Assembly (NCBI GenBank): GCA_016875095.1
Contig: VGSG01000012.1
Span: 1 to 64,000, forward strand
Length of the DNA stretch: 64,000 nucleotides
Reading direction: 5' to 3'
Origin: Deltaproteobacteria bacterium
Lineage (GTDB): Bacteria > Desulfobacterota > Desulfomonilia > Desulfomonilales > Desulfomonilaceae
The notes beneath the pieces were generated by a model. It saw only the letters and a list, made by a program, of their open reading frames with translations, was not told the origin of the DNA and searched no databases. Of the stretch, positions 1 through 64,000 are shown piece by piece. A program made the position numbers and the translations under genes. Position 1 is the first letter of the stretch. Each line of letters begins with the position of its first letter.

Positions 1-53
1 CTGTCAGCCCTGATATGGCCGATTTCTGAGGAGGATATCAGATCGAGTACAAG

Positions 54-599
54 TTGGTTCGAAAATCTAAGCGCTTGGAGCTCTCTGACAATGTCGAAAC
101 CTTGAGGCGAGTGGCGCAGGAGGTCGGCGCATCAGATAGAAAAACGTTCAGGATTGAGATTAGCAAGTTCGAGCATTGTTCGCCCAAGAGAGAAGCGGAG
201 CTGGATGATTACACCATATTCGTCTACAGTCCTGAACAGATTGTCGTCGAGAAGATCCGGTCAATCTGTCGACAGATGACGGAATACGGCCACATCGTGA
301 AGTCGCGATCCCAGTCACCGCGACCAAAGGATTTCTTGGACATTTACGTCGTGATGAAGCATTTCGGGATTGATTTGACTACGCCCGAGAACCTGGATCT
401 GGTCAGATGCTCGTTCGAATCCAAAAGAGTCCCTTTGCGTCTGATCGGGAGAACTCGAGATCATCGAAATTACCATCTGGGAGCGTTTGATGCTGTGAGA
501 GACACCATATACCGCGGAAAAGACGTCAAGGATTTTGACTTCTACTTCGACTACGTGGTGAGTGAGTGTGAGAAGCTAAAGCCCCTTTGGGAAGAATAG
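54..599 (+). CDS. AbiEii-type nucleotidyltransferase toxin, N-terminally short
   Basis: The 181-residue product carries the C-terminal signature of the AbiEii/AbiGii toxin family (type IV toxin-antitoxin systems, nucleotidyltransferase fold): VVEKIRSICR near residue 64 followed by RPKDFLDIY near residue 90. Family members usually run to well over 250 residues and begin with a nucleotidyltransferase S-x-D-x-D type motif, which is absent here. The frame is open only from base 30; bases 3-29 in the same frame read VSPDMADF and then TGA, which faintly resembles that missing motif, so the gene may be interrupted or frameshifted at the window edge. The TTG start is only the first available start codon. 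It converges on the antitoxin gene and overlaps its 3' end by 24 bp. The family call is fairly sure; whether the protein is intact is not. Confidence 0.6.
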   Translation: MVRKSKRLELSDNVETLRRVAQEVGASDRKTFRIEISKFEHCSPKREAELDDYTIFVYSPEQIVVEKIRSICRQMTEYGHIVKSRSQSPRPKDFLDIYVVMKHFGIDLTTPENLDLVRCSFESKRVPLRLIGRTRDHRNYHLGAFDAVRDTIYRGKDVKDFDFYFDYVVSECEKLKPLWEE

Positions 600-1460
600 G
601 CGCCATTCTGGCGAGTAATCCAGCTCCTTGATGTCGTGAGCCAAATAGAAATCGTACTTCATTTCGAACTTTCGGAGCAGCCGCACCTGAGACGCATCAT
701 ATACGCCGGCCCGGTCAAGATAGAAACCCACGGCCTGGTGATAGGGATATATGTAGTCGAGCTTCTTCAGCATCGCGGTAAGCCGGTTCACCGAGACTTT
801 GCCTTTGGCGCTTCTGAATGCCTTCAGCACCTCGTGCACACCCCCAGCGTAACCTGGCCGGACCGTAATGTCGATCAGCGTGCGTTCGACGTTCGTGAGC
901 CTTATTGTCTCACCTTCCGGGCCTGGGGCTTCGACCACGCCAAGGTTGGCCGTGCCCATGCTTCCCAGAAGATATACCTCGAACTCTCTGAAGCGGGCGA
1001 CGGTCTTTGATCGACGCATGGGTCGCCTGAACGCAGAGTTTATGCCCTCCTGACTCAGAGTGGAAACTCGTCCCCCCTTTCGGGGTTGCTCAACGTTCAG
1101 ATAAACTGTCTTCGGCATCTGCTCCGTGAGGTCGTGGAGGTACACGGCCGTGTAGTGTGATAGGTAAGAATCAGGATGCCATGAAAGAATGACCTCAAAC
1201 GCGGGGACCTCTCCCCAAGTGAAGCGGACCATCTTCCGTTTGGGGAATTGCAGCTCCACCCGCTGCATCCTCCCTTTTGTAGAGAGAAACTCGATAAGGT
1301 CTTCCACCGTGGTGGATTGAGTCAGACGCCAGAATTCTCTGTTATCTTTCAGAATATTCTGGAGATCCGTGTAAGAGAGAACCCTGTCTGGCGACTGGCG
1401 AAAAAAGGAGATAATGTCGGATCGTGCTGCATCGAAGCGTAATTTTCGTTGCTGGATCAT
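576..1460 (-). CDS. AbiEi-type antitoxin / winged-helix transcriptional repressor
   Basis: The 294-residue product resembles AbiEi antitoxins: an N-terminal winged-helix region (residues about 1-90), a central AbiEi core and the typical end with DFYLAHDIKELDYSPEWR near the C terminus. In type IV systems AbiEi neutralises the AbiEii nucleotidyltransferase and represses its own promoter by binding inverted repeats (family knowledge). The ATG at 1460 was chosen because AAGG lies about 9 bases upstream and because the frame further upstream (to 1661) runs through two large palindromes that look like operator DNA. The toxin-like gene lies convergent downstream instead of in the same operon. An upstream start cannot be excluded from sequence alone. 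Confidence 0.7.
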   Translation of the reverse strand: MIQQRKLRFDAARSDIISFFRQSPDRVLSYTDLQNILKDNREFWRLTQSTTVEDLIEFLSTKGRMQRVELQFPKRKMVRFTWGEVPAFEVILSWHPDSYLSHYTAVYLHDLTEQMPKTVYLNVEQPRKGGRVSTLSQEGINSAFRRPMRRSKTVARFREFEVYLLGSMGTANLGVVEAPGPEGETIRLTNVERTLIDITVRPGYAGGVHEVLKAFRSAKGKVSVNRLTAMLKKLDYIYPYHQAVGFYLDRAGVYDASQVRLLRKFEMKYDFYLAHDIKELDYSPEWRLFFPKGL

Positions 1461-1474
1461 CGTCAGAAACCTTG

Positions 1475-1504
1475 CTGGTATGCAGTATATATACTGCATA
1501 CCAG
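1475..1504. promoter_or_regulatory. 30-bp perfect palindrome, probable antitoxin operator
   Basis: Both arms match without mismatch around a TATATATA centre; the left arm reads CTGGTATGCAGTATA. It ends 14 bases upstream of the chosen abiEi start, where a repressor site or the -10 region would be expected. AbiEi proteins are known to bind inverted repeats in their own promoters, so this is the best operator candidate. Confidence 0.55.
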
Positions 1505-1570
1505 TGTCCCCTAAACTCGTCAAGACCGTGCGCAAGGCATCTCGCTTAGGCTTATAGGTGGGGAGTGTAA

Positions 1571-1634
1571 TTTTCCAGTAAGATAGCGGAGGACGTTGTA
1601 TATATACAACGTCCTCCGCTATCTTACTGGAAAA
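1571..1634. promoter_or_regulatory. 64-bp perfect palindrome upstream of abiEi
   Basis: Bases 1571-1602 are exactly repeated as reverse complement at 1603-1634, with no loop; the left arm starts TTTTCCAGTAAGATAGCGGA and the centre is GTATATAC. It lies 111 bases upstream of the antitoxin start and shares the TATATA core with the palindrome at 1475-1504. It may be a second, extended operator, a cruciform, or a duplicated promoter fragment. A perfect palindrome of this size is unusual because such DNA is unstable. Confidence 0.6.
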
Positions 1635-1718
1635 ACTCCTCCCCTCGGTGCGGCTGATCAAGACTCGCCGGGAAAGCCAACTGCCCCAACACCAGAGCTC
1701 GCAGAGAGCAAATGAAAC

Positions 1719-1752
1719 CGGAACGGGCCCGCGCTACCGTGGGCCCGTTCCG
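1719..1752. terminator. Strong hairpin between convergent units
   Basis: A 12-bp perfect stem (CGGAACGGGCCC paired with its complement) encloses a 10-base loop. It lies 114 bases past the stop of the ferredoxin-like gene on the minus strand. The following T-rich stretch is weak, so it is called a terminator from position and stem strength only. Confidence 0.45.
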
Positions 1753-1865
1753 TATCTTCCGGGTTTTCCTAAAGCCCCCAGCTCGATAGCAGAGAGGCCA
1801 CTCTTTACGGCGTAACCCAAATTCGTAAAGAGTGCGTGTCTGCCGTCCCTGCCGCGGGCCTATTG

Positions 1866-2633
1866 CTACGCGACCAGTTTTTCTCTCCGAAGGATCTCGC
1901 CTTGCACTCCCACGATCACCTGCTCCATGGGGATATCTTTGCCCGCCGCCCGCATGGCTTGCTTGACGATCACCGGCATACCCTGGCAGCAAGGAACCTC
2001 CATAACGACCGTGGTCACGCTCCGAATGGGCTGGCTTTTGAATATCTCGGTGAACTTGTCCAGATAGAGCTGCGTATCATCGAACTTGGGGCAGCCGATC
2101 ATAACGACCTTCCCTTGCAGGAACTCCTGATGGAAATTCGCATACGCGATCGGAGCGCAGTCCGCTGCTACCAGGAGATCCGCATTGCGGAGGAATGGAG
2201 CGAACGGTGGCACCAAACGGATCTGGACAGGCCAATGAGTCAATGCTGACGGGCCCGCGGCCGCGCTGACCGGTTCATGGGTCACCGGGCGGGGCGCCGG
2301 GCGGTCAAAAGCTTGGAGCCGGGCCCCTGGGCAACCAAAGTGCTCCGCGTGAGCGTGGGGGTGGGCTGCCGCAGCTTCCTGGTGTTTCAATTCGGCCAAG
2401 CGCTCCTCCACGGCCTCTTCGTCGAATTCTTCCGCTTCCCGTTCCATGATCTTGAGCGCTCCCGTGGGGCAATCGCCCAGACAAGCGCCCAGGCCGTCGC
2501 AGTATTTGTCGGCCACGAGTTTGGCTTTTCCGTCAACAATCTCCAGAGCGCCTTCAGCGCAGGTGATGATGCAATTGCCGCAGCCGTTGCACAATTCTTC
2601 GTCGATTTCGATTATTTTGCGTGTCGCTCCCAT
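1866..2633 (-). CDS. Ferredoxin-like protein with two 4Fe-4S clusters
   Basis: The 255-residue protein begins with a dicluster ferredoxin domain: CNGCGNCIITCAEG near residue 15 and CDGLGACLGDCPTG near residue 46. After an acidic, His-rich linker (HPHAHAEH) comes a domain of about 120 residues with the cysteine pair EVPCCQG, which could bind metal or act in redox chemistry. The ATG at 2633 follows AAGGAGG with ideal spacing, so 12 residues of the longer frame are dropped. It sits 28 bp behind the HD-domain gene and is probably cotranscribed with it. Such pairs accompany Crp/Fnr regulators in sulfate reducers; the electron partner is unknown. Confidence 0.75.
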   Translation of the reverse strand: MGATRKIIEIDEELCNGCGNCIITCAEGALEIVDGKAKLVADKYCDGLGACLGDCPTGALKIMEREAEEFDEEAVEERLAELKHQEAAAAHPHAHAEHFGCPGARLQAFDRPAPRPVTHEPVSAAAGPSALTHWPVQIRLVPPFAPFLRNADLLVAADCAPIAYANFHQEFLQGKVVMIGCPKFDDTQLYLDKFTEIFKSQPIRSVTTVVMEVPCCQGMPVIVKQAMRAAGKDIPMEQVIVGVQGEILRREKLVA

Positions 2634-2661
2634 GGTTTCCTCCTTGAGATGTGCGCTTGGA

Positions 2662-3405
2662 TCAGCCATTCACGGCCTGAGGCTGCGTAGCTGACTGGTC
2701 CTGAAGCAGATTTCGAGCCAGGTCTTTGCCGCTCGTGGTCAATAGGCTCTGTTCAAGGGCCTGTGCGGCTTTCGTGAATTCAAGAAAGCCCTTCTTCAGT
2801 TGCTCTTCGACACGGGCGATCAGGTCCGCGTCGTGGAAAACGTTAAAATTCCGGTGCCGGAACTCCGCGTTATCGGCCTGTGGGCCGATGATTCCACAGA
2901 CCTGGTCGATCAGCGGATCCGGGGCCTCAAGTCTTTCCAGTATCTCTCTCGCAGCCGCGGCTGCTGCTTCGGAGCCATCGGGATGAGCTTCGCCTGGTGC
3001 AATTCCCACTTCGTGGAGATAAGCCGCGGAGAGCACTACCGCGGGATCGACCTTCTCAGACTCTGCGAGCTGCTCCACGTATCGAGCCACTCGGGCGGCA
3101 TGGGCTATGCGTTTGAAATCGTTCTTGAAGTGCTGCTTCATCTCCACAGCGACTCGATCTTTGAGAAGGTTCTCACGCTGCTTGATGAGTTCAGGCGGCA
3201 GCTCTCCGAAACACTGTTCGGCAAACTTGCAATGCGCCGCGCAGCCAAAGTCCATCTTGGGGTTGAGCGCCTTGTTCCCGCACTTCTTGCACGTGCGCCG
3301 CGTCTCGTCCTTAAAGAACTCCAGGGTGGCGCCGCAGTGAGGACATTCAGCCTCGAATATGGCGTCGAATTTCCAAAATCTGGGATCCTGTCCTGGGCAT
3401 TTCAT
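2662..3405 (-). CDS. HD-domain protein with N-terminal zinc ribbon
   Basis: Residues about 18-60 hold two CxxC pairs (CPHCG, CKKCG) and further cysteines (CAAHCKFAEQC), consistent with a zinc ribbon or metal-binding module. Residues about 95-220 form an HD-superfamily domain beginning HAARVARYVEQL, but the canonical HD pair reads HE (AAYLHEVG), so phosphohydrolase activity is uncertain. Residues 215-247 are a Gln/Ala-rich tail. The gene is first in a two-gene unit with the ferredoxin-like gene. A TTGAT-N4-GTCAA site lies 68 bases upstream, suggesting control by the Crp/Fnr-type protein encoded at 4677. The function is not known. Confidence 0.7.
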   Translation of the reverse strand: MKCPGQDPRFWKFDAIFEAECPHCGATLEFFKDETRRTCKKCGNKALNPKMDFGCAAHCKFAEQCFGELPPELIKQRENLLKDRVAVEMKQHFKNDFKRIAHAARVARYVEQLAESEKVDPAVVLSAAYLHEVGIAPGEAHPDGSEAAAAAAREILERLEAPDPLIDQVCGIIGPQADNAEFRHRNFNVFHDADLIARVEEQLKKGFLEFTKAAQALEQSLLTTSGKDLARNLLQDQSATQPQAVNG

Positions 3406-3472
3406 GGCTCACCTTCCGTTTCTTCCGGCCCTTCTTATGATCTCAGTTTAAGCCCGCCCGATTCAATGCGCC

Positions 3473-3486
3473 TTGATCTATGTCAA
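3473..3486. promoter_or_regulatory. Crp/Fnr-type binding site TTGAT-N4-GTCAA
   Basis: The site reads TTGATCTATGTCAA and is extended to a 16-bp near-palindrome by flanking C and G. It lies 68 bp upstream of the HD-domain gene start, a usual distance for this regulator family. A sister site at 4639 fronts the regulator gene itself. Confidence 0.5.
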
Positions 3487-3541
3487 GCGGCCATTCTTTT
3501 TCTTGAGTTTTTGGAAATACGCTTTCTGGCCACTGAGTTGC

Positions 3542-3623
3542 GGGTGGCGGGTTGAGAATCTCCTTCGCTTCGGACGACGCAAGGCCGTCGGACCTTCGCT
3601 CAGGAGATCCGCCGCCCGCCGCC
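3542..3623. repeat. Imperfect inverted repeat in the 3406-3685 gap
   Basis: The two arms share GGCGGG, ATCTCC and TCCGAC/TCGGAC blocks in mirrored order around GACGCAAGGCCGTC. No credible gene fills the gap. It may be a folded leader or terminator of the sirohaem-protein gene, whose stop is at 3686, or a dispersed repeat. Confidence 0.35.
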
Positions 3624-3685
3624 ACTGCATTGCTGACTTGAAAGCACATTGGAATCAGACCACCCGGAGTTACTTCGCAAGTATG

Positions 3686-4519
3686 CTAACGGGCCCGACC
3701 TGATGCGCCTACTGCCAACGCGTCGGGCTCAAGCAGGAAATCATAGCCGGTGCGGTTAAGGACTTCGCCGAATCGTTCCCCGTTACGATTATGCTGCTTG
3801 TAATGTTCCAGGCATCGTTCCAGCGCGCTCAGGACCTCTGAAGCAGAGCGGATTCCGGGGATTTCCGTTGCCAGTTGAGGATGCCGTCCGAGTTTGCCAC
3901 CCACCAGGAAGCGATACCCCTGCGCGCCCGTGGCCCATGTGCCCGTGGGACACGCACGGACGCATTGACCGCAGAGCACGCATTTGTCTCGGTCGATGAT
4001 AGGTCTCTCCGCGCCCTCCGGGAGACTGATTGCTTCTTCTTTGCACGCTTCCACACACGCGAAGCATTGGCTGCAGGGTTCCTCGGTCAGGATCGGAGCA
4101 AGCGCGCCGATGATGCCCACATCAGCGATCTGAGGTCGAGAGCACGCGTTGAGGCAATCTGAAATAGAAACCCTGAATTCATGGTGTAGCTTCAACGGGC
4201 CGCCCACGCGCTCGCGAAGGAATTCTCGCAAATTATGCGCAGTCAATACGCGCTCCACCTGCGCGATCAAGTCCGGGTCCACAACGGCCCGATTCGGGCA
4301 ACCTGCGGGGCCGAAGCAAGTTTCAAGCTGGAAGCCTTTCACTTCCTGGTCCATGTTCTCCAGGTAGTGCCGGCGACACGAATTCACGTGCTGCATAGTG
4401 ACGATTTGGTCCCCGAGCCGCACCGCTTCTTCCTCCACCTTCTTACGCACCCGCCGTCTGACGAAGAAGGGAACTCGTGATATCGCCTCTTCAGCTTCTT
4501 TTGACCATTTCATGGGCAT
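3686..4519 (-). CDS. Sirohaem/4Fe-4S protein with PCP_red-like N terminus and extra ferredoxin domain
   Basis: Three modules are visible in 277 residues. Residues 1-45 match the small helical domain seen at the end of protochlorophyllide reductase B subunits (PCP_red, PF08369): KWSKEAEEAISRVPFFVRR and then VTMQHV. Next is the nitrite/sulfite-reductase cysteine pattern C-x5-C (CFGPAGC, about 68-74) and C-x3-C (CLNAC, about 122-126), which ligates a 4Fe-4S/sirohaem centre. Last are two bacterial ferredoxin motifs (about 149-159 and 180-190). The protein is much shorter than assimilatory reductases and resembles small AsrC/DsrAB-like oxidoreductases. The ATG at 4519 has AGAGG upstream. It is divergent from the regulator gene. 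Sulfite, nitrite or another substrate is possible. Confidence 0.75.
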   Translation of the reverse strand: MPMKWSKEAEEAISRVPFFVRRRVRKKVEEEAVRLGDQIVTMQHVNSCRRHYLENMDQEVKGFQLETCFGPAGCPNRAVVDPDLIAQVERVLTAHNLREFLRERVGGPLKLHHEFRVSISDCLNACSRPQIADVGIIGALAPILTEEPCSQCFACVEACKEEAISLPEGAERPIIDRDKCVLCGQCVRACPTGTWATGAQGYRFLVGGKLGRHPQLATEIPGIRSASEVLSALERCLEHYKQHNRNGERFGEVLNRTGYDFLLEPDALAVGASGRAR

Positions 4520-4638
4520 GTCACATTGACCTCTCGTATGCTTGTGCTCAAACTTGACGAGCAGCGCCTTTTGCTCCATCGTGATTTCCGGAGCCTGAAG
4601 CTTTTCGTATACATTAAGGAGCAATACTCAGCTCGTCC

Positions 4639-4652
4639 TTGACTTGAGTCAA
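4639..4652. promoter_or_regulatory. Crp/Fnr-type binding site TTGAC-N4-GTCAA
   Basis: A perfect 5+5 palindrome (TTGACTTGAGTCAA) sits in the 157-bp divergent region, 24 bp before the regulator GTG and 119 bp before the sirohaem-protein start. It suits autoregulation and shared control of both genes. Confidence 0.55.
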
Positions 4653-4676
4653 CGGGGCGCAGAAAGGGAAGAGCGC

Positions 4677-5369
4677 GTGGACAAGAAGGCTTATATTGCG
4701 CAGATGCCCCTTTTCGAAGGTATTTCCGAGAATCAGCAGCAGGATCTCGCGTCCATCGCATTGCTGAAAACCTTCGAACGTGGCGAGACCATCTTTTCGG
4801 ACGGCGAGGCAGGCAACGGGTTTTACGTTGTGCTCTCCGGGCGTATAAAAATCTTTAAACTCTCCGCGGACGGCAAAGAGCAGATCCTCCACATCTTCGG
4901 ATCGGGAGAACCGTTCGGCGAAGTGCCCGTTTTTGAAGGGCGGCGATTCCCCGCGCATTCCGAGCCACTGGAAAAGAGCAGCGTGATGTTCTTCCCGCGG
5001 ACCGCGTTCATCGATCTGATCAAGCGCAATCCGTCGCTTGCCCTGAACATGCTGGCAGTCCTTTCGCGGCGACTTCGGAGATTTGCCGCGATGATCGACG
5101 ACCTTTCCCTGAAAGAGGTCCCTGGGAGGCTCGCGGCTCATCTCCTCGATCTGAGCGCTCGGCAGCCCGAATCGAATCAAGTCGCCTTGACCGTGCCCAA
5201 GAACCAGCTTGCGGCAATGCTGGGGACCATCCCCGAAACGTTGTCAAGGATCCTGCAGAAGATGACTCAGCAGGGTTTCATTAAGGTGGATGGTAAGAAC
5301 ATTTCGCTTCTGGATCGTGAGGGGCTCAAGGAATTGGCAGAAGGTCTCAGGCGCCTTTCCCATGAATGA
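4677..5369 (+). CDS. Crp/Fnr-family transcription regulator
   Basis: The 230-residue protein has a cyclic-nucleotide-binding-type sensor domain (residues about 10-125, ending around GEVPVFEG) and a Crp-type helix-turn-helix near 175-200 (LAAMLGTIPETLSRILQKM). The recognition helix has PETLSR, the same E-x-x-S-R arrangement used by FNR to read TTGA half-sites, matching the TTGAY-N4-GTCAA sites nearby. It has no cysteine, so it cannot hold an FNR iron-sulfur cluster; a haem or NO-sensing HcpR-like role is plausible but not shown. The GTG at 4677 follows AAAGGGAAG. It overlaps the next gene by 4 bp. Confidence 0.85.
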   Translation: MDKKAYIAQMPLFEGISENQQQDLASIALLKTFERGETIFSDGEAGNGFYVVLSGRIKIFKLSADGKEQILHIFGSGEPFGEVPVFEGRRFPAHSEPLEKSSVMFFPRTAFIDLIKRNPSLALNMLAVLSRRLRRFAAMIDDLSLKEVPGRLAAHLLDLSARQPESNQVALTVPKNQLAAMLGTIPETLSRILQKMTQQGFIKVDGKNISLLDREGLKELAEGLRRLSHE

Positions 5370-6181
5370 TAATTATGCCTGCGCGAAAGTATGCTCGACA
5401 GTTTGAGGACCTGTACACCGCATTGAACCGGCGAGAATTCGTGCATCCCGATCCGCTGGAATTTCTTTACGATTACCCGAATCCCGCAGATCGGGAAATC
5501 GTCGCGCTGATCGCTTCAGGACTCGCGTACGGAGGGGTAAAGCAGATCCTGCGCAGCGTTTCTCGTGTCTTGGAGCGGATGCCGTCGCCCCGTGCTTTCC
5601 TCGTGAACGCAAGCCGCGAGTCTCTGGTGAAAACCTTCCCGGACTTCAAGCACCGGTTCACCACAGGGTTTGAAATTGCCACTATGCTGTATGGAGTCAA
5701 GCGTGTGATTGAACGTCATGGCTCACTACGCTCCTGTTTTGTCCAGGGAATGCGAGAGGATCATCCCACGGCGCTCCCTGCTCTCGCCCGCTTTGTAAAG
5801 GAATTGTCATCCGTGTTCCACGGAAGACCGCGGAGTTTGCTCCCCCCGCCGGAAGCGGGCAGCGCGTGCAAGCGTCTGCATCTCTTCCTGCGCTGGATGG
5901 TGCGAAAGGACGACGTGGATCCAGGAGGCTGGGATGACGTCCCGCGATCCAAGCTGATCGTTCCGCTGGACCTGCACATGCATCGGCTTTGCCTGCAAAT
6001 GGGCATCACCTACCGGAAACAAGCTAACCTGCGGACCGCGCTGGAAATCACGGACGCGTTCAGGGCCATTTCCCCGGACGATCCGGTCCGCTACGACTTC
6101 TGCCTGACCAGACTGGGAATCCGGGACGATATGAGCCCCGAAGGCTTCATGGAACGCTGCGGCTCCGCGTGCCGCGAATAG
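5366..6181 (+). CDS. TIGR02757/DUF2400 family protein
   Basis: The 271-residue product matches the uncharacterised TIGR02757 family: LYDYPNPADREIVALIASGLAYGG near residue 34 and LDLHMHRLC near 205. The family is of about this length and resembles helix-hairpin-helix DNA glycosylase folds, but no activity is established. The start overlaps the regulator stop (ATGA), so the two are translationally coupled; a second ATG three codons on is an alternative start. A palindromic CTCTCCC repeat lies just downstream. Confidence 0.8.
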   Translation: MIIMPARKYARQFEDLYTALNRREFVHPDPLEFLYDYPNPADREIVALIASGLAYGGVKQILRSVSRVLERMPSPRAFLVNASRESLVKTFPDFKHRFTTGFEIATMLYGVKRVIERHGSLRSCFVQGMREDHPTALPALARFVKELSSVFHGRPRSLLPPPEAGSACKRLHLFLRWMVRKDDVDPGGWDDVPRSKLIVPLDLHMHRLCLQMGITYRKQANLRTALEITDAFRAISPDDPVRYDFCLTRLGIRDDMSPEGFMERCGSACRE

Positions 6182-6222
6182 CCATACGCATTCGAAGGAC
6201 GCGTAGGGAGGAGGGTCGGAAA

Positions 6223-6260
6223 ACCCTCTCCCCTGGCGGGAGAGGGGAGGGTGAAGGGGA
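6223..6260. repeat. CTCTCCC/GGGAGAG palindromic intergenic repeat, copy 1
   Basis: CCTCTCCC pairs with GGGAGAGG around a 5-base loop and is followed by a GGGTGAAGGGG tail. The same element in the opposite orientation is at 27179-27259. It lies between convergent genes and could also act as a transcription terminator. Confidence 0.6.
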
Positions 6261-6329
6261 AGCGGGGGTCAAATCCTCTGCCTAGAGACAGTTCCAACGG
6301 CCGAGCCCCCCCAAAGAGCCTCATGGAGT

Positions 6330-6803
6330 TTATTTTCTTAATCGCGCGCCAAACTGTACTTTGTCGCCCATAGACACGCCCAGGCGTTTGACCGAACCGG
6401 CTTTCAATTCAAGGCAATACCTGCTCCGAATCAGAGACGGATACGTGAGCCCGGAATCGGGCTGGATGTTTTCGTAGACCAGAAGTACACGGCCGCTGGA
6501 ATCTATCCACACGGCATCTATCGGAAATTTCATCCCCTGCATGTGGATGGCGTAAATATCGTCGAAGACGAAGTCCAGGAGCATCCCGGTGTCATCGTCA
6601 ATGCTCTGCCATCCTAGCAGGCCACGCGTCCTGGAAGACGGTGTGTCCGCGACCACAGCTTTAATTGAACCGTTTCCCAGCTTCAATTCCATCGTGGTGA
6701 CGCCTTCGGATTCATTGGCCCCAGGATCCGCGGCAAAACAGAGCGCTTTGTCACTCGAAAGCGTCACGAAAACCACGAAAATACTCGCCAGCAAACCCTT
6801 CAA
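6330..6803 (-). CDS. Exported DUF192 family protein
   Basis: The 157-residue precursor has a signal peptide (hydrophobic LLASIFVVFVTL, likely cleavage after CFA at about residue 24) followed by a DUF192 domain: RTRGLLGWQ near 59, IHMQGMKFPIDAVWID near 86 and a C-terminal beta strand region. DUF192 proteins are small periplasmic or secreted proteins without an assigned reaction. It lies 36 bp behind the YajD-like gene and may be cotranscribed with it. Confidence 0.8.
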   Translation of the reverse strand: MKGLLASIFVVFVTLSSDKALCFAADPGANESEGVTTMELKLGNGSIKAVVADTPSSRTRGLLGWQSIDDDTGMLLDFVFDDIYAIHMQGMKFPIDAVWIDSSGRVLLVYENIQPDSGLTYPSLIRSRYCLELKAGSVKRLGVSMGDKVQFGARLRK

Positions 6804-6839
6804 CTGTCTTGGTCCTTCGGCCCTTGAACGCGCCGCAGG

Positions 6840-7223
6840 CTATTTCTTCTCTTTCAGCAAATCGCCGATACTGGCAAGGGGCTTACGGGTCGATGATGAC
6901 CCTTGCGCTTCGGCTTCTGAAGGCCCCTCATCGTATTGCTCATGTAGATAGAGCTGGTGCTCCATGTCGTGACAGTAGATGCACAACAGCTCCCAGTTGC
7001 TTCCGTCGGGCGGATTGTTCTCATGGTCGTGATCTTTGTGATGCACCGTCAGCTCACGGAGTCTCTTGCCCTCAAATTCTCGGCCGCACCGTCCGCAAAT
7101 ATGCGGAAACATCTTGAGGGCTCGCTCCCGATAAGTATTCATCCGCTGGTCTCGGTCGCGACGGGCATCATCAATTTTCGCGCTCGATTTGGGGATCCCT
7201 CTGGTCGTTTTCATCCCGCGCAT
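6840..7223 (-). CDS. YajD-like HNH nuclease
   Basis: The 127-residue product closely follows E. coli YajD: YRERALKMFPHICGRCGREF, then LRELTVHHKDHDHENNPPDG and NWELLCIYCHDMEH. The two CxxC pairs would bind structural zinc and the HH...N...H residues form the HNH active centre. The ATG at 7223 was chosen because CGGAGG lies 8 bases upstream, removing ten residues. YajD has no firmly known role. Its neighbour on the far side is a large restriction-modification enzyme, but it is transcribed away from it. Confidence 0.85.
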   Translation of the reverse strand: MRGMKTTRGIPKSSAKIDDARRDRDQRMNTYRERALKMFPHICGRCGREFEGKRLRELTVHHKDHDHENNPPDGSNWELLCIYCHDMEHQLYLHEQYDEGPSEAEAQGSSSTRKPLASIGDLLKEKK

Positions 7224-7409
7224 GACCGCGGCCTCCGGTCGTAAGGTTTCCAAGACTAACTATAGATTATCTCGTCGATTCGGAGAAGCCACCCGGAAGT
7301 GCGGTAAGAACTAAGTCTGAAGTGCGTTCATCTATCACTCTTATGGCCAGTCTGGCCTAGATCTGATATGAACGGGGCATGACCATTCAAAGAGGCCCTT
7401 CAAAGGTTC

Positions 7410-10400
7410 ATGGAAACCGGCAGCGCTAAGCTGTCAACGTTGACCCGCGGTGAGCCGGAAGACCAGTTACGGAGCCCCTTCGAAAATTTCATGGGGGACG
7501 CCGCCAGCGTGCTCGGCTGGGATGTTGTTTGCACTGGGGAAACCGCGCTACCCGGGCGTCTCGGCCGCCCTGATTATGCCGTCCATCTTAATAAGCTCCT
7601 TGCCGGGTACGTCGAACTAAAGGCCCCCGGCGTCGGTGCGAATCCAAAAGACTTTACCGGCCACAACCGTGATCAATGGAAGCGGTTCCAATTTTTGCCT
7701 AATGTACTTTACTGCGACGGTAACGAGTGGGCGCTCTATCGAGACGGCGAACTCGTGGACAGACTCATTCGACTTTCTTGTGATATCAGTGCTGAGACAA
7801 AACTGGCAGTTTCCGCCGAAGACGCACACGCTATCGAGCGCTTATTGCGCCACTTCTTGTCGTGGCAGCCAATCATTCCAACAGACCGTAGGGGCAAGGT
7901 CGATCTCAAGCGCTTCGCCGCGATGCTCGCCCCACTGTGCCGGATGCTGCGGGACGACGTGACCGACGCGCTCCAGGACCCGAACTCGCTGCTCGTCCAG
8001 TTGGCCAAAGACTGGCGGCAACTCCTTTTTCCGGACGCGTCAGACGAGCAATTCGCCGACGCCTACGCCCAGACCTTAACTTTCGCACTGCTGCTGGGCC
8101 GCAGCGAAGGCGCCGACCCGCTTACGCTCGATAGCGCTGAGGATGTCTTGGCCGCGCAACACAATCTGCTGTCGCGCGCTCTTCAAGTCCTGAGTGATCC
8201 CAGCGCCCGCGCCGAGACGGCGGCCTCGCTTGACCTGCTTCTACGAGTAATCGCGACAGTACCCCCGGCCACTCTCACGGGTCCCGAAGATCCTTGGCTA
8301 TATTTCTACGAAGACTTTCTCGCTGCCTACGATGCCAAACTCCGCAAGGACGCCGGCGCCTACTATACCCCGATCGAAGTGGTCCGCGCTCAGGTTCGTC
8401 TGATCGACGACTTGCTCGTCAACCGCCTCGATAAGGCGCTTGGGTTCGCCGACCCTGGGGTCGTAACCCTGGACCCCGCGGCCGGCACGGGCACCTACCT
8501 ACTTGGAGTTATCGAGCACGCTCTCGGCCGCATCGAAGCCGAAGAGGGCCCTGGCGCTGTCGCTGGCCAGGCTTCCGCGCTGGCTGAGAACCTTTACGGC
8601 TTCGAAGTGATGGTCGGTCCCTACGCGGTGACCGAGCTGCGCGTCAGCCGCGCCCTCCTAGACCGGGGCGCTATGCTGCCTGCTGACGGCACGCACGTCT
8701 ACTTGACTGACACGCTCGAAAGCCCCAGCGCGGAGGCTCCTCAAGTACCCCTCATCCTGCGGCCCATCGCTGAGCAGCATACTAAAGCTCTCAAGGTCAA
8801 GAGCAATGTCCCCGTCATCGTCTGCCTGGGTAATCCGCCCTACGACCGGCATAAAGCGGTCGATGTGAAGGACGAAAGCAATCTGTCGCGCTATGGTGGA
8901 TGGGTTCGATTCGGTGATCCTATGCATGGAGCAATTATTAAAGGTCTTAAGGCAAAGGGAAGAAAGAGAAAGGGGAAGGGAAGACCAGACAAGTCCATTA
9001 AAGCGCGACTTGCGAGGAGACAGCAGTTAGCTATTCTGAAGGACTTTCTTGACCCGGCGGTTGCCGCCGGGCATGGCGTGCGTGTCAAGAACCTGTACAA
9101 CCTGTACGTCTATTTCTGGCGATGGGGGATGTGGAAGGTCTTCGAGCATGAAACTGCCGTTGGTCCGGGTGTTGTCAGTTTCATCAGCGCATCGAGCTAC
9201 TTGGACGGTGACGCCTACTGCGGCATGCGCCAACATATCCGCCGCAAGTGTGACGAAATCTGGATTCTTGATCTGGGCGGCGAAAGGCGCGGCACGCGAC
9301 GGAGTGACAACGTTTTTTCGATCCAGACTCCTGTTGCCATAGCCATCGCCTTCCGCTCTGACAAGGCGAGGGAGAACCAGCCTGCTCAGGTGTATTACGC
9401 TAGCATCGATGGAACGCGCGAGGCTAAGCTCAAGGCGCTCGACGAGATCGACGGTTTCGCGAAAGTGAAATGGCAGGAGTGCCCTAACGATTGGCAGGCA
9501 TCCTTTCGCCCGGCAGGCCAAGGCGATTACTTCACCTGGCCACTCCTGACCGATCTGATGCCATGGCAACATTCGGGCGTGGAAGCGAAACGAACATGGC
9601 CGATTTGTTCTGACGCTGATGTTCTCAAGCTACGATGGCGAGCTTTGCTCGCTTCGCAAGATCGGGCCGCGGCATTCAAAGAAACGCGCGACCGGAAAAT
9701 TAACATGACATATTCATCATTGCGGGAGGGGGAAGAAACCGGAAAGGCGATCGATGAGTTGCATCGCGACGCACCACCTCCGCGTATCGAACGCTGCGCC
9801 TACCGCTCATTTGACCGGCAATGGATATTCGCCGACAAGCGATTGTGTGACTACCTCCGCCCCGACCTCTGGCGCGCACACGGCGAACAGCAGATCTATC
9901 TGACAAGTCTGTTGAATCATCCTCTTGGACAAGGCCCAGCTATTACAAGCTGTGCTCACGTTCCCGACCTCCATCACTTTCGAGGATCGTTCGGCGCAAA
10001 GGAAGTTTTTCCCCTGTACCGAGTCGCCGACGGATCGAAGGCGAATATTTTGACCGGTCTGCTCGACCTCCTCGTCAAGACATACGGGCGCAAGGTGACT
10101 CCAGAGGATTTCCTGGCCTATGCATATGGCGTCCTGGCGCAGCCAGCCATTACGAGGCGCTTTGCGAAGGAGTTGGCGACGCGCGAGCTGCGAGTACCGG
10201 TCACCAAAGACCCTGGGCTGTTCGAGCAGGTCCGAACAGTGGGCGCGCGCCTGCTATGGCTGCATACTTACGGCGAACGATTCGTTCCCGAGGGCTGGCG
10301 GCAGGGACGGATTCCGCGCGGCGCAGCAAGGTGCACGAAGGCCGTGCCCGGCCACGCCAACGCCTATCCCGAATCGTTCGAATACAACTACGCGACCCGA

Positions 10401-10766
10401 ACCCTCCATGTCGGCGACGGAGAATTCGCCCCCGTCGCGCCCGAAGTCTTCGAGTTCGAGGTTTCGGGTCTCAAGGTCGTGCAGTCGTGGCTCAAATACC
10501 GCATGAAGAAAGGCGCTGGACGAAAATCGTCGCCCCTCGACGACATCCATCCCGAGCGCTGGACAGGTCGCTTCACTACCGAGCTGCTCGAACTGCTCTG
10601 GGTGATGGAGGCAACTGTCCAAGGTTATCCTGAACGGGCGCAACTGCTGGATACCGTCATTGGGAGCCCTTGTTTTCGAGCTGACGAGCTTCCTTCTGTT
10701 CCCAGTGAGGCCCGCAAACCCCTTGCCCCGCGCCCGGAAAACCACAACTTGTTCGGCGACTTGTGA
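7410..10766 (+). CDS. Single-chain restriction-modification enzyme (type ISP/IIG-like)
   Basis: The 1118-residue protein joins three activities. The N terminus has a PD-(D/E)xK nuclease pattern (GRPDYAVHL...YVELKAPG, about residues 50-72). The middle is an N6-adenine methyltransferase with motif I DPAAGTGTYLLG (about 355) and motif IV NPPYDR (about 475). The last 400 residues fit the target-recognition region of type ISP enzymes. LlaGI-like ISP enzymes carry a helicase between nuclease and methylase; none is present here, so it resembles type IIG enzymes in layout. It would methylate and cut at one asymmetric site unaided. No separate specificity or methylase gene is nearby. The start has AAGG close to the ATG. 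Confidence 0.85.
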   Translation: METGSAKLSTLTRGEPEDQLRSPFENFMGDAASVLGWDVVCTGETALPGRLGRPDYAVHLNKLLAGYVELKAPGVGANPKDFTGHNRDQWKRFQFLPNVLYCDGNEWALYRDGELVDRLIRLSCDISAETKLAVSAEDAHAIERLLRHFLSWQPIIPTDRRGKVDLKRFAAMLAPLCRMLRDDVTDALQDPNSLLVQLAKDWRQLLFPDASDEQFADAYAQTLTFALLLGRSEGADPLTLDSAEDVLAAQHNLLSRALQVLSDPSARAETAASLDLLLRVIATVPPATLTGPEDPWLYFYEDFLAAYDAKLRKDAGAYYTPIEVVRAQVRLIDDLLVNRLDKALGFADPGVVTLDPAAGTGTYLLGVIEHALGRIEAEEGPGAVAGQASALAENLYGFEVMVGPYAVTELRVSRALLDRGAMLPADGTHVYLTDTLESPSAEAPQVPLILRPIAEQHTKALKVKSNVPVIVCLGNPPYDRHKAVDVKDESNLSRYGGWVRFGDPMHGAIIKGLKAKGRKRKGKGRPDKSIKARLARRQQLAILKDFLDPAVAAGHGVRVKNLYNLYVYFWRWGMWKVFEHETAVGPGVVSFISASSYLDGDAYCGMRQHIRRKCDEIWILDLGGERRGTRRSDNVFSIQTPVAIAIAFRSDKARENQPAQVYYASIDGTREAKLKALDEIDGFAKVKWQECPNDWQASFRPAGQGDYFTWPLLTDLMPWQHSGVEAKRTWPICSDADVLKLRWRALLASQDRAAAFKETRDRKINMTYSSLREGEETGKAIDELHRDAPPPRIERCAYRSFDRQWIFADKRLCDYLRPDLWRAHGEQQIYLTSLLNHPLGQGPAITSCAHVPDLHHFRGSFGAKEVFPLYRVADGSKANILTGLLDLLVKTYGRKVTPEDFLAYAYGVLAQPAITRRFAKELATRELRVPVTKDPGLFEQVRTVGARLLWLHTYGERFVPEGWRQGRIPRGAARCTKAVPGHANAYPESFEYNYATRTLHVGDGEFAPVAPEVFEFEVSGLKVVQSWLKYRMKKGAGRKSSPLDDIHPERWTGRFTTELLELLWVMEATVQGYPERAQLLDTVIGSPCFRADELPSVPSEARKPLAPRPENHNLFGDL

Positions 10767-11024
10767 CTTGCGATCAGAGTGGCCTTTCTGCTGTCAAAAG
10801 GCTAGTTGGCAGCTCTCTCGCGGCTTCTAGGGGGGCCGGTACCCCAGCATCTCTCGCAGAAGTTACTGTGAGTTTCCGATCGTTTCTTTGGAGGTCAAAC
10901 TGCATGAAATGGAGCGTGACCGCATGCGCCAGCCTATGTTGACACTGCTTGGCCGCATCGATATGATCGGAGCGCTCAAGATCGGCGCCGTTCCAAGCAT
11001 TTAAGATTGTTGCAGTAATTCGTC

Positions 11025-14000
11025 ATGCTCCAGGACTTTCTCCACATGTTGAGCCGCCCTCGTCGAGGAGAATGGCGGCTTGTACACCACGAAAAGATCC
11101 CCGCTCGAGATGCGGTCCTGAAAGAGATACCCAGCGAATTGGATCAGCGGGTGCGTGATCTGATCGTCGCGTCCGGAATCCAGCGGCTCTATTCGCACCA
11201 GGCCGAAGCCATACAACTTTCCCTTCAGGGCCAAAACGTGGCGCTGGCCACAAGCACTGCCAGCGGTAAAACATTGGCGTATCAGGCCGCAGCGCTCCAT
11301 ACGCTCGTGAAAGTTCCTGAAGCCACCGCGCTCTTTCTCTTTCCCTTGAAAGCGCTGGAGCGAGATCAACGAGACGCGTTCCTGGCCCTTGCCGCGCCGC
11401 ACGGGATCAGCGCCGCGGTTTACGATGGTGACACCCCTGAAAGCGAGCGCCGGAAGATACGCAGCAGGCCGCCGCGAGTGCTCATCACCAATCCCGACAT
11501 GCTCCATGTGGGCTTCCTGGCGTACCACGACGCGTGGAGGGAATTCTTTGCGCATCTGGCTCATGTGGTCCTTGACGAGGTTCATACATACAAAGGAATC
11601 TTCGGGAGCCATATTTCGCAAGTGATTCTGCGTACAAAGCGGGTATGCGCGCTGTATGGATCGCGACCTCGGTTTTTTGCATCATCCGCAACGGTTGCGA
11701 ACCCCGGGGAGTTCCTTTCACGGCTTATCGGCGAAGAAATCGGCGTGGTGGACCAAACGGGCGCGCCGTCTTCGGAACGTCATTTCCTCTTCCTGCAGCC
11801 GGAACTGAGTCCGTACACGGTGACTTCACGTCTTTTCATCGCGGCCCTGAAGCTGGGTCTCAAGACCATCGTCTTTACGAGAGCCCGAAAAATCACGGAA
11901 CTGATCACCACATGGGTGTTGGGTGAGGCGCCCTTTCTCAAGAACCGTATCAGCTCGTATCGGGCTGGGTTTCTGCCTGAGGAGCGCCGCGAGATCGAAG
12001 CGAACCTCTTTACCGGCAAGATGGATGGAGTCATATCCACGTCAGCGCTTGAAATGGGCATCGATGTGGGTGGCCTGGATCTCTGCATTCTGGTGGGCTA
12101 TCCCGGGACCATTATCAACACCTGGCAAAGAGGGGGTCGAGTCGGCCGTGCCGGTCGTTCCAGCGCGATCGTGCTCATAGCGGGTAATGACGCGCTCGAT
12201 CAGTATTTCCTGAAGAATCCGCACGACTTCTTCCGCCGCGGTTGCGAAGACGCGGTGGTGGACCCGCTCAACCGAGAGGTGCTCAAGCGCCATCTCCCGT
12301 GCGCTGCTGCAGAAACTCCAATCCAAGCTCATGAAGCATTTGTCTCTTCACCCGATGCGCAGGAGGCGCTCCAGGACCTGGAAGAAGCAGGCGCGCTCTA
12401 TCGCGTTGAAGAAGACGGCGCTTGGCATTGTTCCAGGAAGCGGCCCCAACGGGAAGTGGACCTGCGTTCGGTGGGGCCTGCCTTCTCTATTTTTCTCGAA
12501 GACGGTAAGACGCTCATCGGGATCTCCTCAGGGGGCAGGGTTTTCAGTGAATGCCACGAAGGCGCGGTGTACCTCCATCGCGCACGTCAGTACTTGATCA
12601 CCAAGCTTGATCCGGAACGCCGCAATGTGCTCGCGAAAGCGGCAAGACTCAACTACTATACGCGGGCCCTTTCGGAAAAGGACACCGAGGTACTGGGCGC
12701 GCCGTTGGCTTCGAGGGAATTCCCCGGGTTCATCGTGCGGGAAGGTCGCCTCAAGGTCACCGAAAGGATCATCGGTTACGAGAAACGTCGCACCGCAGGC
12801 CAGGACCTGATCGGCGTGGTAGAGCTGGACCTTCCGCCCATGCGTTTCGAGACTGTGGGCTTCTGGATTGAGATACCAGACCGCGTCAAGGAGAAGATCC
12901 AGGACGCGGGGCTGCATTTCATGGGGGGCATACACGCGATGGAACACGCGGCCATAGCCATGTTCCCTCTGTTTGCCCTGTGCGATCGGGACGACATCGG
13001 AGGCATCAGCACCCCGCAGCACGAGCAGGTCTGTCGGGCCGCGGTATTCATCTATGACGGGCATCCCGGCGGAGTGGGTCTTGCCCACCACATATTCGGC
13101 CGCGTCGAAGAACTCTTGCAGAAGACAAAGGCCCTTGTAGACGCTTGCCCGTGCGAAGACGGCTGTCCTTCCTGCATTCATTCGCCCAAGTGCGGGTCGG
13201 GGAACAAACCCTTGGACAAGAAGGCGTGCTTGCAGGCGCTCACGTATCTCCTGGAGCCTGAGCGTCTTGCTGAAAAGATCGCTCGTCCTCAGGCTAAGCG
13301 GCGGTTTTTGATCTTTCCGGAGCTGGGCGGGGGTTCGGATGGGCCTGCTTCCGGGCCGAAGCCCATCCCCAAATCCGGCCGGTCTCTCTCTGCGGCGCCG
13401 AGTCAAACCCCATTTCTCGATCTTGTGGAGAAGTATCAGCGCAACGCGGGCCAAGCGCATCCCCCGCGGGCGGGTGGTCCGCATCCGGTCGTAAAGGGCT
13501 CGCCTGAGCCCGAACGTTCATCGCGGATCATTCGACCCGAGAAGATCGTGGTTTTCGATCTGGAGACTCAGCGCCTCGCGGATGAGGTGGGCGGATGGAG
13601 CCGCGTCGCGGCCATGGGCTTTGCCCTCGGGGTCGCGCACAGCGAGGAAACCGGTTTCATGACCTTTACCGAGAATACAGTGGGAGATCTGGTGGCGCTC
13701 CTCAAGGATGCGGACCTGATCGTGGGCTTTAACCAGATGCGCTTCGATTACGAGGTGCTCAGCGCGTACACCGACGTTGACCTCCGGGCCCGTCCCAACC
13801 TGGACATTTTGCGGGAGATTTACGGAAAGCTGGGTTTCCGGCTCAAACTGAACGAGCTTGCCGAAATCACGCTTGGCCGAGCTAAATTATCAGACGGGCT
13901 CCAGGCTGTGCGATGGTTTCGGGAGGGGAAACACGATCTCTTGGAGGAATACTGCCGCGAAGACGTGATGATTACGCGGGATCTGTTTCACTTTGGGTCG

Positions 14001-14114
14001 GAAAAGGGGTACTTGCTGTACCGGAACAAGAAGGGAAAAACAGAGCGCGTTCCTGTGGACTGGAGGAGCGCTCTGGGGAAAACTTTACGCGGCGGCTCGC
14101 CGAGCAGCCCCTAG
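11025..14114 (+). CDS. MrfA-type DEAD helicase fused to DEDD exonuclease domain
   Basis: Residues 1-650 form a superfamily 2 helicase: Walker A TASGKT (about 80), DEVH (about 184) and motif VI QRGGRVGRAGR (about 367). A four-cysteine module CPCEDGCPSCIHSPKC (about 705) is the DUF1998/MZB zinc site typical of B. subtilis MrfA (YprA). After a proline-rich linker, residues 838-1000 are an RNase H-fold exonuclease with FDLET, GFNQMRFDYE and EYCRED, a DEDDy set. In B. subtilis, helicase MrfA and exonuclease MrfB are separate proteins repairing mitomycin C damage; here both are in one chain. No good ribosome-binding site precedes the ATG; a second ATG lies 21 bases on. Confidence 0.85.
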   Translation: MLQDFLHMLSRPRRGEWRLVHHEKIPARDAVLKEIPSELDQRVRDLIVASGIQRLYSHQAEAIQLSLQGQNVALATSTASGKTLAYQAAALHTLVKVPEATALFLFPLKALERDQRDAFLALAAPHGISAAVYDGDTPESERRKIRSRPPRVLITNPDMLHVGFLAYHDAWREFFAHLAHVVLDEVHTYKGIFGSHISQVILRTKRVCALYGSRPRFFASSATVANPGEFLSRLIGEEIGVVDQTGAPSSERHFLFLQPELSPYTVTSRLFIAALKLGLKTIVFTRARKITELITTWVLGEAPFLKNRISSYRAGFLPEERREIEANLFTGKMDGVISTSALEMGIDVGGLDLCILVGYPGTIINTWQRGGRVGRAGRSSAIVLIAGNDALDQYFLKNPHDFFRRGCEDAVVDPLNREVLKRHLPCAAAETPIQAHEAFVSSPDAQEALQDLEEAGALYRVEEDGAWHCSRKRPQREVDLRSVGPAFSIFLEDGKTLIGISSGGRVFSECHEGAVYLHRARQYLITKLDPERRNVLAKAARLNYYTRALSEKDTEVLGAPLASREFPGFIVREGRLKVTERIIGYEKRRTAGQDLIGVVELDLPPMRFETVGFWIEIPDRVKEKIQDAGLHFMGGIHAMEHAAIAMFPLFALCDRDDIGGISTPQHEQVCRAAVFIYDGHPGGVGLAHHIFGRVEELLQKTKALVDACPCEDGCPSCIHSPKCGSGNKPLDKKACLQALTYLLEPERLAEKIARPQAKRRFLIFPELGGGSDGPASGPKPIPKSGRSLSAAPSQTPFLDLVEKYQRNAGQAHPPRAGGPHPVVKGSPEPERSSRIIRPEKIVVFDLETQRLADEVGGWSRVAAMGFALGVAHSEETGFMTFTENTVGDLVALLKDADLIVGFNQMRFDYEVLSAYTDVDLRARPNLDILREIYGKLGFRLKLNELAEITLGRAKLSDGLQAVRWFREGKHDLLEEYCREDVMITRDLFHFGSEKGYLLYRNKKGKTERVPVDWRSALGKTLRGGSPSSP

Positions 14115-14926
14115 AACCGAAAACCGCCGATGAAGTTGGCGCAGAGGCCCTGGGGCTTCATCCAAGTCTCGGTGTTCAGAAAGGTTTTGAACGTATATTC
14201 ATCGGTAATCGAATAATCCACTCCCGCTTTGACAAAAAACCGAGAGATGTCGGCTTCGGCTTCAATTCCTCCGAAACCGCCGACCAACCACCAACGGTCC
14301 TGATGCTGTCCCGACGCATTGGGTAACGGCGCCAAACCCAGTGTGAATTCCCGCCTGACTTTCACCTCAAAGGGAACTATCCCGACTATGGCGCCCAGAC
14401 TGACTCCCAGCCTTCCTATCCCCCACAGAGGCTGCCAGCTTCGACCGCCCGTGCGCAGCTCATACACTGTCATGTCCAGATTATACGTGATCGTTTCAAC
14501 CGCCGCGCCGCCGCTCGATTCCTGGATGCCGGTGAAGATGTGGTTCGAGACCGAAAACCAGGAGAATTGCCCGAAGAGATCGAAGAAGTTCGAGGAATGG
14601 ACCCCGAACTCTATAACCGGTGTCCAGGGCTTATCCGTGAACGAATACCTGGCCTCCGGAAAGACCGGTGATCCCGGCTCCTGAACCGAAAGAACCCTCA
14701 ATTCCACCATTTCCAGGTTCCGGTACTTTACCCCGCCACCGAGGTAGAAGTGGCCGGAGTACATCGCCCCCGGACCCGGAGGCATAAAGGGTCCCTGAGG
14801 GCCTAGCTGGTACGCGGACGCAGTCTGCGGCCACATGACGGCGGCCATAACCAGACTGAGTAATAGTCCGGCCATGGGCAGGCTTCGAAGTCTCTGGTTT
14901 CCGGCGAGCACGGCTTGGGGAGGCAT
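14111..14926 (-). CDS. Exported beta-rich protein, possible outer-membrane barrel
   Basis: The 271-residue precursor has a signal peptide (MAGLLLSLVMAAVMWPQTASA, cleavage near residue 38), then a Gly/Pro-rich stretch (GPQGPFMPPGPG) and alternating aromatic/polar strands, ending in GGFRF with a C-terminal phenylalanine, as in outer-membrane beta-barrels. No family was recognised. The ATG at 14926 was chosen because a strong promoter (14979-15007) lies upstream and the longer frame would start inside it. It overlaps the helicase gene tail-to-tail by 4 bp. Confidence 0.65.
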   Translation of the reverse strand: MPPQAVLAGNQRLRSLPMAGLLLSLVMAAVMWPQTASAYQLGPQGPFMPPGPGAMYSGHFYLGGGVKYRNLEMVELRVLSVQEPGSPVFPEARYSFTDKPWTPVIEFGVHSSNFFDLFGQFSWFSVSNHIFTGIQESSGGAAVETITYNLDMTVYELRTGGRSWQPLWGIGRLGVSLGAIVGIVPFEVKVRREFTLGLAPLPNASGQHQDRWWLVGGFGGIEAEADISRFFVKAGVDYSITDEYTFKTFLNTETWMKPQGLCANFIGGFRF

Positions 14927-14978
14927 TGGCCGATGAACTCCACTACAGGGGTGTCGGTAGTCGTATTCGACTTGCCTT

Positions 14979-15007
14979 TTTATATCACACCGGGAATAGT
15001 TAGTCAA
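14979..15007 (-). promoter_or_regulatory. Sigma-70 promoter for the exported protein gene
   Basis: TTGACT at 15007-15002, a 17-base spacer and TATAAA at 14984-14979 on the minus strand. Predicted transcript start is near 14972, about 45 bases before the chosen ATG. Confidence 0.7.
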
Positions 15008-15084
15008 TGATAATCCAATATTTCCACTATGTTTTGCCTAAATGCTAATATACAACATGACGTTCTCTTCTCGCGCCCCCTTCC

Positions 15085-15112
15085 TTGACTCGTTGGCCTG
15101 GCCTCGTATACT
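15085..15112 (+). promoter_or_regulatory. Sigma-70 promoter for the TPR gene
   Basis: TTGACT at 15085, a 16-base spacer and TATACT at 15107. The coding start at 15172 follows with GGAGG five bases ahead of ATG. Confidence 0.65.
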
Positions 15113-15171
15113 CTGCTGTCAAGGAATGATTTCTAAACCCAGGAGCTTTTCAATGAGGCGCCGGAGGTAAC

Positions 15172-15825
15172 ATGCCGGACAAAGAGCAGGGTTCCACTCC
15201 GCTTGCAGCGGTTCAAAGAGAGATAGAGCGACTAGAGCATGTGGTGGCCGAGAAACCGGATTCCCCAACGGCCCATTACAATCTCGGGCTTGCACTGGCG
15301 AGAGCGCGCCTTTGGGATCGTAGCCTGCAAGCATTCAGGACAGCTCTCAAGCTGCGTCCCGGGCTTCTGGAAGCGAGGATTAACATAGCCGGAGCGCTGC
15401 TCCAGAAAGGCGACTACGACGGGGCCATTGAAGAGAGCCTGAAGGCGCTCCAGTATCGTCCCGACCTGGTAGAAGGCTGTGTCACCATCGGCCTGGCTTA
15501 TTTGAACAAGGGCATGATCGATCCTGCGATGGAGAGTTTCCAGAAAGCTCTCGCGATCGATCCGAACTCGCCCTCGGCTCATCTCAATCTGGGAAATATC
15601 TATCTGTCGTTGGGAGACATCGACAAGAGCATAGAGCACAACAGGAAAGCGATTGCCATTGAGCCTCGTTTCGGCATGGCGCACAACAACCTCTCCGTGG
15701 CGCTCCGCGAGAAAGGAGAAGTGGACGAGGCCAGAAAGCACGCGCAAGAAGCCCTCAGGCTCGGGTACCCGGTTCACCCTGAATTTCTCAACAGCCTGGG
15801 GCTTTCCTCTACAGATCAAGGCTAG
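15172..15825 (+). CDS. TPR-repeat protein
   Basis: The 217-residue protein is built almost wholly of tetratricopeptide repeats, about five copies between residues 30 and 205 (for example AHYNLGLALARARLWDRSL and AHLNLGNIYLSLGDIDKSI). It has no signal peptide or membrane segment, so it is cytoplasmic. TPR proteins are scaffolds for protein-protein contacts; the partner is unknown. It is a single-gene unit with its own promoter and a strong GGAGG site. Confidence 0.8.
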   Translation: MPDKEQGSTPLAAVQREIERLEHVVAEKPDSPTAHYNLGLALARARLWDRSLQAFRTALKLRPGLLEARINIAGALLQKGDYDGAIEESLKALQYRPDLVEGCVTIGLAYLNKGMIDPAMESFQKALAIDPNSPSAHLNLGNIYLSLGDIDKSIEHNRKAIAIEPRFGMAHNNLSVALREKGEVDEARKHAQEALRLGYPVHPEFLNSLGLSSTDQG

Positions 15826-15930
15826 CTGTCGTACAATCAGTGATGTTCAACGATGCCGCAAGAACGCGAGAGGGCCTGCGTCCACGCCGGTCGTCTTCTG
15901 TTCGCGCAAGCGCAGGCGAGGTGGGTCTTA

Positions 15931-17661
15931 TCAGCCTTTTTCGACAAAGACCTTCAGAATACTATTGCGTCGGGCCTGGGTGAGAGAACGGAACAGGGCG
16001 TTTACCGATTTGCTCTTGAACCGGAGAGAAGATCCTTTCGTTTTGGAGCCCACAATCTGTGGTTTTTGGTTCCCCGACGCCGCGTCTAGAAACATTGCCG
16101 CGTCCTGGGCAGAGAGCGGCTTCATGATCCTCTTCACCAGATCCGGCGCGCTTTCCCATGCTTCCGTGAAAAGATCGGGGAACCACTTGCTCCCGCAGCC
16201 CGATAGGAGAAGGGCCCGACGAGTCTTCTCGGAAGCCTCGATAAACTCGCGCAGGATCTGCTCAGGATCTTGATCGCCGGGTGGGAGGCAACGGATAAGG
16301 AGAGCCGAAGCCTCCTTGTGGGGAAGGTCCGCGATCAGTTCTAAGTCCTCAAGAGTGAATTGAACTCGCGCCACAGCCTCCCTCAGAACGGACAATGATT
16401 CTTTCAAAGACTCGTGGGTCAAGACCTCCAGCAAATCCACGATCTCCGCCGCGACAAATTCTGTGAGATCCGCCCGATTGGCCAGTTTGGTATGGTATTC
16501 GGGGAATTCCTGGAAGAGACGGATCGTCTGATCGGGCTCCAACCGCTGCCAAGGGAGCCTCTCAATAAGACTGATTGCGTCTTCCGGCGGCAAAGCGGCC
16601 AGATGACTGAACAGGAGGTCGAAATCAAATTCGTCGAGCTTTTCACCGGATACGAGGATTCGCTCTATGGGGTCCGGAGCGTCCGAGAGGATGACGAGCC
16701 TGCGCCACCGCTTAAAGAACACGTTCTCCGACGATGAATTGACCGTGTCCCACTCGCTGAAGATCGTGTCCATGAGCTTTTGCGCTATGCGGACAACTTC
16801 ACGGGTTAAGAGTTCCCCTTCCCGGTCGGATAGGCCCTCGGCCAACTCGTGGATGAGATCGACAACGACGGTCTCCACATCTTCAGGAATCACGTCCGTG
16901 GCGTCGACGCCGGCGAGAACCTTCAGGAAGGCGCGCACGGACGCCATGCTCACCGTCACCGGATCGCTCGCCTCCACGAATGCCGATATGAGAGCCGTAT
17001 TGATGAACGCCTCGCGGATGGAATCCAGTTCTGAAAGATTTTCCGCTCGAACTAAGGGAGACCGTCGAAGAAGCTGGAAAGGCAGGAGTTCTCTCATGCG
17101 CAGGATCAACTGATACCGTTCCAGCTCAGCCTCGTAATATTCGAGTGCGCCCAGGCTGGAAAAGAGCTGGTCCTCAAGGGTCAGCGACCGGATTGCGGCG
17201 AGCTCCGTTTCCGTGAAGATGCTCATGTCCGTCAGACGGTGGACGCAGATGTCACTGAGGCATTCGTACTCCTGCGGGCTCACGTAGATCTGCACCCTGT
17301 GGTCTCGCAGAAGCGACTGCCACTGATGACGCAGTTTCTCTACCCTCGTGTACGCCAAACGAAACAAATCCACAGGCGAGGCGTCCATGAGCAGATGTAC
17401 GCCCGTGTCCGGGTCGCCTCCGGCTTTCATCTCAAGTCCCACGCCCACCAACTTCAGGATGGTCTCCTGGACGCCGGCCAGTTCCTCTGTGGACCGAAAG
17501 TCCACCTGCTTGTCCAGGACGTACTTGTTGGCCATGGCCACGGAGATCCGGATTATTTCATCAGCTCTGTCCCGCGTGAATATACCCTGCTCCATACCCA
17601 GGTTCACGACCCTGGTGAGAAAGGTTTCCTCATCACGCACGACCAGACCGAGTGGGTCCAT
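15931..17661 (-). CDS. DUF6178-like hypothetical protein
   Basis: The 576-residue protein is helical, acidic and soluble, with no signal peptide. It opens MDPLGLVVRDEETFLTRVVN and has repeated leucine/aspartate-rich helices such as FDFDLLFSHLAALPPEDAIS; the C terminus is basic. It resembles the uncharacterised DUF6178 family of this phylum, but that assignment is from memory of the family and is tentative. It lies 40 bp behind efp on the same strand and may be cotranscribed with it. Confidence 0.55.
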   Translation of the reverse strand: MDPLGLVVRDEETFLTRVVNLGMEQGIFTRDRADEIIRISVAMANKYVLDKQVDFRSTEELAGVQETILKLVGVGLEMKAGGDPDTGVHLLMDASPVDLFRLAYTRVEKLRHQWQSLLRDHRVQIYVSPQEYECLSDICVHRLTDMSIFTETELAAIRSLTLEDQLFSSLGALEYYEAELERYQLILRMRELLPFQLLRRSPLVRAENLSELDSIREAFINTALISAFVEASDPVTVSMASVRAFLKVLAGVDATDVIPEDVETVVVDLIHELAEGLSDREGELLTREVVRIAQKLMDTIFSEWDTVNSSSENVFFKRWRRLVILSDAPDPIERILVSGEKLDEFDFDLLFSHLAALPPEDAISLIERLPWQRLEPDQTIRLFQEFPEYHTKLANRADLTEFVAAEIVDLLEVLTHESLKESLSVLREAVARVQFTLEDLELIADLPHKEASALLIRCLPPGDQDPEQILREFIEASEKTRRALLLSGCGSKWFPDLFTEAWESAPDLVKRIMKPLSAQDAAMFLDAASGNQKPQIVGSKTKGSSLRFKSKSVNALFRSLTQARRNSILKVFVEKG

Positions 17662-17701
17662 TCCTTGACTCCTCCCGGGTAGGGCCGGGTAAACGTCCTG
17701 C

Positions 17702-18262
17702 TCAACGCACTCGTTCGATGTATTTCCCGGTGCGAGTGTCGATCTTCAGGGTATCGCCTTCGTTCACAAAAAGGGGCACCTGAACCGTAAGACCGGTTTC
17801 CAATGTTGCGGGTTTCGTGGCGCCGCCTGCCGTATCTCCTTTGAAGCCCGGCTCGGTGGAGGTCACCTTGAGTTCTACGAATATGGGCGCTTCCACGCCG
17901 ATCGGCTTCCCATTGTGGAGAAGGACGCTTACTTGAACATTTTCCTGCAGGTAGTTCACGCTGTCCCCTAACTGGTCTTTGGTTATGAAAAGCTGATCGT
18001 ACGTTTCAGCGTCCATGAAATAGTACTGGTGGTCCGCCTCGTACAGGTATTGCATGGATTTTTCTTCCAAATCCGGTTTGTCGACCTTCTCGCCGGACCT
18101 AAAAGTGCGATCGATCACATTGCCCGTCAGCAGGCTCTTGAGGGTGGTTCGGACGAACGCCCCTCCTTTGCCCGGCTTGACATGCAAGAAATCCACGATG
18201 ATGAAAGGCTCACCGTTTATCTCTATTTTGAGCCCTTTTCGGAAATCGGAAGTTGAGTACAT
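17702..18262 (-). CDS. efp: Translation elongation factor P
   Basis: The 186-residue protein has the three beta-barrel EF-P layout and family length. The KOW-like N domain shows VKPGKGGAFVR, with Lys32 at the loop tip that enters the ribosomal peptidyl-transferase centre and is modified in many bacteria; the C-terminal signature is TLKIDTRTGKYIERV. EF-P relieves stalling at polyproline stretches, which is apt as several Pro-rich secreted proteins are encoded in this window. It follows the M24 peptidase gene by 87 bp, a common pairing. No EF-P-modifying enzyme gene is nearby. Confidence 0.97.
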   Translation of the reverse strand: MYSTSDFRKGLKIEINGEPFIIVDFLHVKPGKGGAFVRTTLKSLLTGNVIDRTFRSGEKVDKPDLEEKSMQYLYEADHQYYFMDAETYDQLFITKDQLGDSVNYLQENVQVSVLLHNGKPIGVEAPIFVELKVTSTEPGFKGDTAGGATKPATLETGLTVQVPLFVNEGDTLKIDTRTGKYIERVR

Positions 18263-18349
18263 GAATCCTCCGTATCACACCCGGGTTTCAGGGGATATGT
18301 ATGTTCTCAGATCGATCTATGCGGGTTGATTTGTTTCTCGCGGTCGGGC

Positions 18350-19438
18350 TTACGGCTCGATCCGAATCAGCTCCTTGGGCATCCGTGAGAGGACCTCGGG
18401 ACCGTCCCGATCCATATATATCAGACTCTCAAGGCGAACGCCCCCCACGCCCTCCAGATAGATGCCCGGCTCTATGGTGAAGACCATGCCCTCGTCAATT
18501 ACGCCACGCCCCAGTGGCGATAGACGTGGCGGCTCATGCACCTCAAGGCCGAGCCCGTGACCGAGTCCGTGCAGGAAGTGCTTGCCGTATCCCGCTTTCT
18601 GAATCGCGTCTCGGGCAACCCTATCTACCGTTTTGACGGAAACGCCTATCTTCAGGGCCTCTATAGCCTTCATGTGCGCGGTGTGCGCCGCGGTATAGAT
18701 TTTTTGCTGTTCCCGAGTGGGCCGCCCCACCACGCACGTCACGGTCTCATCGCTATTGTACCCGCCCACCACGCATCCGTAATCAACAATAACCAGCTCG
18801 CCCTTGCGAATGGTCTTTTCGGTCGCGGTTCCGTGCGGCCATGCGCTCCGTTCGCCCGATGCGACGATCGTTTCAAACGCGCGGCCCTGGGCGCGGTGTC
18901 GCTTGAAGAGCATTTCCAGCTCATCAGCCACCTCTATTTCAGTTCTTCCGTCGAGCCCCCGCTCGAGTATCTCTTGACAGCATCGCGACGCGATTGCCGC
19001 GGCTTCCTGTATCTTCCGTTTTTCCTCAGGGCTTTTGCGAATCCGCAGTTCTTCCACAAAGGATCGCTTCATGTCCACGATCCTGACTCCAGGGCTCTTG
19101 CGCTCCAGCGCCTTAACGAATTCATAACTAACCCGGGCCGATTCTATACCGAGACGCTTCACCTTTAGTCGCGCCAAGATCCTGGCGAGGGACTCCATCT
19201 TTTGGCGCGTCACGTGGAGCCTGAAACCCGGCGCTTCCCGGGCAGCCTGTGATTTGTACCGGCCGTCAGTAAAGAGGCGCATTTCATGGGCCGTGATGAG
19301 GAGACTGGCGTCGGAGCCCGTGAAGCCCGATAGATAGCGTAAGTTGATCGATGGGAGGTGCTCGGAAGTGTTAAACAGGACCGCGTCTACACCAAGCTTT
19401 CTCAATCGCATCTGGAGAGCATTCGATGCACTAATCAT
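18350..19438 (-). CDS. M24 family Xaa-Pro aminopeptidase
   Basis: The 362-residue protein has the creatinase-like N domain (residues 1-125) and the pita-bread catalytic domain. The five dimetal ligands are visible: VDYGC and SDETVT (two Asp), GLGHGLG (His), FTIEPGIY (Glu) and VRLES (Glu); the second His is in SAWPHG. It would remove N-terminal residues preceding proline. It overlaps the upstream TPR gene by 4 bp (ATGA) and is followed by efp, both linked to proline-rich peptides. PepP versus prolidase (PepQ) cannot be decided here. Confidence 0.9.
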   Translation of the reverse strand: MISASNALQMRLRKLGVDAVLFNTSEHLPSINLRYLSGFTGSDASLLITAHEMRLFTDGRYKSQAAREAPGFRLHVTRQKMESLARILARLKVKRLGIESARVSYEFVKALERKSPGVRIVDMKRSFVEELRIRKSPEEKRKIQEAAAIASRCCQEILERGLDGRTEIEVADELEMLFKRHRAQGRAFETIVASGERSAWPHGTATEKTIRKGELVIVDYGCVVGGYNSDETVTCVVGRPTREQQKIYTAAHTAHMKAIEALKIGVSVKTVDRVARDAIQKAGYGKHFLHGLGHGLGLEVHEPPRLSPLGRGVIDEGMVFTIEPGIYLEGVGGVRLESLIYMDRDGPEVLSRMPKELIRIEP

Positions 19439-20082
19439 GGTTCCGGAGACTGTTCCGCCTTCATCTGCTCAATTCGCGCAACCCAACGCTGGAGGAGTTC
19501 CATTACCTGCTTGCTTCGATCCTTTTTCAGCGCTCGCTCTCTCGCCTCTCTCAGAGTCTGGTCATCCGGATGTCTTCTTACCAACTCGTCAAAGATCTCG
19601 AACGCCCGCCGAAAATGGCCTTGCCGCATAAACTCAAGACCCATCGCCGCCGTGAGAGGATAGAGGCCCTGCCGGGCGCCTGATTCAGTAACTTCTCCGG
19701 AAGAGTCCGGCAGGAACTCAAGCGGACCCTCGCCGGTTGGAGATGCTCCGGGCTTGAACAGGAGCCCGGAACCGATCGCGCCCTCAACCCGCATCTCCTC
19801 TTTGGCAATCTTATAGGTTCCTCTGAGGATTTCATGCAAGGTCTTGTATCGGATCCCCGCCTTTATGCGGCCACTCCGAAGCAAAACGTCGGCCAGCAGA
19901 TCAAAAAGCCGGACGGACTGGATGTACCTCTTTTCCAGTTCCAAGAGGAGGCTTAACGCAGGTTCCAGCTTCCCCTCGCGCAGGAGGTCCTGAGCCTTGC
20001 GGAGAGCCTGATCGAATTCCGAGCCTGCCGCGTACGGACAAGCAAAATCACTGGGACGTTGAGGCTGCTGCGAATCGGTCAT
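19435..20082 (-). CDS. TPR-like protein, first gene of the pepP-efp unit
   Basis: The 215-residue cytoplasmic protein has TPR-like helix pairs at both ends (FDQALRKAQDLLREGKLEPAL near 23; LEFMRQGHFRRAFEIFDEL near 149) separated by a Gly/Pro/Ser linker. No enzymatic motif is visible. Its stop overlaps the peptidase start. Upstream, a TTGACT hexamer 55-60 bases before the ATG has only a weak -10, so the promoter is uncertain. Confidence 0.65.
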   Translation of the reverse strand: MTDSQQPQRPSDFACPYAAGSEFDQALRKAQDLLREGKLEPALSLLLELEKRYIQSVRLFDLLADVLLRSGRIKAGIRYKTLHEILRGTYKIAKEEMRVEGAIGSGLLFKPGASPTGEGPLEFLPDSSGEVTESGARQGLYPLTAAMGLEFMRQGHFRRAFEIFDELVRRHPDDQTLREARERALKKDRSKQVMELLQRWVARIEQMKAEQSPEP

Positions 20083-20224
20083 GGTTCACACATGAAGACC
20101 AGAAATCAAATCTATGAATTCATTCATTAATCTAAATCGAAATACGAGTCAAGGGACATTTTTCCTTCGTACAACGGCCATAATAACTCAATGAGAAAGC
20201 CCTGAGAAACAATTGGGAAACATG

Positions 20225-20253
20225 TTGACAGAGGGCGGGCGGCTTCCTAGCAT
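20225..20253 (+). promoter_or_regulatory. Sigma-70 promoter for the response regulator gene
   Basis: TTGACA at 20225, a 17-base spacer and TAGCAT at 20248. It leaves a leader of about 100 bases. The same -10 hexamer is used before the ATP synthase genes. The rest of the 278-bp gap shows nothing clear. Confidence 0.6.
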
Positions 20254-20360
20254 GAACTGAAAGGAAAAATTCTCAAACGATAAACGCCCCGTTGCAGCGA
20301 CCGTGAAAGTCCCGAAACCCCATTGGCACAACATGCTGATTCAACATTCAGGAGCGCAAC

Positions 20361-20849
20361 ATGACTGATCCGCAGATTCTCAAAGGGAAAAGAATCCTCG
20401 TGGTTGACGATGAGGCTGACGTGATCGAAGTGGCCAGAGACCAGCTTGAAGGTGCCGAGGTTGTCGGCGCGGAAACGTTCGGCCAAGGCAAGAAGCTGAT
20501 TGAGGAGGATCGATTCGATTTGGCCATTCTGGACATCATGGGCGTCAACGGTTTCGAGCTGCTGAAGATCTGCAGCGAGCGGCAGCAACCCGCGGCCATG
20601 CTCACCGCGCGCTCAATCAATGTGGAAAGCGTCAACCAAGCGTTGAAGCACGGCGCTGTGTCGTTCTTGCCCAAGGATGAACTCGCGTCGCTGAGCGCCA
20701 TGGTGCCGGAGATCCTGGAAGGGCTGGAACAAGGCAAATCTCACTGGGGAAGACTTTTTCAACGCCTCGGACCTCTGTTCAAAGAGAAATGGGGCATCGT
20801 CTGGGAAGAGCTGGACAAACCGGACCGTCCAAAGATTCCATACACTTAG
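20361..20849 (+). CDS. Single-domain response regulator
   Basis: Residues 10-125 are a receiver domain with the full set of signature residues: acidic pair D16/D17, phospho-acceptor D58 (LAILDIMG), T82 (MLTA) and K105 (LPKDE). The remaining 37 residues (FQRLGPLFKEKWGIVWEEL) form an amphipathic tail without a DNA-binding or enzymatic domain, so output must be by protein contact. No histidine kinase gene lies nearby, making it an orphan. Confidence 0.85.
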   Translation: MTDPQILKGKRILVVDDEADVIEVARDQLEGAEVVGAETFGQGKKLIEEDRFDLAILDIMGVNGFELLKICSERQQPAAMLTARSINVESVNQALKHGAVSFLPKDELASLSAMVPEILEGLEQGKSHWGRLFQRLGPLFKEKWGIVWEELDKPDRPKIPYT

Positions 20850-20970
20850 TGAGGGGCCCTCCGAACATGAGATTGCCTCGTCCCGCGAGACGCGGGACAC
20901 CTGTCTTACTGAAGTCCAATCCACCGACTCTGCTCCAGACATGTCTCCAAAGCGCAATACTTTGCGTCAT

Positions 20971-21009
20971 TCCGGCGAAACGCGGAACCCGGACCCGCGT
21001 TTCGCCGGA
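20971..21009. repeat. REP-like hairpin
   Basis: A 15-bp stem (core CCGGCGAAACGCGG) encloses a 9-base loop. Its TTCCGGCGAAACGCGGAA style is a widespread bacterial intergenic repeat type. It lies 120 bases after the response regulator and may end its transcript. Confidence 0.55.
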
Positions 21010-21089
21010 TTCCAATCCCGCGTTCTGAGCACGACAAAGGCGAGCTGTAGCCCGGCATACGTGAACGATTAGGAGGGCTTATTTTTTCG

Positions 21090-21124
21090 TTGACAGTTCT
21101 TGTGAATATTGTATACAGCATACC
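21090..21124 (+). promoter_or_regulatory. GntR gene promoter with overlapping operator
   Basis: TTGACA at 21090, a 16-base spacer and TATACA at 21112. The -10 lies within GTATACAGCATAC, an inverted GTAT-N5-ATAC repeat of the kind read by FadR-subfamily GntR proteins, so autorepression is likely. A TTGTATA half-site recurs at 22052, ahead of the transporter genes. Confidence 0.5.
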
Positions 21125-21210
21125 TGCGTATCGCATTCACGATCGCCACGGAAAATCGCCAAATACCCACGGCCGTCCCCCGGCCCAGATACCGACCGAC
21201 GGACGCACCC

Positions 21211-21888
21211 ATGTGGCGCCCTTCAAAAATCCCCGCCCGACCCCTCTCTCAGGAAGTGGCGCAGAGAATCCGCGACATGATCCGCAAAGGCCTAGTCAGA
21301 AAAGGGGATCGGATCATCGAGAAGCAATTCTGCCAGTCCCTGGGGATTAGTCGCACACCGCTGCGGGAAGCGCTGCGCATCCTCAGCTCGGAAGGGCTCA
21401 TCGACCTCGTTCCCAACAAAGGCGCTTACGTGGCTCAGCCATCCATGAGAGAGATCAGAGAGCTTTTCGAGGTAATGAGCATCTTGGAGGGAACATGCGC
21501 CCGCGTGGTTGCGGAGAAGATGACCCAGAGCGAGCTGGAAAAGATCGAGAAACTGCACGAGAGGCTGGAAAAGCACTACGAAGAGAGAAATCACGAAAAA
21601 TACCTCAAGGTTAATCAGCGATACCACGTGCTCCTGCAAGAGATGACGGGCAACCAGGTTCTCAATGACGTGGTCAACGGACTGAGGGACAAAATCCTCC
21701 TCTATCGGTATCGCCAGCTTTACCAGCGCGACCGCTTCCGGGCCTCCATGAACGAACATCGCGCTCTCATGCAGGCGTTGCGGGCGAGGGACCCCTCCGC
21801 GGCTGAGCGCGTCATGAAAAGACACCTCATGAATCAGTGCGAAGCATTACGAGCCCTTTACGACGGGGAAGGCGACTCAAAGGATTAG
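21211..21888 (+). CDS. GntR family regulator, FCD-type
   Basis: The 225-residue protein has the GntR winged helix at residues 12-75 (SQEVAQRIRDMIRKG ... LGISRTPLREALRILSSEG) and an all-helical FCD ligand domain to residue 220, which in this subfamily often binds a carboxylic acid through metal-held histidines. The ATG at 21211 was chosen because the frame upstream includes the promoter at 21090-21117 and is unlike the family. It precedes a TRAP transporter and an acyl-CoA synthetase, which it probably controls. Confidence 0.85.
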   Translation: MWRPSKIPARPLSQEVAQRIRDMIRKGLVRKGDRIIEKQFCQSLGISRTPLREALRILSSEGLIDLVPNKGAYVAQPSMREIRELFEVMSILEGTCARVVAEKMTQSELEKIEKLHERLEKHYEERNHEKYLKVNQRYHVLLQEMTGNQVLNDVVNGLRDKILLYRYRQLYQRDRFRASMNEHRALMQALRARDPSAAERVMKRHLMNQCEALRALYDGEGDSKD

Positions 21889-22199
21889 GGACAAAGCCAA
21901 GAGCGAGGGATTTTGAGAGAGGCCGCGACGCGTCGAGCCAAGCAACCGGGCAGAATCCCCGACTCTCTTTGACGGAGGAAGGCGCCGAAAACATCCGGGG
22001 GCCCTCGCCCACAACTCCAGATATATTCGAGCGCTTCCGGCGCTCGCCGGCTTGTATAACCGTAGAGGCTGACACGTAATTTCAGGGACTGCAACGCTCA
22101 CTGTGATAAACCGGGGGTTTTTCCCGCTGATGCAGATCGGCGTCAACTACAGGTTGTCACAGTGGACCTGAAATTTGCCCCGCTCAAAGGAGGAGAACG
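21889..22199. other. 311-bp intergenic leader of the transporter operon
   Basis: No gene was found. It has a short hairpin (GAGCGC/GCGCTC near 22029-22045) and a TTGTATA half-site at 22052 matching the GntR promoter element. The end carries AAAGGAGGAG, the strong ribosome-binding site of dctP. Confidence 0.4.
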
Positions 22200-23219
22200 A
22201 TGAGTAGCGCAAACGGCAGGATGGCGAAGATTTTGTTGGTAGTGGTAATCACGGCGCTCTTTGTGGCGTGGAGCACGGTTTGCCCCGCGGCCATGAGGTT
22301 GAAGGTGTCGCACCAGTTCGCCGAGGGCGATGTTCGAGACGTCATGGCCAAGGTCTTTGGGGAAAAGGTTGCTCAAAAATTGGGCAAAGAGGTGGAGTTC
22401 CGTTACTACCCCGCCAGCTCGCTCTACAAAGCCAAGGAACAATGGGACGCTTTGAAACAGGGAGTGCTCGACTTGAGCGTCTACCCGCTCGATTACGCAG
22501 CCGGAAAACATCCTGAGCTGTCTATCACGCTGCTGCCCTGTTCCGTCTCCAGCATGAAGCAGGCAATGAGTTGGAGAAACAAACCGATCGGACAGCGCAT
22601 CCAAAAGCTGTGCGAAGACAATGGTGTGAAGATCCTCATCTGGGCGTGGCTGGACGGCGGCATAGGGTGCGCGACTCGTCAGATTCGGCTTCCGGAGGAT
22701 GCGCGTGGGCTCGCGATGAGGGCCGCGGGGAAGAAATTCGAGTTCATGCTCAAAGAGGCAGGCGCATCAATAACGAGCATGCCGTCCTCAGAGATTTACC
22801 ATGCCCTTTCCACCGGGGTGCTCAATGCGTGTCTCACCTCATCTTCTTCATTTGTTTCCTATCGGCTCTACGAGCAGCTCAAGTTCATGAACGCCCCCCG
22901 TGACTATGCCATCTGGTACATGGCGGAGCCCCTGGTGATCTCCATGAAGACCTGGAATCGCCTTTCGGAAAAGCAAAAGAAGGCGTTCGAGGAAGTTGCG
23001 GCGGAAATGGAAAAAGACTGGGTCGTGCCGAATTTCTCTAAGGATAATGAAGCGTTGGTCAGTGAGTTCACGAAGGCGGGCGTGCAGCTTCATTACATGA
23101 CCAAGGAAGAGTTTCAGCAGTGGACAGAGTTTGCCAAGAAAACCGCGTGGAAAAACTATGAGGAGACCGTTCCCAACGGCAAAGAGCTCCTGGACCTGGC
23201 TGTCAAAGCCATGGAGTGA
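22200..23219 (+). CDS. dctP: TRAP transporter solute-binding protein (DctP)
   Basis: The 339-residue precursor has a signal peptide (ILLVVVITALFVAWSTVCPAA, cleavage near residue 31) and a DctP domain: LKVSHQFAEGD, then the conserved YYPASSLYKAKEQWDALKQG and CATRQIRLPEDARGLAMR, where the Arg normally holds the substrate carboxylate. It would capture an organic acid in the periplasm and pass it to the DctQM permease. An AAAGGAGGAG site precedes the ATG. The substrate is unknown. Confidence 0.92.
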   Translation: MSSANGRMAKILLVVVITALFVAWSTVCPAAMRLKVSHQFAEGDVRDVMAKVFGEKVAQKLGKEVEFRYYPASSLYKAKEQWDALKQGVLDLSVYPLDYAAGKHPELSITLLPCSVSSMKQAMSWRNKPIGQRIQKLCEDNGVKILIWAWLDGGIGCATRQIRLPEDARGLAMRAAGKKFEFMLKEAGASITSMPSSEIYHALSTGVLNACLTSSSSFVSYRLYEQLKFMNAPRDYAIWYMAEPLVISMKTWNRLSEKQKKAFEEVAAEMEKDWVVPNFSKDNEALVSEFTKAGVQLHYMTKEEFQQWTEFAKKTAWKNYEETVPNGKELLDLAVKAME

Positions 23220-23295
23220 CTCTGAGCGCCAATGCTCGCCCGTGGCTTGATGGACGGGGGCCACGGGCGCTCAAATGCTTGTGGAGGGAGCGGTC

Positions 23296-23901
23296 ATGAA
23301 GGAAGCGAATCAGGGTTTCTGGCCGAGGCTGGAAAGCCTTGCCACGACGCTCAGCAAGATAACCGGGTTGATCGGAGCGGTCGCGGTGCTCGCAGCCGCA
23401 TTGGTCACCACCGAATGTGTTCTGGTCAGGAAGGTGTTGGGTTGGTCGACGATCTGGCAAATAGAGGCCTCGGTTTTTCTCCTCATATATTCCTGTTTTG
23501 TGGGTGCCGCATTCGCGCAGTTGGGCGGACATCACCTCAACATCGACATGCTCATCATCTATCTGCCGCCTCGACCGAGGGAAATCCTTCTGGTCGTCAC
23601 GGGAATCGCTAGCTGCGTGGTCTGCGTGATCATCGCATGGTACGCGTGGCCCATGTGGTGGCAAACGATCGCCACCAACGAGCACAGTGAATCGCTCTGG
23701 GGGCCTCCTCTCTGGATACCCTATATGTTCTTACCTTTGGGCGCCACACTCCTCTTTCTCCAGTCAACCGTGCAAATTTGGCGCAAGATAGTCGCGCTCC
23801 GCACTGGCGCCTTCGAGGAAACGCTCATTCCTTCGGAGCTGAAGGACATTGACATTCCGGGGGCCGACTCGCAGGAGCGGAAGGGAGGCGACCATGAATG
23901 A
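23296..23901 (+). CDS. dctQ: TRAP transporter small permease (DctQ)
   Basis: The 201-residue protein has four membrane helices (residues about 20-45, 55-80, 95-115, 140-165) with the DctQ mark VFLLIYSCFVGAAFAQLGGHH in the second. The ATG at 23296 follows GGAGGGAG; seven codons of the longer frame are dropped. Its 3' end overlaps dctM by 8 bp. Confidence 0.88.
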   Translation: MKEANQGFWPRLESLATTLSKITGLIGAVAVLAAALVTTECVLVRKVLGWSTIWQIEASVFLLIYSCFVGAAFAQLGGHHLNIDMLIIYLPPRPREILLVVTGIASCVVCVIIAWYAWPMWWQTIATNEHSESLWGPPLWIPYMFLPLGATLLFLQSTVQIWRKIVALRTGAFEETLIPSELKDIDIPGADSQERKGGDHE

Positions 23902-25249
23902 GGCGCAACTCAGCATCTTGGTTTTCATGAGCGCTCTTGTCCTCTTGTTTTCGGGGATGCCCATATGGTCGGGTCTCGTTGCGGTCTCCGTGATTTACAT
24001 TCTGATCTACTCGCCCCATCTTATGCAGCAGATTCCTTACGTGCTGTACGGGAGCATGGACAGTTTTGCCATGCTTTCCATCCCCCTCTTTATTCTCCTG
24101 AGCGCGCCGTTAGCTGCCACCAGGGCAAGCAAAGACCTTTACGAGGCTATGCACCGCTGGGTCTACCGTCTCCCCGGTGGTCTTGGCGTGAGCACGATGC
24201 TGGCCGGCGGCATATTTGCCGCTTTGTGCGGCTCAAGCCCCGCCACCGCGGCTGCGGTGGGAGGTGTGGGCATACCGGAAATGCGGAACAGAGGCTATGA
24301 TCCCGCGATTTCCTGCGCCATGGTCGCGCACGCCGGAACGTTCGGCATTCTCATCCCTCCGAGCATGACCATGATCCTCTACGGAGTGGCCACGGAAACG
24401 TCCATCGGCAAGTGTTTTATCGCAGGGGTCATTCCCGGAATTCTCCTGGTGGTGATGAGTTCTCTGTGGATAGTGTTCGCGTTCAGATTCTTCGTGCCGC
24501 GGCAGTCTGCCTCCAACCCGTCGGCGCCGGCACAGGCGGCAACCGTTCCCGGGAGTGTTTCCGCAGTTGAGCGCTACACCATGAAGGAGAAGATGGCGAG
24601 TCTCGTCAAGGTTGCTCCCTTAATCCTCATCATTCTCGGCATCATGGTCTCGCTGTACGGCGGGTGGGCAACTCCGAGCGAGGCCGCAGGAGTCGGCGCG
24701 GTGATCGCGCTCCTCGTTGTGGTCATCATCTACCGAGTCTACAAGTTGGGAGAGATGACCAAAATCCTCACCCGCACTCTGAACGACAGCTCCATGATCC
24801 TGATGATCATGGCGGGCGCCTCTCTGTTTGGTTTTGTCTGTTCGGACCTGTACGTTACCCAGTCTCTTGCAGAGCTTATCCTGGCGCTTCCGTTTGGCAA
24901 GTGGGGTATCATTCTGTTCATCAACATCTTGCTGCTCCTCCTGGGCTGTTTTATTCCGCCTGCCGCGGTCATTCTCATGGTTGCCCCCATGCTCCTGCCC
25001 GTGATCAAAGGATTGGGGTTTGATTCTGTATGGTTTTCCGTGATGATGACCGTGAACTTGGAAGTCGGCCTCTTGACGCCTCCGGTGGGCCTCAACCTCT
25101 ATGTTGTGCAAGGCATCGCTCCTGACGTGCCGCTCTCTCAGATATTGTGGTACCTGATCCCGTTCCTGGTAATTGATGCGATCCTCATCGTTCTTCTGTG
25201 CATCTTCCCGGAAATGGCGACTTGGCTTCCCGCCAAGATGATCGGGTGA
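23894..25249 (+). CDS. dctM: TRAP transporter large permease (DctM)
   Basis: The 451-residue protein has about twelve hydrophobic segments and the DctM signatures GGIFAALCGSSPATAAAVG near 105 and GILIPPSMTMILYGVATETS near 145, plus VGLLTPPVGLNLYVVQG near 390. It is the ion-coupled translocating subunit. The ATG at 23894 follows GGGAGG and lies in the dctQ tail. A loop near residues 205-230 is rich in Pro/Ala. Confidence 0.92.
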   Translation: MNEAQLSILVFMSALVLLFSGMPIWSGLVAVSVIYILIYSPHLMQQIPYVLYGSMDSFAMLSIPLFILLSAPLAATRASKDLYEAMHRWVYRLPGGLGVSTMLAGGIFAALCGSSPATAAAVGGVGIPEMRNRGYDPAISCAMVAHAGTFGILIPPSMTMILYGVATETSIGKCFIAGVIPGILLVVMSSLWIVFAFRFFVPRQSASNPSAPAQAATVPGSVSAVERYTMKEKMASLVKVAPLILIILGIMVSLYGGWATPSEAAGVGAVIALLVVVIIYRVYKLGEMTKILTRTLNDSSMILMIMAGASLFGFVCSDLYVTQSLAELILALPFGKWGIILFINILLLLLGCFIPPAAVILMVAPMLLPVIKGLGFDSVWFSVMMTVNLEVGLLTPPVGLNLYVVQGIAPDVPLSQILWYLIPFLVIDAILIVLLCIFPEMATWLPAKMIG

Positions 25250-25324
25250 TGGGCCGCGGCTGTGACCTCATGGAACAGGTCTTCGGCCGACTCCTGAGCG
25301 GCTCGAGAAGGGAGGAACCAGGCC

Positions 25325-26851
25325 ATGAATCTTGCAAGAAAACTTTCGGAAACAGCGCACGCGTTCGGGGCAAAGCCCGCGGTAATATTCGAAGGAACGC
25401 CTTACACTTTTGGGCAAGTCGATCGGGAAATAGAACGATATGCTGCGCTTCTGAAGCGGCTCGGAGCGCAAGTGGGCGACCGGGTTGCGATCCAGTTGCC
25501 CAAGCGCATGGAGTTCGTGTTTCTCGAGCTGGCAGTGCTCACCGTGGGCGGCGTGGCCCTTCCCCTCAACCCTGACTACCGACCGGAGGAGCTGGAATAC
25601 TTCCTGTCGGATTCGGGAAGCTCGCTTTTCTTCACTGATAATGCGAGGTTCTCACGCGCGCGGGATGTGCTCGCCAAGTTTAGCGGGCTTCGCAGCGTGG
25701 TGGTGGATGGAGAGGCCGATGGCGCGTTCTCTTTGAGCGCGGAACTGGAAAAGGTCCCGCGGGGATACGTCCGCGAGTTCCCTACAGAAGACGATGATGT
25801 TGCGATTATCTGTTACACATCAGGGACGACCGGCCGCTCCAAAGGAGCGATGATCACGCACCGGAACCTTGTCTCGAACACGATGGCTTTGCACCAATCC
25901 TGGCAATGGTCGGACGGAGACGTGCTACTCCACGCTCTGCCGTTGTTTCACGTCCACGGGCTGTTTGTGGCCCTGCACGGCGGACTCAATGCAGGCGCGA
26001 CCATTATCATGCACGAGAAATTCGACCCGGTGAGCACATGGGAGACTATCGGCGAACAGCGATGCACCATTCTGATGGGTGTGCCCACCATGTATCAGCG
26101 GCTCATGAACGCGTGGGAGCAGATGGACAAGAGGCCCGACCTCTCTTCAATGCGTGTCTTCATATCAGGGTCCGCTCCGCTGCTGGAGACGCAGTTCATA
26201 CGATTCGAGCAGCACACCGGCTTCCGGATCTTGGAGCGTTACGGCATGACCGAGGCCGGCATGATCACTTCCAACCCCATAGAGGTGGAGGGTCGCAAGG
26301 CCCAGAGTGTGGGTTTTCCGCTGCCGGGAGTGGAAATCAGGGTTGCAAAGCCGGACGCGACCGACGTGGCGCCCGGTGAGGTCGGTGAAGTGCTCATGCG
26401 CGGGGAAAACGTGTTTGCAGGCTATTGGGGCATGCCCGAGAAGACCGCTGAATCCTTTGTCGAAGGATGGTTCAAGTCCGGAGATCTCGGATACCAGGAC
26501 GCGAACGACAAGGGCAGGCTCTATCTCGTCGGCCGACAAAAGGAACTCATCATCACGGGTGGGTACAACGTATACCCCAAAGAGGTGGAAAATATCCTGG
26601 AAGGCCACACCGCTATCCTAGAAGCCGCAGTGATCGGCCTGCCGGACGAAGACTTCGGGGAACGCGTGACCGCCGTGGTGGCGTTGAAGGAGGCCACGCC
26701 GGCAGCGACGCCGGACGAACTCATGGCATATTGCAAGGAACGCCTGGTTGGATACAAATGTCCCAAGCAGCTTTTCATCATCGATCGCCTGCCTCGGAAC
26801 CAGATGGGGAAGCTCCAAAAGAACCAGCTCGTGGAACGGTTCCGGCAATAG
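25325..26851 (+). CDS. Acyl-CoA synthetase, MatB/FadD-like
   Basis: The 508-residue protein is an ANL-superfamily ligase: P-loop YTSGTTGRSKGAMITH (about 161), LPLFHVHGLFVALHGGL (about 200), ERYGMTEAGM (about 302), GWFKSGDLGY (about 380) and the catalytic lysine in RNQMGKLQKNQL near the end. The HVHGLFVA and GMTEAGMITSNP stretches are close to malonyl-CoA synthetase MatB, and mat loci also combine a GntR regulator with a dicarboxylate transporter, but the basic residues near the MatB substrate pocket are not clearly kept. It would activate the acid imported by DctPQM. The exact substrate is open. Confidence 0.85.
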   Translation: MNLARKLSETAHAFGAKPAVIFEGTPYTFGQVDREIERYAALLKRLGAQVGDRVAIQLPKRMEFVFLELAVLTVGGVALPLNPDYRPEELEYFLSDSGSSLFFTDNARFSRARDVLAKFSGLRSVVVDGEADGAFSLSAELEKVPRGYVREFPTEDDDVAIICYTSGTTGRSKGAMITHRNLVSNTMALHQSWQWSDGDVLLHALPLFHVHGLFVALHGGLNAGATIIMHEKFDPVSTWETIGEQRCTILMGVPTMYQRLMNAWEQMDKRPDLSSMRVFISGSAPLLETQFIRFEQHTGFRILERYGMTEAGMITSNPIEVEGRKAQSVGFPLPGVEIRVAKPDATDVAPGEVGEVLMRGENVFAGYWGMPEKTAESFVEGWFKSGDLGYQDANDKGRLYLVGRQKELIITGGYNVYPKEVENILEGHTAILEAAVIGLPDEDFGERVTAVVALKEATPAATPDELMAYCKERLVGYKCPKQLFIIDRLPRNQMGKLQKNQLVERFRQ

Positions 26852-26918
26852 AGAGATTCTCATTAATAATCGCAAAATGAGATCTCGCTTTTGTCTTTCC
26901 CCTGGAGGGGGAGCACCT

Positions 26919-27058
26919 TGAGTAGCCACGGGTGAAACCCGTGGTACGGAGCTAATAAGTGGTTCCTTTTGGCCCTGTAGGGGCGGCCCCTTCAGGGCCG
27001 ATCCCGAGAAAAGCTTGTTGGATGCCTTTTACCCTGGGTTTCACCCAGGGCTACTCAC
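26919..27058. repeat. REPIN-like palindromic element
   Basis: Two related ends in inverted orientation begin TGAGTAGCC and each fold into an 8-bp hairpin with a 3-base loop (stems 26926-26933/26937-26944 and 27032-27039/27043-27050, both around GGGTGAAACCC or its complement). A third near-perfect hairpin with GGCCCTGTAGGGGC is at 26971-27000. No transposase gene is in the window. It fills part of the 519-bp gap 26852-27370, which has no gene. Confidence 0.7.
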
Positions 27059-27178
27059 AGTATTCCCCTTCTGGGAATTCCGGATCGCACCGGAATTCTG
27101 CCGGAAGTGATGCCCATTTGATTGGCAAGACTATAGAAGGCTGCGTTGAGATCTGCGCCTTTGGCTAAGGCTAGAATC

Positions 27179-27259
27179 CCCCTCTCCCTTCCCTCTCCCG
27201 CCAGGGGAGAGGGTTTTATGACCCCTCCCTTGATGGGAGGGGGAAGGGGGAGGGTGACC
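27179..27259. repeat. CTCTCCC/GGGAGAG palindromic intergenic repeat, copy 2
   Basis: CCCTCTCCC-GCCA-GGGGAGAGGG is the reverse orientation of the element at 6223-6260, followed by a second hairpin CCCTCCC-TTGAT-GGGAGGG. It ends about 110 bases before the selenoprotein start. Confidence 0.6.
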
Positions 27260-27370
27260 TTTCACGCAAATCTCAAAGCCGTTCACTATAATACGGGTAC
27301 TTCTGGGAGGGCGATCTCATTCCGGCGGAACTTTCAAGAATGGGTATAATCGGCAAAAAGGAGGCCGGCC

Positions 27371-28024
27371 GTGTCGTTCATTGAAGAGCTGGACAGCTTG
27401 CGCCGACAGCGGCGGAGCCAGATACCGCCTGACCATCTCGCGGTGATCGATGGAGCGATCGAGGCCCTAACTCGGTCAGGAATCGCCGAACGATGCCTGA
27501 AGGTCGGAGACTTGACCCCCGATTTCGAGCTGCTCAACGCGGGCGGGAATCCCGTGAAGCTCTCGGATCTTCTGGCCCGCGGCCCTGTGGTTCTGAATTT
27601 TTTTCGCGGGGTCTGGTGAGTGTTCTGCAATCTGGAGCTGCGGTCGTTGCAGCTCGAACTACCCCGAATCACGAAACTGGGCGCCGCGCTCGTCGCGATC
27701 TCTCCACAGACTCCGGAGGCTTCTCTCATTACAGCCGAGAAGAATGCGCTAACCTTTGAGATTCTGAGCGACAGGGGAAATGGGGTGGCCGGACAATTCG
27801 GCATCGCGTTCCAATTGCCGGAAGCGCTGCGCGAGGTGTATCGAGGAATCGGTCACCGAATCCCTGAATTGAATGGCGATGAAACCTGGGAGCTTCCTAT
27901 TCCCGCTACTTATGTGATCGACAAAGACCGAACTATTCGCATGGCCTATGTGGAACCGAACCACATGAAGCGAGTCGATCCCGAAGACATCATTGAAGCC
28001 CTATCCAAATGCAAGTCGGGGTGA
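27371..28024 (+). CDS. Peroxiredoxin-like selenoprotein with in-frame UGA (UxxC)
   Basis: An AhpC/TSA-type thioredoxin-fold protein of 217 residues if the TGA at 27617-27619 is read as selenocysteine 83. Before the TGA the frame reads VVLNFFRGVW, and directly after it VFCNLELRSLQ; homologues have W-C-P-F-C-N-L-E-L at this point, so Sec replaces the peroxidatic Cys and Cys86 completes a UxxC pair. The sequence after the TGA stays in frame for 134 residues with family motifs (PATYVIDKDRTIRMAYVEPN) and ends normally. A SECIS-like hairpin follows. The GTG start has AAGGAGG eight bases upstream. It would reduce peroxides using thiol partners. Confidence 0.88.
27635..27655 (+). promoter_or_regulatory. 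Bacterial SECIS-like hairpin of the peroxiredoxin gene
   Basis: A perfect 7-bp stem GAGCTGC/GCAGCTC carries a 7-base loop GGUCGUU, beginning 15 bases after the UGA. In E. coli, SelB binds a short helix at about this distance with exposed G/U in the loop; the GGU here fits. Confidence 0.7.
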
Positions 28025-28040
28025 ATCGATTTCCAAAAAG

Positions 28041-28089
28041 AAAAGAGGTCTTCCGCTCAGCGGCCACATGGCGCCGCAGGCGAGACCTC
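28041..28089 (-). terminator. Terminator of the ATP synthase transcript
   Basis: AGAGGTCT-type stem GAGGTCT/AGACCTC (28045-28051 with 28083-28089), with a further inner GC-rich fold. On the minus strand it is followed by TTTTCTTTTT. It lies between convergent selenoprotein and atpC genes. Confidence 0.7.
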
Positions 28090-28122
28090 TCAAAATCAAT
28101 CACTGGTTGTAACTGACGACTG

Positions 28123-28542
28123 TCAGCTCTTCTTAGCCGCCGCCACCTTCTGACGAGCCATTTTCATCCTTGCGGTGATTCGGGCATACTCCTCCGGATC
28201 TTCCGAGGCGTGAATCGCGTTGAGTTTGGCTTCAAGGTCCAGAAGCTGCGCGGTGGCTTCATTCGGATCGATCTCCTCAGTCCTCTGAGCTTCTTCCACA
28301 AGGACGGTGACAGAGTCTTTCAGCACTTCGCAGAAGCCGTCGCCCACCACGAACTTCACAAACTCGTTGTTCTCATCGAGATAGGAAAAGATACCGGGCT
28401 TGATGAACGTGAGCATAGGAGTGTGCCCAATGAGCACTCCGAACTCGCCCATCACGCCCGGAGCAATGATCTCTTCCACTTCCTTATCGAGCACCACCCC
28501 CAGCGGAGTGACAACTTCGACCTTGAACTTCTTCGACATCAA
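28123..28542 (-). CDS. atpC: F1 ATP synthase epsilon subunit
   Basis: The 139-residue protein has the N-terminal beta sandwich (FKVEVVTPLGVVLDKEVEEI ... GVLIGHTPMLTFIKPG) and a C-terminal two-helix domain (about 88-139) with a KMARQKVAAAKKS tail. It is the central-stalk regulatory subunit. It is the last gene of the atp run, 10 bp after atpD, with a terminator just beyond. Confidence 0.96.
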   Translation of the reverse strand: MMSKKFKVEVVTPLGVVLDKEVEEIIAPGVMGEFGVLIGHTPMLTFIKPGIFSYLDENNEFVKFVVGDGFCEVLKDSVTVLVEEAQRTEEIDPNEATAQLLDLEAKLNAIHASEDPEEYARITARMKMARQKVAAAKKS

Positions 28543-28552
28543 TGCCTCCCGA

Positions 28553-30067
<1,515 letters not shown>

Positions 30068-30931
30068 CTAGCCCTTGAGCGCCTCGGCTCCGCCTACGAT
30101 TTCCATCAGCTCTTTCGTAATCGTTTCCTGGCGGATGCGGTTCATTCTAAGTGTGAGCCGGTGTATCATCTCCTCCGCGGACGATGTGGCCGCTTCCATA
30201 GCGGTCATCCTCGCGCCGTGCTCGCTTGCCACCGAGTCGAGCAGGCCCGTGTAGATCTGCACCGTGATGTACATGGGCAAAATGCCTGTCAGAAGCTCGT
30301 CCGCCGAGGGTTCGTACAAATACTCTCTGCGTCTTTTCGGCTCCGCCTCCTCAGGCATGATCGGGAGAAGCTTTTTCAACGTGAGTATCTGAGACGCGGC
30401 TGTCCGGAACCTGTTATAGAGAACCCACACCTCGTCGTACTCGCCCTGTGCGAACTTATTCACCGCAACATCGGCAATACTTTTTGCCAGGGGATAATCC
30501 ACCCTGTTCATGGCGTTGAGGAATTTCTCCTCTATGGCGAAACCTCGCCTGCGGAAGTAATCGTGGCCTTTCCGACCCACACTGATGAATCCCACCTGAT
30601 AACCCTTTTCCGTCATCTCACGGATGAAGGCTTCGGCTCGCCTGTTCAGGTTCGCGTTGAAGCTCCCGCACAGACCCCGGTCCGCGGTGATCTGAACCAG
30701 GAGAACCTTTTTGACCTCTCGAACATCGAGCATGGGATGGGCGCTGGGATTGACCCGGTGTGCGAGGGACATGAGCACCTCGCGCATCCTATCCGAATAG
30801 GGTCGGGCCTTAGTCACCGCTTCCTCCGCCCGTCTGAGCCGGGCCGCGGCAACCATTTTCATGGCATTGGTTATCTTCTGCGTGTTCTTGACACTGGCTA
30901 TGCGCTTACGCAAATCGCGAAGGCTTGGCAT
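30068..30931 (-). CDS. atpG: F1 ATP synthase gamma subunit
   Basis: The 287-residue rotor subunit shows the N-terminal helix RKRIASVKNTQKITNAMKMV, the central TADRGLCGSFN and the C-terminal AMEAATSSAEEMIHRLTLRMNR with the closing ITKELMEIVGGAEAL. These are diagnostic for the coiled-coil shaft. No thiol-regulation insert is present. It is 79 bp after atpA. Confidence 0.98.
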   Translation of the reverse strand: MPSLRDLRKRIASVKNTQKITNAMKMVAAARLRRAEEAVTKARPYSDRMREVLMSLAHRVNPSAHPMLDVREVKKVLLVQITADRGLCGSFNANLNRRAEAFIREMTEKGYQVGFISVGRKGHDYFRRRGFAIEEKFLNAMNRVDYPLAKSIADVAVNKFAQGEYDEVWVLYNRFRTAASQILTLKKLLPIMPEEAEPKRRREYLYEPSADELLTGILPMYITVQIYTGLLDSVASEHGARMTAMEAATSSAEEMIHRLTLRMNRIRQETITKELMEIVGGAEALKG

Positions 30932-31010
30932 ATCAACCTCTGGAACAAGAGCGGATCACATCAAGCTGAACGCGGCTAAGCCACTCTCCGTGGCCTCTCC
31001 ATAGCGGTCC

Positions 31011-33078
<2,068 letters not shown>

Positions 33079-33082
<4 letters not shown>

Positions 33083-33672
33083 TTCATACCCCCGACTTTC
33101 GCAAGGTACTCTTCAACCATCCGCTTCTGGTCTTCGGCGGTGATTTTCTGCCGGATCAACGTTTCGGCCATCTGAACGGCCAGATCGACCGCCTCAGCTT
33201 GGAGCGCGGCTTTGCCCTTGCGAACCTCCTGCTCTGCAGCGATCTTGGCTGCTTCAACCATGCTGGAGGCCATACGCTGGGCATTGGCCACTACCTTTTC
33301 GCTCTCCAATTCCGAGGCCTTGCTCAGGTCGGCTCGCATCTTCTCCAGCTCTTGCTCCATGCCGGCCAGCTTGGCTTCGTATTCCTTCAGGGTCTGTTGG
33401 GCCTGCTCACGCTGCTCTTTGGCTTCCGCCAAATCCTTCTCGATCTGGTCGGTGCGATCGACGAAGAACTTCTTCAGTGGCTTGCGCATAATGTAGTAGA
33501 GCAACGCGACCAACACCAGCGTGTCGATGATCCTCCAAGTGAGGATCCCTGTCAGTCCAAAGGTCCACGGCCTTTCACCCCCGCCGGAAGCTCCCAGCGC
33601 ACTTGTCACGGTTTCCAGAAGAACGCCCAAGGCCAAGGCCGGAACCCAAAACGCATATGCTCGCCGTGTCAT
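33079..33672 (-). CDS. atpF: F0 ATP synthase b subunit
   Basis: The 197-residue protein has an N-terminal hydrophobic leader-like stretch, one membrane helix (ILTWRIIDTLVLVALLYYIM, about 42-61) and a long charged coiled coil to residue 190. The extra N-terminal 35 residues look like a signal sequence, as in b subunits of this phylum. It forms the peripheral stalk with b'. It overlaps both neighbours by 4 bp. Confidence 0.93.
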
Positions 33673-34097
33673 GAGACCGCCCTCCCCAGGAGCTTCTGAG
33701 CAATGGACTGAGCGAGGGGAGTCATCTGGGTTTGGAGAGTCTTTCTGACCTCCTCGGCGTCAGCTTGAATGGCCTTTTTCATGTCTTCCACGATACGGCT
33801 CGCATCTGCTTTGGCCGCTTCCAGGACATCGGCTTCCTTCTTCTTGGCTTCCGCCAAAAGCGCGGCCTTTTCCTGAGCCGCAGTCTGTCGGGCTGCCGCT
33901 AGTTGCTGCTGATGGCGGTTTTCCTCCACGTCGATCTTCTCGGCCAGCTCCTTGGCCTTATCGCGATCGCCTTTTATGCGAGCTTCCCGCTCCCGTATTT
34001 TGGCCAGGATCGGCTTGTATAGGATAGCGTTGAGGATGACCAACAGGAGCAGGAAATTGATCAGTTGGATAAATAAAGTGAAGTTTAACTGAATCAC
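33669..34097 (-). CDS. F0 ATP synthase b' subunit
   Basis: The 142-residue protein has one membrane helix (FTLFIQLINFLLLLVILNAI, about 6-26), then YKPILAKIREREARI and an uninterrupted Ala/Lys/Glu coiled coil. Two different b-type subunits are typical of photosynthetic and delta-type ATP synthases. It is the first atp gene here; a promoter lies 140 bp upstream. The a and c subunit genes are not in this window. Confidence 0.9.
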   Translation of the reverse strand: MIQLNFTLFIQLINFLLLLVILNAILYKPILAKIREREARIKGDRDKAKELAEKIDVEENRHQQQLAAARQTAAQEKAALLAEAKKKEADVLEAAKADASRIVEDMKKAIQADAEEVRKTLQTQMTPLAQSIAQKLLGRAVS

Positions 34098-34236
34098 TGG
34101 GGCAATCTCCCGGCTTAGATAAAGTTACCGTATCTCAACGGCGGAGTCCGCGGTCGGACCCATGTTCCCGTCCACTCTAAGCGCCTGATATTGTAAGAAG
34201 GATTTGCTTCCAGACCCAAATCAAGGGTGAAGGATC

Positions 34237-34265
34237 ATGCTACCACCCCACCCCCAAGGTGTCAA
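34237..34265 (-). promoter_or_regulatory. Sigma-70 promoter of the ATP synthase genes
   Basis: On the minus strand TTGACA (34265-34260), a 17-base spacer and TAGCAT (34242-34237). It lies in the 210-bp gap between bactofilin and b' genes and gives a leader of about 130 bases. Confidence 0.65.
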
Positions 34266-34307
34266 GATGTTTTTGGTTGAGGATGAACGCGGCTGAAGCG
34301 CTCGAAA

Positions 34308-34820
34308 TCACCGACTGGCTTTGGGGAGTGTGTGACCTCTCCGGTCTTCTTCTTCCGGGGACTCCTCGCGGTCGTACGAGAGGGGCCAGGCCTGCGCGGA
34401 AATGGCTTCTTCCGGCTCCTCTGCGGTAAATGCCGCCTCGGGCTCCACGAACGGCGCTATCGCTTCCCGCGCCGCAGTCATCTTGCAGGTGCCTTCAAAA
34501 AAGGCGCCTTCTTCCACCATCAGGCTCGGGGTCCGGATGTCCCCGAACACCCTGGCTTGAGGGTACAGCTCGATCTTCTCGGTCGCGGTAAGATTCCCAC
34601 GCACCTCACCGGCGATCTTGAGCACGTTGGATTGAATTTGAGCTCGGATTACGGACTCAGGGCCTACCACCAGGGTTCCTCGACTCACAATCTCTCCCTG
34701 AAATTGCCCGTCCAGGTGCACCACCCCTGTAAAAGCCAGTTTGCCGGCAAATTCGGTCTGGCTTCCCAGGAATCCGGTCACTGCATCGCTTTTCGCCTTC
34801 CTGAATTTGAATCCGAACAT
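34308..34820 (-). CDS. Bactofilin (polymer-forming cytoskeletal protein)
   Basis: The 170-residue protein has a bactofilin beta-helix core at about 15-115 with repeating short strands (GFLGSQTEFAGKLAFTGVVH, GTLVVGPESVIRAQIQS, EGAFFEGTCKM) and a disordered acidic tail. Bactofilins polymerise without nucleotide and position wall enzymes. The ATG at 34820 follows GGAGGCGAG; 29 residues of the longer frame are dropped. It stands between the rodA gene and ATP synthase genes, as often in this phylum, and fits with the shape genes upstream. Confidence 0.9.
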   Translation of the reverse strand: MFGFKFRKAKSDAVTGFLGSQTEFAGKLAFTGVVHLDGQFQGEIVSRGTLVVGPESVIRAQIQSNVLKIAGEVRGNLTATEKIELYPQARVFGDIRTPSLMVEEGAFFEGTCKMTAAREAIAPFVEPEAAFTAEEPEEAISAQAWPLSYDREESPEEEDRRGHTLPKASR

Positions 34821-34940
34821 CTCGCCTCCGGTTCCGGTGGGTGGACGCAGAACGCCTTCCTTGTGCCCGGACGCTCCTTCCTTAGCACACACCCCCTGCC
34901 CGTTCAAGGGCTAAGTGGACATGGGACTCTGAAAGCCACG

Positions 34941-36068
34941 TCAGTATAAGAAGCGCCTCATACTTACGCTCGCCAGAATCGCGACAGCCATGTATGAAGC
35001 CAAAAGCGACGATCCACCATAGCTGACAAAGCTCAAGGGAACTCCCACCACAGGGAGCATCCCCAGCGCCATACCCACATTGATCGTCACATGCCAGAAA
35101 AGCATAGCCACGCAACCGAACGAGAGGAGAACCCCGAAGGTGTCCCTCGCCTTGCCCGCAATGGCTAATCCCCTCAACAAGAGAGCAGCGAAGAGGACCA
35201 GGAGCGCGACACATCCTACAAAACCAAACTCTTCGGCCAGAATGGCAAATATGAAATCAGTGTGCTTCACGGGCAAGAACAGGAGTTGGTTCTGAGTTCC
35301 CTGGAGAAAACCTTTGCCCAGTAAGCCTCCTGACCCAATGGCTATCTGAGACTGGATTATGTGATAGCCCGCGCCCAGGGGGTCATACTCGGGGTTCCAA
35401 AACGTTAACAATCTTTTTTTCTGATATTCCCGCAGAACAAAATCTCCGACGAAGAAGAGAACCGGGATGAGAGCAATTATGATACCTCCGGTCCACATCA
35501 GGGCCTTCCGCCCCATCCCCGCGAACAGAATCATGGATGCAGCAATGAGCACAATCACTCCCGCAGTGCCCAGGTCGGGCTGAACCACCACCAGCGCAAA
35601 GGGGAGAGCCACCAACAGTCCTGCCTTGACCATGTCCAGAAACCGCCAATCGCTTCCACCCCTCAGGTTGCTGAAGTATTTAGCGAGAATGATCACCACT
35701 GCGAGCTTTGCGAACTCAGACGGCTGAAACCTCATGAACCCGATTTCGATCCAGCGTCTGGAGCCCGCTGTGACCCTTCCAACGCCCCAGACGGCGATCA
35801 AGGCAGCAATAACCGCTACGTAGAGCCATACTCCGTACCGGTCAAAGACGTGATAGTCAAAAAAGAGAAACACAGCCATGAGCGTCAGCCCAAAGCTGCA
35901 CCAGATCGCCTGCTTCAGCACATAGGTTCTTCCTACGTCTCCCATGGCCGCGGTGGCGCTGAAGATCAGCGCGAGACCGATCCCGGAAAGGATTAGAGCG
36001 ATCAATGTCAACGACCACTCGAATCGCACAAGCGATCTAAAGCTCCAAGGTGATTGTAAGGGAGACAT
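34941..36068 (-). CDS. rodA: RodA, SEDS peptidoglycan glycosyltransferase
   Basis: The 375-residue protein has about ten membrane helices and SEDS signatures: GRVTAGSRRWIEIGFMRFQPSE (about 118), VVVQPDLGTAG (about 178) and GVPLSFVSYGGSS (about 345). It polymerises lipid II glycan strands in lateral growth with the transpeptidase encoded just upstream. The 36-bp gap to mrdA indicates cotranscription. Confidence 0.96.
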   Translation of the reverse strand: MSPLQSPWSFRSLVRFEWSLTLIALILSGIGLALIFSATAAMGDVGRTYVLKQAIWCSFGLTLMAVFLFFDYHVFDRYGVWLYVAVIAALIAVWGVGRVTAGSRRWIEIGFMRFQPSEFAKLAVVIILAKYFSNLRGGSDWRFLDMVKAGLLVALPFALVVVQPDLGTAGVIVLIAASMILFAGMGRKALMWTGGIIIALIPVLFFVGDFVLREYQKKRLLTFWNPEYDPLGAGYHIIQSQIAIGSGGLLGKGFLQGTQNQLLFLPVKHTDFIFAILAEEFGFVGCVALLVLFAALLLRGLAIAGKARDTFGVLLSFGCVAMLFWHVTINVGMALGMLPVVGVPLSFVSYGGSSLLASYMAVAILASVSMRRFLY

Positions 36069-36104
36069 GGGTCGCTGCCTTGGTTTGTGTGTTTCAAGCT
36101 CGTT

Positions 36105-37946
36105 CTATTGCTGCGGATCTCCCGGATCCGGTGCCCCGTAGTAGTGGCTGATGATCTTGCGTGCCACGGGGGCCGCGTTCCTTCCCCCAGGACCTCCATG
36201 TTCCACCAGCACGACCACGGCAATTCTCTTGGGCATGTCACGCACGTAAGCAATGAAGATGGCGTGAGTTCGCTCATGATACGGAACCGTTTCTCCCTCC
36301 GCTCCGCCTTCCCTTATGCGAATCACCTGGGACGTGCCGGTCTTGCCCGCCACAGGGACACCCCGAACTCGCGCTCTCTCACCGGTTCCGGCCTTTTCCG
36401 ACACGACCCCTCGCAACGCCGAATCGAGCAGATGCCAGGCATTGTCTTCGAGAGGAATTTGCCATCGGATCACGGGCGAATGCTCGTAGATCACCGGCCC
36501 TTGCTCCGCGCGAATACGTCGAACAATCGAAGGCTTGAACAGTTTCCCGCCGTTGGCGAGGGCCGCGGTCATCATGGCTAACTGAATCGGAGTGGAAACC
36601 AGATAACCTTGGCCAATAGCCACGGCTATTGTTTCGCCGTCTTTCCACGGCTCGCCGTACGTGCGGCGTTTCCAAGGCTCGGTCGGGATCAGTCCGGGCA
36701 GCTCATGCGGCAAGGAAATGCCTGATGGCGTGCCCAGGCCGAAGAGGGACGCATACTTGGCCAGAAGCTCCGGTCCCAGCTTGAGGCCGACATGATAGAA
36801 GTAGATATCGCACGACTCGACGATTGCCCGCCGTAGATCGACGCTTCCGTGACCATAATGGTTCCAGCAGCGAAAGACTTGGCCGGCCAGCTCCATCTTG
36901 CCTTTGCAGGTGAACCGCTCGTCGGGCCGCACCTTCCTTTCGGCAAGGGCTGCCGCCGTCGTTACTACCTTGAAGGTGCTCGCAGGAGAATAGAGCCCTC
37001 TGATCGAGCGGTTTTCAAGAGGGTGCAGCGGGTCATTGTTGAGGGTTTTCCAATGTCTCTCCGTGAGCGCGGGAGAGAAGAGATTGAGATCGAACCCGGG
37101 TTTGCTCACCATAGCCAGGACTCGACCTGTGTCCGGATCCACCACCACCACGGAGCCTGCCCGCTCGATGAAAACTTCCTCCACATATTGTTGCAGAGAC
37201 GCGTCCAGCGTCAGCTCGATGTCGGCGCCGCGGCTTGGGTCCTGACGCGAGATGTTGGCAAACTGCCGCCCCTTTGCGTCGATCTCGATCCGCTCCCAGC
37301 CCTCCAATCCTTTAAGATACGGCTCAAACTCCCTTTCAGTACCCGTCTTGCCGATCAGATCACCTGGCCGATAGCCCTGATCTGATTTTTCTGCAAGCTC
37401 TCGCGGTGAGATCTCGCCCAGAGTCCCTAAGACATGGCACATAGTCTCACCAAAAGGGTAAAATCGGTTCGCTCGAGTCTCCAAAACCACACCCTGAATT
37501 TCAGGGGCCAGGGCCTTGGTGAGAGAGACTTCCTCCATGCTCAAGTTCTTCTTCAGAGGGTACGCCATGAATCGGGGAGCCTGACCGCTCCTTTCCAATT
37601 GTTTACGCAGCCTCTCCTGGGGTATTCCCAGCACGGGAGCGTAGGTCCGGACCATCTGGGCACGGTCTCTGAGTTCCCCCGGCGCCACGGACAAGGTGAA
37701 ACTGGGCCGGTTTTCCGCCAGAACGCGCCCCTGGGCGTCCAGTATTCTGCCGCGCGCGGGCCAGAGCCGAATGAGCCGCATCCTATTATGCTCGGAGAGT
37801 TCGGAGTAGGATTCTCGCTCGATGAGTTGGAGCTGCCAGAGCCTCACGATGAGAAATCCGAGCACAGCGACGACCGTCAGGGCCGCGATCCATATCCGAG
37901 TCCTGAAATAGCTGTCGACAATCGCGCGCTGCATAAATTCCGTCAT
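36105..37946 (-). CDS. mrdA: Penicillin-binding protein 2 (elongation transpeptidase)
   Basis: The 613-residue protein has an N-terminal membrane anchor (IWIAALTVVAVLGFLIVRLW), a pedestal domain (about 60-240) and a transpeptidase domain with SPASTFKV (active Ser, SxxK), VESCDIYFYHVG (SxD in place of SxN) and VAGKTGTSQ (KTG). The ATG at 37946 is favoured over a TTG at 38024 because family members begin just before the anchor; an ATG 12 bases further in is another option. It works with RodA in the elongasome. Confidence 0.94.
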   Translation of the reverse strand: MTEFMQRAIVDSYFRTRIWIAALTVVAVLGFLIVRLWQLQLIERESYSELSEHNRMRLIRLWPARGRILDAQGRVLAENRPSFTLSVAPGELRDRAQMVRTYAPVLGIPQERLRKQLERSGQAPRFMAYPLKKNLSMEEVSLTKALAPEIQGVVLETRANRFYPFGETMCHVLGTLGEISPRELAEKSDQGYRPGDLIGKTGTEREFEPYLKGLEGWERIEIDAKGRQFANISRQDPSRGADIELTLDASLQQYVEEVFIERAGSVVVVDPDTGRVLAMVSKPGFDLNLFSPALTERHWKTLNNDPLHPLENRSIRGLYSPASTFKVVTTAAALAERKVRPDERFTCKGKMELAGQVFRCWNHYGHGSVDLRRAIVESCDIYFYHVGLKLGPELLAKYASLFGLGTPSGISLPHELPGLIPTEPWKRRTYGEPWKDGETIAVAIGQGYLVSTPIQLAMMTAALANGGKLFKPSIVRRIRAEQGPVIYEHSPVIRWQIPLEDNAWHLLDSALRGVVSEKAGTGERARVRGVPVAGKTGTSQVIRIREGGAEGETVPYHERTHAIFIAYVRDMPKRIAVVVLVEHGGPGGRNAAPVARKIISHYYGAPDPGDPQQ

Positions 37947-38076
37947 TGAAGGCTCGTCCCGAAAGGAATGTGCGGAGGTGAGTCCGCGCCGCCCAGATGC
38001 TTTTCCCTCACGTCTTTTCGTCAATCCCGTTTTCGGCTGGGCCGGTCAAGGGGTTGCCCAGGTGTTCAACCTTCGA

Positions 38077-38577
38077 TCAGTAGCTTCCGGCGATCCTTGA
38101 ATAGCCGGAATGCAGACGGTCCAGGGCAGGGAAGACAAGCAGGGCGCCGGCGCCGGTAATGAGCGGTTTGGCAGTGAGCCAGAGCAATGCGTTCCAACCG
38201 AAGTCCGGGGGCCCTTGCACCCACCTGAGCGCCGCCACGGCAGACCCTGCGACGAAGCAGCCTAGAACCGCCATAATGGCCCGTCCCATAGGAGAGTCAA
38301 CCTGGAAAGCGGTGTGCGCACGCCCACATGCGAGGAATATCGCGCAGTACATGAGAGCGAATAGCCCGAGGTGTGACCCGGAAAGCATATCCACCGTCAT
38401 CCCCGTCATGAAGGCGAAACCGGCGCCCACCAGTAAGTCCATGCGTAACGCTGCCCAGACAACTAGTATCAGCGCGAGATCCGGCTTATATTCCGGTGAG
38501 ATCGTAAATCCCAGGGAGGTGGTCTGGAGAATAAGCAGCGCAAATCCAGCCCCCAGAACGAAGAGCAAATCGCTCAT
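38077..38577 (-). CDS. mreD: Rod-shape protein MreD
   Basis: The 166-residue protein has five to six membrane helices and the MreD pattern SPEYKPDLALILVVWAALR near residue 27 and GMTVDMLSGSHLGLFAL near 60. It overlaps mreC by 4 bp. MreD binds MreC and lipid-linked precursors in the elongation complex. A 130-bp gap separates it from mrdA. Confidence 0.9.
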   Translation of the reverse strand: MSDLLFVLGAGFALLILQTTSLGFTISPEYKPDLALILVVWAALRMDLLVGAGFAFMTGMTVDMLSGSHLGLFALMYCAIFLACGRAHTAFQVDSPMGRAIMAVLGCFVAGSAVAALRWVQGPPDFGWNALLWLTAKPLITGAGALLVFPALDRLHSGYSRIAGSY

Positions 38578-39419
38578 CGGTCCGCTCCCAGTCCGGGTCG
38601 CACGTCAAACCCTCCCCGTTTGGCCACAATGATCAAGACTTCCTCGAGCTTGCTGAAATCTACGGCCGGATCCACGAGAGCCTCGAGGAACAGCCCCTGT
38701 CCACTCTGACGAATCTGCCTGACGGCGCCTACCGGCATGTCCTTGGGGAAGACACCGTCCATGCCCGACGTGACCACTTCGTCCCGCTCTTTCACCCCTG
38801 ATCGGTGATCCAGGTAACGCAGAATACAGCCACCTTGCAACGTGCCGCTCAGCACTCCACGGTCACGGGTGCGCGCAACACGACAGTCAAGAGAGAGGCC
38901 CGGATCCGTTATCAGGAGCGCCTTGGAGACGGACGCTGAACTCTCCGTGATGCGGCCCACCACACCTTCCGCCACCGCGACGGGCATCTTCGGCCCCACC
39001 CCATCATCGAGGCCCCTATTGATGAATAACGTTCGATACCATCCGGAGGCGTCTTCTCCTATGATTTTTCCCACAACCGAAGGGAAATCGTACCCGCGCT
39101 TCAAGTCCAGCAGTTTTCGAAGGCGCCTGTTCTCTTGATCCTTCGCCAGCAGGATCGCTCTCTCGTGGAGAAGGCGCGCGACCTCCTGCGTCAGCTTTCT
39201 GTTATGCTCCCGAACTTCCGTGAGATATATGTAACTGCTCCAGATGTTGCGCACGCGGGACTGAGCCGTGGAAACGGCTTCCTGAAAAGGCTGGAGCAGA
39301 GCATAGAGCGTTCCCCGGATGAGACCTGCCTCGGGCCTCTGCGGAGAGGAGAGGAGTATCACAAGGCCCGCGCCGAGCAAGAGCAGAATGACGGATATGT
39401 TGCGGACGGAACGAAACAT
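38574..39419 (-). CDS. mreC: Rod-shape protein MreC
   Basis: The 281-residue protein has one N-terminal membrane helix (VRNISVILLLLGAGLVILL), a coiled coil at about 65-100 (HNRKLTQEVARLLHERAILL) and a beta-barrel core with GKIIGEDASGWYRTLFINRG and DGVFPKDMPVGAV. It is a periplasmic scaffold linking MreB to PBP2. It lies 31 bp after mreB. Confidence 0.95.
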   Translation of the reverse strand: MFRSVRNISVILLLLGAGLVILLSSPQRPEAGLIRGTLYALLQPFQEAVSTAQSRVRNIWSSYIYLTEVREHNRKLTQEVARLLHERAILLAKDQENRRLRKLLDLKRGYDFPSVVGKIIGEDASGWYRTLFINRGLDDGVGPKMPVAVAEGVVGRITESSASVSKALLITDPGLSLDCRVARTRDRGVLSGTLQGGCILRYLDHRSGVKERDEVVTSGMDGVFPKDMPVGAVRQIRQSGQGLFLEALVDPAVDFSKLEEVLIIVAKRGGFDVRPGLGADR

Positions 39420-39450
39420 GACGTCCTGGTCGATCTCCGGGCAAGGGGCT

Positions 39451-40488
39451 TCACGCTTTGGTCAGCACATCTCTGAACAGATTAAAATGCTCGAATATCA
39501 TGCCGGAACCCACTACCACCGTGCATAGAGGGTCGTGGGCTATGGTCACAGGCAAACCTGTCTCCCGACGGATCAGCTCATCCAATCCTTTGAGAAGAGA
39601 TCCCCCGCCGGTCAGGACTAATCCCTTGTCCACGATATCAGAAGCCAATTCCGGAGGAGTCTGTTCGAGGGCGATCTTGATGGTCTCCAGGATAGCGCTT
39701 ACAGGCTCGGAGATCGCCTCGGTCACCTCGCCGGATCGCAGGGCGATCACCTTGGGAACTCCCGCAATCAGGTCTCGTCCCTTCACCTCCAGGACCGATT
39801 CCTCCTTTTGAAGGAAGGCGCTTCCGATCATCATTTTGACCGTCTCGGCAGTTCGTTCGCCTATGAGAAGCCCGTAGTTCTGCTTCACGTACCTTATGAT
39901 CGCATAGTCGATTTTGTCTCCCGCAACCCTGAGGGACCGGGAATAGACGATGTCGCACATGGATATGACAGCCACTTCTGTTGTGCCGCCGCCGATATCA
40001 ACGACCATGTTGCTGGTCGGCTCTGTGATGGGCAGACGCGCGCCGATGGCCGCTGCTATGGGTTCCGCGACCAGATATACATCCCGCGCTCCGGCGCTCA
40101 GAGCGGCGTCCCGCACCGCGCGCATCTCCACTTGGGTAATCCCCGAAGGTATGCAGATCACGATACGCGGTTTCACCAGCACCCGGCGTCGATGTATCTT
40201 GAAAATGAAGTGCTTAAGCATCGCTTCGGTGACTTCGAAATCCGCAATCACCCCATCCTTCATCGGTCGGATCGCTCTTATGTTGTCCGGAGTGCGTCCG
40301 AGCATCTTCTTTGCGTCCGAGCCGACGGCCACGATTCGCGGGCCTCTTTCCATGTCGAACTTCACCGCGACCACGGATGGTTCGGAGAGAAGCACACCCT
40401 TGCCGCGAACGTAGACCAGTGTGTTTGCCGTGCCCAGGTCTATGGCCATGTCGTTGGAGAAAATGCCTGACAACACATGGAAAAGCAT
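39451..40488 (-). CDS. mreB: Actin-like rod-shape protein MreB
   Basis: The 345-residue protein has the actin-fold phosphate loops MAIDLGTANTLVYVRG (about 14) and VVDIGGGTTEVAVIS (about 163) and the adenosine motif VLTGGGSLLKGLDEL (about 290). It forms membrane-bound filaments that steer lateral wall synthesis. It is first of a minus-strand run with mreC, mreD, mrdA and rodA. A TATAAT with extended TG (40574-40569) lies 80 bases upstream. Confidence 0.98.
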   Translation of the reverse strand: MLFHVLSGIFSNDMAIDLGTANTLVYVRGKGVLLSEPSVVAVKFDMERGPRIVAVGSDAKKMLGRTPDNIRAIRPMKDGVIADFEVTEAMLKHFIFKIHRRRVLVKPRIVICIPSGITQVEMRAVRDAALSAGARDVYLVAEPIAAAIGARLPITEPTSNMVVDIGGGTTEVAVISMCDIVYSRSLRVAGDKIDYAIIRYVKQNYGLLIGERTAETVKMMIGSAFLQKEESVLEVKGRDLIAGVPKVIALRSGEVTEAISEPVSAILETIKIALEQTPPELASDIVDKGLVLTGGGSLLKGLDELIRRETGLPVTIAHDPLCTVVVGSGMIFEHFNLFRDVLTKA

Positions 40489-40568
40489 GGGGTTGGGATC
40501 TCACTTCCGTTAGGAGCCGGGGAATGCAAGGGATGTCTATCAGAAGCCGGATAGACGATCAAGAATTC

Positions 40569-40574
40569 ATTATA
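40569..40574 (-). promoter_or_regulatory. Extended -10 promoter of the mreB run
   Basis: TGCTATAAT on the minus strand, with TG one base before the hexamer; the -35 is poor. It lies back-to-back with the promoter at 40588. Confidence 0.5.
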
Positions 40575-40587
40575 GCACAAGCCGGCA

Positions 40588-40616
40588 TTGACAACGAGAA
40601 GGCATCTCCGTATGAT
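40588..40616 (+). promoter_or_regulatory. Sigma-70 promoter of the PpiD-like gene
   Basis: TTGACA at 40588, a 17-base spacer and TATGAT at 40611. The coding GTG at 40655 follows with AAGGAGAG. Confidence 0.7.
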
Positions 40617-40654
40617 TCCGGCTTACTCAAAGGCTTGAGCGAAAGGAGAGCGTT

Positions 40655-42559
40655 GTGCTCGATCTCATGCGAAAACATGCCCGCTCCTGGCTCATTAAGG
40701 TCGCCTTGGGCGGAATTGCCATCGTTTTCATCTTCTTTTTCGGCTGGGGTGACCGGGCGCCCACGGACAGGAACGTCTTGGCCGAAGTCAACGGCGAGGT
40801 CATCACATACGATCACTTCTACGCTGCCCGTGAACTCGAGCTGAACCTAAGGAGAATCCGCTACGGAGGAACTCTCCCTCCGGAAGGGGCGGACACGCCC
40901 GAATTCAGGAAAATGGTCCGGGATCGGTTGATCGAGGAGGTCCTTATCTCTCAAGAGGCCAAGCGTCTCGGCTTTTTCGTCACCGATGAAGATCTGGTGG
41001 AGAGTATTCGCAATAATCCGTTTTTTCAGAGAGACGGGCGCTTCGATCAACGAATCTACGACGCGTACGTGCGCGAGCTCAAGCTTTCTCTCTCCCGTTA
41101 CGAACAGTTGCGACGTCAGGAGCTGCTTCGAGACCAGCTCATTAGTGTGCTTGTCGATGGGGTGAAGATCAACCCCCAAGAATTGGAGCGACTGTGGCGC
41201 TTTGCGCACGACAAGTTGAACCTCTCTCTCCTCGTTATCAAGCCTGCGGTGGAGAAATTGGAGTCCACTCCTGATCCGGAAAAACTGGAAACCTATTTCA
41301 AGGACAACCAAGCCAAGTACACTGTCCCCGCCCGCGCAGACGCCGAATACGTGGCCTTCAGTTGGCGCGACTTCCAGGACAAAGTGGAAGTCGGCGAAGA
41401 CGAAGTCAAGTCGTATTACGAGGCTAATACGCGAGAATTCTTTATCCCGGAACAGATTCGGTTGCGCCACATCCTGCTTAAGGCCCCGAGGGGTATTGAT
41501 AAGTCCCAGGCCGATGAACTGGAAAAGAAGCTTCAGGATATAAGGACTCGAACTAAGGGACCGGAGGATTTCGCAACCATCGCGAGCACGGAATCCCAGG
41601 ACCAAGGAACAGCGTCTTCCGGCGGCGATCTCGGTTGGGTCCCGCGGGGAACCATGGGCCCCGAATTGGAGAAAGTCGCGTTCGACCTCAAAGTGGGGGA
41701 AGTCTCTCAACCCGTTCGTTCCGAGCTGGGGTTTCACCTGTTCATAGTCGAAGAAAAAAAGCCGGAACAAGAGCTTCAGTTGGAAGAAGTGAAGGATCGA
41801 ATAAAGAATAAGATTCTCGAGGACAAGGCGAGCCGAAAAGCTCTCGAAGACTCGGAAAAGTTGTACGAGCGAGTCTATCGAAGTGAAGACCTCGCCGGCT
41901 CCGCAGAAAGGTTTGGCCTCAAGGTCCAAAGGGCCGAAGCTGTGACTCCCGCAGGTCCTCTCCCGGGACTGGGCGTGCTCTCCGAAGCGCTCAAGGAAAT
42001 CTTCAGATTGAACACGGGTGAGATCTCCAAGATGATCCGCAGTGGAGACACCTTCGTAGTGATCAAGCTTCTGAAGAAGGCGGAACCTCGGCTTCCTTTA
42101 CTCGGTGAAGTTCGGGGCGAAGTGGAACGGGATTTCCGCAAAGACCAGGCTCTGGCCGCTGCACGGTCGGAAGCAGAGAAGGTCATCGAGGCGCTCCAGC
42201 AGGAACCGGCGGACCCGGATGCAGTGGCGAAGAGGTTTAACTTGGAGTGGCAGAAGCTGGAGCCGCTCACCCGTGAGCCCAGAGTGGCGCCGCGGCTGGG
42301 AGATTCCGCTGAAGTAAAGGACATGCTTACAACCGTATCTGAGGCTGCTCCTCTGTTCCCCACTCCTCTCTTAATTCCCGACGGGATAGCGGTGGTTCGC
42401 CTGGCCGGCGTAGAACGGACAAGCGACGAGGAGTACGCCAAAGAGGCTGATGAGTTCAAAAGATGGGGCCTTGAAGTTCGTCAAACCGAAATCCTCACCG
42501 GTTGGCTCAAGACGCTCAAAGATAAGGCCCAGATTAAGATTATCTCTGATAAGCTGTAG
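40655..42559 (+). CDS. PpiD/SurA-like periplasmic peptidyl-prolyl isomerase
   Basis: The 634-residue protein has PpiD architecture: one N-terminal membrane anchor (WLIKVALGGIAIVFIFFFGW, 12-31), a SurA-N chaperone domain (about 40-235), one parvulin PPIase domain (about 265-367, with IRLRHILLKAPRG and SGGDLGWVPRGTMGPELE) and a long helical C-terminal region. It would help fold exported proteins from the inner membrane. The GTG start is supported by its ribosome-binding site. A GC hairpin without T-run follows at 42580-42599. Confidence 0.9.
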   Translation: MLDLMRKHARSWLIKVALGGIAIVFIFFFGWGDRAPTDRNVLAEVNGEVITYDHFYAARELELNLRRIRYGGTLPPEGADTPEFRKMVRDRLIEEVLISQEAKRLGFFVTDEDLVESIRNNPFFQRDGRFDQRIYDAYVRELKLSLSRYEQLRRQELLRDQLISVLVDGVKINPQELERLWRFAHDKLNLSLLVIKPAVEKLESTPDPEKLETYFKDNQAKYTVPARADAEYVAFSWRDFQDKVEVGEDEVKSYYEANTREFFIPEQIRLRHILLKAPRGIDKSQADELEKKLQDIRTRTKGPEDFATIASTESQDQGTASSGGDLGWVPRGTMGPELEKVAFDLKVGEVSQPVRSELGFHLFIVEEKKPEQELQLEEVKDRIKNKILEDKASRKALEDSEKLYERVYRSEDLAGSAERFGLKVQRAEAVTPAGPLPGLGVLSEALKEIFRLNTGEISKMIRSGDTFVVIKLLKKAEPRLPLLGEVRGEVERDFRKDQALAAARSEAEKVIEALQQEPADPDAVAKRFNLEWQKLEPLTREPRVAPRLGDSAEVKDMLTTVSEAAPLFPTPLLIPDGIAVVRLAGVERTSDEEYAKEADEFKRWGLEVRQTEILTGWLKTLKDKAQIKIISDKL

Positions 42560-42638
42560 GTGAGGCCCCCAGGAAGAGCCCGCGGCAAAAACGCCGCGGA
42601 GATCGCTGGACAGAGTCGCTGAAACAGCTCAAAACCAC

Positions 42639-42667
42639 TTGACAATCCCAGGTCGGATTGTTAGGGT
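42639..42667 (+). promoter_or_regulatory. Sigma-70 promoter of tRNA-Gly
   Basis: TTGACA at 42639, a 17-base spacer and TAGGGT at 42662; the predicted start lies just before the tRNA. Confidence 0.6.
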
Positions 42668-42677
42668 GTTTTTGATT

Positions 42678-42753
42678 GCGGGCATAACTCAGTTGGTAGA
42701 GTGCAAGCTTCCCAAGCTTGACGTCGCGGGTTCGAGCCCCGTTGCCCGCTCCA
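42678..42753 (+). tRNA. tRNA-Gly(CCC)
   Basis: A 76-base cloverleaf with genomic CCA. Acceptor GCGGGCA pairs with TGCCCGC, the discriminator base is U as usual for glycine, the anticodon loop is TTCCCAA (anticodon CCC) on a CAAGC/GCTTG stem, and the T-loop is TTCGAGC. It reads GGG codons. Confidence 0.97.
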
Positions 42754-42769
42754 TACGGTGGTCGATAAG

Positions 42770-42796
42770 ACCCGGGTTATGAACCCCGGGTTTTTT
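42770..42796 (+). terminator. Rho-independent terminator after tRNA-Gly
   Basis: CCCGGGTT folds with AACCCCGGG (one bulged C) and is followed by six T. It separates the tRNA from rimP. Confidence 0.85.
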
Positions 42797-42856
42797 ATTA
42801 GGCTCTGGGGTCTCGTCGGGACAAGCTTTCACGACCAGGCTCGCTGATTAAGGAAA

Positions 42857-43354
42857 ATGGACAAAGAACGAATCACATTGCTGTGGTCGATGATTGAACC
42901 GATTCTGGAACCGGAAGGCATTGAACTGGTCGAATTGGAATTCAAGTTCGAAGGCGGCCGGTGGGTGCTTCGGCTCTATATCGACTCAGCCAACGGAGTG
43001 ACCCTGGATGATTGCGAGCTGGTCAGCCGTCAGGTCGGCGCTTTGATGGACCTGAAGGATCCCATCGAACAGAGCTACACCCTGGAGGTTTCATCCCCGG
43101 GCATCAACAGGGTGCTCAGGAAAGAAAAGGATTTCAGCCGCTTTGCAGGATCACCGGCCAGAATTAAGACGAGCCGGAAGGTAAACGGGCGACGCAACTT
43201 CCACGGTGTTCTCAAGGGAATGGAAAACTCTCATATTATCATGGAAGTGGATGGCAACAAGGTGGAGATTCCGCACGAAGATATCGAGAAAGCACACTTG
43301 GAGTATCCCGATTCGGAGATGTTCCGTCGGGATGCGCGAAGAGGCCCGAGGTAA
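42857..43354 (+). CDS. rimP: Ribosome maturation factor RimP
   Basis: The 165-residue protein has the RimP signatures GIELVELEFKFEGGRWVLRLYID (20-42) and YTLEVSSPGINRVLRKEKDF (about 75), then an Sm-like C-terminal domain. It assists 30S subunit assembly. It opens the conserved rimP-nusA-infB cluster, 13 bp before nusA. Confidence 0.96.
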   Translation: MDKERITLLWSMIEPILEPEGIELVELEFKFEGGRWVLRLYIDSANGVTLDDCELVSRQVGALMDLKDPIEQSYTLEVSSPGINRVLRKEKDFSRFAGSPARIKTSRKVNGRRNFHGVLKGMENSHIIMEVDGNKVEIPHEDIEKAHLEYPDSEMFRRDARRGPR

Positions 43355-43367
43355 CGGGGGTTGTACG

Positions 43368-44792
43368 ATGGAAACTAACTTAAATCGGATGATTGATCAG
43401 GTCGCCAAAGAAAAGGGGATCTCCAGAGAGACGCTCATAGATGCCCTGGAGGCTGCCCTGGTCTCCGCAGCCAGAAAGAAATACGGGCTGCGGGTGGAGC
43501 TGGAAGCGCAATTCAGCGACGACACCGGCGAACTGGAAGTCTTCCTGTTCAAGGACGTGGTGGAAAAAGTTACGGACGGGACCGTGGAAATAGACCTTGA
43601 GACAGCCCGACGTGAACTGGACCCGGAAGCGGAAGTCGGCGACCAGCTCGGCGTCAAAATGGACACTGAGAGCTTCGGCCGCATCGCGGCTCAGACGGCC
43701 AAGCAGGTCATCATGCAAAAGGTAAAGGACGCGGAGCGTGAGAATATCTATGCCGAGTATAAGGATCGGAAGGGTGACGTGGTTACCGGCATGGTCCAGC
43801 GCTTCGAGAAGCGCAATCTCATCGTGAACCTGGGCCGAGCGGAGGCTGTGCTGCCATATTCGGAACAGATCCCCAGGGAGAACTACAGACAGGGCGATCG
43901 AATTCGAGCCTTGATTCTCGATGTTCGACGCACCCAGAAAGACCCCCAGATCGTCCTGTCACGGGCGAACCCGGGATTCCTGGTGAGCCTATTCGAACAG
44001 GAGGTTCCGGAGATCGCGGAAGGTATCGTCCGCATCATGTGCGCGGCCCGAGAACCTGGGCAGCGGGCCAAGATCGGCGTCCGCTCCACGGACGCGGACG
44101 TGGATCCTGTGGGCGCCTGCGTAGGTATGAAGGGCGCGAGGGTTCAGGCTGTGGTCCAGGAGTTGCGAGGCGAAAAGATAGACATTATCCCGTGGAACGA
44201 CGATCCGGCCCATTTCGTCTGCAACGCGCTCCAGCCCGCTGAAATCTCCAAGGTCATCATCGATCAAGATACCAACACCATGGAAGTGGTCGTGGCCGAC
44301 GACCAACTCTCCCTGGCTATCGGCAAACGCGGCCAGAATGTAAGGCTTGCGGCCAAACTTACCGGCTGGCGAATCGACGTCAGGAGTGAGTCCAAAGAAG
44401 AGAAGATAACCGGCGAGTCGTTCGAGCGCCTGGTCAAGATTGAGGGCATGAACGAGGAGATGGCAACGGTCCTGTTCGACAACGGGTACCGGACGGCGGA
44501 AGATATAGCAAAGGCGTCGCTTGCCGAACTGACAAGCTTCATCGGCATCACGGAAGAGAAGGGTCGGGAACTCATCAACGGGGCCCTGCGCTACCTGGCC
44601 AATCCGCCTGAAGAAGAGGAGGAGGCCGAGGAAGAAGAGCAGACGGGAGATAAAGCGTCTGCGGCGTCCGCTGAGGAGGCGGAAGTCTCTGCGGAAGGGA
44701 TTGAGGATCAGGAGGAGGGAGCTGCTGAAGCGGAAACCGTGGAGTCGGGCCCCCCGGCTGCGCGAGCCGCCCAGAATCGGCCGATGGCATGA
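43368..44792 (+). CDS. nusA: Transcription factor NusA
   Basis: The 474-residue protein has the RNA-polymerase-binding N domain (1-125), an S1 domain (about 137-200, [20 protein letters not shown]), two KH domains (about 200-340, with [21 protein letters not shown]) and a C-terminal helix-hairpin-helix unit, ending in a long Glu-rich tail not found in short NusA forms. ATG at 43368 gives the family start [18 protein letters not shown]. It controls pausing, termination and antitermination. It overlaps ylxR by 4 bp. Confidence 0.97.
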
Positions 44793-45085
44793 AGCGTGGA
44801 CACGTTCCCATGAGGCAGTGCGTCGCCTGCCGCGCCAATCGCCCGCAGTGGGAGATGATCCGGCTAAAAGTTGTCGGGGACGTGGTTTTCATCTCGAAGA
44901 GAACTGAAAGTGTTCCGGGACGCGGATGTTATCTCTGTCCCCGGACGGAATGCATAGAGAGGGCTCTCAAGAAAGGGAGATTGGAAGGGGCGTTTCGCCG
45001 AGGCGGTCTCGTCCTTCCGAGCAGAGAGCAACTCTTGGTAAGGCTGGAAGAGAAGGGGAAGCTTGATGACAATGCTTACCGTTGA
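44789..45085 (+). CDS. ylxR: YlxR family RNA-binding protein
   Basis: The 98-residue protein has the DUF448 signature PMRQCVACRANRPQWEMIRL and PGRGCYLCPRTECIERALKKG, with cysteine pairs that may hold metal. It is coupled to nusA by an ATGA overlap and overlaps the start of infB by 20 bp. YlxR proteins bind RNA and are proposed to act in ribosome or RNase P function. Confidence 0.93.
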   Translation: MKRGHVPMRQCVACRANRPQWEMIRLKVVGDVVFISKRTESVPGRGCYLCPRTECIERALKKGRLEGAFRRGGLVLPSREQLLVRLEEKGKLDDNAYR

Positions 45086-47885
45086 TGACCTTGCGCGAGA
45101 TTTGAAGGTCAAAAACGACGACCTTTTGAGGCATCTCGTTACGATGGGCTATGACGTCCACGGACCGGAAAGCCCTCTGGAAACGGACGATCCGGCCGCG
45201 TTGCGCGCGGAGTTGGTCACTGTTCTGCCACAGCGCGAAGTGGTCGAAAAGCGCATCAAGCCTACGGTCATTCGGCGACGGGTCAAGCAGAAAGCTCCCG
45301 AGGTAGAAGGGCCGCCCGTCGAAGCGGCTGAAGGACGCGCTGAGGAGCAGGTCCGGGTTGCGGAACTCAAGCGGGCTGCCGTTCAACGCCCCTCCGTCGA
45401 GAAAGCGGCGGCTAAGGAACCGGTCAAGAAAGACGCCAAGAAGGGCAAGAAGGCCACCCCGGCCCGGATCATCGAGAAAGCCCCGAAAACGCCGCCGGCC
45501 GAGGCGCCGACAAGAGCTCCGAAAGAAGCCAAAGTGAAAGAAGCCGCGCCTAAGTCCGCCGTAAAACCCGCTATCGAGGCGGCGGAAAAGGTTGGAACGC
45601 GAGTCGCGGGGCCGAGTCAGGAGGCGTCCTCCATAAAGCAAGCAAGCGCCCGAGAAGCGGCCCTTGCCGCGCCGGAATCGGCTGAAGCTTTGATTGAACG
45701 GGAAACCGAAGAAGAGAAGATCGCCAAGCGAAAGAAGAAGAAGGAAAAGAGGCTCCAGCCGGCGCAGATCATCGGTAGGGTCGAACTCAAGAAAGAAGCC
45801 GAAAAGGAGGTTGCGCCCGAGCCCGAGCCGGCGCCACCCGCCCCGAGACCGAAAGCGGTTCCGATCGTCGAGGTCGCGGAAGTTGTGGTCCCCCTGCCTG
45901 GTGAGACCTTGGCTGAGGCCGAGGCGAGGCAGAAGAAGAAGAAGAAAGAAAAGCGAGCGCGCGAGGGTGTCGAAGAGTCGCTTGATGAAGATCGGGTGAA
46001 AGTCAAGCGCCGCAAGGAAGTCCTGCTCAGGGATGACCTCTACGACGACCGCAGACCGGGTCGTCTGCGAGGACGGGCGAAGAAAGCCAAACCGCGGAAG
46101 ACCGAGATTACGACCCCCAAGGCCATCAAGAGGCGCATCAGGCTGCCTGAAGTGATCACGGTGTCGAACCTTGCTCACCGAATGTCCACCAAGGCCGCTG
46201 ACGTGGTCCAGAATCTCCTATCGCTTGGAGTAACCGCGACGATGAACGAACAGATCGATTTTGACACGGCCACGCTGGTGGCCAACGAGCTTGGCTTTGA
46301 AACAGAGGCTCTGGAGCAGTCGGAAAAGGATCTTCTCCCTACGGCAAAAGCGGAGACGGCGGCGGATCTTCGACCACGACCACCCGTGGTGACCATGATG
46401 GGCCACGTGGACCACGGCAAAACATCTCTCCTCGATTACATCAGATCGGCTCACGTAACCGACCAGGAAGCGGGCGGAATCACCCAGCACATCGGCGCGT
46501 ACAAGGCCCGGCTGGAAAGAGGCGATATCGTGTTTCTCGACACCCCCGGCCATGAAGCCTTCACAGCCATGAGGGCCAGAGGCGCCCACGTCACCGACTT
46601 CGTGGTCCTGGTGGTGGCCGCGGATGACGGCGTGATGGATCAGACAAGAGAAGCCATTAACCATGCCCGCGCGGCCAAAGCGCCCATCGTGGTGGCGGTA
46701 AACAAGATAGACAAGCCCGAGGCGGACAGAGATCGGGTGGTCAGGGAACTGAGCGAATTGGAGCTCATTCCTGAGGCTTGGGGCGGGGACACACTCTTCG
46801 CATATGTGAGCGCGAAGACCGGTGAGGGAGTTTCCGATCTGCTGGATCTGATTCTCCTGCAGGCTGAAATCATGGAGCTCAAGGCCAATCCGAACAAGCC
46901 CGCGGTCGGCACAGTGATTGAAGCGCGCTTGGACAAAGGCCGGGGCCCTGTGGCCACGGTCCTGGTTCGAGATGGCGCTCTCAAGGTGGGGGATCCGTTC
47001 GTGGCCGGCGTTCATTACGGCAAGGTGCGAGCCATGTTCGACCATGAGGGGAATGTCTTGAAAGAAGCCGGCCCTGCGACTCCGGTGGAAGTGCAGGGCG
47101 CTTCCGGAGTGCCGGACGCGGGGGAACCGTTTATCGTGGTCGATGAAGAAAAGGTCGCTAAGCAGATCGGTTTACACCGCCAGCAGAAATTGAGAGAAAA
47201 GGAAGTTGCCGGGACAGCCGGGCCCGCTTCCCTTGAAGAGCTTATGGCCCGCATGCAGGCGGAAGAGGCTCTGGAACTGAACTTGATCCTGAAAGCGGAC
47301 GTGCAGGGCTCTGTCGAAGCGCTCAAGGAAGCGCTCCAAGGCGCCTCGGGGGAAAAGGTGCACGTGAAGATCATCCATTCCGGAGTCGGAACGGTCACGG
47401 AGTCCGACGTGATGCTCGCGGCCGCGTCACGAGCCATTATCATAGGGTTCAACGTGAGACCGGACCCCAAAACGGCTCAGCTTGCCGAAGAAAAACATGT
47501 GGATGTTCGCCTGTATACGGTGATCTACGAAGCCCTCCAGGACGTCCGCAAGGCCATGGAAGGACTCCTGGCGCCTGTGCTGAGGGAAGAAGTGGTTGGC
47601 CACGCGGAGGTGCGTCAGATCTTTACCATCTCACGGATAGGCGCCATAGCGGGGTGCTACATCACCTCCGGTAAGATCCAACGTACGAACAGCGTGCGGT
47701 TGATACGAGATGGAGTTGTGGTGTACGAGGGCAAAATCTCCTCCATGAAGCGCCACAAAGACGACATCAAAGAATCGTCGGAAGGTTTCGAGTGCGGCAT
47801 TCTTCTCCAGAATTTCAACGATATCAAGGTGGGTGACGTCATTGAGGCGTTCACCATTCAAGAGGAAGCTGCAACACTAACCTGA
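45066..47885 (+). CDS. infB: Translation initiation factor IF-2
   Basis: The 939-residue protein has an N-terminal IF2N subdomain (1-50), a long Lys/Ala/Pro/Glu-rich linker (about 65-360), a second IF2N-like region (about 365-415) and the GTPase domain with [12 protein letters not shown] (about 446), DTPGHEAF and VNKID, followed by domains II-IV. The ATG at 45066 follows AGGGGAAG. The linker contains runs of Lys (KRKKKKEKR) typical of large proteobacterial IF-2. Confidence 0.97.
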
Positions 47886-47980
47886 TTCGATCGGGCGGCG
47901 CCGTCATAATTGAACGCGCGGGAGAACGGGCGTCATAGTCCTGATCGACCGCAAGGCGATGCGGCCAAAGGATTTGAGCT

Positions 47981-48268
47981 ATGGTAGTGGGAGTAGGTGT
48001 CGTTGAATTGATGATTCACGACTCCTCGTCTCTGAAGTCCAAGCGGCAGGTGATCAGGAGCATTCTGGGAAGGGTTCGCAGTAAGTTCGACCTCTCCATA
48101 GCGGAGGTCGATGCTCAGGACAAATGGCAACTGAGCAAACTCGGGTTTGCGGTGGTGAGCAATGAGGGGGGGCACGCGCACCGAATGCTCGAAACGATAA
48201 TTGGTTACGTGGAAAACCTGCACCTGGCCGAAGTGATTAACGCCAACATCGAAATCATCCATTATTGA
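47981..48268 (+). CDS. ylxP: DUF503 family protein (YlxP)
   Basis: The 95-residue ferredoxin-like-fold protein has the DUF503 pattern VELMIHDSSSLKSKRQVIRSI and WQLSKLGFAVVSNEGGHAHRML. It lies in its standard place between infB and rbfA; a function in ribosome assembly is assumed from this context only. It overlaps rbfA by 4 bp. Confidence 0.92.
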   Translation: MVVGVGVVELMIHDSSSLKSKRQVIRSILGRVRSKFDLSIAEVDAQDKWQLSKLGFAVVSNEGGHAHRMLETIIGYVENLHLAEVINANIEIIHY

Positions 48269-48705
48269 GCAGGCGCGGCCGTGACCGGAAGCGGCGCGGG
48301 CTGATCCACAAGAGTCTCACCGTGAGCGGATTCAGGAAAAATCGTGTGGCCGAGCTCATCCGCCAAGTGATCTCGGACATCATCGTCTTCAAGATCAAGG
48401 ATCCCCGGGTCCAAGGCGTTACCATTACCGACGTGGTGATGGCCGCAGACCTGAAATCCGCCAAGGTCTACTTCTGTAGCTTGGCCGACGGCCGAGACGA
48501 GATCCACAAAGCCGGCTTGGAGGCCGCCGAAGGGTTCATACGGAGACACCTCCGCCTCGAGCTGGATTTGAAGTATATCCCTCGGCTCTCGTTCTTTTAC
48601 GACACCTCTTTTGACACGTACGACCGTGTCCGCCGCATTCTGAAAGGCCTGGGGGGCCACGAGGAAGGCAATGTTCAGCGAAGTCGCCAAGATCCTAAGG
48701 AATGA
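48265..48705 (+). CDS. rbfA: Ribosome-binding factor A
   Basis: The 146-residue KH-fold protein has RKNRVAELIRQVISDII, KDPRVQGVTITDVVMAADL and the C-terminal YIPRLSFFYDTSFDTYDRV. It matures 16S rRNA 5' end in the small subunit. Start TTG overlaps the ylxP stop; a later start is possible because the first 20 residues are basic and not conserved. Its last 35 bases overlap nrnA. Confidence 0.93.
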   Translation: MSRRGRDRKRRGLIHKSLTVSGFRKNRVAELIRQVISDIIVFKIKDPRVQGVTITDVVMAADLKSAKVYFCSLADGRDEIHKAGLEAAEGFIRRHLRLELDLKYIPRLSFFYDTSFDTYDRVRRILKGLGGHEEGNVQRSRQDPKE

Positions 48706-49654
48706 GGATGGCTTTGTCGTCGCGACCCATGTCAATCCCGACGGGGACGCGCTTGGCTCCCTTTTCGGCCTGGCGCTTGCCCTCACGGACATGGGCAAGA
48801 ACGCCTATCCCGTGCTCGCGGAGGAAATCCCTGAAACGTACCATTTCCTGCCCGGGCTGGAACGAGTCGTAACCGATCCGAGATCCATAAATCCCGCGCC
48901 GGCCTGGGTTATCTGCGTAGACGCGGCCGAGCAGCACAGGGTATCGGGAGACCTGCCCTCCTTTGTGGGTGGGGCCCGCGTAATCAATATCGACCATCAC
49001 CCCACTAACCCTCTCTACGGAGATGTTAACCTGGTCGATCCCTCGGCGACATCCACCGCGGAGATGATCCATGAAGCGCTCAAGCAGGCTGGATACCGAC
49101 TCACTCCCGATGTGGGCATGTGCCTCTACACCGGGCTGATCACCGACACCGGCGGATTCCGCTTTTCGGGAGTCAACAGTCGGACCCTGTCTATGGGCTC
49201 GGAAATGCTTGCCTCGGGATTCGACTCGTACCAGGTCACCCTAAGTCTTTTCGAAGACTTCCCCTTGGGCCGCCTGCGCCTGGAAAGGATCATGCTGGAA
49301 CGGATCGAGGTCCTCCTCGACGACCAGGTCATCATCAGCGTTCTATACAACGATGATTTCAGCAAACTGAGCCTGGCGCACTCGGATGCGGAAAACCTGG
49401 TGAGTCGGCTCAGAGAAGTTCGAGGCGTTGAAGTGGGTGTCCTCATCACCGAGCAAACGGACGGTTTTACCAGGGTGAGCCTCCGTTCCAAGAATCTCGT
49501 GGACGTTGCTCGGCTCGCAAAGTCACTCGGCGGAGGTGGACATCGCCGCGCGGCGGGCCTGCGCACTGACCTGCCTCCGTCACAAATCAAAAAGAAGATC
49601 GAAGAATTGCTCAGAGAGGCCATATACGGCAAGACCTCGAATCCCGCTTCATAA
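48671..49654 (+). CDS. nrnA: NrnA-type oligoribonuclease / pAp phosphatase
   Basis: The 327-residue protein has DHH-family motifs: THVNPDGDALGS (about 19), VICVDAAEQ, the DHH triad in NIDHHPTNP (about 106), TGLITDTGGFRFS (about 153) and the DHHA1 glycine signature GGGGHRRAAG near the end. It degrades short RNAs and dephosphorylates pAp, a by-product of sulfate assimilation. It overlaps rbfA and has AGGAAGG before the ATG. Confidence 0.93.
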   Translation: MFSEVAKILRNEDGFVVATHVNPDGDALGSLFGLALALTDMGKNAYPVLAEEIPETYHFLPGLERVVTDPRSINPAPAWVICVDAAEQHRVSGDLPSFVGGARVINIDHHPTNPLYGDVNLVDPSATSTAEMIHEALKQAGYRLTPDVGMCLYTGLITDTGGFRFSGVNSRTLSMGSEMLASGFDSYQVTLSLFEDFPLGRLRLERIMLERIEVLLDDQVIISVLYNDDFSKLSLAHSDAENLVSRLREVRGVEVGVLITEQTDGFTRVSLRSKNLVDVARLAKSLGGGGHRRAAGLRTDLPPSQIKKKIEELLREAIYGKTSNPAS

Positions 49655-49836
49655 GGAGGGTGGGGCGCATCGGGCCCCGATGTCTTGGAATGCGGGCGCC
49701 GCCGACCTGGACAGTATCAATGTCAGTCTCCCGCGCTCGTCTCTTCCCCTGACCCCCGCCGACCGACTTTATGTCTTTTCCCGTGATCAGACGCCCCTCA
49801 TTTTCATTGATTGTGGCTATAATTTAATATTACACG

Positions 49837-49866
49837 TTGACAACCACTCCATCAATTTGATATAAT
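49837..49866 (+). promoter_or_regulatory. Consensus sigma-70 promoter
   Basis: TTGACA at 49837, an 18-base spacer and a perfect TATAAT at 49861. A TCAATT-N6-AATTGA inverted repeat (49852-49869) covers the -10 and may be an operator. It drives the small exported protein gene at 49907. Confidence 0.75.
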
Positions 49867-49906
49867 TGACAATAATCAGCGAGAATAACCGGCTTCAGGA
49901 GACCCC

Positions 49907-50308
49907 ATGCGTCCATATACTTTGCTCGCGCCTGTGCTCATCATGCTCGGAATCCTTGGATTCCAATCCGGCGTAGCTTCTGCGGACTACGACTATCCGC
50001 CGCAGAGCCCGGCGTGGGCCTCATGGCTTCCACACGGGTATGGAAGCGCCATGTATCTGGACAGCCACATCTGCGCTTGGCAGAAAGGTCCGCATGGGTT
50101 CCGTTCCGCGCCGGAACACATTGGAAGTTGGTCCCAGCCCCTGTGGGGAGCAGACGTGAACGGTTTTTACTTCGGTCCGAACGTCCCGAGACCCGATCCG
50201 GGATCGTGCCAACTACCTATCGGCCTCATCTACCCTGAGAACAGCCCGTTTCCACCATCTCCTCCGAGACCTGTCGGCGCGCGAAAGGTCCAGGCGGCTC
50301 ACCACTAG
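49907..50308 (+). CDS. Small exported proline-rich protein
   Basis: The 133-residue precursor has a signal peptide (LLAPVLIMLGILGFQSGVASA, cleaved near 26) and a mature part rich in Pro, Gly, Trp and Tyr (DYDYPPQSPAWASWLPHGYG), two cysteines and a PFPPSPPRP tail. No family was recognised. A near-consensus promoter and AGGAGA site suggest strong expression. It resembles in style, not in alignment, the exported proteins at 50689 and 62713. Confidence 0.7.
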   Translation: MRPYTLLAPVLIMLGILGFQSGVASADYDYPPQSPAWASWLPHGYGSAMYLDSHICAWQKGPHGFRSAPEHIGSWSQPLWGADVNGFYFGPNVPRPDPGSCQLPIGLIYPENSPFPPSPPRPVGARKVQAAHH

Positions 50309-50688
50309 AACTTGCTTCGGGACCTAAGAGTTCTTGGACAAATCTCCACGGAAGGCCCTTCTTGCAAGAAGGGCTCTCCCCGGACCCCTCCCCGAAAAAT
50401 TCCCCTATTCTGCAAGCGCTCCACGCGCGCGTCGGACGCCAATGACGCGGCGCTTGGCCGAGTGTCACGGTGAAGAGACCTCAGCCTCCCCCGATTGAGT
50501 ATTGCAGCGGCGCTACGCATTCAGTCACGCGAGGCGAAATCCCCCTTCCCGCGGTTAGGAAAGGGGGTATGCAGCGCTTCCCCTTTTCTAACGGGGGATA
50601 CAAGGGGCAGTTCCGAAACGATAAGAACCCGTGGAGCCATTTCTGTGCCCCGCGCAACAGAAACCTTGCCTGCAAAGACTCTAAGCTA
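50309..50688. other. 380-bp intergenic region with hairpins
   Basis: No gene is supported. It holds a perfect 20-base palindrome GCCCTTCTTGCAAGAAGGGC at 50355-50374 (a likely terminator of the gene before) and an inverted repeat at 50538-50608. Confidence 0.5.
50538..50608. repeat. CCCCCTT/AAGGGGG inverted repeat
   Basis: Two arms CCCGCGGTTAGGAAAGGGG and, inverted, CCCCTTTTCTAACGGGGG are mirror images with few mismatches, each itself folding through CCCCTT/AAGGGG. This type is a common dispersed intergenic repeat. Confidence 0.5.
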
Positions 50689-51015
50689 TCAGTCAGATAA
50701 TGGTGGTCGGATAGGGTTGCTGGAATTCGCGCCCCGATTCCTCTGGGGACGGGGAGGGACGGTCAAACACGGCGGCGGCGGAGGGCAGCATTGAGGCGGT
50801 GGGGGCCCGTACGTCTGATAGTATGGCGCTATGCGCTGCTTGAATTCCGGAGCCCAACAGAGAAAGTACCAGGCGCCCTGTTCCCTAAACCCCGTCAGGG
50901 TTTGATCGATAGGCGGTTGCCGTCGGCTTCTGCCTTCCGCTGACCAGACCAGCGCTCCTGTCAAGTGCATGAGGGAGATCGCAAGAAGGGTGAGAAATGC
51001 TATTTTAGTTCTCAC
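50689..51015 (-). CDS. Small exported proline-rich protein
   Basis: The 108-residue precursor has a signal peptide (IAFLTLLAISLMHLTGALVWSA) and a mature part ending with a polyproline/Cys region (YGPPPPQCCPPPPPCLTVPP) that would call for EF-P during translation. No family was recognised. The GTG at 51015 follows GGAG; a promoter with perfect TATAAT is at 51055-51083. It is divergent from the lipoprotein gene. Confidence 0.65.
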   Translation of the reverse strand: MRTKIAFLTLLAISLMHLTGALVWSAEGRSRRQPPIDQTLTGFREQGAWYFLCWAPEFKQRIAPYYQTYGPPPPQCCPPPPPCLTVPPRPQRNRGANSSNPIRPPLSD

Positions 51016-51054
51016 GCAGAACTCCAGGATCAATTGTATAAGATAGTGGTTGAA

Positions 51055-51083
51055 ATTATATCAGAAGTACTTTGGAATAACAA
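51055..51083 (-). promoter_or_regulatory. Promoter of the proline-rich protein gene
   Basis: Minus-strand TTGTTA (51083-51078), a 17-base spacer and perfect TATAAT (51060-51055). Confidence 0.6.
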
Positions 51084-51259
51084 GTCAATATAGACAACGC
51101 AATTATTGCGGCTCTCAAAGCGGCTCACAACCGCTTGGAGAACTTTTCTGTAGAAAAGATTTCGCGATAAGACTAAGAAAGAACTGCTTCTGCGTGTTCC
51201 GCGTGGCACAAGTAATAAGGCGCCTCGCAACCAAGATTTCGGCGTGGAAGAAGAGCCCT

Positions 51260-51892
51260 GTGAAAGCATCAGATAAGAGAAGCAGCCTCCGGTTGACCAA
51301 GGTATTCCCTTGGGCGGGAGTGGTTCTGGTGGGAGGCGCGCTCCTGTCCGGGTGCCTGATCCCGTCGCAGCAGGCTGCCAGGGGTCCGGACGTGGGGCCG
51401 GAGCCTCTTCAGGTCGGCCCTTCTGAAGCCGGCGGTCAAAAACTCATGAAGCCGTACATCCCCGGGGACGAGCCTGCCCGCTCAGGCCAGGAGCCCCCTC
51501 GAATTAGTCAGGAGCCTCCTCTGTCAGCGGTGGGGGCTCCGTCGGGACAGACTCGGCCGCAACAGGGGCCTCCGGCTCCCGCGAGCGCGGGCGCACGGGC
51601 CCAATGGGAAGACCAGAAGGTGAAGAATGCCGCCCTGGAAGTGGCCAAAGATATTCCGTCCGCCAAGAAGATCAAGATCTGTTACATCGCGGCCCAAGAC
51701 GAGTGGCTGGTGATCGTCTATGACGATATCGGCGCCGCCATTGATGTGAAGCAATACTTCTGGGACCGGGAGAGAGAGATTCTCAAGCCGTTTCTGCTGC
51801 TGAAGCACATCGCTCGCGACCGACTGGAGCAAGAGGTCCGGGCAAGAGAGCCCGGAAGGGCCTGCGAAATCCTAGACCCTCCTGCCCAATGA
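51260..51892 (+). CDS. Exported lipoprotein of unknown function
   Basis: The 210-residue precursor has a lipoprotein signal peptide ending in the lipobox LLSGC (Cys near residue 32), a Pro/Gln-rich disordered stretch (EPLQVGPSEAGGQ, EPPRISQEPPLS; about 35-110), and a folded C-terminal domain of about 100 residues (KIKICYIAAQDEWLVIVYDD). The GTG at 51260 gives a usual signal peptide; the longer frame upstream starts amid the divergent promoter. No family was recognised. Confidence 0.65.
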   Translation: MKASDKRSSLRLTKVFPWAGVVLVGGALLSGCLIPSQQAARGPDVGPEPLQVGPSEAGGQKLMKPYIPGDEPARSGQEPPRISQEPPLSAVGAPSGQTRPQQGPPAPASAGARAQWEDQKVKNAALEVAKDIPSAKKIKICYIAAQDEWLVIVYDDIGAAIDVKQYFWDREREILKPFLLLKHIARDRLEQEVRAREPGRACEILDPPAQ

Positions 51893-51955
51893 CCCGGGGG
51901 TAGTATCTGGGAGTTTCAAGAGTTGGAGAATGCGCTGACGTGAACCGCGGTCGCG

Positions 51956-52303
<348 letters not shown>

Positions 52304-52345
52304 TCATGGACCTTGGCCGTTGCCCCCGGGCCCGATCATCGCAGG

Positions 52346-52996
52346 CTACAAAGGCGAATCCTCAAGCAGCTCCCCAGGATCGAGCCCCAATTGCGCCAGC
52401 TCTTGCCACAGACGTTTTCTGTTCACGAATAGGCGCGCCTTGAGGCCCTGGGACCGGGCTCGACTCACATGTCCTTCGTTGTCGTCAATGAATAGCACAT
52501 TCTGGGGCTCTTTTCCGAGCTTCCGAACCACGTCCGGAAAAACGGTCGGGTCGTTCTTTCCTTTGCCCATGTGGTACGAATTCAATATCCTATCGAATTC
52601 CCGAAAAAAGCCATAGCGGGCGTCCAGTTCGTCCAGCCAGTTTGTCTGGTCACTGAGTAGGACCATTTCATGCCCTTGGCATCTGAGCCGCCTGACAAGC
52701 TCGATCATCCACGGCCTCGGCGCAAAGCGGTCCAGTATCTCCTCGCGCAGCTCCTGGTCTAAGCCTCTCACCTTTGTTCTTTGGCGGATGAGGTCCCAGT
52801 ACGCGGCTTCATTTGTCTTGCCGATCACGTAACCGGATTCGTAGGCGAGCTGAGCAGCCTGCCGGAAGAATTCCCGTCCATCCAGGCCATTGGCTCGCGC
52901 AATAGCCATGAGCCCTTCTCGAAATCCTTCCTCAGCCAGAACGCCCCCGAAATCGATCAGGATCGCGTGAATCTTGTCAGTGACATCAGACGACAC
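52346..52996 (-). CDS. HAD-superfamily hydrolase
   Basis: The 216-residue protein has HAD motif I as IDFGGVL (Asp nucleophile at about 15), motif II LLSDQTN (about 115), motif III Lys in GKGKNDP (about 145) and motif IV FIDDNEGHV (about 170), with a helical cap between. Motif I lacks the second Asp (DxGG), seen in YihX-like members. Substrate unknown, probably a small phosphate ester. It follows its own start without close partner; P-II lies 51 bp downstream. Confidence 0.85.
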   Translation of the reverse strand: MSSDVTDKIHAILIDFGGVLAEEGFREGLMAIARANGLDGREFFRQAAQLAYESGYVIGKTNEAAYWDLIRQRTKVRGLDQELREEILDRFAPRPWMIELVRRLRCQGHEMVLLSDQTNWLDELDARYGFFREFDRILNSYHMGKGKNDPTVFPDVVRKLGKEPQNVLFIDDNEGHVSRARSQGLKARLFVNRKRLWQELAQLGLDPGELLEDSPL

Positions 52997-53437
52997 AGCG
53001 CACCCTACAGTTCAGGCCCGACGAAAGGATCAGCCGCGGCCGGCATCGGGCAGAGCATCGACAGTCAAGGCTTCAGACATATAACGAAAGAATTATGCGC
53101 GCAAGGCCTGCGCTGGCAAAGCGCTGATCGTCCAATGAGAGGGAGAAGGGTGTCATTGAGAGTCTCGCGGGCCGCGGGACGAAGCAATCTGCCCGCCTCC
53201 AAGAAAGCGGATTGCTTCGCACACCGGATCACGTCCGGAGTCCTCCCAATGACTGTGAGATGCGCTTTGCTCGCGCACATGAGCCAATCCTCACGCCAAG
53301 CCGCAAGAAAGAGGCGCCGGCGCTGAAACGCGAGCAGAGTCGGGAACGTATTGGAAACAGATTCGCTCGATATGTTACATTCGATTATGGGGTTCGCGCC
53401 CGACGGCCGATTCTATTGGTGTGCGGCAGGAGGCGTT
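52997..53437. other. 441-bp intergenic region
   Basis: Divergent region between the HAD gene and the arsenosugar-type pair. Apart from the palindromic element at 53152-53253, no gene or clear promoter is seen. Confidence 0.5.
53152..53253. repeat. Nested inverted repeat (GTCATTG ... CGAAGCAATC)
   Basis: Outer arms GTCATTG (53152) and CAATGAC (53247) enclose perfect 10-bp arms CGAAGCAATC (53180-53189) and GATTGCTTCG (53210-53219). This GGATTGCTTCG...CAATGAC pattern is a common bacterial REPIN/MITE-like repeat. Confidence 0.65.
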
Positions 53438-53770
53438 ATGGAGACTTACTACGATCCGAGCGACTTGGGTAAATTCGAGGAGATCGGGCAAGAAGCGCCG
53501 GAATTGGCAAAGAAGTTTTTCGAATACTACGGCGCGGTCTTCTCCGAAGGAGCGCTCTCGGAGCGTGAGAAAGCCCTGATCGCGCTTGCGGTGGCTCACA
53601 CGATCCAGTGTCCTTACTGTATCGACGCTTACACACGCGCGTCCCTTGAAAAAGGCTCTAATCTTGAAGAGATGACCGAGGCGGTCCACGTGGCCAACGC
53701 CATACGCGGTGGAGCTGCGCTGGCGCATGGCGTTCAGATGAGAAAGATTGCTCGGAAGCTCTCTATGTAG
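53438..53770 (+). CDS. Arsenosugar-associated peroxidase-like protein (AhpD/CMD fold)
   Basis: The 110-residue helical protein has the carboxymuconolactone decarboxylase/AhpD core with the catalytic pair CPYC (IQCPYCIDAYTRASLEKG, about 66) and later VHVANAIRGGAALAHG. It fits the small peroxidase-like family that pairs with selenocysteine-type radical SAM protein ArsS. The ATG at 53438 follows AGGAGG; the longer frame is not conserved. The arsS gene begins 15 bp downstream. Confidence 0.85.
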   Translation: METYYDPSDLGKFEEIGQEAPELAKKFFEYYGAVFSEGALSEREKALIALAVAHTIQCPYCIDAYTRASLEKGSNLEEMTEAVHVANAIRGGAALAHGVQMRKIARKLSM

Positions 53771-53785
53771 GGGAAGGGGGCGATC

Positions 53786-54811
53786 ATGGCTGGGGAGAAC
53801 CTTCTTCCGCGACAGAACAGAGCCGCTGCGGCGTGCTCCGTCTGTGAGCCTTTCTTTGAGACGCTGTCCGATCACGGCCTTGAGCTGAAAAGATCTGAGA
53901 CCCGGGCGCTTCAAATCAACGTGGGTTTCTTATGTAATCAGTCTTGTCGCCATTGTCACCTTGACGCGGGGCCGGACCGCCGCGAGACTATGGACAGGGA
54001 GACCGTCCGCCAAGTGATTTCTTACGCCCGCCGCTGCCGCTTCCCCGTGGTGGACATTACCGGCGGGGCGCCCGAAATGAACGAGAATCTGGAGCGCCTC
54101 ATCGGGGAGATCGCTCCATTGGCCGAGCGCGTAATCCTGCGCTCCAATCTCACGGCGATGATGCAGCGAGGGCCTCGGGATCTGATCCGGTTGGCGGCCG
54201 CTCACGGAGTAGTCATTGTCGCGTCACTACCGTCGATCAATGCTACTCAGACCGACGCGCAGCGAGGACCCGGAGTGTGGGAGATATGCATCGATGCGCT
54301 CAGGATGCTCAATGACTTCGGTTACGGCCGGGAGGGCTCCGGGATGGAGCTGGACCTGGTTTCCAATCCCGCGGGCGCGTATCTGCCGGTGACTCAAGCT
54401 CAGGCGGAAAGGCGGTTCAAGCTCGAACTGCAACGCAAATACGGAATCGTGTTCAATCGGCTCTACACCTTTGCCAACGTTCCGCTGGGAAGATTCCGAG
54501 ACTGGCTGGAGTCCACGGGAAACCTGGCGGAATACATGGCGAGACTGTCCACCAGCTTCAATCCCTGCACAGTGGATAGCCTCATGTGCAGGACGCTGGT
54601 CTCTGTTTCATGGGACGGCTATCTTTTCGACTGCGACTTCAATCTCGCGGACGGCCTCCACTTCGGTGGAAGCAAGCGACACGTCTCGGAAATGGCGGGA
54701 CCACCGGAAAAAGGAACGCCCGTGATCACCGGGGACCACTGCTACGCCTGCACCGCGGGTCCCGGTTTCACGTGAGGCGGCGCCATCGCGACCCAGGATG
54801 GGACGCGATAA
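53786..54811 (+). CDS. arsS: Radical SAM protein ArsS with C-terminal selenocysteine
   Basis: The first 329 residues contain the radical SAM cluster motif CNQSCRHC (Cys50, 54, 57) and the C-terminal Cys-rich region NPCTVDSLMCRT and GDHCYACTAGPGFT. The frame then meets TGA (54773-54775). Homologues continue C-x2-C-T-A-G-x-G-S-S-C-G-G; here the TGA occupies the Cys place and is followed by GGAIATQDGTR and TAA, giving 341 residues with Sec330. The family is known to include selenoproteins. A SECIS-like hairpin follows at 54785. ArsS makes oxo-arsenosugars from methylated arsenic with SAM; arsM is not in this window. The upstream peroxidase-like gene is a regular partner. Confidence 0.87.
54785..54809 (+). 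promoter_or_regulatory. Bacterial SECIS-like hairpin of arsS
   Basis: A 6-bp stem ATCGCG/CGCGAT, an A.A mismatch, a 3-bp CCC/GGG stem and a loop AGGAU, starting 9 bases after UGA, with the loop G about 20 bases from it. Position and loop resemble the hairpin of the peroxiredoxin gene. Confidence 0.6.
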
Positions 54812-54911
54812 GGGGTTTGGGACATCCTAAGTCACGTGTTTTCACGGAGGATGGCGGGCGCCCTTTTCTCAAGTCCGCCGCGGATCAATTATTACGAAAG
54901 AGGGGGATGCC

Positions 54912-55925
54912 ATGAGGAGCTTCGGTCGGCGCAATAGCGAGGAATTCTTGGGATGGAACCAGCGCGGGTGGGTTGCCCTTACGTTTCTCGGAGTGGCGAT
55001 CATCATCGCCGTTGCGCTCGGGGCCATCTTTTTCTTTCCGTGGTCTCAAATGCTGGACCGAACACGGGTGGACAAAGACTATCAGGAAGCCTCGGAAGCC
55101 CTGGCCGCGGGCAACTGGAACAAAGCCCTCACACTATTTGGTCGCTCCCTGAGAAACAACCCGAAGAACTCGCCCGCTCTCATCGGTCGTTCCCGAGCGT
55201 ACCTCCAGTTGAAGAACCTCGACGCAGCCTTCCAAGAGATCAACAAGGCGCTTGAAATAGATCCTCGGAACGCGCTGGCCTTCGGCCAGAGAGCCATTAT
55301 CGAGAAGCTCCGCCGTAACTATGACCAGGCGCTCAAGGATTTGGGCCAGGCCGTGAAGCTGGATCCGGGATACGCCTGGGCGCACGCGCAGAGCGCGGAC
55401 ATCCTGCTGCGCAGGAAGGATATGGAGAAGGCAGCGCAAGAGGTAAACCAGGCCCTGAAAGCGCGACCTGATTTTGCAGAAGCGCTCAGGCTCAGGGCAA
55501 GGATTTACACGGGGTTAGGGAAATGCAGGGAAGCTTTCGAAGACTTCAACCGGGCCGAAAAGCTCAGGCCGGACGATGCCCAGTCGCTTCAGGACAAGGC
55601 TTGGTTCCTCCTCACCTGCCCTGATGAATCGATCCAGGACGCGACGGAGGCGCTCAGGCTCGCGTTGAGAGCATACGAACTCAGCGGCGGAAAAGACGGC
55701 ATAATTCTGGAGACGCTTGCGGAAGCTCACTATCAGAGCGGCCAACCCGCAAAGGCGGTGGAACACCAAAAGACGGCAGTGGAACTCGAAAAACGGAAAT
55801 GTCCCGACGGATCATGTGTTCAGGAGATGAACAAGCGGCTCCAGAAATACGAATTGGCCGCACGGCAAGAAACACGACCCGACGACGAAATCCTCCCCCT
55901 CGACTGTTGCGCCAAGAAACCGTGA
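54912..55925 (+). CDS. Membrane-anchored TPR protein
   Basis: The 337-residue protein has one N-terminal membrane helix (VALTFLGVAIIIAVALGAIFFF, about 21-42) and about six TPR units from residue 55 to 285 (SPALIGRSRAYLQLKNLDAAF and similar), ending in a charged tail with DCCAKKP. It is probably anchored with the repeats outside the cytoplasm. It begins 100 bp after the arsS end; a link in function is not shown. Confidence 0.75.
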   Translation: MRSFGRRNSEEFLGWNQRGWVALTFLGVAIIIAVALGAIFFFPWSQMLDRTRVDKDYQEASEALAAGNWNKALTLFGRSLRNNPKNSPALIGRSRAYLQLKNLDAAFQEINKALEIDPRNALAFGQRAIIEKLRRNYDQALKDLGQAVKLDPGYAWAHAQSADILLRRKDMEKAAQEVNQALKARPDFAEALRLRARIYTGLGKCREAFEDFNRAEKLRPDDAQSLQDKAWFLLTCPDESIQDATEALRLALRAYELSGGKDGIILETLAEAHYQSGQPAKAVEHQKTAVELEKRKCPDGSCVQEMNKRLQKYELAARQETRPDDEILPLDCCAKKP

Positions 55926-56281
55926 CGGAAGCGGTTCCGACCGCGGGGGACTGTTGCGAAGATGTTGCGGGACCGCCTCTTCAAATCCCTCCAGACGTCC
56001 CTTAGCAAGGGGAGGCAAGGAGATTTTCCCTGTAAACTCGGGGGTTCTTGCGCCTTCACCCCGAGCACGCCAATCCGTGTGGTGGCCGTAAGTGCGGAGA
56101 GCCGCTCGCGAGCAAAAAAATAGCCGGGTTCGGTTGCGACCCGGCTCAGGTAGGAGGGTAAAGGATTGTCTGTGCGGACTTTGCTAATCCTTTACTTTAG
56201 CTTTACAAGTTAATATATCAAAATGGCTGATTTTTGTCAATCTAAATCGCGACAGGCCCAAAAGGGCCGCCGGGGAAGGGC
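55926..56281. other. 356-bp intergenic region
   Basis: Between convergent units. It contains the minus-strand terminator at 56113-56146 and an AT-rich segment near 56190-56240. No gene is seen. Confidence 0.45.
56113..56146 (-). terminator. Rho-independent terminator of the fab-glyA unit
   Basis: Stem AGCCGGGT/ACCCGGCT (56122-56129 with 56139-56146) with a 9-base loop; on the minus strand it is followed by seven T. It lies 136 bases past the last minus-strand gene. Confidence 0.8.
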
Positions 56282-56749
56282 CTAACGAACTCCGCGCGCA
56301 GGATTGCGAATCCCCGAGTCGAGTTTGAATCGTCCGAGCCATCCGAGAGAAACGAGGTTGAGCGCCAGGCCGCCATATTCGAGGAACCTGGTGAGCCCCG
56401 ATTCGAGTCCCCCTGTGGCGGCGAGACGCAGCACATGGTAGGTGAGCAGAGGAGTGTCCGCCAGGAAAAAGAATATTGCCGGCGCCACCACCCAGCGTTT
56501 TTCGTGCCAGAGCGCCAGGCCGAAGAGGAAACAAGGCAAGCAGGCGGCCGCGAAGTAGACGGTTTCCACGAGAAGCCCTGTGGAATAAGGAGGCGGATCC
56601 AGCCCGAGCATATAGACATAGCAGAGGTAAAGGAAGCTCTTGAGGTAAAACCAGAGCCCCGCGAACCAGAAGGCCAGCGGGAACGCAGGGTCGAACCGCG
56701 ACGGGGGAAAACAGATATCGAGCCAGTTCCTTTTTTGGATATCGCTCAT
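56282..56749 (-). CDS. Small integral membrane protein
   Basis: The 155-residue protein has four hydrophobic segments (about 24-48, 58-82, 87-107, 125-145) with a Pro/Tyr loop LGLDPPPYSTG between the first two. No family was recognised. Its ATG immediately follows the glyA stop, so the two are likely cotranslated. An overlapping longer minus frame in another phase (56184-56804) lacks coding character. Confidence 0.65.
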   Translation of the reverse strand: MSDIQKRNWLDICFPPSRFDPAFPLAFWFAGLWFYLKSFLYLCYVYMLGLDPPPYSTGLLVETVYFAAACLPCFLFGLALWHEKRWVVAPAIFFFLADTPLLTYHVLRLAATGGLESGLTRFLEYGGLALNLVSLGWLGRFKLDSGIRNPARGVR

Positions 56750-58012
56750 TCAGCGCCTGTTTGACGTCAGTTCGGTTGCCTCGTACAGAGGAAATCTCCG
56801 ACACATCTCCGAGACTTCCTCCTGGGTCCGGGCGATAATCTTCTCATCCCGGCCGTTTGTCAAGACCGTCGAGATGAGCTTGGCTATGAGCCTCATTTCA
56901 TCGGGTCCCATGGAGCGGGTGGTAAGCGCAGGCGTTCCCAAGCGGATTCCCGATGCGCGCCCAGGGGGCAGGGGGTCGAAAGGTATTGAATTCTTGTTTA
57001 CCGTGATCCCGGCCCGTTCCAGGAGTTCCTGCGCTTCCGCGCCGCTCAAGCCTTTGTCTGTCAGATCCACCAAAATCAAGTGATTGTCCGTCCCGCCGGA
57101 CACGAGCGAGAACCCCTCCTCCAAGAGAGCTTCGGCCAGGATATGGGCATTCTTCAGCGTTCGTTTCTGATACGCCCGGAATTCGGGACCGGCTGCCTCC
57201 GCAAGCGCGACGGCTTTGGCCGCGATCACGTGCATGAGAGGTCCACCCTGCATTCCGGGGAACACGCATGAATCCAGTTGAGCCGCGAATTCCTTGCGAC
57301 ACAAGACTATTCCGCCTCTAGGCCCTCTCAAGGTCTTGTGGGTGGTGGTCGTGATGAAGTCCGCGTGAGGCACGGGTGAAGGATGGATGCCTGCGACAAT
57401 CAGTCCGGCGATGTGGGCCACGTCCGCCATAAGCATCGCGTTCACTTCCCCCGAGATTTGCGCGAACGCTTCGAAGTCTATGGCGCGAGGGTAGGCGCTC
57501 GCCCCTGCGATGATCATGGTGGGGCGGTGTCGGCGGGCCAGTTTGAGCACTTCGTCGTAATCGATCCGGTGGGTGTCTCGGCGCACGGAGTACGGGACTA
57601 CCTGGTAGATCTTCCCTGAGAAGTTCTTCGGGTGTCCCATGGAGAGGTGGCCTCCATGACGGAGGTCCATGCCAAGGTAGGTCTCGCCCGGTTTCATGAC
57701 CGTGAAGAATACGGCCATATTGGCCTGAGTTCCCGAATGGGGCTGCACGTTTGCGTGATCCGCGCCGAAAAGTTCGGCGGCGCGGCGGCGAGCCAATTCC
57801 TCCACCGAGTCCACGTTCAGACAGCCACCGTAATATCGCTTGCCGGGGTAGCCCTCCGCGTATTTGTTGGTGAGCACGCTGCCTTGAGCTTCCATTACGG
57901 CCGCAGACGCGAAATTTTCGGATGCGATCAGCTCCAGGCGATTCTGCTGACGGTCTTTCTCCTTATTGATCAGCTCGAAAATGGCTGGGTCCGTCTTCTC
58001 CAAGGGAGTCAT
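56750..58012 (-). CDS. glyA: Serine hydroxymethyltransferase
   Basis: The 420-residue PLP enzyme has LIASENFAS (about 31), [14 protein letters not shown] (about 92), the lysine motif [11 protein letters not shown] (about 222) and [15 protein letters not shown] near 350. It interconverts serine and glycine with tetrahydrofolate. The ATG at 58012 follows AAAGGA with good spacing; 36 upstream residues of the open frame are dropped. It lies 153 bp behind fabF. Confidence 0.97.
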
Positions 58013-58165
58013 AACAGTCCTTTGCACTGGTCCTAGATGCAATTTATCCTCATCGAGCGCGTCTTGTCCGTTGCCCGCTCTGCGGAGGGAAATGCCCGTT
58101 GGGCAAGGCCCTGAGCGCACGTTATGCGCTTAGCCGGAAATCGGCCGCCAGCGAGCCCGGCCGGC

Positions 58166-59407
58166 TTATCCCAACCCCCGAAAGACGAGGCTGGCGTTTT
58201 GCCCTCCAAACGCGAAACTGTTGGTGAGGGCGTATTCGACCTTCCTCGGTGCGGCCTGGAGCGGAGTGTAGTTCAGGTCGCACTCGGGGTCGGGGTTGTC
58301 CAGGTTGATGGTCGGTGGAATGACCGATTTGGCCATCGTCAGGAGGCAGTAGATAGCCTCGACCGATCCCGCGGCGCCTATCATGTGCCCCGTCATGGAC
58401 TTGGTCCCGCTGAGGCTCACGGAGTAGGCTGCTTTCCCAAAGAGCCTCTTGATGGCTCGCGTCTCCATGATGTCATTCAGTTCGGTTCCTGTTCCATGCG
58501 CGTTGATGTAATCGATTTTCCCCGGATCCAGGTTCGCGTCCTCCAAGGCCAGCTTCATGGCCTGGTACGCTCCCTCGCCCTCCGGGTCGGGCATGACCAC
58601 ATGGTACGCGTCCCCGGTCGCGCCGTATCCTATCACTTCTCCGTATATGCGAGCGCCGCGATTGGTAGCATGCGGCAAAGACTCAAGGAGCATGATGCCG
58701 GCGCCCTCGGCGATTACAAAGCCGTCCCGATCCTTGTCGAAAGGCCGGGAAGCTCTCTCTGGGTCTCCGTTGCGGGTGGAGAGGGCCCGCAGCGCATTGA
58801 AGCAGCTCACAGAGAACTCAGTGACCACGGCTTCGGTGCCGCCTGTGATGATCGCGTCGACTCGACCGGACTGGATCATCAGATAAGCCTCTCCAATGGC
58901 CGAGGCGCCGGAGGTGCAGGCATTGACCAGGGCAAAGTTCGGCCCTTTGAAGCCGTACTTGATGGAGAGTAGGCCCGGCGCCAGATTCGCCACCACTTTG
59001 GGAATCATCAGGGGATGGCTTCCCTTCGGCCCCTTTATCCTGAAGACCTCCAATCCCGATTCGATAGTGCCGAGACCGCCCATGCCCGAGCCGATCACGA
59101 TTCCGTATCGAAAGGGATTGGCCGGCGGGCATTCAAGACCCGAGTCCTTCATCGCCTCTGCTCCGGCCACCAGGGCGAACTGCTGAAAACGATCGAGCCT
59201 CCGCAGCTCTTTCTCCGGGATGAAGCCCTGAGGATCGAAGTTTCCACGAACTTCACCCGCGATGCGCGTGGCGAATCTGGTAGTGTCAAAGAGAGTGATG
59301 GGGCCTATGCCGGATCGCCCTGCTTCCAGCGCTTCCCAGTTTGAGGCTACGCCGGAGCCTAGGCAGGTCACCAGCCCCATTCCCGTGACAACAACTCTCG
59401 TGGGCAC
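58166..59407 (-). CDS. fabF: 3-oxoacyl-ACP synthase II (FabF)
   Basis: The 413-residue thiolase-fold enzyme has the Cys-His-His triad: NACTSGASAIGEA (Cys about 162), INAHGTGTELND (His about 302) and KSMTGHMIGAAG (His about 339). It elongates acyl-ACP with malonyl-ACP. It is 39 bp after acpP, the usual acpP-fabF order. No fabH is seen in the window. Confidence 0.97.
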   Translation of the reverse strand: MPTRVVVTGMGLVTCLGSGVASNWEALEAGRSGIGPITLFDTTRFATRIAGEVRGNFDPQGFIPEKELRRLDRFQQFALVAGAEAMKDSGLECPPANPFRYGIVIGSGMGGLGTIESGLEVFRIKGPKGSHPLMIPKVVANLAPGLLSIKYGFKGPNFALVNACTSGASAIGEAYLMIQSGRVDAIITGGTEAVVTEFSVSCFNALRALSTRNGDPERASRPFDKDRDGFVIAEGAGIMLLESLPHATNRGARIYGEVIGYGATGDAYHVVMPDPEGEGAYQAMKLALEDANLDPGKIDYINAHGTGTELNDIMETRAIKRLFGKAAYSVSLSGTKSMTGHMIGAAGSVEAIYCLLTMAKSVIPPTINLDNPDPECDLNYTPLQAAPRKVEYALTNSFAFGGQNASLVFRGLG

Positions 59408-59446
59408 ATCTCCTCCGGGGTCAAGGCGTGAATTGAGCTTGCCGTC

Positions 59447-59692
59447 TCAGGAGGCCGCTCTTGCAGCCTTTATGAAATTGGCCACGTCCCGGACGGTCTG
59501 AATCTTTTCCACATCTTCGTCCTTGATCTCCAGGCCGAACTCGTCCTCAAGCAAGGCGATCATGTCGTAGATGTCAAGGGATTCCGCGCCCAGATCCTCA
59601 ACTATCTTGGAACCGGGCTCGATGTTCTCCTTGTTCACATCCACAAGCACTTCAGCAATGAGATCGACGACTTTCTTTTCCACCTCATCCAT
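59447..59692 (-). CDS. acpP: Acyl carrier protein
   Basis: The 81-residue acidic protein has the phosphopantetheine site DLGAESLDIYDMIALLEDEFG with Ser at about 38; the usual DSL is ESL here. ATG at 59692 follows GGGAGG and gives a standard length. It carries acyl chains between FabD, FabG and FabF, all encoded nearby. Confidence 0.95.
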   Translation of the reverse strand: MDEVEKKVVDLIAEVLVDVNKENIEPGSKIVEDLGAESLDIYDMIALLEDEFGLEIKDEDVEKIQTVRDVANFIKAARAAS

Positions 59693-59793
59693 GTCCCGAA
59701 TCCTCCCGGACCATTCCATCCCACATGTTCATAATCGTTTTCCAGGAATTGGAAAAGCTCTTTCGTTCATTTCGGCCGTGCGCTTCGGCCGCT

Positions 59794-60561
59794 TCACATG
59801 TACAGGCCTCCATTGACCCGGATCACTTGGCCGGTAATGTAGCCGGCCATCGGCGAACACAAGAAGAGCACCGCGGCCGCAACTTCTTCCGGAGCGCCCA
59901 ACCTTCGCAGGGGCACGTATGTCTGAATGGCTTCCATCTGGGCTTCAGTGAGGTGTTCGCTCATGCCTTCCGCGATGATTCCCGGTGAGACCGCGTTGAC
60001 CAGGATATTCCGGGGAGCAAGCTCCCTCGCCAACGCCTTGGTCAGGCCGATCAGACCCGCCTTTGCCGCGGAATAATTCGCCTGTCCGGCATTTCCTACT
60101 TCGCCTGCGGTGGAAGCAACGTTCACGATCCTCCCTTCCCGGTTTCGGATCATGTTTCTCGTCACGGCGCGACAGAGGTAAAACGGGCCGGCCATGTTGG
60201 CGCCGACAACCTCGTCCCAGTCGGCGTCCTTCATGCGACCTATGAGGCCGTCTCTGGCGATGCCCGCGTTGTTCACCAACAGGTCGATTCTTCCCTGCTT
60301 TTCCAGGAGAAGCTCAACTCCCTTATTTACTGCATTTGGATCGCTCACGTCAAATGGGGCGAGCATTGATTCCGCGCGTTCCGCATGGAGAAGTGATAGA
60401 GTCTCCTTGGCCGCCTCTTCTCCGCTCCGATAGTTGATCGCCACGAATGCCCCGGCCTTGGCGAGCGTCAAGCAGATTGCCCGGCCGATACCACGGGAGC
60501 CGCCTGTAACCAGAGCGGTCTTGCCCTGCAGGGAAAACATGGCGCTCAGCGCGTCCGTCAT
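59794..60561 (-). CDS. fabG: 3-oxoacyl-ACP reductase (FabG)
   Basis: The 255-residue short-chain dehydrogenase has the NADPH motif TGGSRGIGRAI (about 17), NNAG (about 92), and catalytic Ser, Tyr, Lys in NVASTAGEVGNAGQANYSAAK, ending with a GGLYM tail typical of FabG. A GTG two codons upstream overlaps the fabD stop (GTGA) and is an equally likely start. Confidence 0.95.
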   Translation of the reverse strand: MTDALSAMFSLQGKTALVTGGSRGIGRAICLTLAKAGAFVAINYRSGEEAAKETLSLLHAERAESMLAPFDVSDPNAVNKGVELLLEKQGRIDLLVNNAGIARDGLIGRMKDADWDEVVGANMAGPFYLCRAVTRNMIRNREGRIVNVASTAGEVGNAGQANYSAAKAGLIGLTKALARELAPRNILVNAVSPGIIAEGMSEHLTEAQMEAIQTYVPLRRLGAPEEVAAAVLFLCSPMAGYITGQVIRVNGGLYM

Positions 60562-60563
60562 GA

Positions 60564-61520
60564 TCACGAGCCTTCAAACGCTTTCAGAGATGCCAGATTG
60601 CCGACGCTCATTCCAAGGGCGTGTCGATTTATGCGTCGAAGTAAGCCGTTGAGCACCCGGCCGGGGCCGACTTCCAAGAACACGTCCGGTCCGGCCTGCC
60701 GCATTGTCTCGACACAATCCGTCCAGCGCACCGGCTTCACCAATTGTTCCACCATCAGCCCCTTCATACCGTCCGGAAAGGGGTAGGGCAGGCCGGTCAC
60801 ATTTGCCGCGACCGGAAACCTGGGCGCACAAAGGGTCACAGAGGCTAGCTTCTCACTGAGCGCAGCCTGGGCCGGTTTCATCAACGCCGTGTGAAACGCG
60901 GATGAAACCGGCAGCAAGACCGCTTTGGCCCGCGGCTTTGTCTTGGCGACGTCCACGACGCGGTTGACCGCGCTGAGACGCCCGGAGACCACCACCTGAT
61001 CAGGAGCGTTGAAATTGGCGCCTTCGAGCACGTCCTCACCGCGGCAATTCTCCACCATCTCAAGGACCTCGTCTCTCTCCGGCCCAATAATCGCCGCCAT
61101 CGCGCACGTTCCCGGTGGCTGGGCTTCTTCCATGCCTTTGGCCCGCACGTGGATGATTTCAAGCCCGTCTTCGAAGCCCAGAACCCCTGCGGCGCACAAC
61201 GCGCTGTATTCTCCAAGAGAATGGCCCGCGGCAATCAGCGGATTGACCGAACATCGTTCCCGCATCACCTCCATTAAGGCCATAGAATGAACGAATACCG
61301 CGGGCTGAGTATGGAGTGTGCGCTTCAGGTCCGCCTCTGGGCCCTCCATCATAATGGCGCTAAGAGAGTAGCCCAGAACATCATCCGCGCGCTGGAAGAT
61401 CTCCCTGGCTCTGGGACTCGCCTCGACAAGATCTTTGCCCATTCCGAGATACTGGGCGCCTTGCCCGGGAAACATCAACGCCACTGATTTCGACTCTTGC
61501 GCGGCCACCAGAGGTCCCAT
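60564..61520 (-). CDS. fabD: Malonyl-CoA-ACP transacylase (FabD)
   Basis: The 318-residue protein has MFPGQGAQYLGMG (about 16), the nucleophile motif GHSLGEYSALCAAGVL (Ser about 102) and the catalytic His in SSAFHTALM (about 212). It loads malonate on ACP. The start is not sure: ATG at 61520 has a poorly spaced ribosome-binding site, whereas a GTG at 61535 overlaps the rpmF stop as GTGA, like other junctions in this run. Confidence 0.94.
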   Translation of the reverse strand: MGPLVAAQESKSVALMFPGQGAQYLGMGKDLVEASPRAREIFQRADDVLGYSLSAIMMEGPEADLKRTLHTQPAVFVHSMALMEVMRERCSVNPLIAAGHSLGEYSALCAAGVLGFEDGLEIIHVRAKGMEEAQPPGTCAMAAIIGPERDEVLEMVENCRGEDVLEGANFNAPDQVVVSGRLSAVNRVVDVAKTKPRAKAVLLPVSSAFHTALMKPAQAALSEKLASVTLCAPRFPVAANVTGLPYPFPDGMKGLMVEQLVKPVRWTDCVETMRQAGPDVFLEVGPGRVLNGLLRRINRHALGMSVGNLASLKAFEGS

Positions 61521-61531
61521 GCCTTCCGGGA

Positions 61532-61711
61532 TCACTCCCCTGTTTCGATGGCGGTTCGGCCTTTGTAGAACCCGCAACTCGGACAAACCCTGTGCGGTAG
61601 CACAGTCTCCCCGCACTGCGAGCACTCTACCAGTTGCACTGGTTGGAGTTTTTTATGAGTCCTCCGCTTGTCTCGTCTCGTGCGGGACACCCGCTTCTTT
61701 GGTACTGGCAT
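61532..61711 (-). CDS. rpmF: Ribosomal protein L32
   Basis: This 59-residue gene begins MPVPKKRVSRTRRDKRRTHK and has the zinc-ribbon cysteines CSQCGE ... CPSCGFYKG, fully typical of bacterial L32 with four cysteines. AAGGA lies 7 bases before ATG. Its stop overlaps the possible fabD GTG. L32 is part of the 50S subunit and is commonly placed before lipid genes. Confidence 0.95.
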   Translation of the reverse strand: MPVPKKRVSRTRRDKRRTHKKLQPVQLVECSQCGETVLPHRVCPSCGFYKGRTAIETGE

Positions 61712-61961
61712 GGCACGTCCTTTATATCCTGAATTGGCTATCCGGCACGCTCGCCGACGCGGAGGATCTTGTCAACCGCGCTCATGGCCGCTGTCCCTGC
61801 TCCTTGCGCGGCAACGGCCTGATTCATGCTATCACTACCAGCTCACATCTTCCCGCCACTCGAAGTAACCGACAAAGCCTTCGGAATTCGCGGCAGGCTC
61901 TTTGACGGCAACCCGGACCCTGACGGCATCAAGAGCCTCCAAAGCGCTTCAGCGCACGCGG
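61712..61961. other. 250-bp gap between yceD and rpmF
   Basis: yceD and rpmF are normally nearly adjacent. Here a short minus-strand frame of 29 codons (MNQAVAAQGAGTAAMSAVDK near 61825) is the only opening and is not convincing. No hairpin or promoter stands out. Confidence 0.35.
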
Positions 61962-62510
61962 CTACTTGGCGAGCTTTTTCTTCAGTTCAACCAGGGCGTT
62001 CCACCTGGGGTCCGCTCGCTCCTCTCGCGGGCATGCGCATTCCGACGAACCGGCTGGGGCTCCGCATTCGGGACACAGCCCCGGGCATTCGTCGTGGCAG
62101 AGCGGTTTCATAGGCAGTTCCAGGAGGATCTCTTGCGCGAGAATCTCGCCCACACAGATCTCATCACCCTCGATGAAGACCGTCTCGCCTTCCGCCGCGT
62201 CGCCTTCAGGGTCCTTGAGGGTTGAGGCAAGACTTCCGCGGCGAAGGAGGACGTTGAGATCCATCTCCTTCTCGAGCGAGAAATCCTCCAGGCACCTGGA
62301 GCACTGAAGATGCAGCAGCGCCTGAACGCGGCCGAGGAGAAAAATGTCCTCCTTATCAATGAATAAACGGAGACGGCCTTTCACCCCCGGGTCGATGGCT
62401 ACTCCTGGAGGGAGTGACATAGGCGAGGGCAGGTCGCTCAATATGCGCTCTTTCTCCCTGAGGTCGAGGTTGAGGCCCTCCTCAGGGATGTCGTCTATGC
62501 GTATGATCAT
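61962..62510 (-). CDS. yceD: YceD/DUF177 family protein
   Basis: The 182-residue protein has the DUF177 core with LHLQCSRCLEDFSLEKEMDL (about 68), ILAQEILLELPMKPLCHDECPGLCPECG (about 123) and further Cys pairs that could bind zinc. It lies upstream of rpmF as in most bacteria, where it is linked to 23S rRNA and L32 assembly. A minus-strand promoter is at 62553-62580. Confidence 0.9.
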   Translation of the reverse strand: MIIRIDDIPEEGLNLDLREKERILSDLPSPMSLPPGVAIDPGVKGRLRLFIDKEDIFLLGRVQALLHLQCSRCLEDFSLEKEMDLNVLLRRGSLASTLKDPEGDAAEGETVFIEGDEICVGEILAQEILLELPMKPLCHDECPGLCPECGAPAGSSECACPREERADPRWNALVELKKKLAK

Positions 62511-62552
62511 CGCGTTGACGGTCCTCTAGGCTTATTCCGCGCAAACCGCAAT

Positions 62553-62580
62553 CATATAACCCATTTCAACGGCAAGTCAA
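62553..62580 (-). promoter_or_regulatory. Promoter of the yceD-rpmF-fab run
   Basis: Minus-strand TTGACT (62580-62575), a 16-base spacer and TATATG (62558-62553), 40-45 bases before the yceD start. Confidence 0.5.
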
Positions 62581-62650
62581 TAGACATCGCCTACCTGAAG
62601 CGTTTTCTCAATATTGCAAGAATAAACATCATAATTCTGCCACAAGCGCC

Positions 62651-62679
62651 TTGACATAGTGGACATTACCAGGTAGGAT
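62651..62679 (+). promoter_or_regulatory. Sigma-70 promoter of the small exported protein gene
   Basis: TTGACA at 62651, a 17-base spacer and TAGGAT at 62674. The predicted start near 62686 rules out a GTG at 62683 and favours the ATG at 62713. Confidence 0.65.
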
Positions 62680-62712
62680 ATCGTGCAAGCACTACTCCGG
62701 AGACCCGTTGCC

Positions 62713-62991
62713 ATGTTCCACAAGTCTGCGATCATACTGGCCGTGGCAGCCTTACTGGCCGCAACATGGCCTGTCGATGGCTACTGCTGGCGACTCAACC
62801 CCTATGCCCCTCACAATGCGGTGGCCGCAGAACCGATGACCCCGTACAACGAGCTGGAAATCTATCCCCCGTCCCTTTTGTACCAGAGACCATGTCCTTC
62901 ATGCGTCCCTGCGGCCTATTTATTACCGGATTTGCCGCCGGTGCGCCAGCCGGCGCGGGCGCCTCTGGGCATACCGGTTCCTGTCCCGTAA
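62713..62991 (+). CDS. Small exported proline-rich protein
   Basis: The 92-residue precursor has a signal peptide (SAIILAVAALLAATWPVDGY) and a mature part of tyrosine- and proline-rich short segments (PYNELEIYPPSLLYQRPCPS, then LPDLPPVRQP). Two cysteines lie in a CPSC pair. No family was recognised. The ATG at 62713 follows GGAGA. It is the fourth small Pro-rich or Gly/Pro-rich exported protein in the window. Confidence 0.6.
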   Translation: MFHKSAIILAVAALLAATWPVDGYCWRLNPYAPHNAVAAEPMTPYNELEIYPPSLLYQRPCPSCVPAAYLLPDLPPVRQPARAPLGIPVPVP

Positions 62992-63101
62992 GAGCGCTTG
63001 CAAGGCCCATGAGCTTTTGAAGAAGCCGACGAGGAGGGCCTTCAAGATCCTGTTAGTGACCTTATGGAACCCCGCCCCTCGTCTCGAGCTGGCGCGGCGG
63101 A

Positions 63102-63560
63102 TCAGGCCAGGAGGCCAAATGCCGTCCGCAAGAGCCACGCGACCACAAGCCCTGCTACAAGAATCCACGTGATCCAATCGAACCGTTTGCAGACCGCAAG
63201 CCATAGCGGACTGTCACGCCAGACCCCGCGATACTCGATCCATCGGTACGGAATCTGGAGCAGGCATACCAGATAGAGGACGGGTCCCATGAGATTGTAG
63301 CGGAATGCGCTCTGGATCTGGCCGTGGGCCACGGCCACAAAGCTGCGGGTCAAGCCGCATCCCGGACATGAAATGCCCAGGACCCGGCGGCTGAAACAGG
63401 TTTCGGACAGGTGAAGCGGTGTGTCAGACCAGGGCGCCGAAATATAAGGGGTTCCTGTGGGTGAAAGGTTGAGGAGAAACGATCCAAAAACCGCGGCGGC
63501 GCTAAGAGCCAGGATATAAAGATGTTCGATACGTCCGTCGCTGTGATTAAGGCGCGCCAT
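63102..63560 (-). CDS. DUF2752 membrane protein
   Basis: The 152-residue protein has three membrane helices (about 14-30, 90-103, 128-147) and the DUF2752 signature GISCPGCGLTRSFVAVAHG between the first two, with CPGCG as possible metal or redox cysteines. No function is known for this family. It is a single gene between exported-protein genes. Confidence 0.85.
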   Translation of the reverse strand: MARLNHSDGRIEHLYILALSAAAVFGSFLLNLSPTGTPYISAPWSDTPLHLSETCFSRRVLGISCPGCGLTRSFVAVAHGQIQSAFRYNLMGPVLYLVCLLQIPYRWIEYRGVWRDSPLWLAVCKRFDWITWILVAGLVVAWLLRTAFGLLA

Positions 63561-63667
63561 GGATTCAGGATAGAAGGTCTGTCGTTTGTGTCAAGGATTT
63601 GCCGAGCATGGGCCTGACAGGGATCTTGAATCAGCCTTCACGCTAGTGCCGGTTTTTACTATGATTC

Positions 63668-63696
63668 TTGACAATCTTGCCATCGTCTGCTAATCA
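63668..63696 (+). promoter_or_regulatory. Promoter of the last gene
   Basis: TTGACA at 63668, a 17-base spacer and TAATCA at 63691 preceded by TGC, an extended -10 form. Confidence 0.5.
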
Positions 63697-63752
63697 CACC
63701 AAAATCAGTCAGTCCGCGCTTCGGGGCCGCGGCTCTCTTGAGGAGGACCGAA

Positions 63753-64000
63753 ATGGGATCCCACATAAGCAGCCGTGTTTCGGTGGTGATGACGGCGTGT
63801 TTCGTCTTTGCCGCTCTCGTCTGTTCAGCCGGATCCTCAGTCGCGGATGATTGCAGAAGGGTCCGGAATATTCTGGTCCTATTCGACGCTTCAGGGTTCA
63901 TGAAAAGCGGAGAGCGCTACCAGCGCTTCCTGGAGAGCATGAGTTCCTTCGAAAACGCGATGCCGCTGACTGCGGACGGGTTCTTTAATGTGGGCTTACG
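63753..64000 (+). CDS. Exported protein, 5' part only
   Basis: The frame starts with ATG behind GAGGAGG and runs off the window after 82 codons. It has a signal peptide (SVVMTACFVFAALVCSAGSS, cleavage near residue 29) followed by RNILVLFDASGFMKSGERYQ, which resembles the first strand and metal-site motif (DxSxS-like, here DASGF) of a von Willebrand factor A domain. The rest of the protein cannot be seen; a VWA-OmpA type protein is one option. Confidence 0.6.
   Translation, partial: MGSHISSRVSVVMTACFVFAALVCSAGSSVADDCRRVRNILVLFDASGFMKSGERYQRFLESMSSFENAMPLTADGFFNVGL

Follow-up and report, generated by a model that had tools for sequence, protein, structure and literature searches.

A peroxiredoxin-like UxxC selenoprotein gene, with its SECIS-type hairpin, in a bacterium of the Desulfomonile lineage

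The question raised by this locus is whether a TGA lying inside an otherwise open AhpC/TSA-like reading frame ends a protein at that point, or is read through with insertion of selenocysteine (Sec). The window, meaning here the whole 64,000-nucleotide stretch of DNA that was analysed, comes from an assembly of 4.7 Mb in 202 contigs, rated 100% complete, and the features that bear on the question are the following.

27355–27364, + strand: Shine-Dalgarno sequence AAAAAGGAGG, from direct reading of the sequence; the GTG start begins 6 nt later.
27371–28024, + strand: peroxiredoxin (Prx)-like selenoprotein gene of 217 residues, with Sec at 83 and Cys at 86, assigned from its AhpC-TSA domain, homologues and an AlphaFold2 model.
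27617–27619, + strand: in-frame TGA read as selenocysteine, codon 83 (U83), the first residue of UxxC, in a column conserved in relatives.
27626–27628, + strand: TGC, Cys86, the second residue of UxxC, aligned with the Cys that is peroxidatic in classical Prx.
27635–27655, + strand: bacterial SECIS-type hairpin GAGCUGC-GGUCGUU-GCAGCUC, within the coding sequence and with the geometry of PMC13188914, Fig. 2A.
28022–28024, + strand: final TGA, the true stop.

The interrupted frame and its relatives

The initial annotation described an AhpC/TSA-like frame broken by one TGA alone, and this is indeed what is found: the only interruption between 27371 and 28024 is the TGA at 27617–27619, the frame otherwise being open to 28022–28024. 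A complete AhpC/TSA domain (PF00578, E=5.6e-28) is recognised in the read-through product, which reads F-F-R-G-V-W-U-V-F-C-N-L-E-L around U83. In the AlphaFold2 model (pLDDT 93.8, pTM 0.91) there are two long helices at the N-terminus, and a helix comprising residues 84–102 starts just past U83; a Foldseek search with this model gave mycobacterial BcpB as the best PDB match, while structures of BCP/PrxQ, AhpE and ResA were also matched.

All nine matches at class level (42 genomes) have exactly one stop, a TGA; they come from eight genomes, and one of them is a second copy from the genome of the window itself. Among the 395 genomes sampled at phylum level there is one TGA in 27 of 29 matches and none in the other two. 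Each TGA-bearing homologue was checked individually, and in every case the TGA is the UxxC codon. Cys homologues, known from Ktedonobacter, Hyphomicrobiales and a Flavobacteriales MAG (36–50% identity) and from 53 plasmids of other bacteria (below 60% identity), have TGC or TGT in this column, so that the TGA does stand exactly where homologues have Cys, as had been claimed. The downstream frame, also said at the outset to be conserved, is as conserved after the TGA as before it (81/134 identities to the homologue L030 after, versus 39/75 before), with differences mostly at third codon positions (0.62–0.71 against 0.25–0.30). Close relatives having a true stop and no conservation beyond it, which had been named as the finding that would speak against Sec, were not seen, the TGA and the frame both being kept. 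The second copy (G000 contig C21:13230–13865, L037) is likewise a UxxC Prx-like selenoprotein gene, 55% identical to the window gene; of the two it has the more typical motif, W-U-P-Y-C, and the window gene is the divergent member.

A quite different reading of the same TGA would be that there are two genes here, one with an N-terminal product running to W82 and another that restarts at the GTG at 27620 through stop-start coupling (TGAGTG). The GTG does adjoin the TGA, and a 134-aa ORF is there for a gene caller, but no Shine-Dalgarno sequence lies directly before 27620, the TGA is followed in most relatives by CCN (Pro) and not by a start, and on the evidence of the AlphaFold2 model the split would fall within a single thioredoxin fold, separating a strand from the active-site helix; a split gene is on these grounds disfavoured, and very improbable. 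Standard gene callers would split the single selenoprotein gene in two and lose its active site, and because of this the redox inventory of such anaerobes would be misread.

Sec machinery and the hairpin after the UGA

The genes selA, selB, selC and selD, a search for which had been suggested in the initial annotation, are all present in the genome, so that the absence of selB or selC, which would have counted against Sec, is not the case. The match scores were 594 bits for selA, 391.7 bits for selB (above cut-off, with SelB winged-helix domains), 70.6 bits for a tRNA-Sec with anticodon UCA, and 351.9 bits for selD, which has one in-frame TGA of its own. This selD (L026:1384–2433, G000 contig C7) is a selenoprotein gene too, reading T-A-G-U-A-A-K around its in-frame TGA. 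There is also a second SelB-like GTPase match (G000 contig C73:47–940, L002), which at 184 bits is below the family cut-off, has its N-terminal half alone covered and lies at a contig end; it may represent an incomplete second selB or a different relative of the elongation factors.

The hairpin was originally described as a 7-bp stem with a GGU-containing loop, 15 bases after the TGA, and these details are all borne out: its onset is exactly 15 nt past the TGA, with the stem GAGCTGC at 27635–27641, the loop GGTCGTT at 27642–27648 and the 3' arm GCAGCTC at 27649–27655, making 7 bp plus an optional eighth G.U pair. Scoring with a bacterial SECIS tool had also been proposed. The published bSECIS model (PMC13188914) has a loop of 3–9 nt, an upper stem of 4–16 bp, a G in the first two loop positions, a UGA-to-loop distance of 16–37 nt and an MFE of −7.5 or below; the present hairpin, with a loop of 5 (or 7) nt, a stem of 8 (or 7) bp, G first in the loop, a spacing of 23 (or 22) nt and −11.7 kcal/mol, falls within this geometry throughout. 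A search of Rfam around the gene gave no SECIS family match; its hits were all of miRNA type, due to chance, and fell on a GC-rich palindrome upstream.

Model-type hairpins at −7.5 kcal/mol or better follow 98 of the 2190 TGA triplets of the window (4.5%), and only 14 of the 2190 have one at −11.7 kcal/mol or better; the gene's own terminal TGA at 28022–28024 is without such a hairpin. Dinucleotide shuffles of the short hairpin segment give an unimpressive z of about −1.1, so that by itself the hairpin would be weak evidence. What makes the evidence strong is a codon-aware null together with the comparative data. In this null the protein is kept and synonymous codons are redrawn according to the codon usage of the gene itself, combined with a pooled prior, hairpins being scored if the loop is at least 16 nt past the UGA and has a G within its first two positions. 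The hairpin of the window gene is stronger than this null predicts (p=0.016), and p<0.05 is reached by 19 of 30 TGA genes versus 0 of 16 Cys genes, although the 30 TGA genes are related to one another and these counts are not independent tests. The other 11 TGA genes, eight of which are close relatives in one family (f27), lie above 0.05 mainly because their own codon usage already tends to produce hairpins of this kind. The hairpin is maintained beyond what the protein sequence requires. It occurs in two registers. In the window gene, as in the majority of its family, the sequence is GCUGC-GGUC(A/G/U)UU-GCAGC and 22–23 nt separate the UGA from the loop; in the homologue L036 and in most other lineages a shorter hairpin, built around GAGCU-GNN-AGCUC, places its loop about 20 nt from the UGA.

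Recoding of UGA by other routes occurs in nature, and to that extent one might suppose that the codon is read here as some other amino acid (Cys or Trp), through suppression or a change of code. However, the genome has a complete Sec system, and the gene itself ends in a TGA, the hairpin being found after the internal one only; this reading is rejected as no more probable than the split gene. Least probable of all is a Cys gene turned pseudogene, TGC or TGT having become TGA by nonsense mutation or assembly error, since although the assembly is a draft in 202 contigs and TGA is one base away from a Cys codon, the idea is refuted by conservation of the same TGA across genomes (it recurs in 30 related genes from many genera and in the 55% identical paralogue), besides which there is coding constraint past the TGA and the hairpin is kept beyond the protein's need.

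The case that this is a genuine selenoprotein gene is strong. Given the sel genes, the conserved TGA, the Cys found elsewhere in its place and a SECIS element beyond the protein's need, it is very probable that a Prx-like AhpC/TSA protein of thioredoxin fold is made by decoding of UGA-83 as Sec via SelB and the hairpin, which upholds the original proposal of a UxxC selenoprotein whose UGA the bacterial Sec machinery decodes.

Position of the Sec residue and its proposed chemistry

The proposal that Sec replaces the peroxidatic Cys, on the other hand, has to be given up. In a sequence alignment to solved peroxiredoxins (2ywn), U83 lies opposite the Thr of TxxC and Cys86 opposite the peroxidatic Cys, and because of this Sec corresponds to the first, thioredoxin-type Cys of CxxC, not to the classical peroxidatic one. 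The protein thus combines an AhpC/TSA domain with U83-V-F-C86, that is, UxxC where Prx has TxxU, and U83 is not aligned, as Sec is in a TxxU-type Prx, with the peroxidatic Cys of TxxC; the same distinction between Prx-like UxxC and Prx TxxU proteins is drawn in PMC1088965. Chemically, the residue that attacks may nonetheless be U83, just as in thioredoxins.

In the mechanism that we envisage, SelB with Sec-tRNA-Sec would bind the hairpin just 3' of UGA-83 and insert selenocysteine. From its place at the start of the active-site helix, the selenolate of U83 would then attack a peroxide or disulfide, Cys86 would resolve U83 as a selenenyl-sulfide, and a thioredoxin-type donor would reduce this in turn, chemistry that is suggested by the family, its fold and the presence of UxxC. 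For an anaerobe belonging to the Desulfomonile lineage, the probable function of such a protein would be to detoxify peroxides or disulfides. Recurrent neighbours were sought across 30 loci (1.5 kb flanks) and no widely conserved partner was found, and gene context therefore gives no clue to the substrate.

Known families and Sec/Cys exchange

Prx-like selenoproteins with UxxC (not TxxU) were an already-known family in the Sargasso Sea set of 2005 (PMC1088965); they were reported from Syntrophus, Desulfotalea and Geobacter in 2006 (PMC1794560) and are also in a 2026 catalogue (PMC13188914). With the Prx-like thiol:disulfide oxidoreductase selenoproteins (PF00578, UxxC/UxxU; PMC1088965, PMC1794560, PMC2398784, PMC13188914), which have been reported in deltaproteobacteria, the window protein shares the AhpC/TSA domain, a thioredoxin-like UxxC replacing the TxxU of Prx, and a bacterial in-frame SECIS, but it is longer, with a pair of helices at its N-terminus. 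Judged by domain and motif, the window gene is an addition to this published Prx-like UxxC kind, known since the mid-2000s, and its long form may belong to the same subfamily as the reference protein WP_010940744.1. Among the papers searched, none names Desulfomonile together with a selenoprotein.

Other families differ more clearly. A 'Peroxiredoxin-like family protein' (cd02970) selenoprotein of an Olavius algarvensis symbiont has UxxS (table in PMC13188914), whereas the window gene has UxxC; its NCBI name is also that of most plasmid Cys homologues that have an annotation. Sec-containing Prx (TxxU) has the same AhpC/TSA fold with Sec at the peroxidatic position, while the window protein has Sec three residues earlier and Cys86 there instead. 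SelL proteins have UxxU, and the SelL-related redox protein family (NF040769) is a distant match only, with E=3.6e-10 and 39.8 bits, far under the 120-bit family cut-off.

A tree of 46 proteins calls for six changes between Sec and Cys, of which at least three are forced by well supported branches. The plasmid Cys homologues L071 (Methylobacterium) and L074 (Pantoea) nest among Sec forms (support 90/85); where the SECIS would lie, L071 keeps a −8.2 kcal/mol hairpin (p=0.079) that may be a fossil SECIS. We would suggest, tentatively and with rather more doubt than conviction, that the long-form cd02970-type Prx-like proteins of the phylum may be predominantly UxxC selenoproteins, forming a distinct Sec subfamily not separated in catalogues, with a SECIS in two registers by lineage (loop about 22–23 or about 20 nt after the UGA) and several Sec/Cys exchanges. 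The family constitutes a small natural data set on movement of SECIS elements within coding sequence and on Sec/Cys exchange.

The GC-rich, REP-like palindrome mentioned above lies 5' of the gene at 27174–27260 of the window (CCCTCTCCC...GGGAGAGGG) and may serve as terminator for the acyl-CoA ligase gene that lies upstream; a similar 23-mer recurs at 6238–6260 on the − strand.
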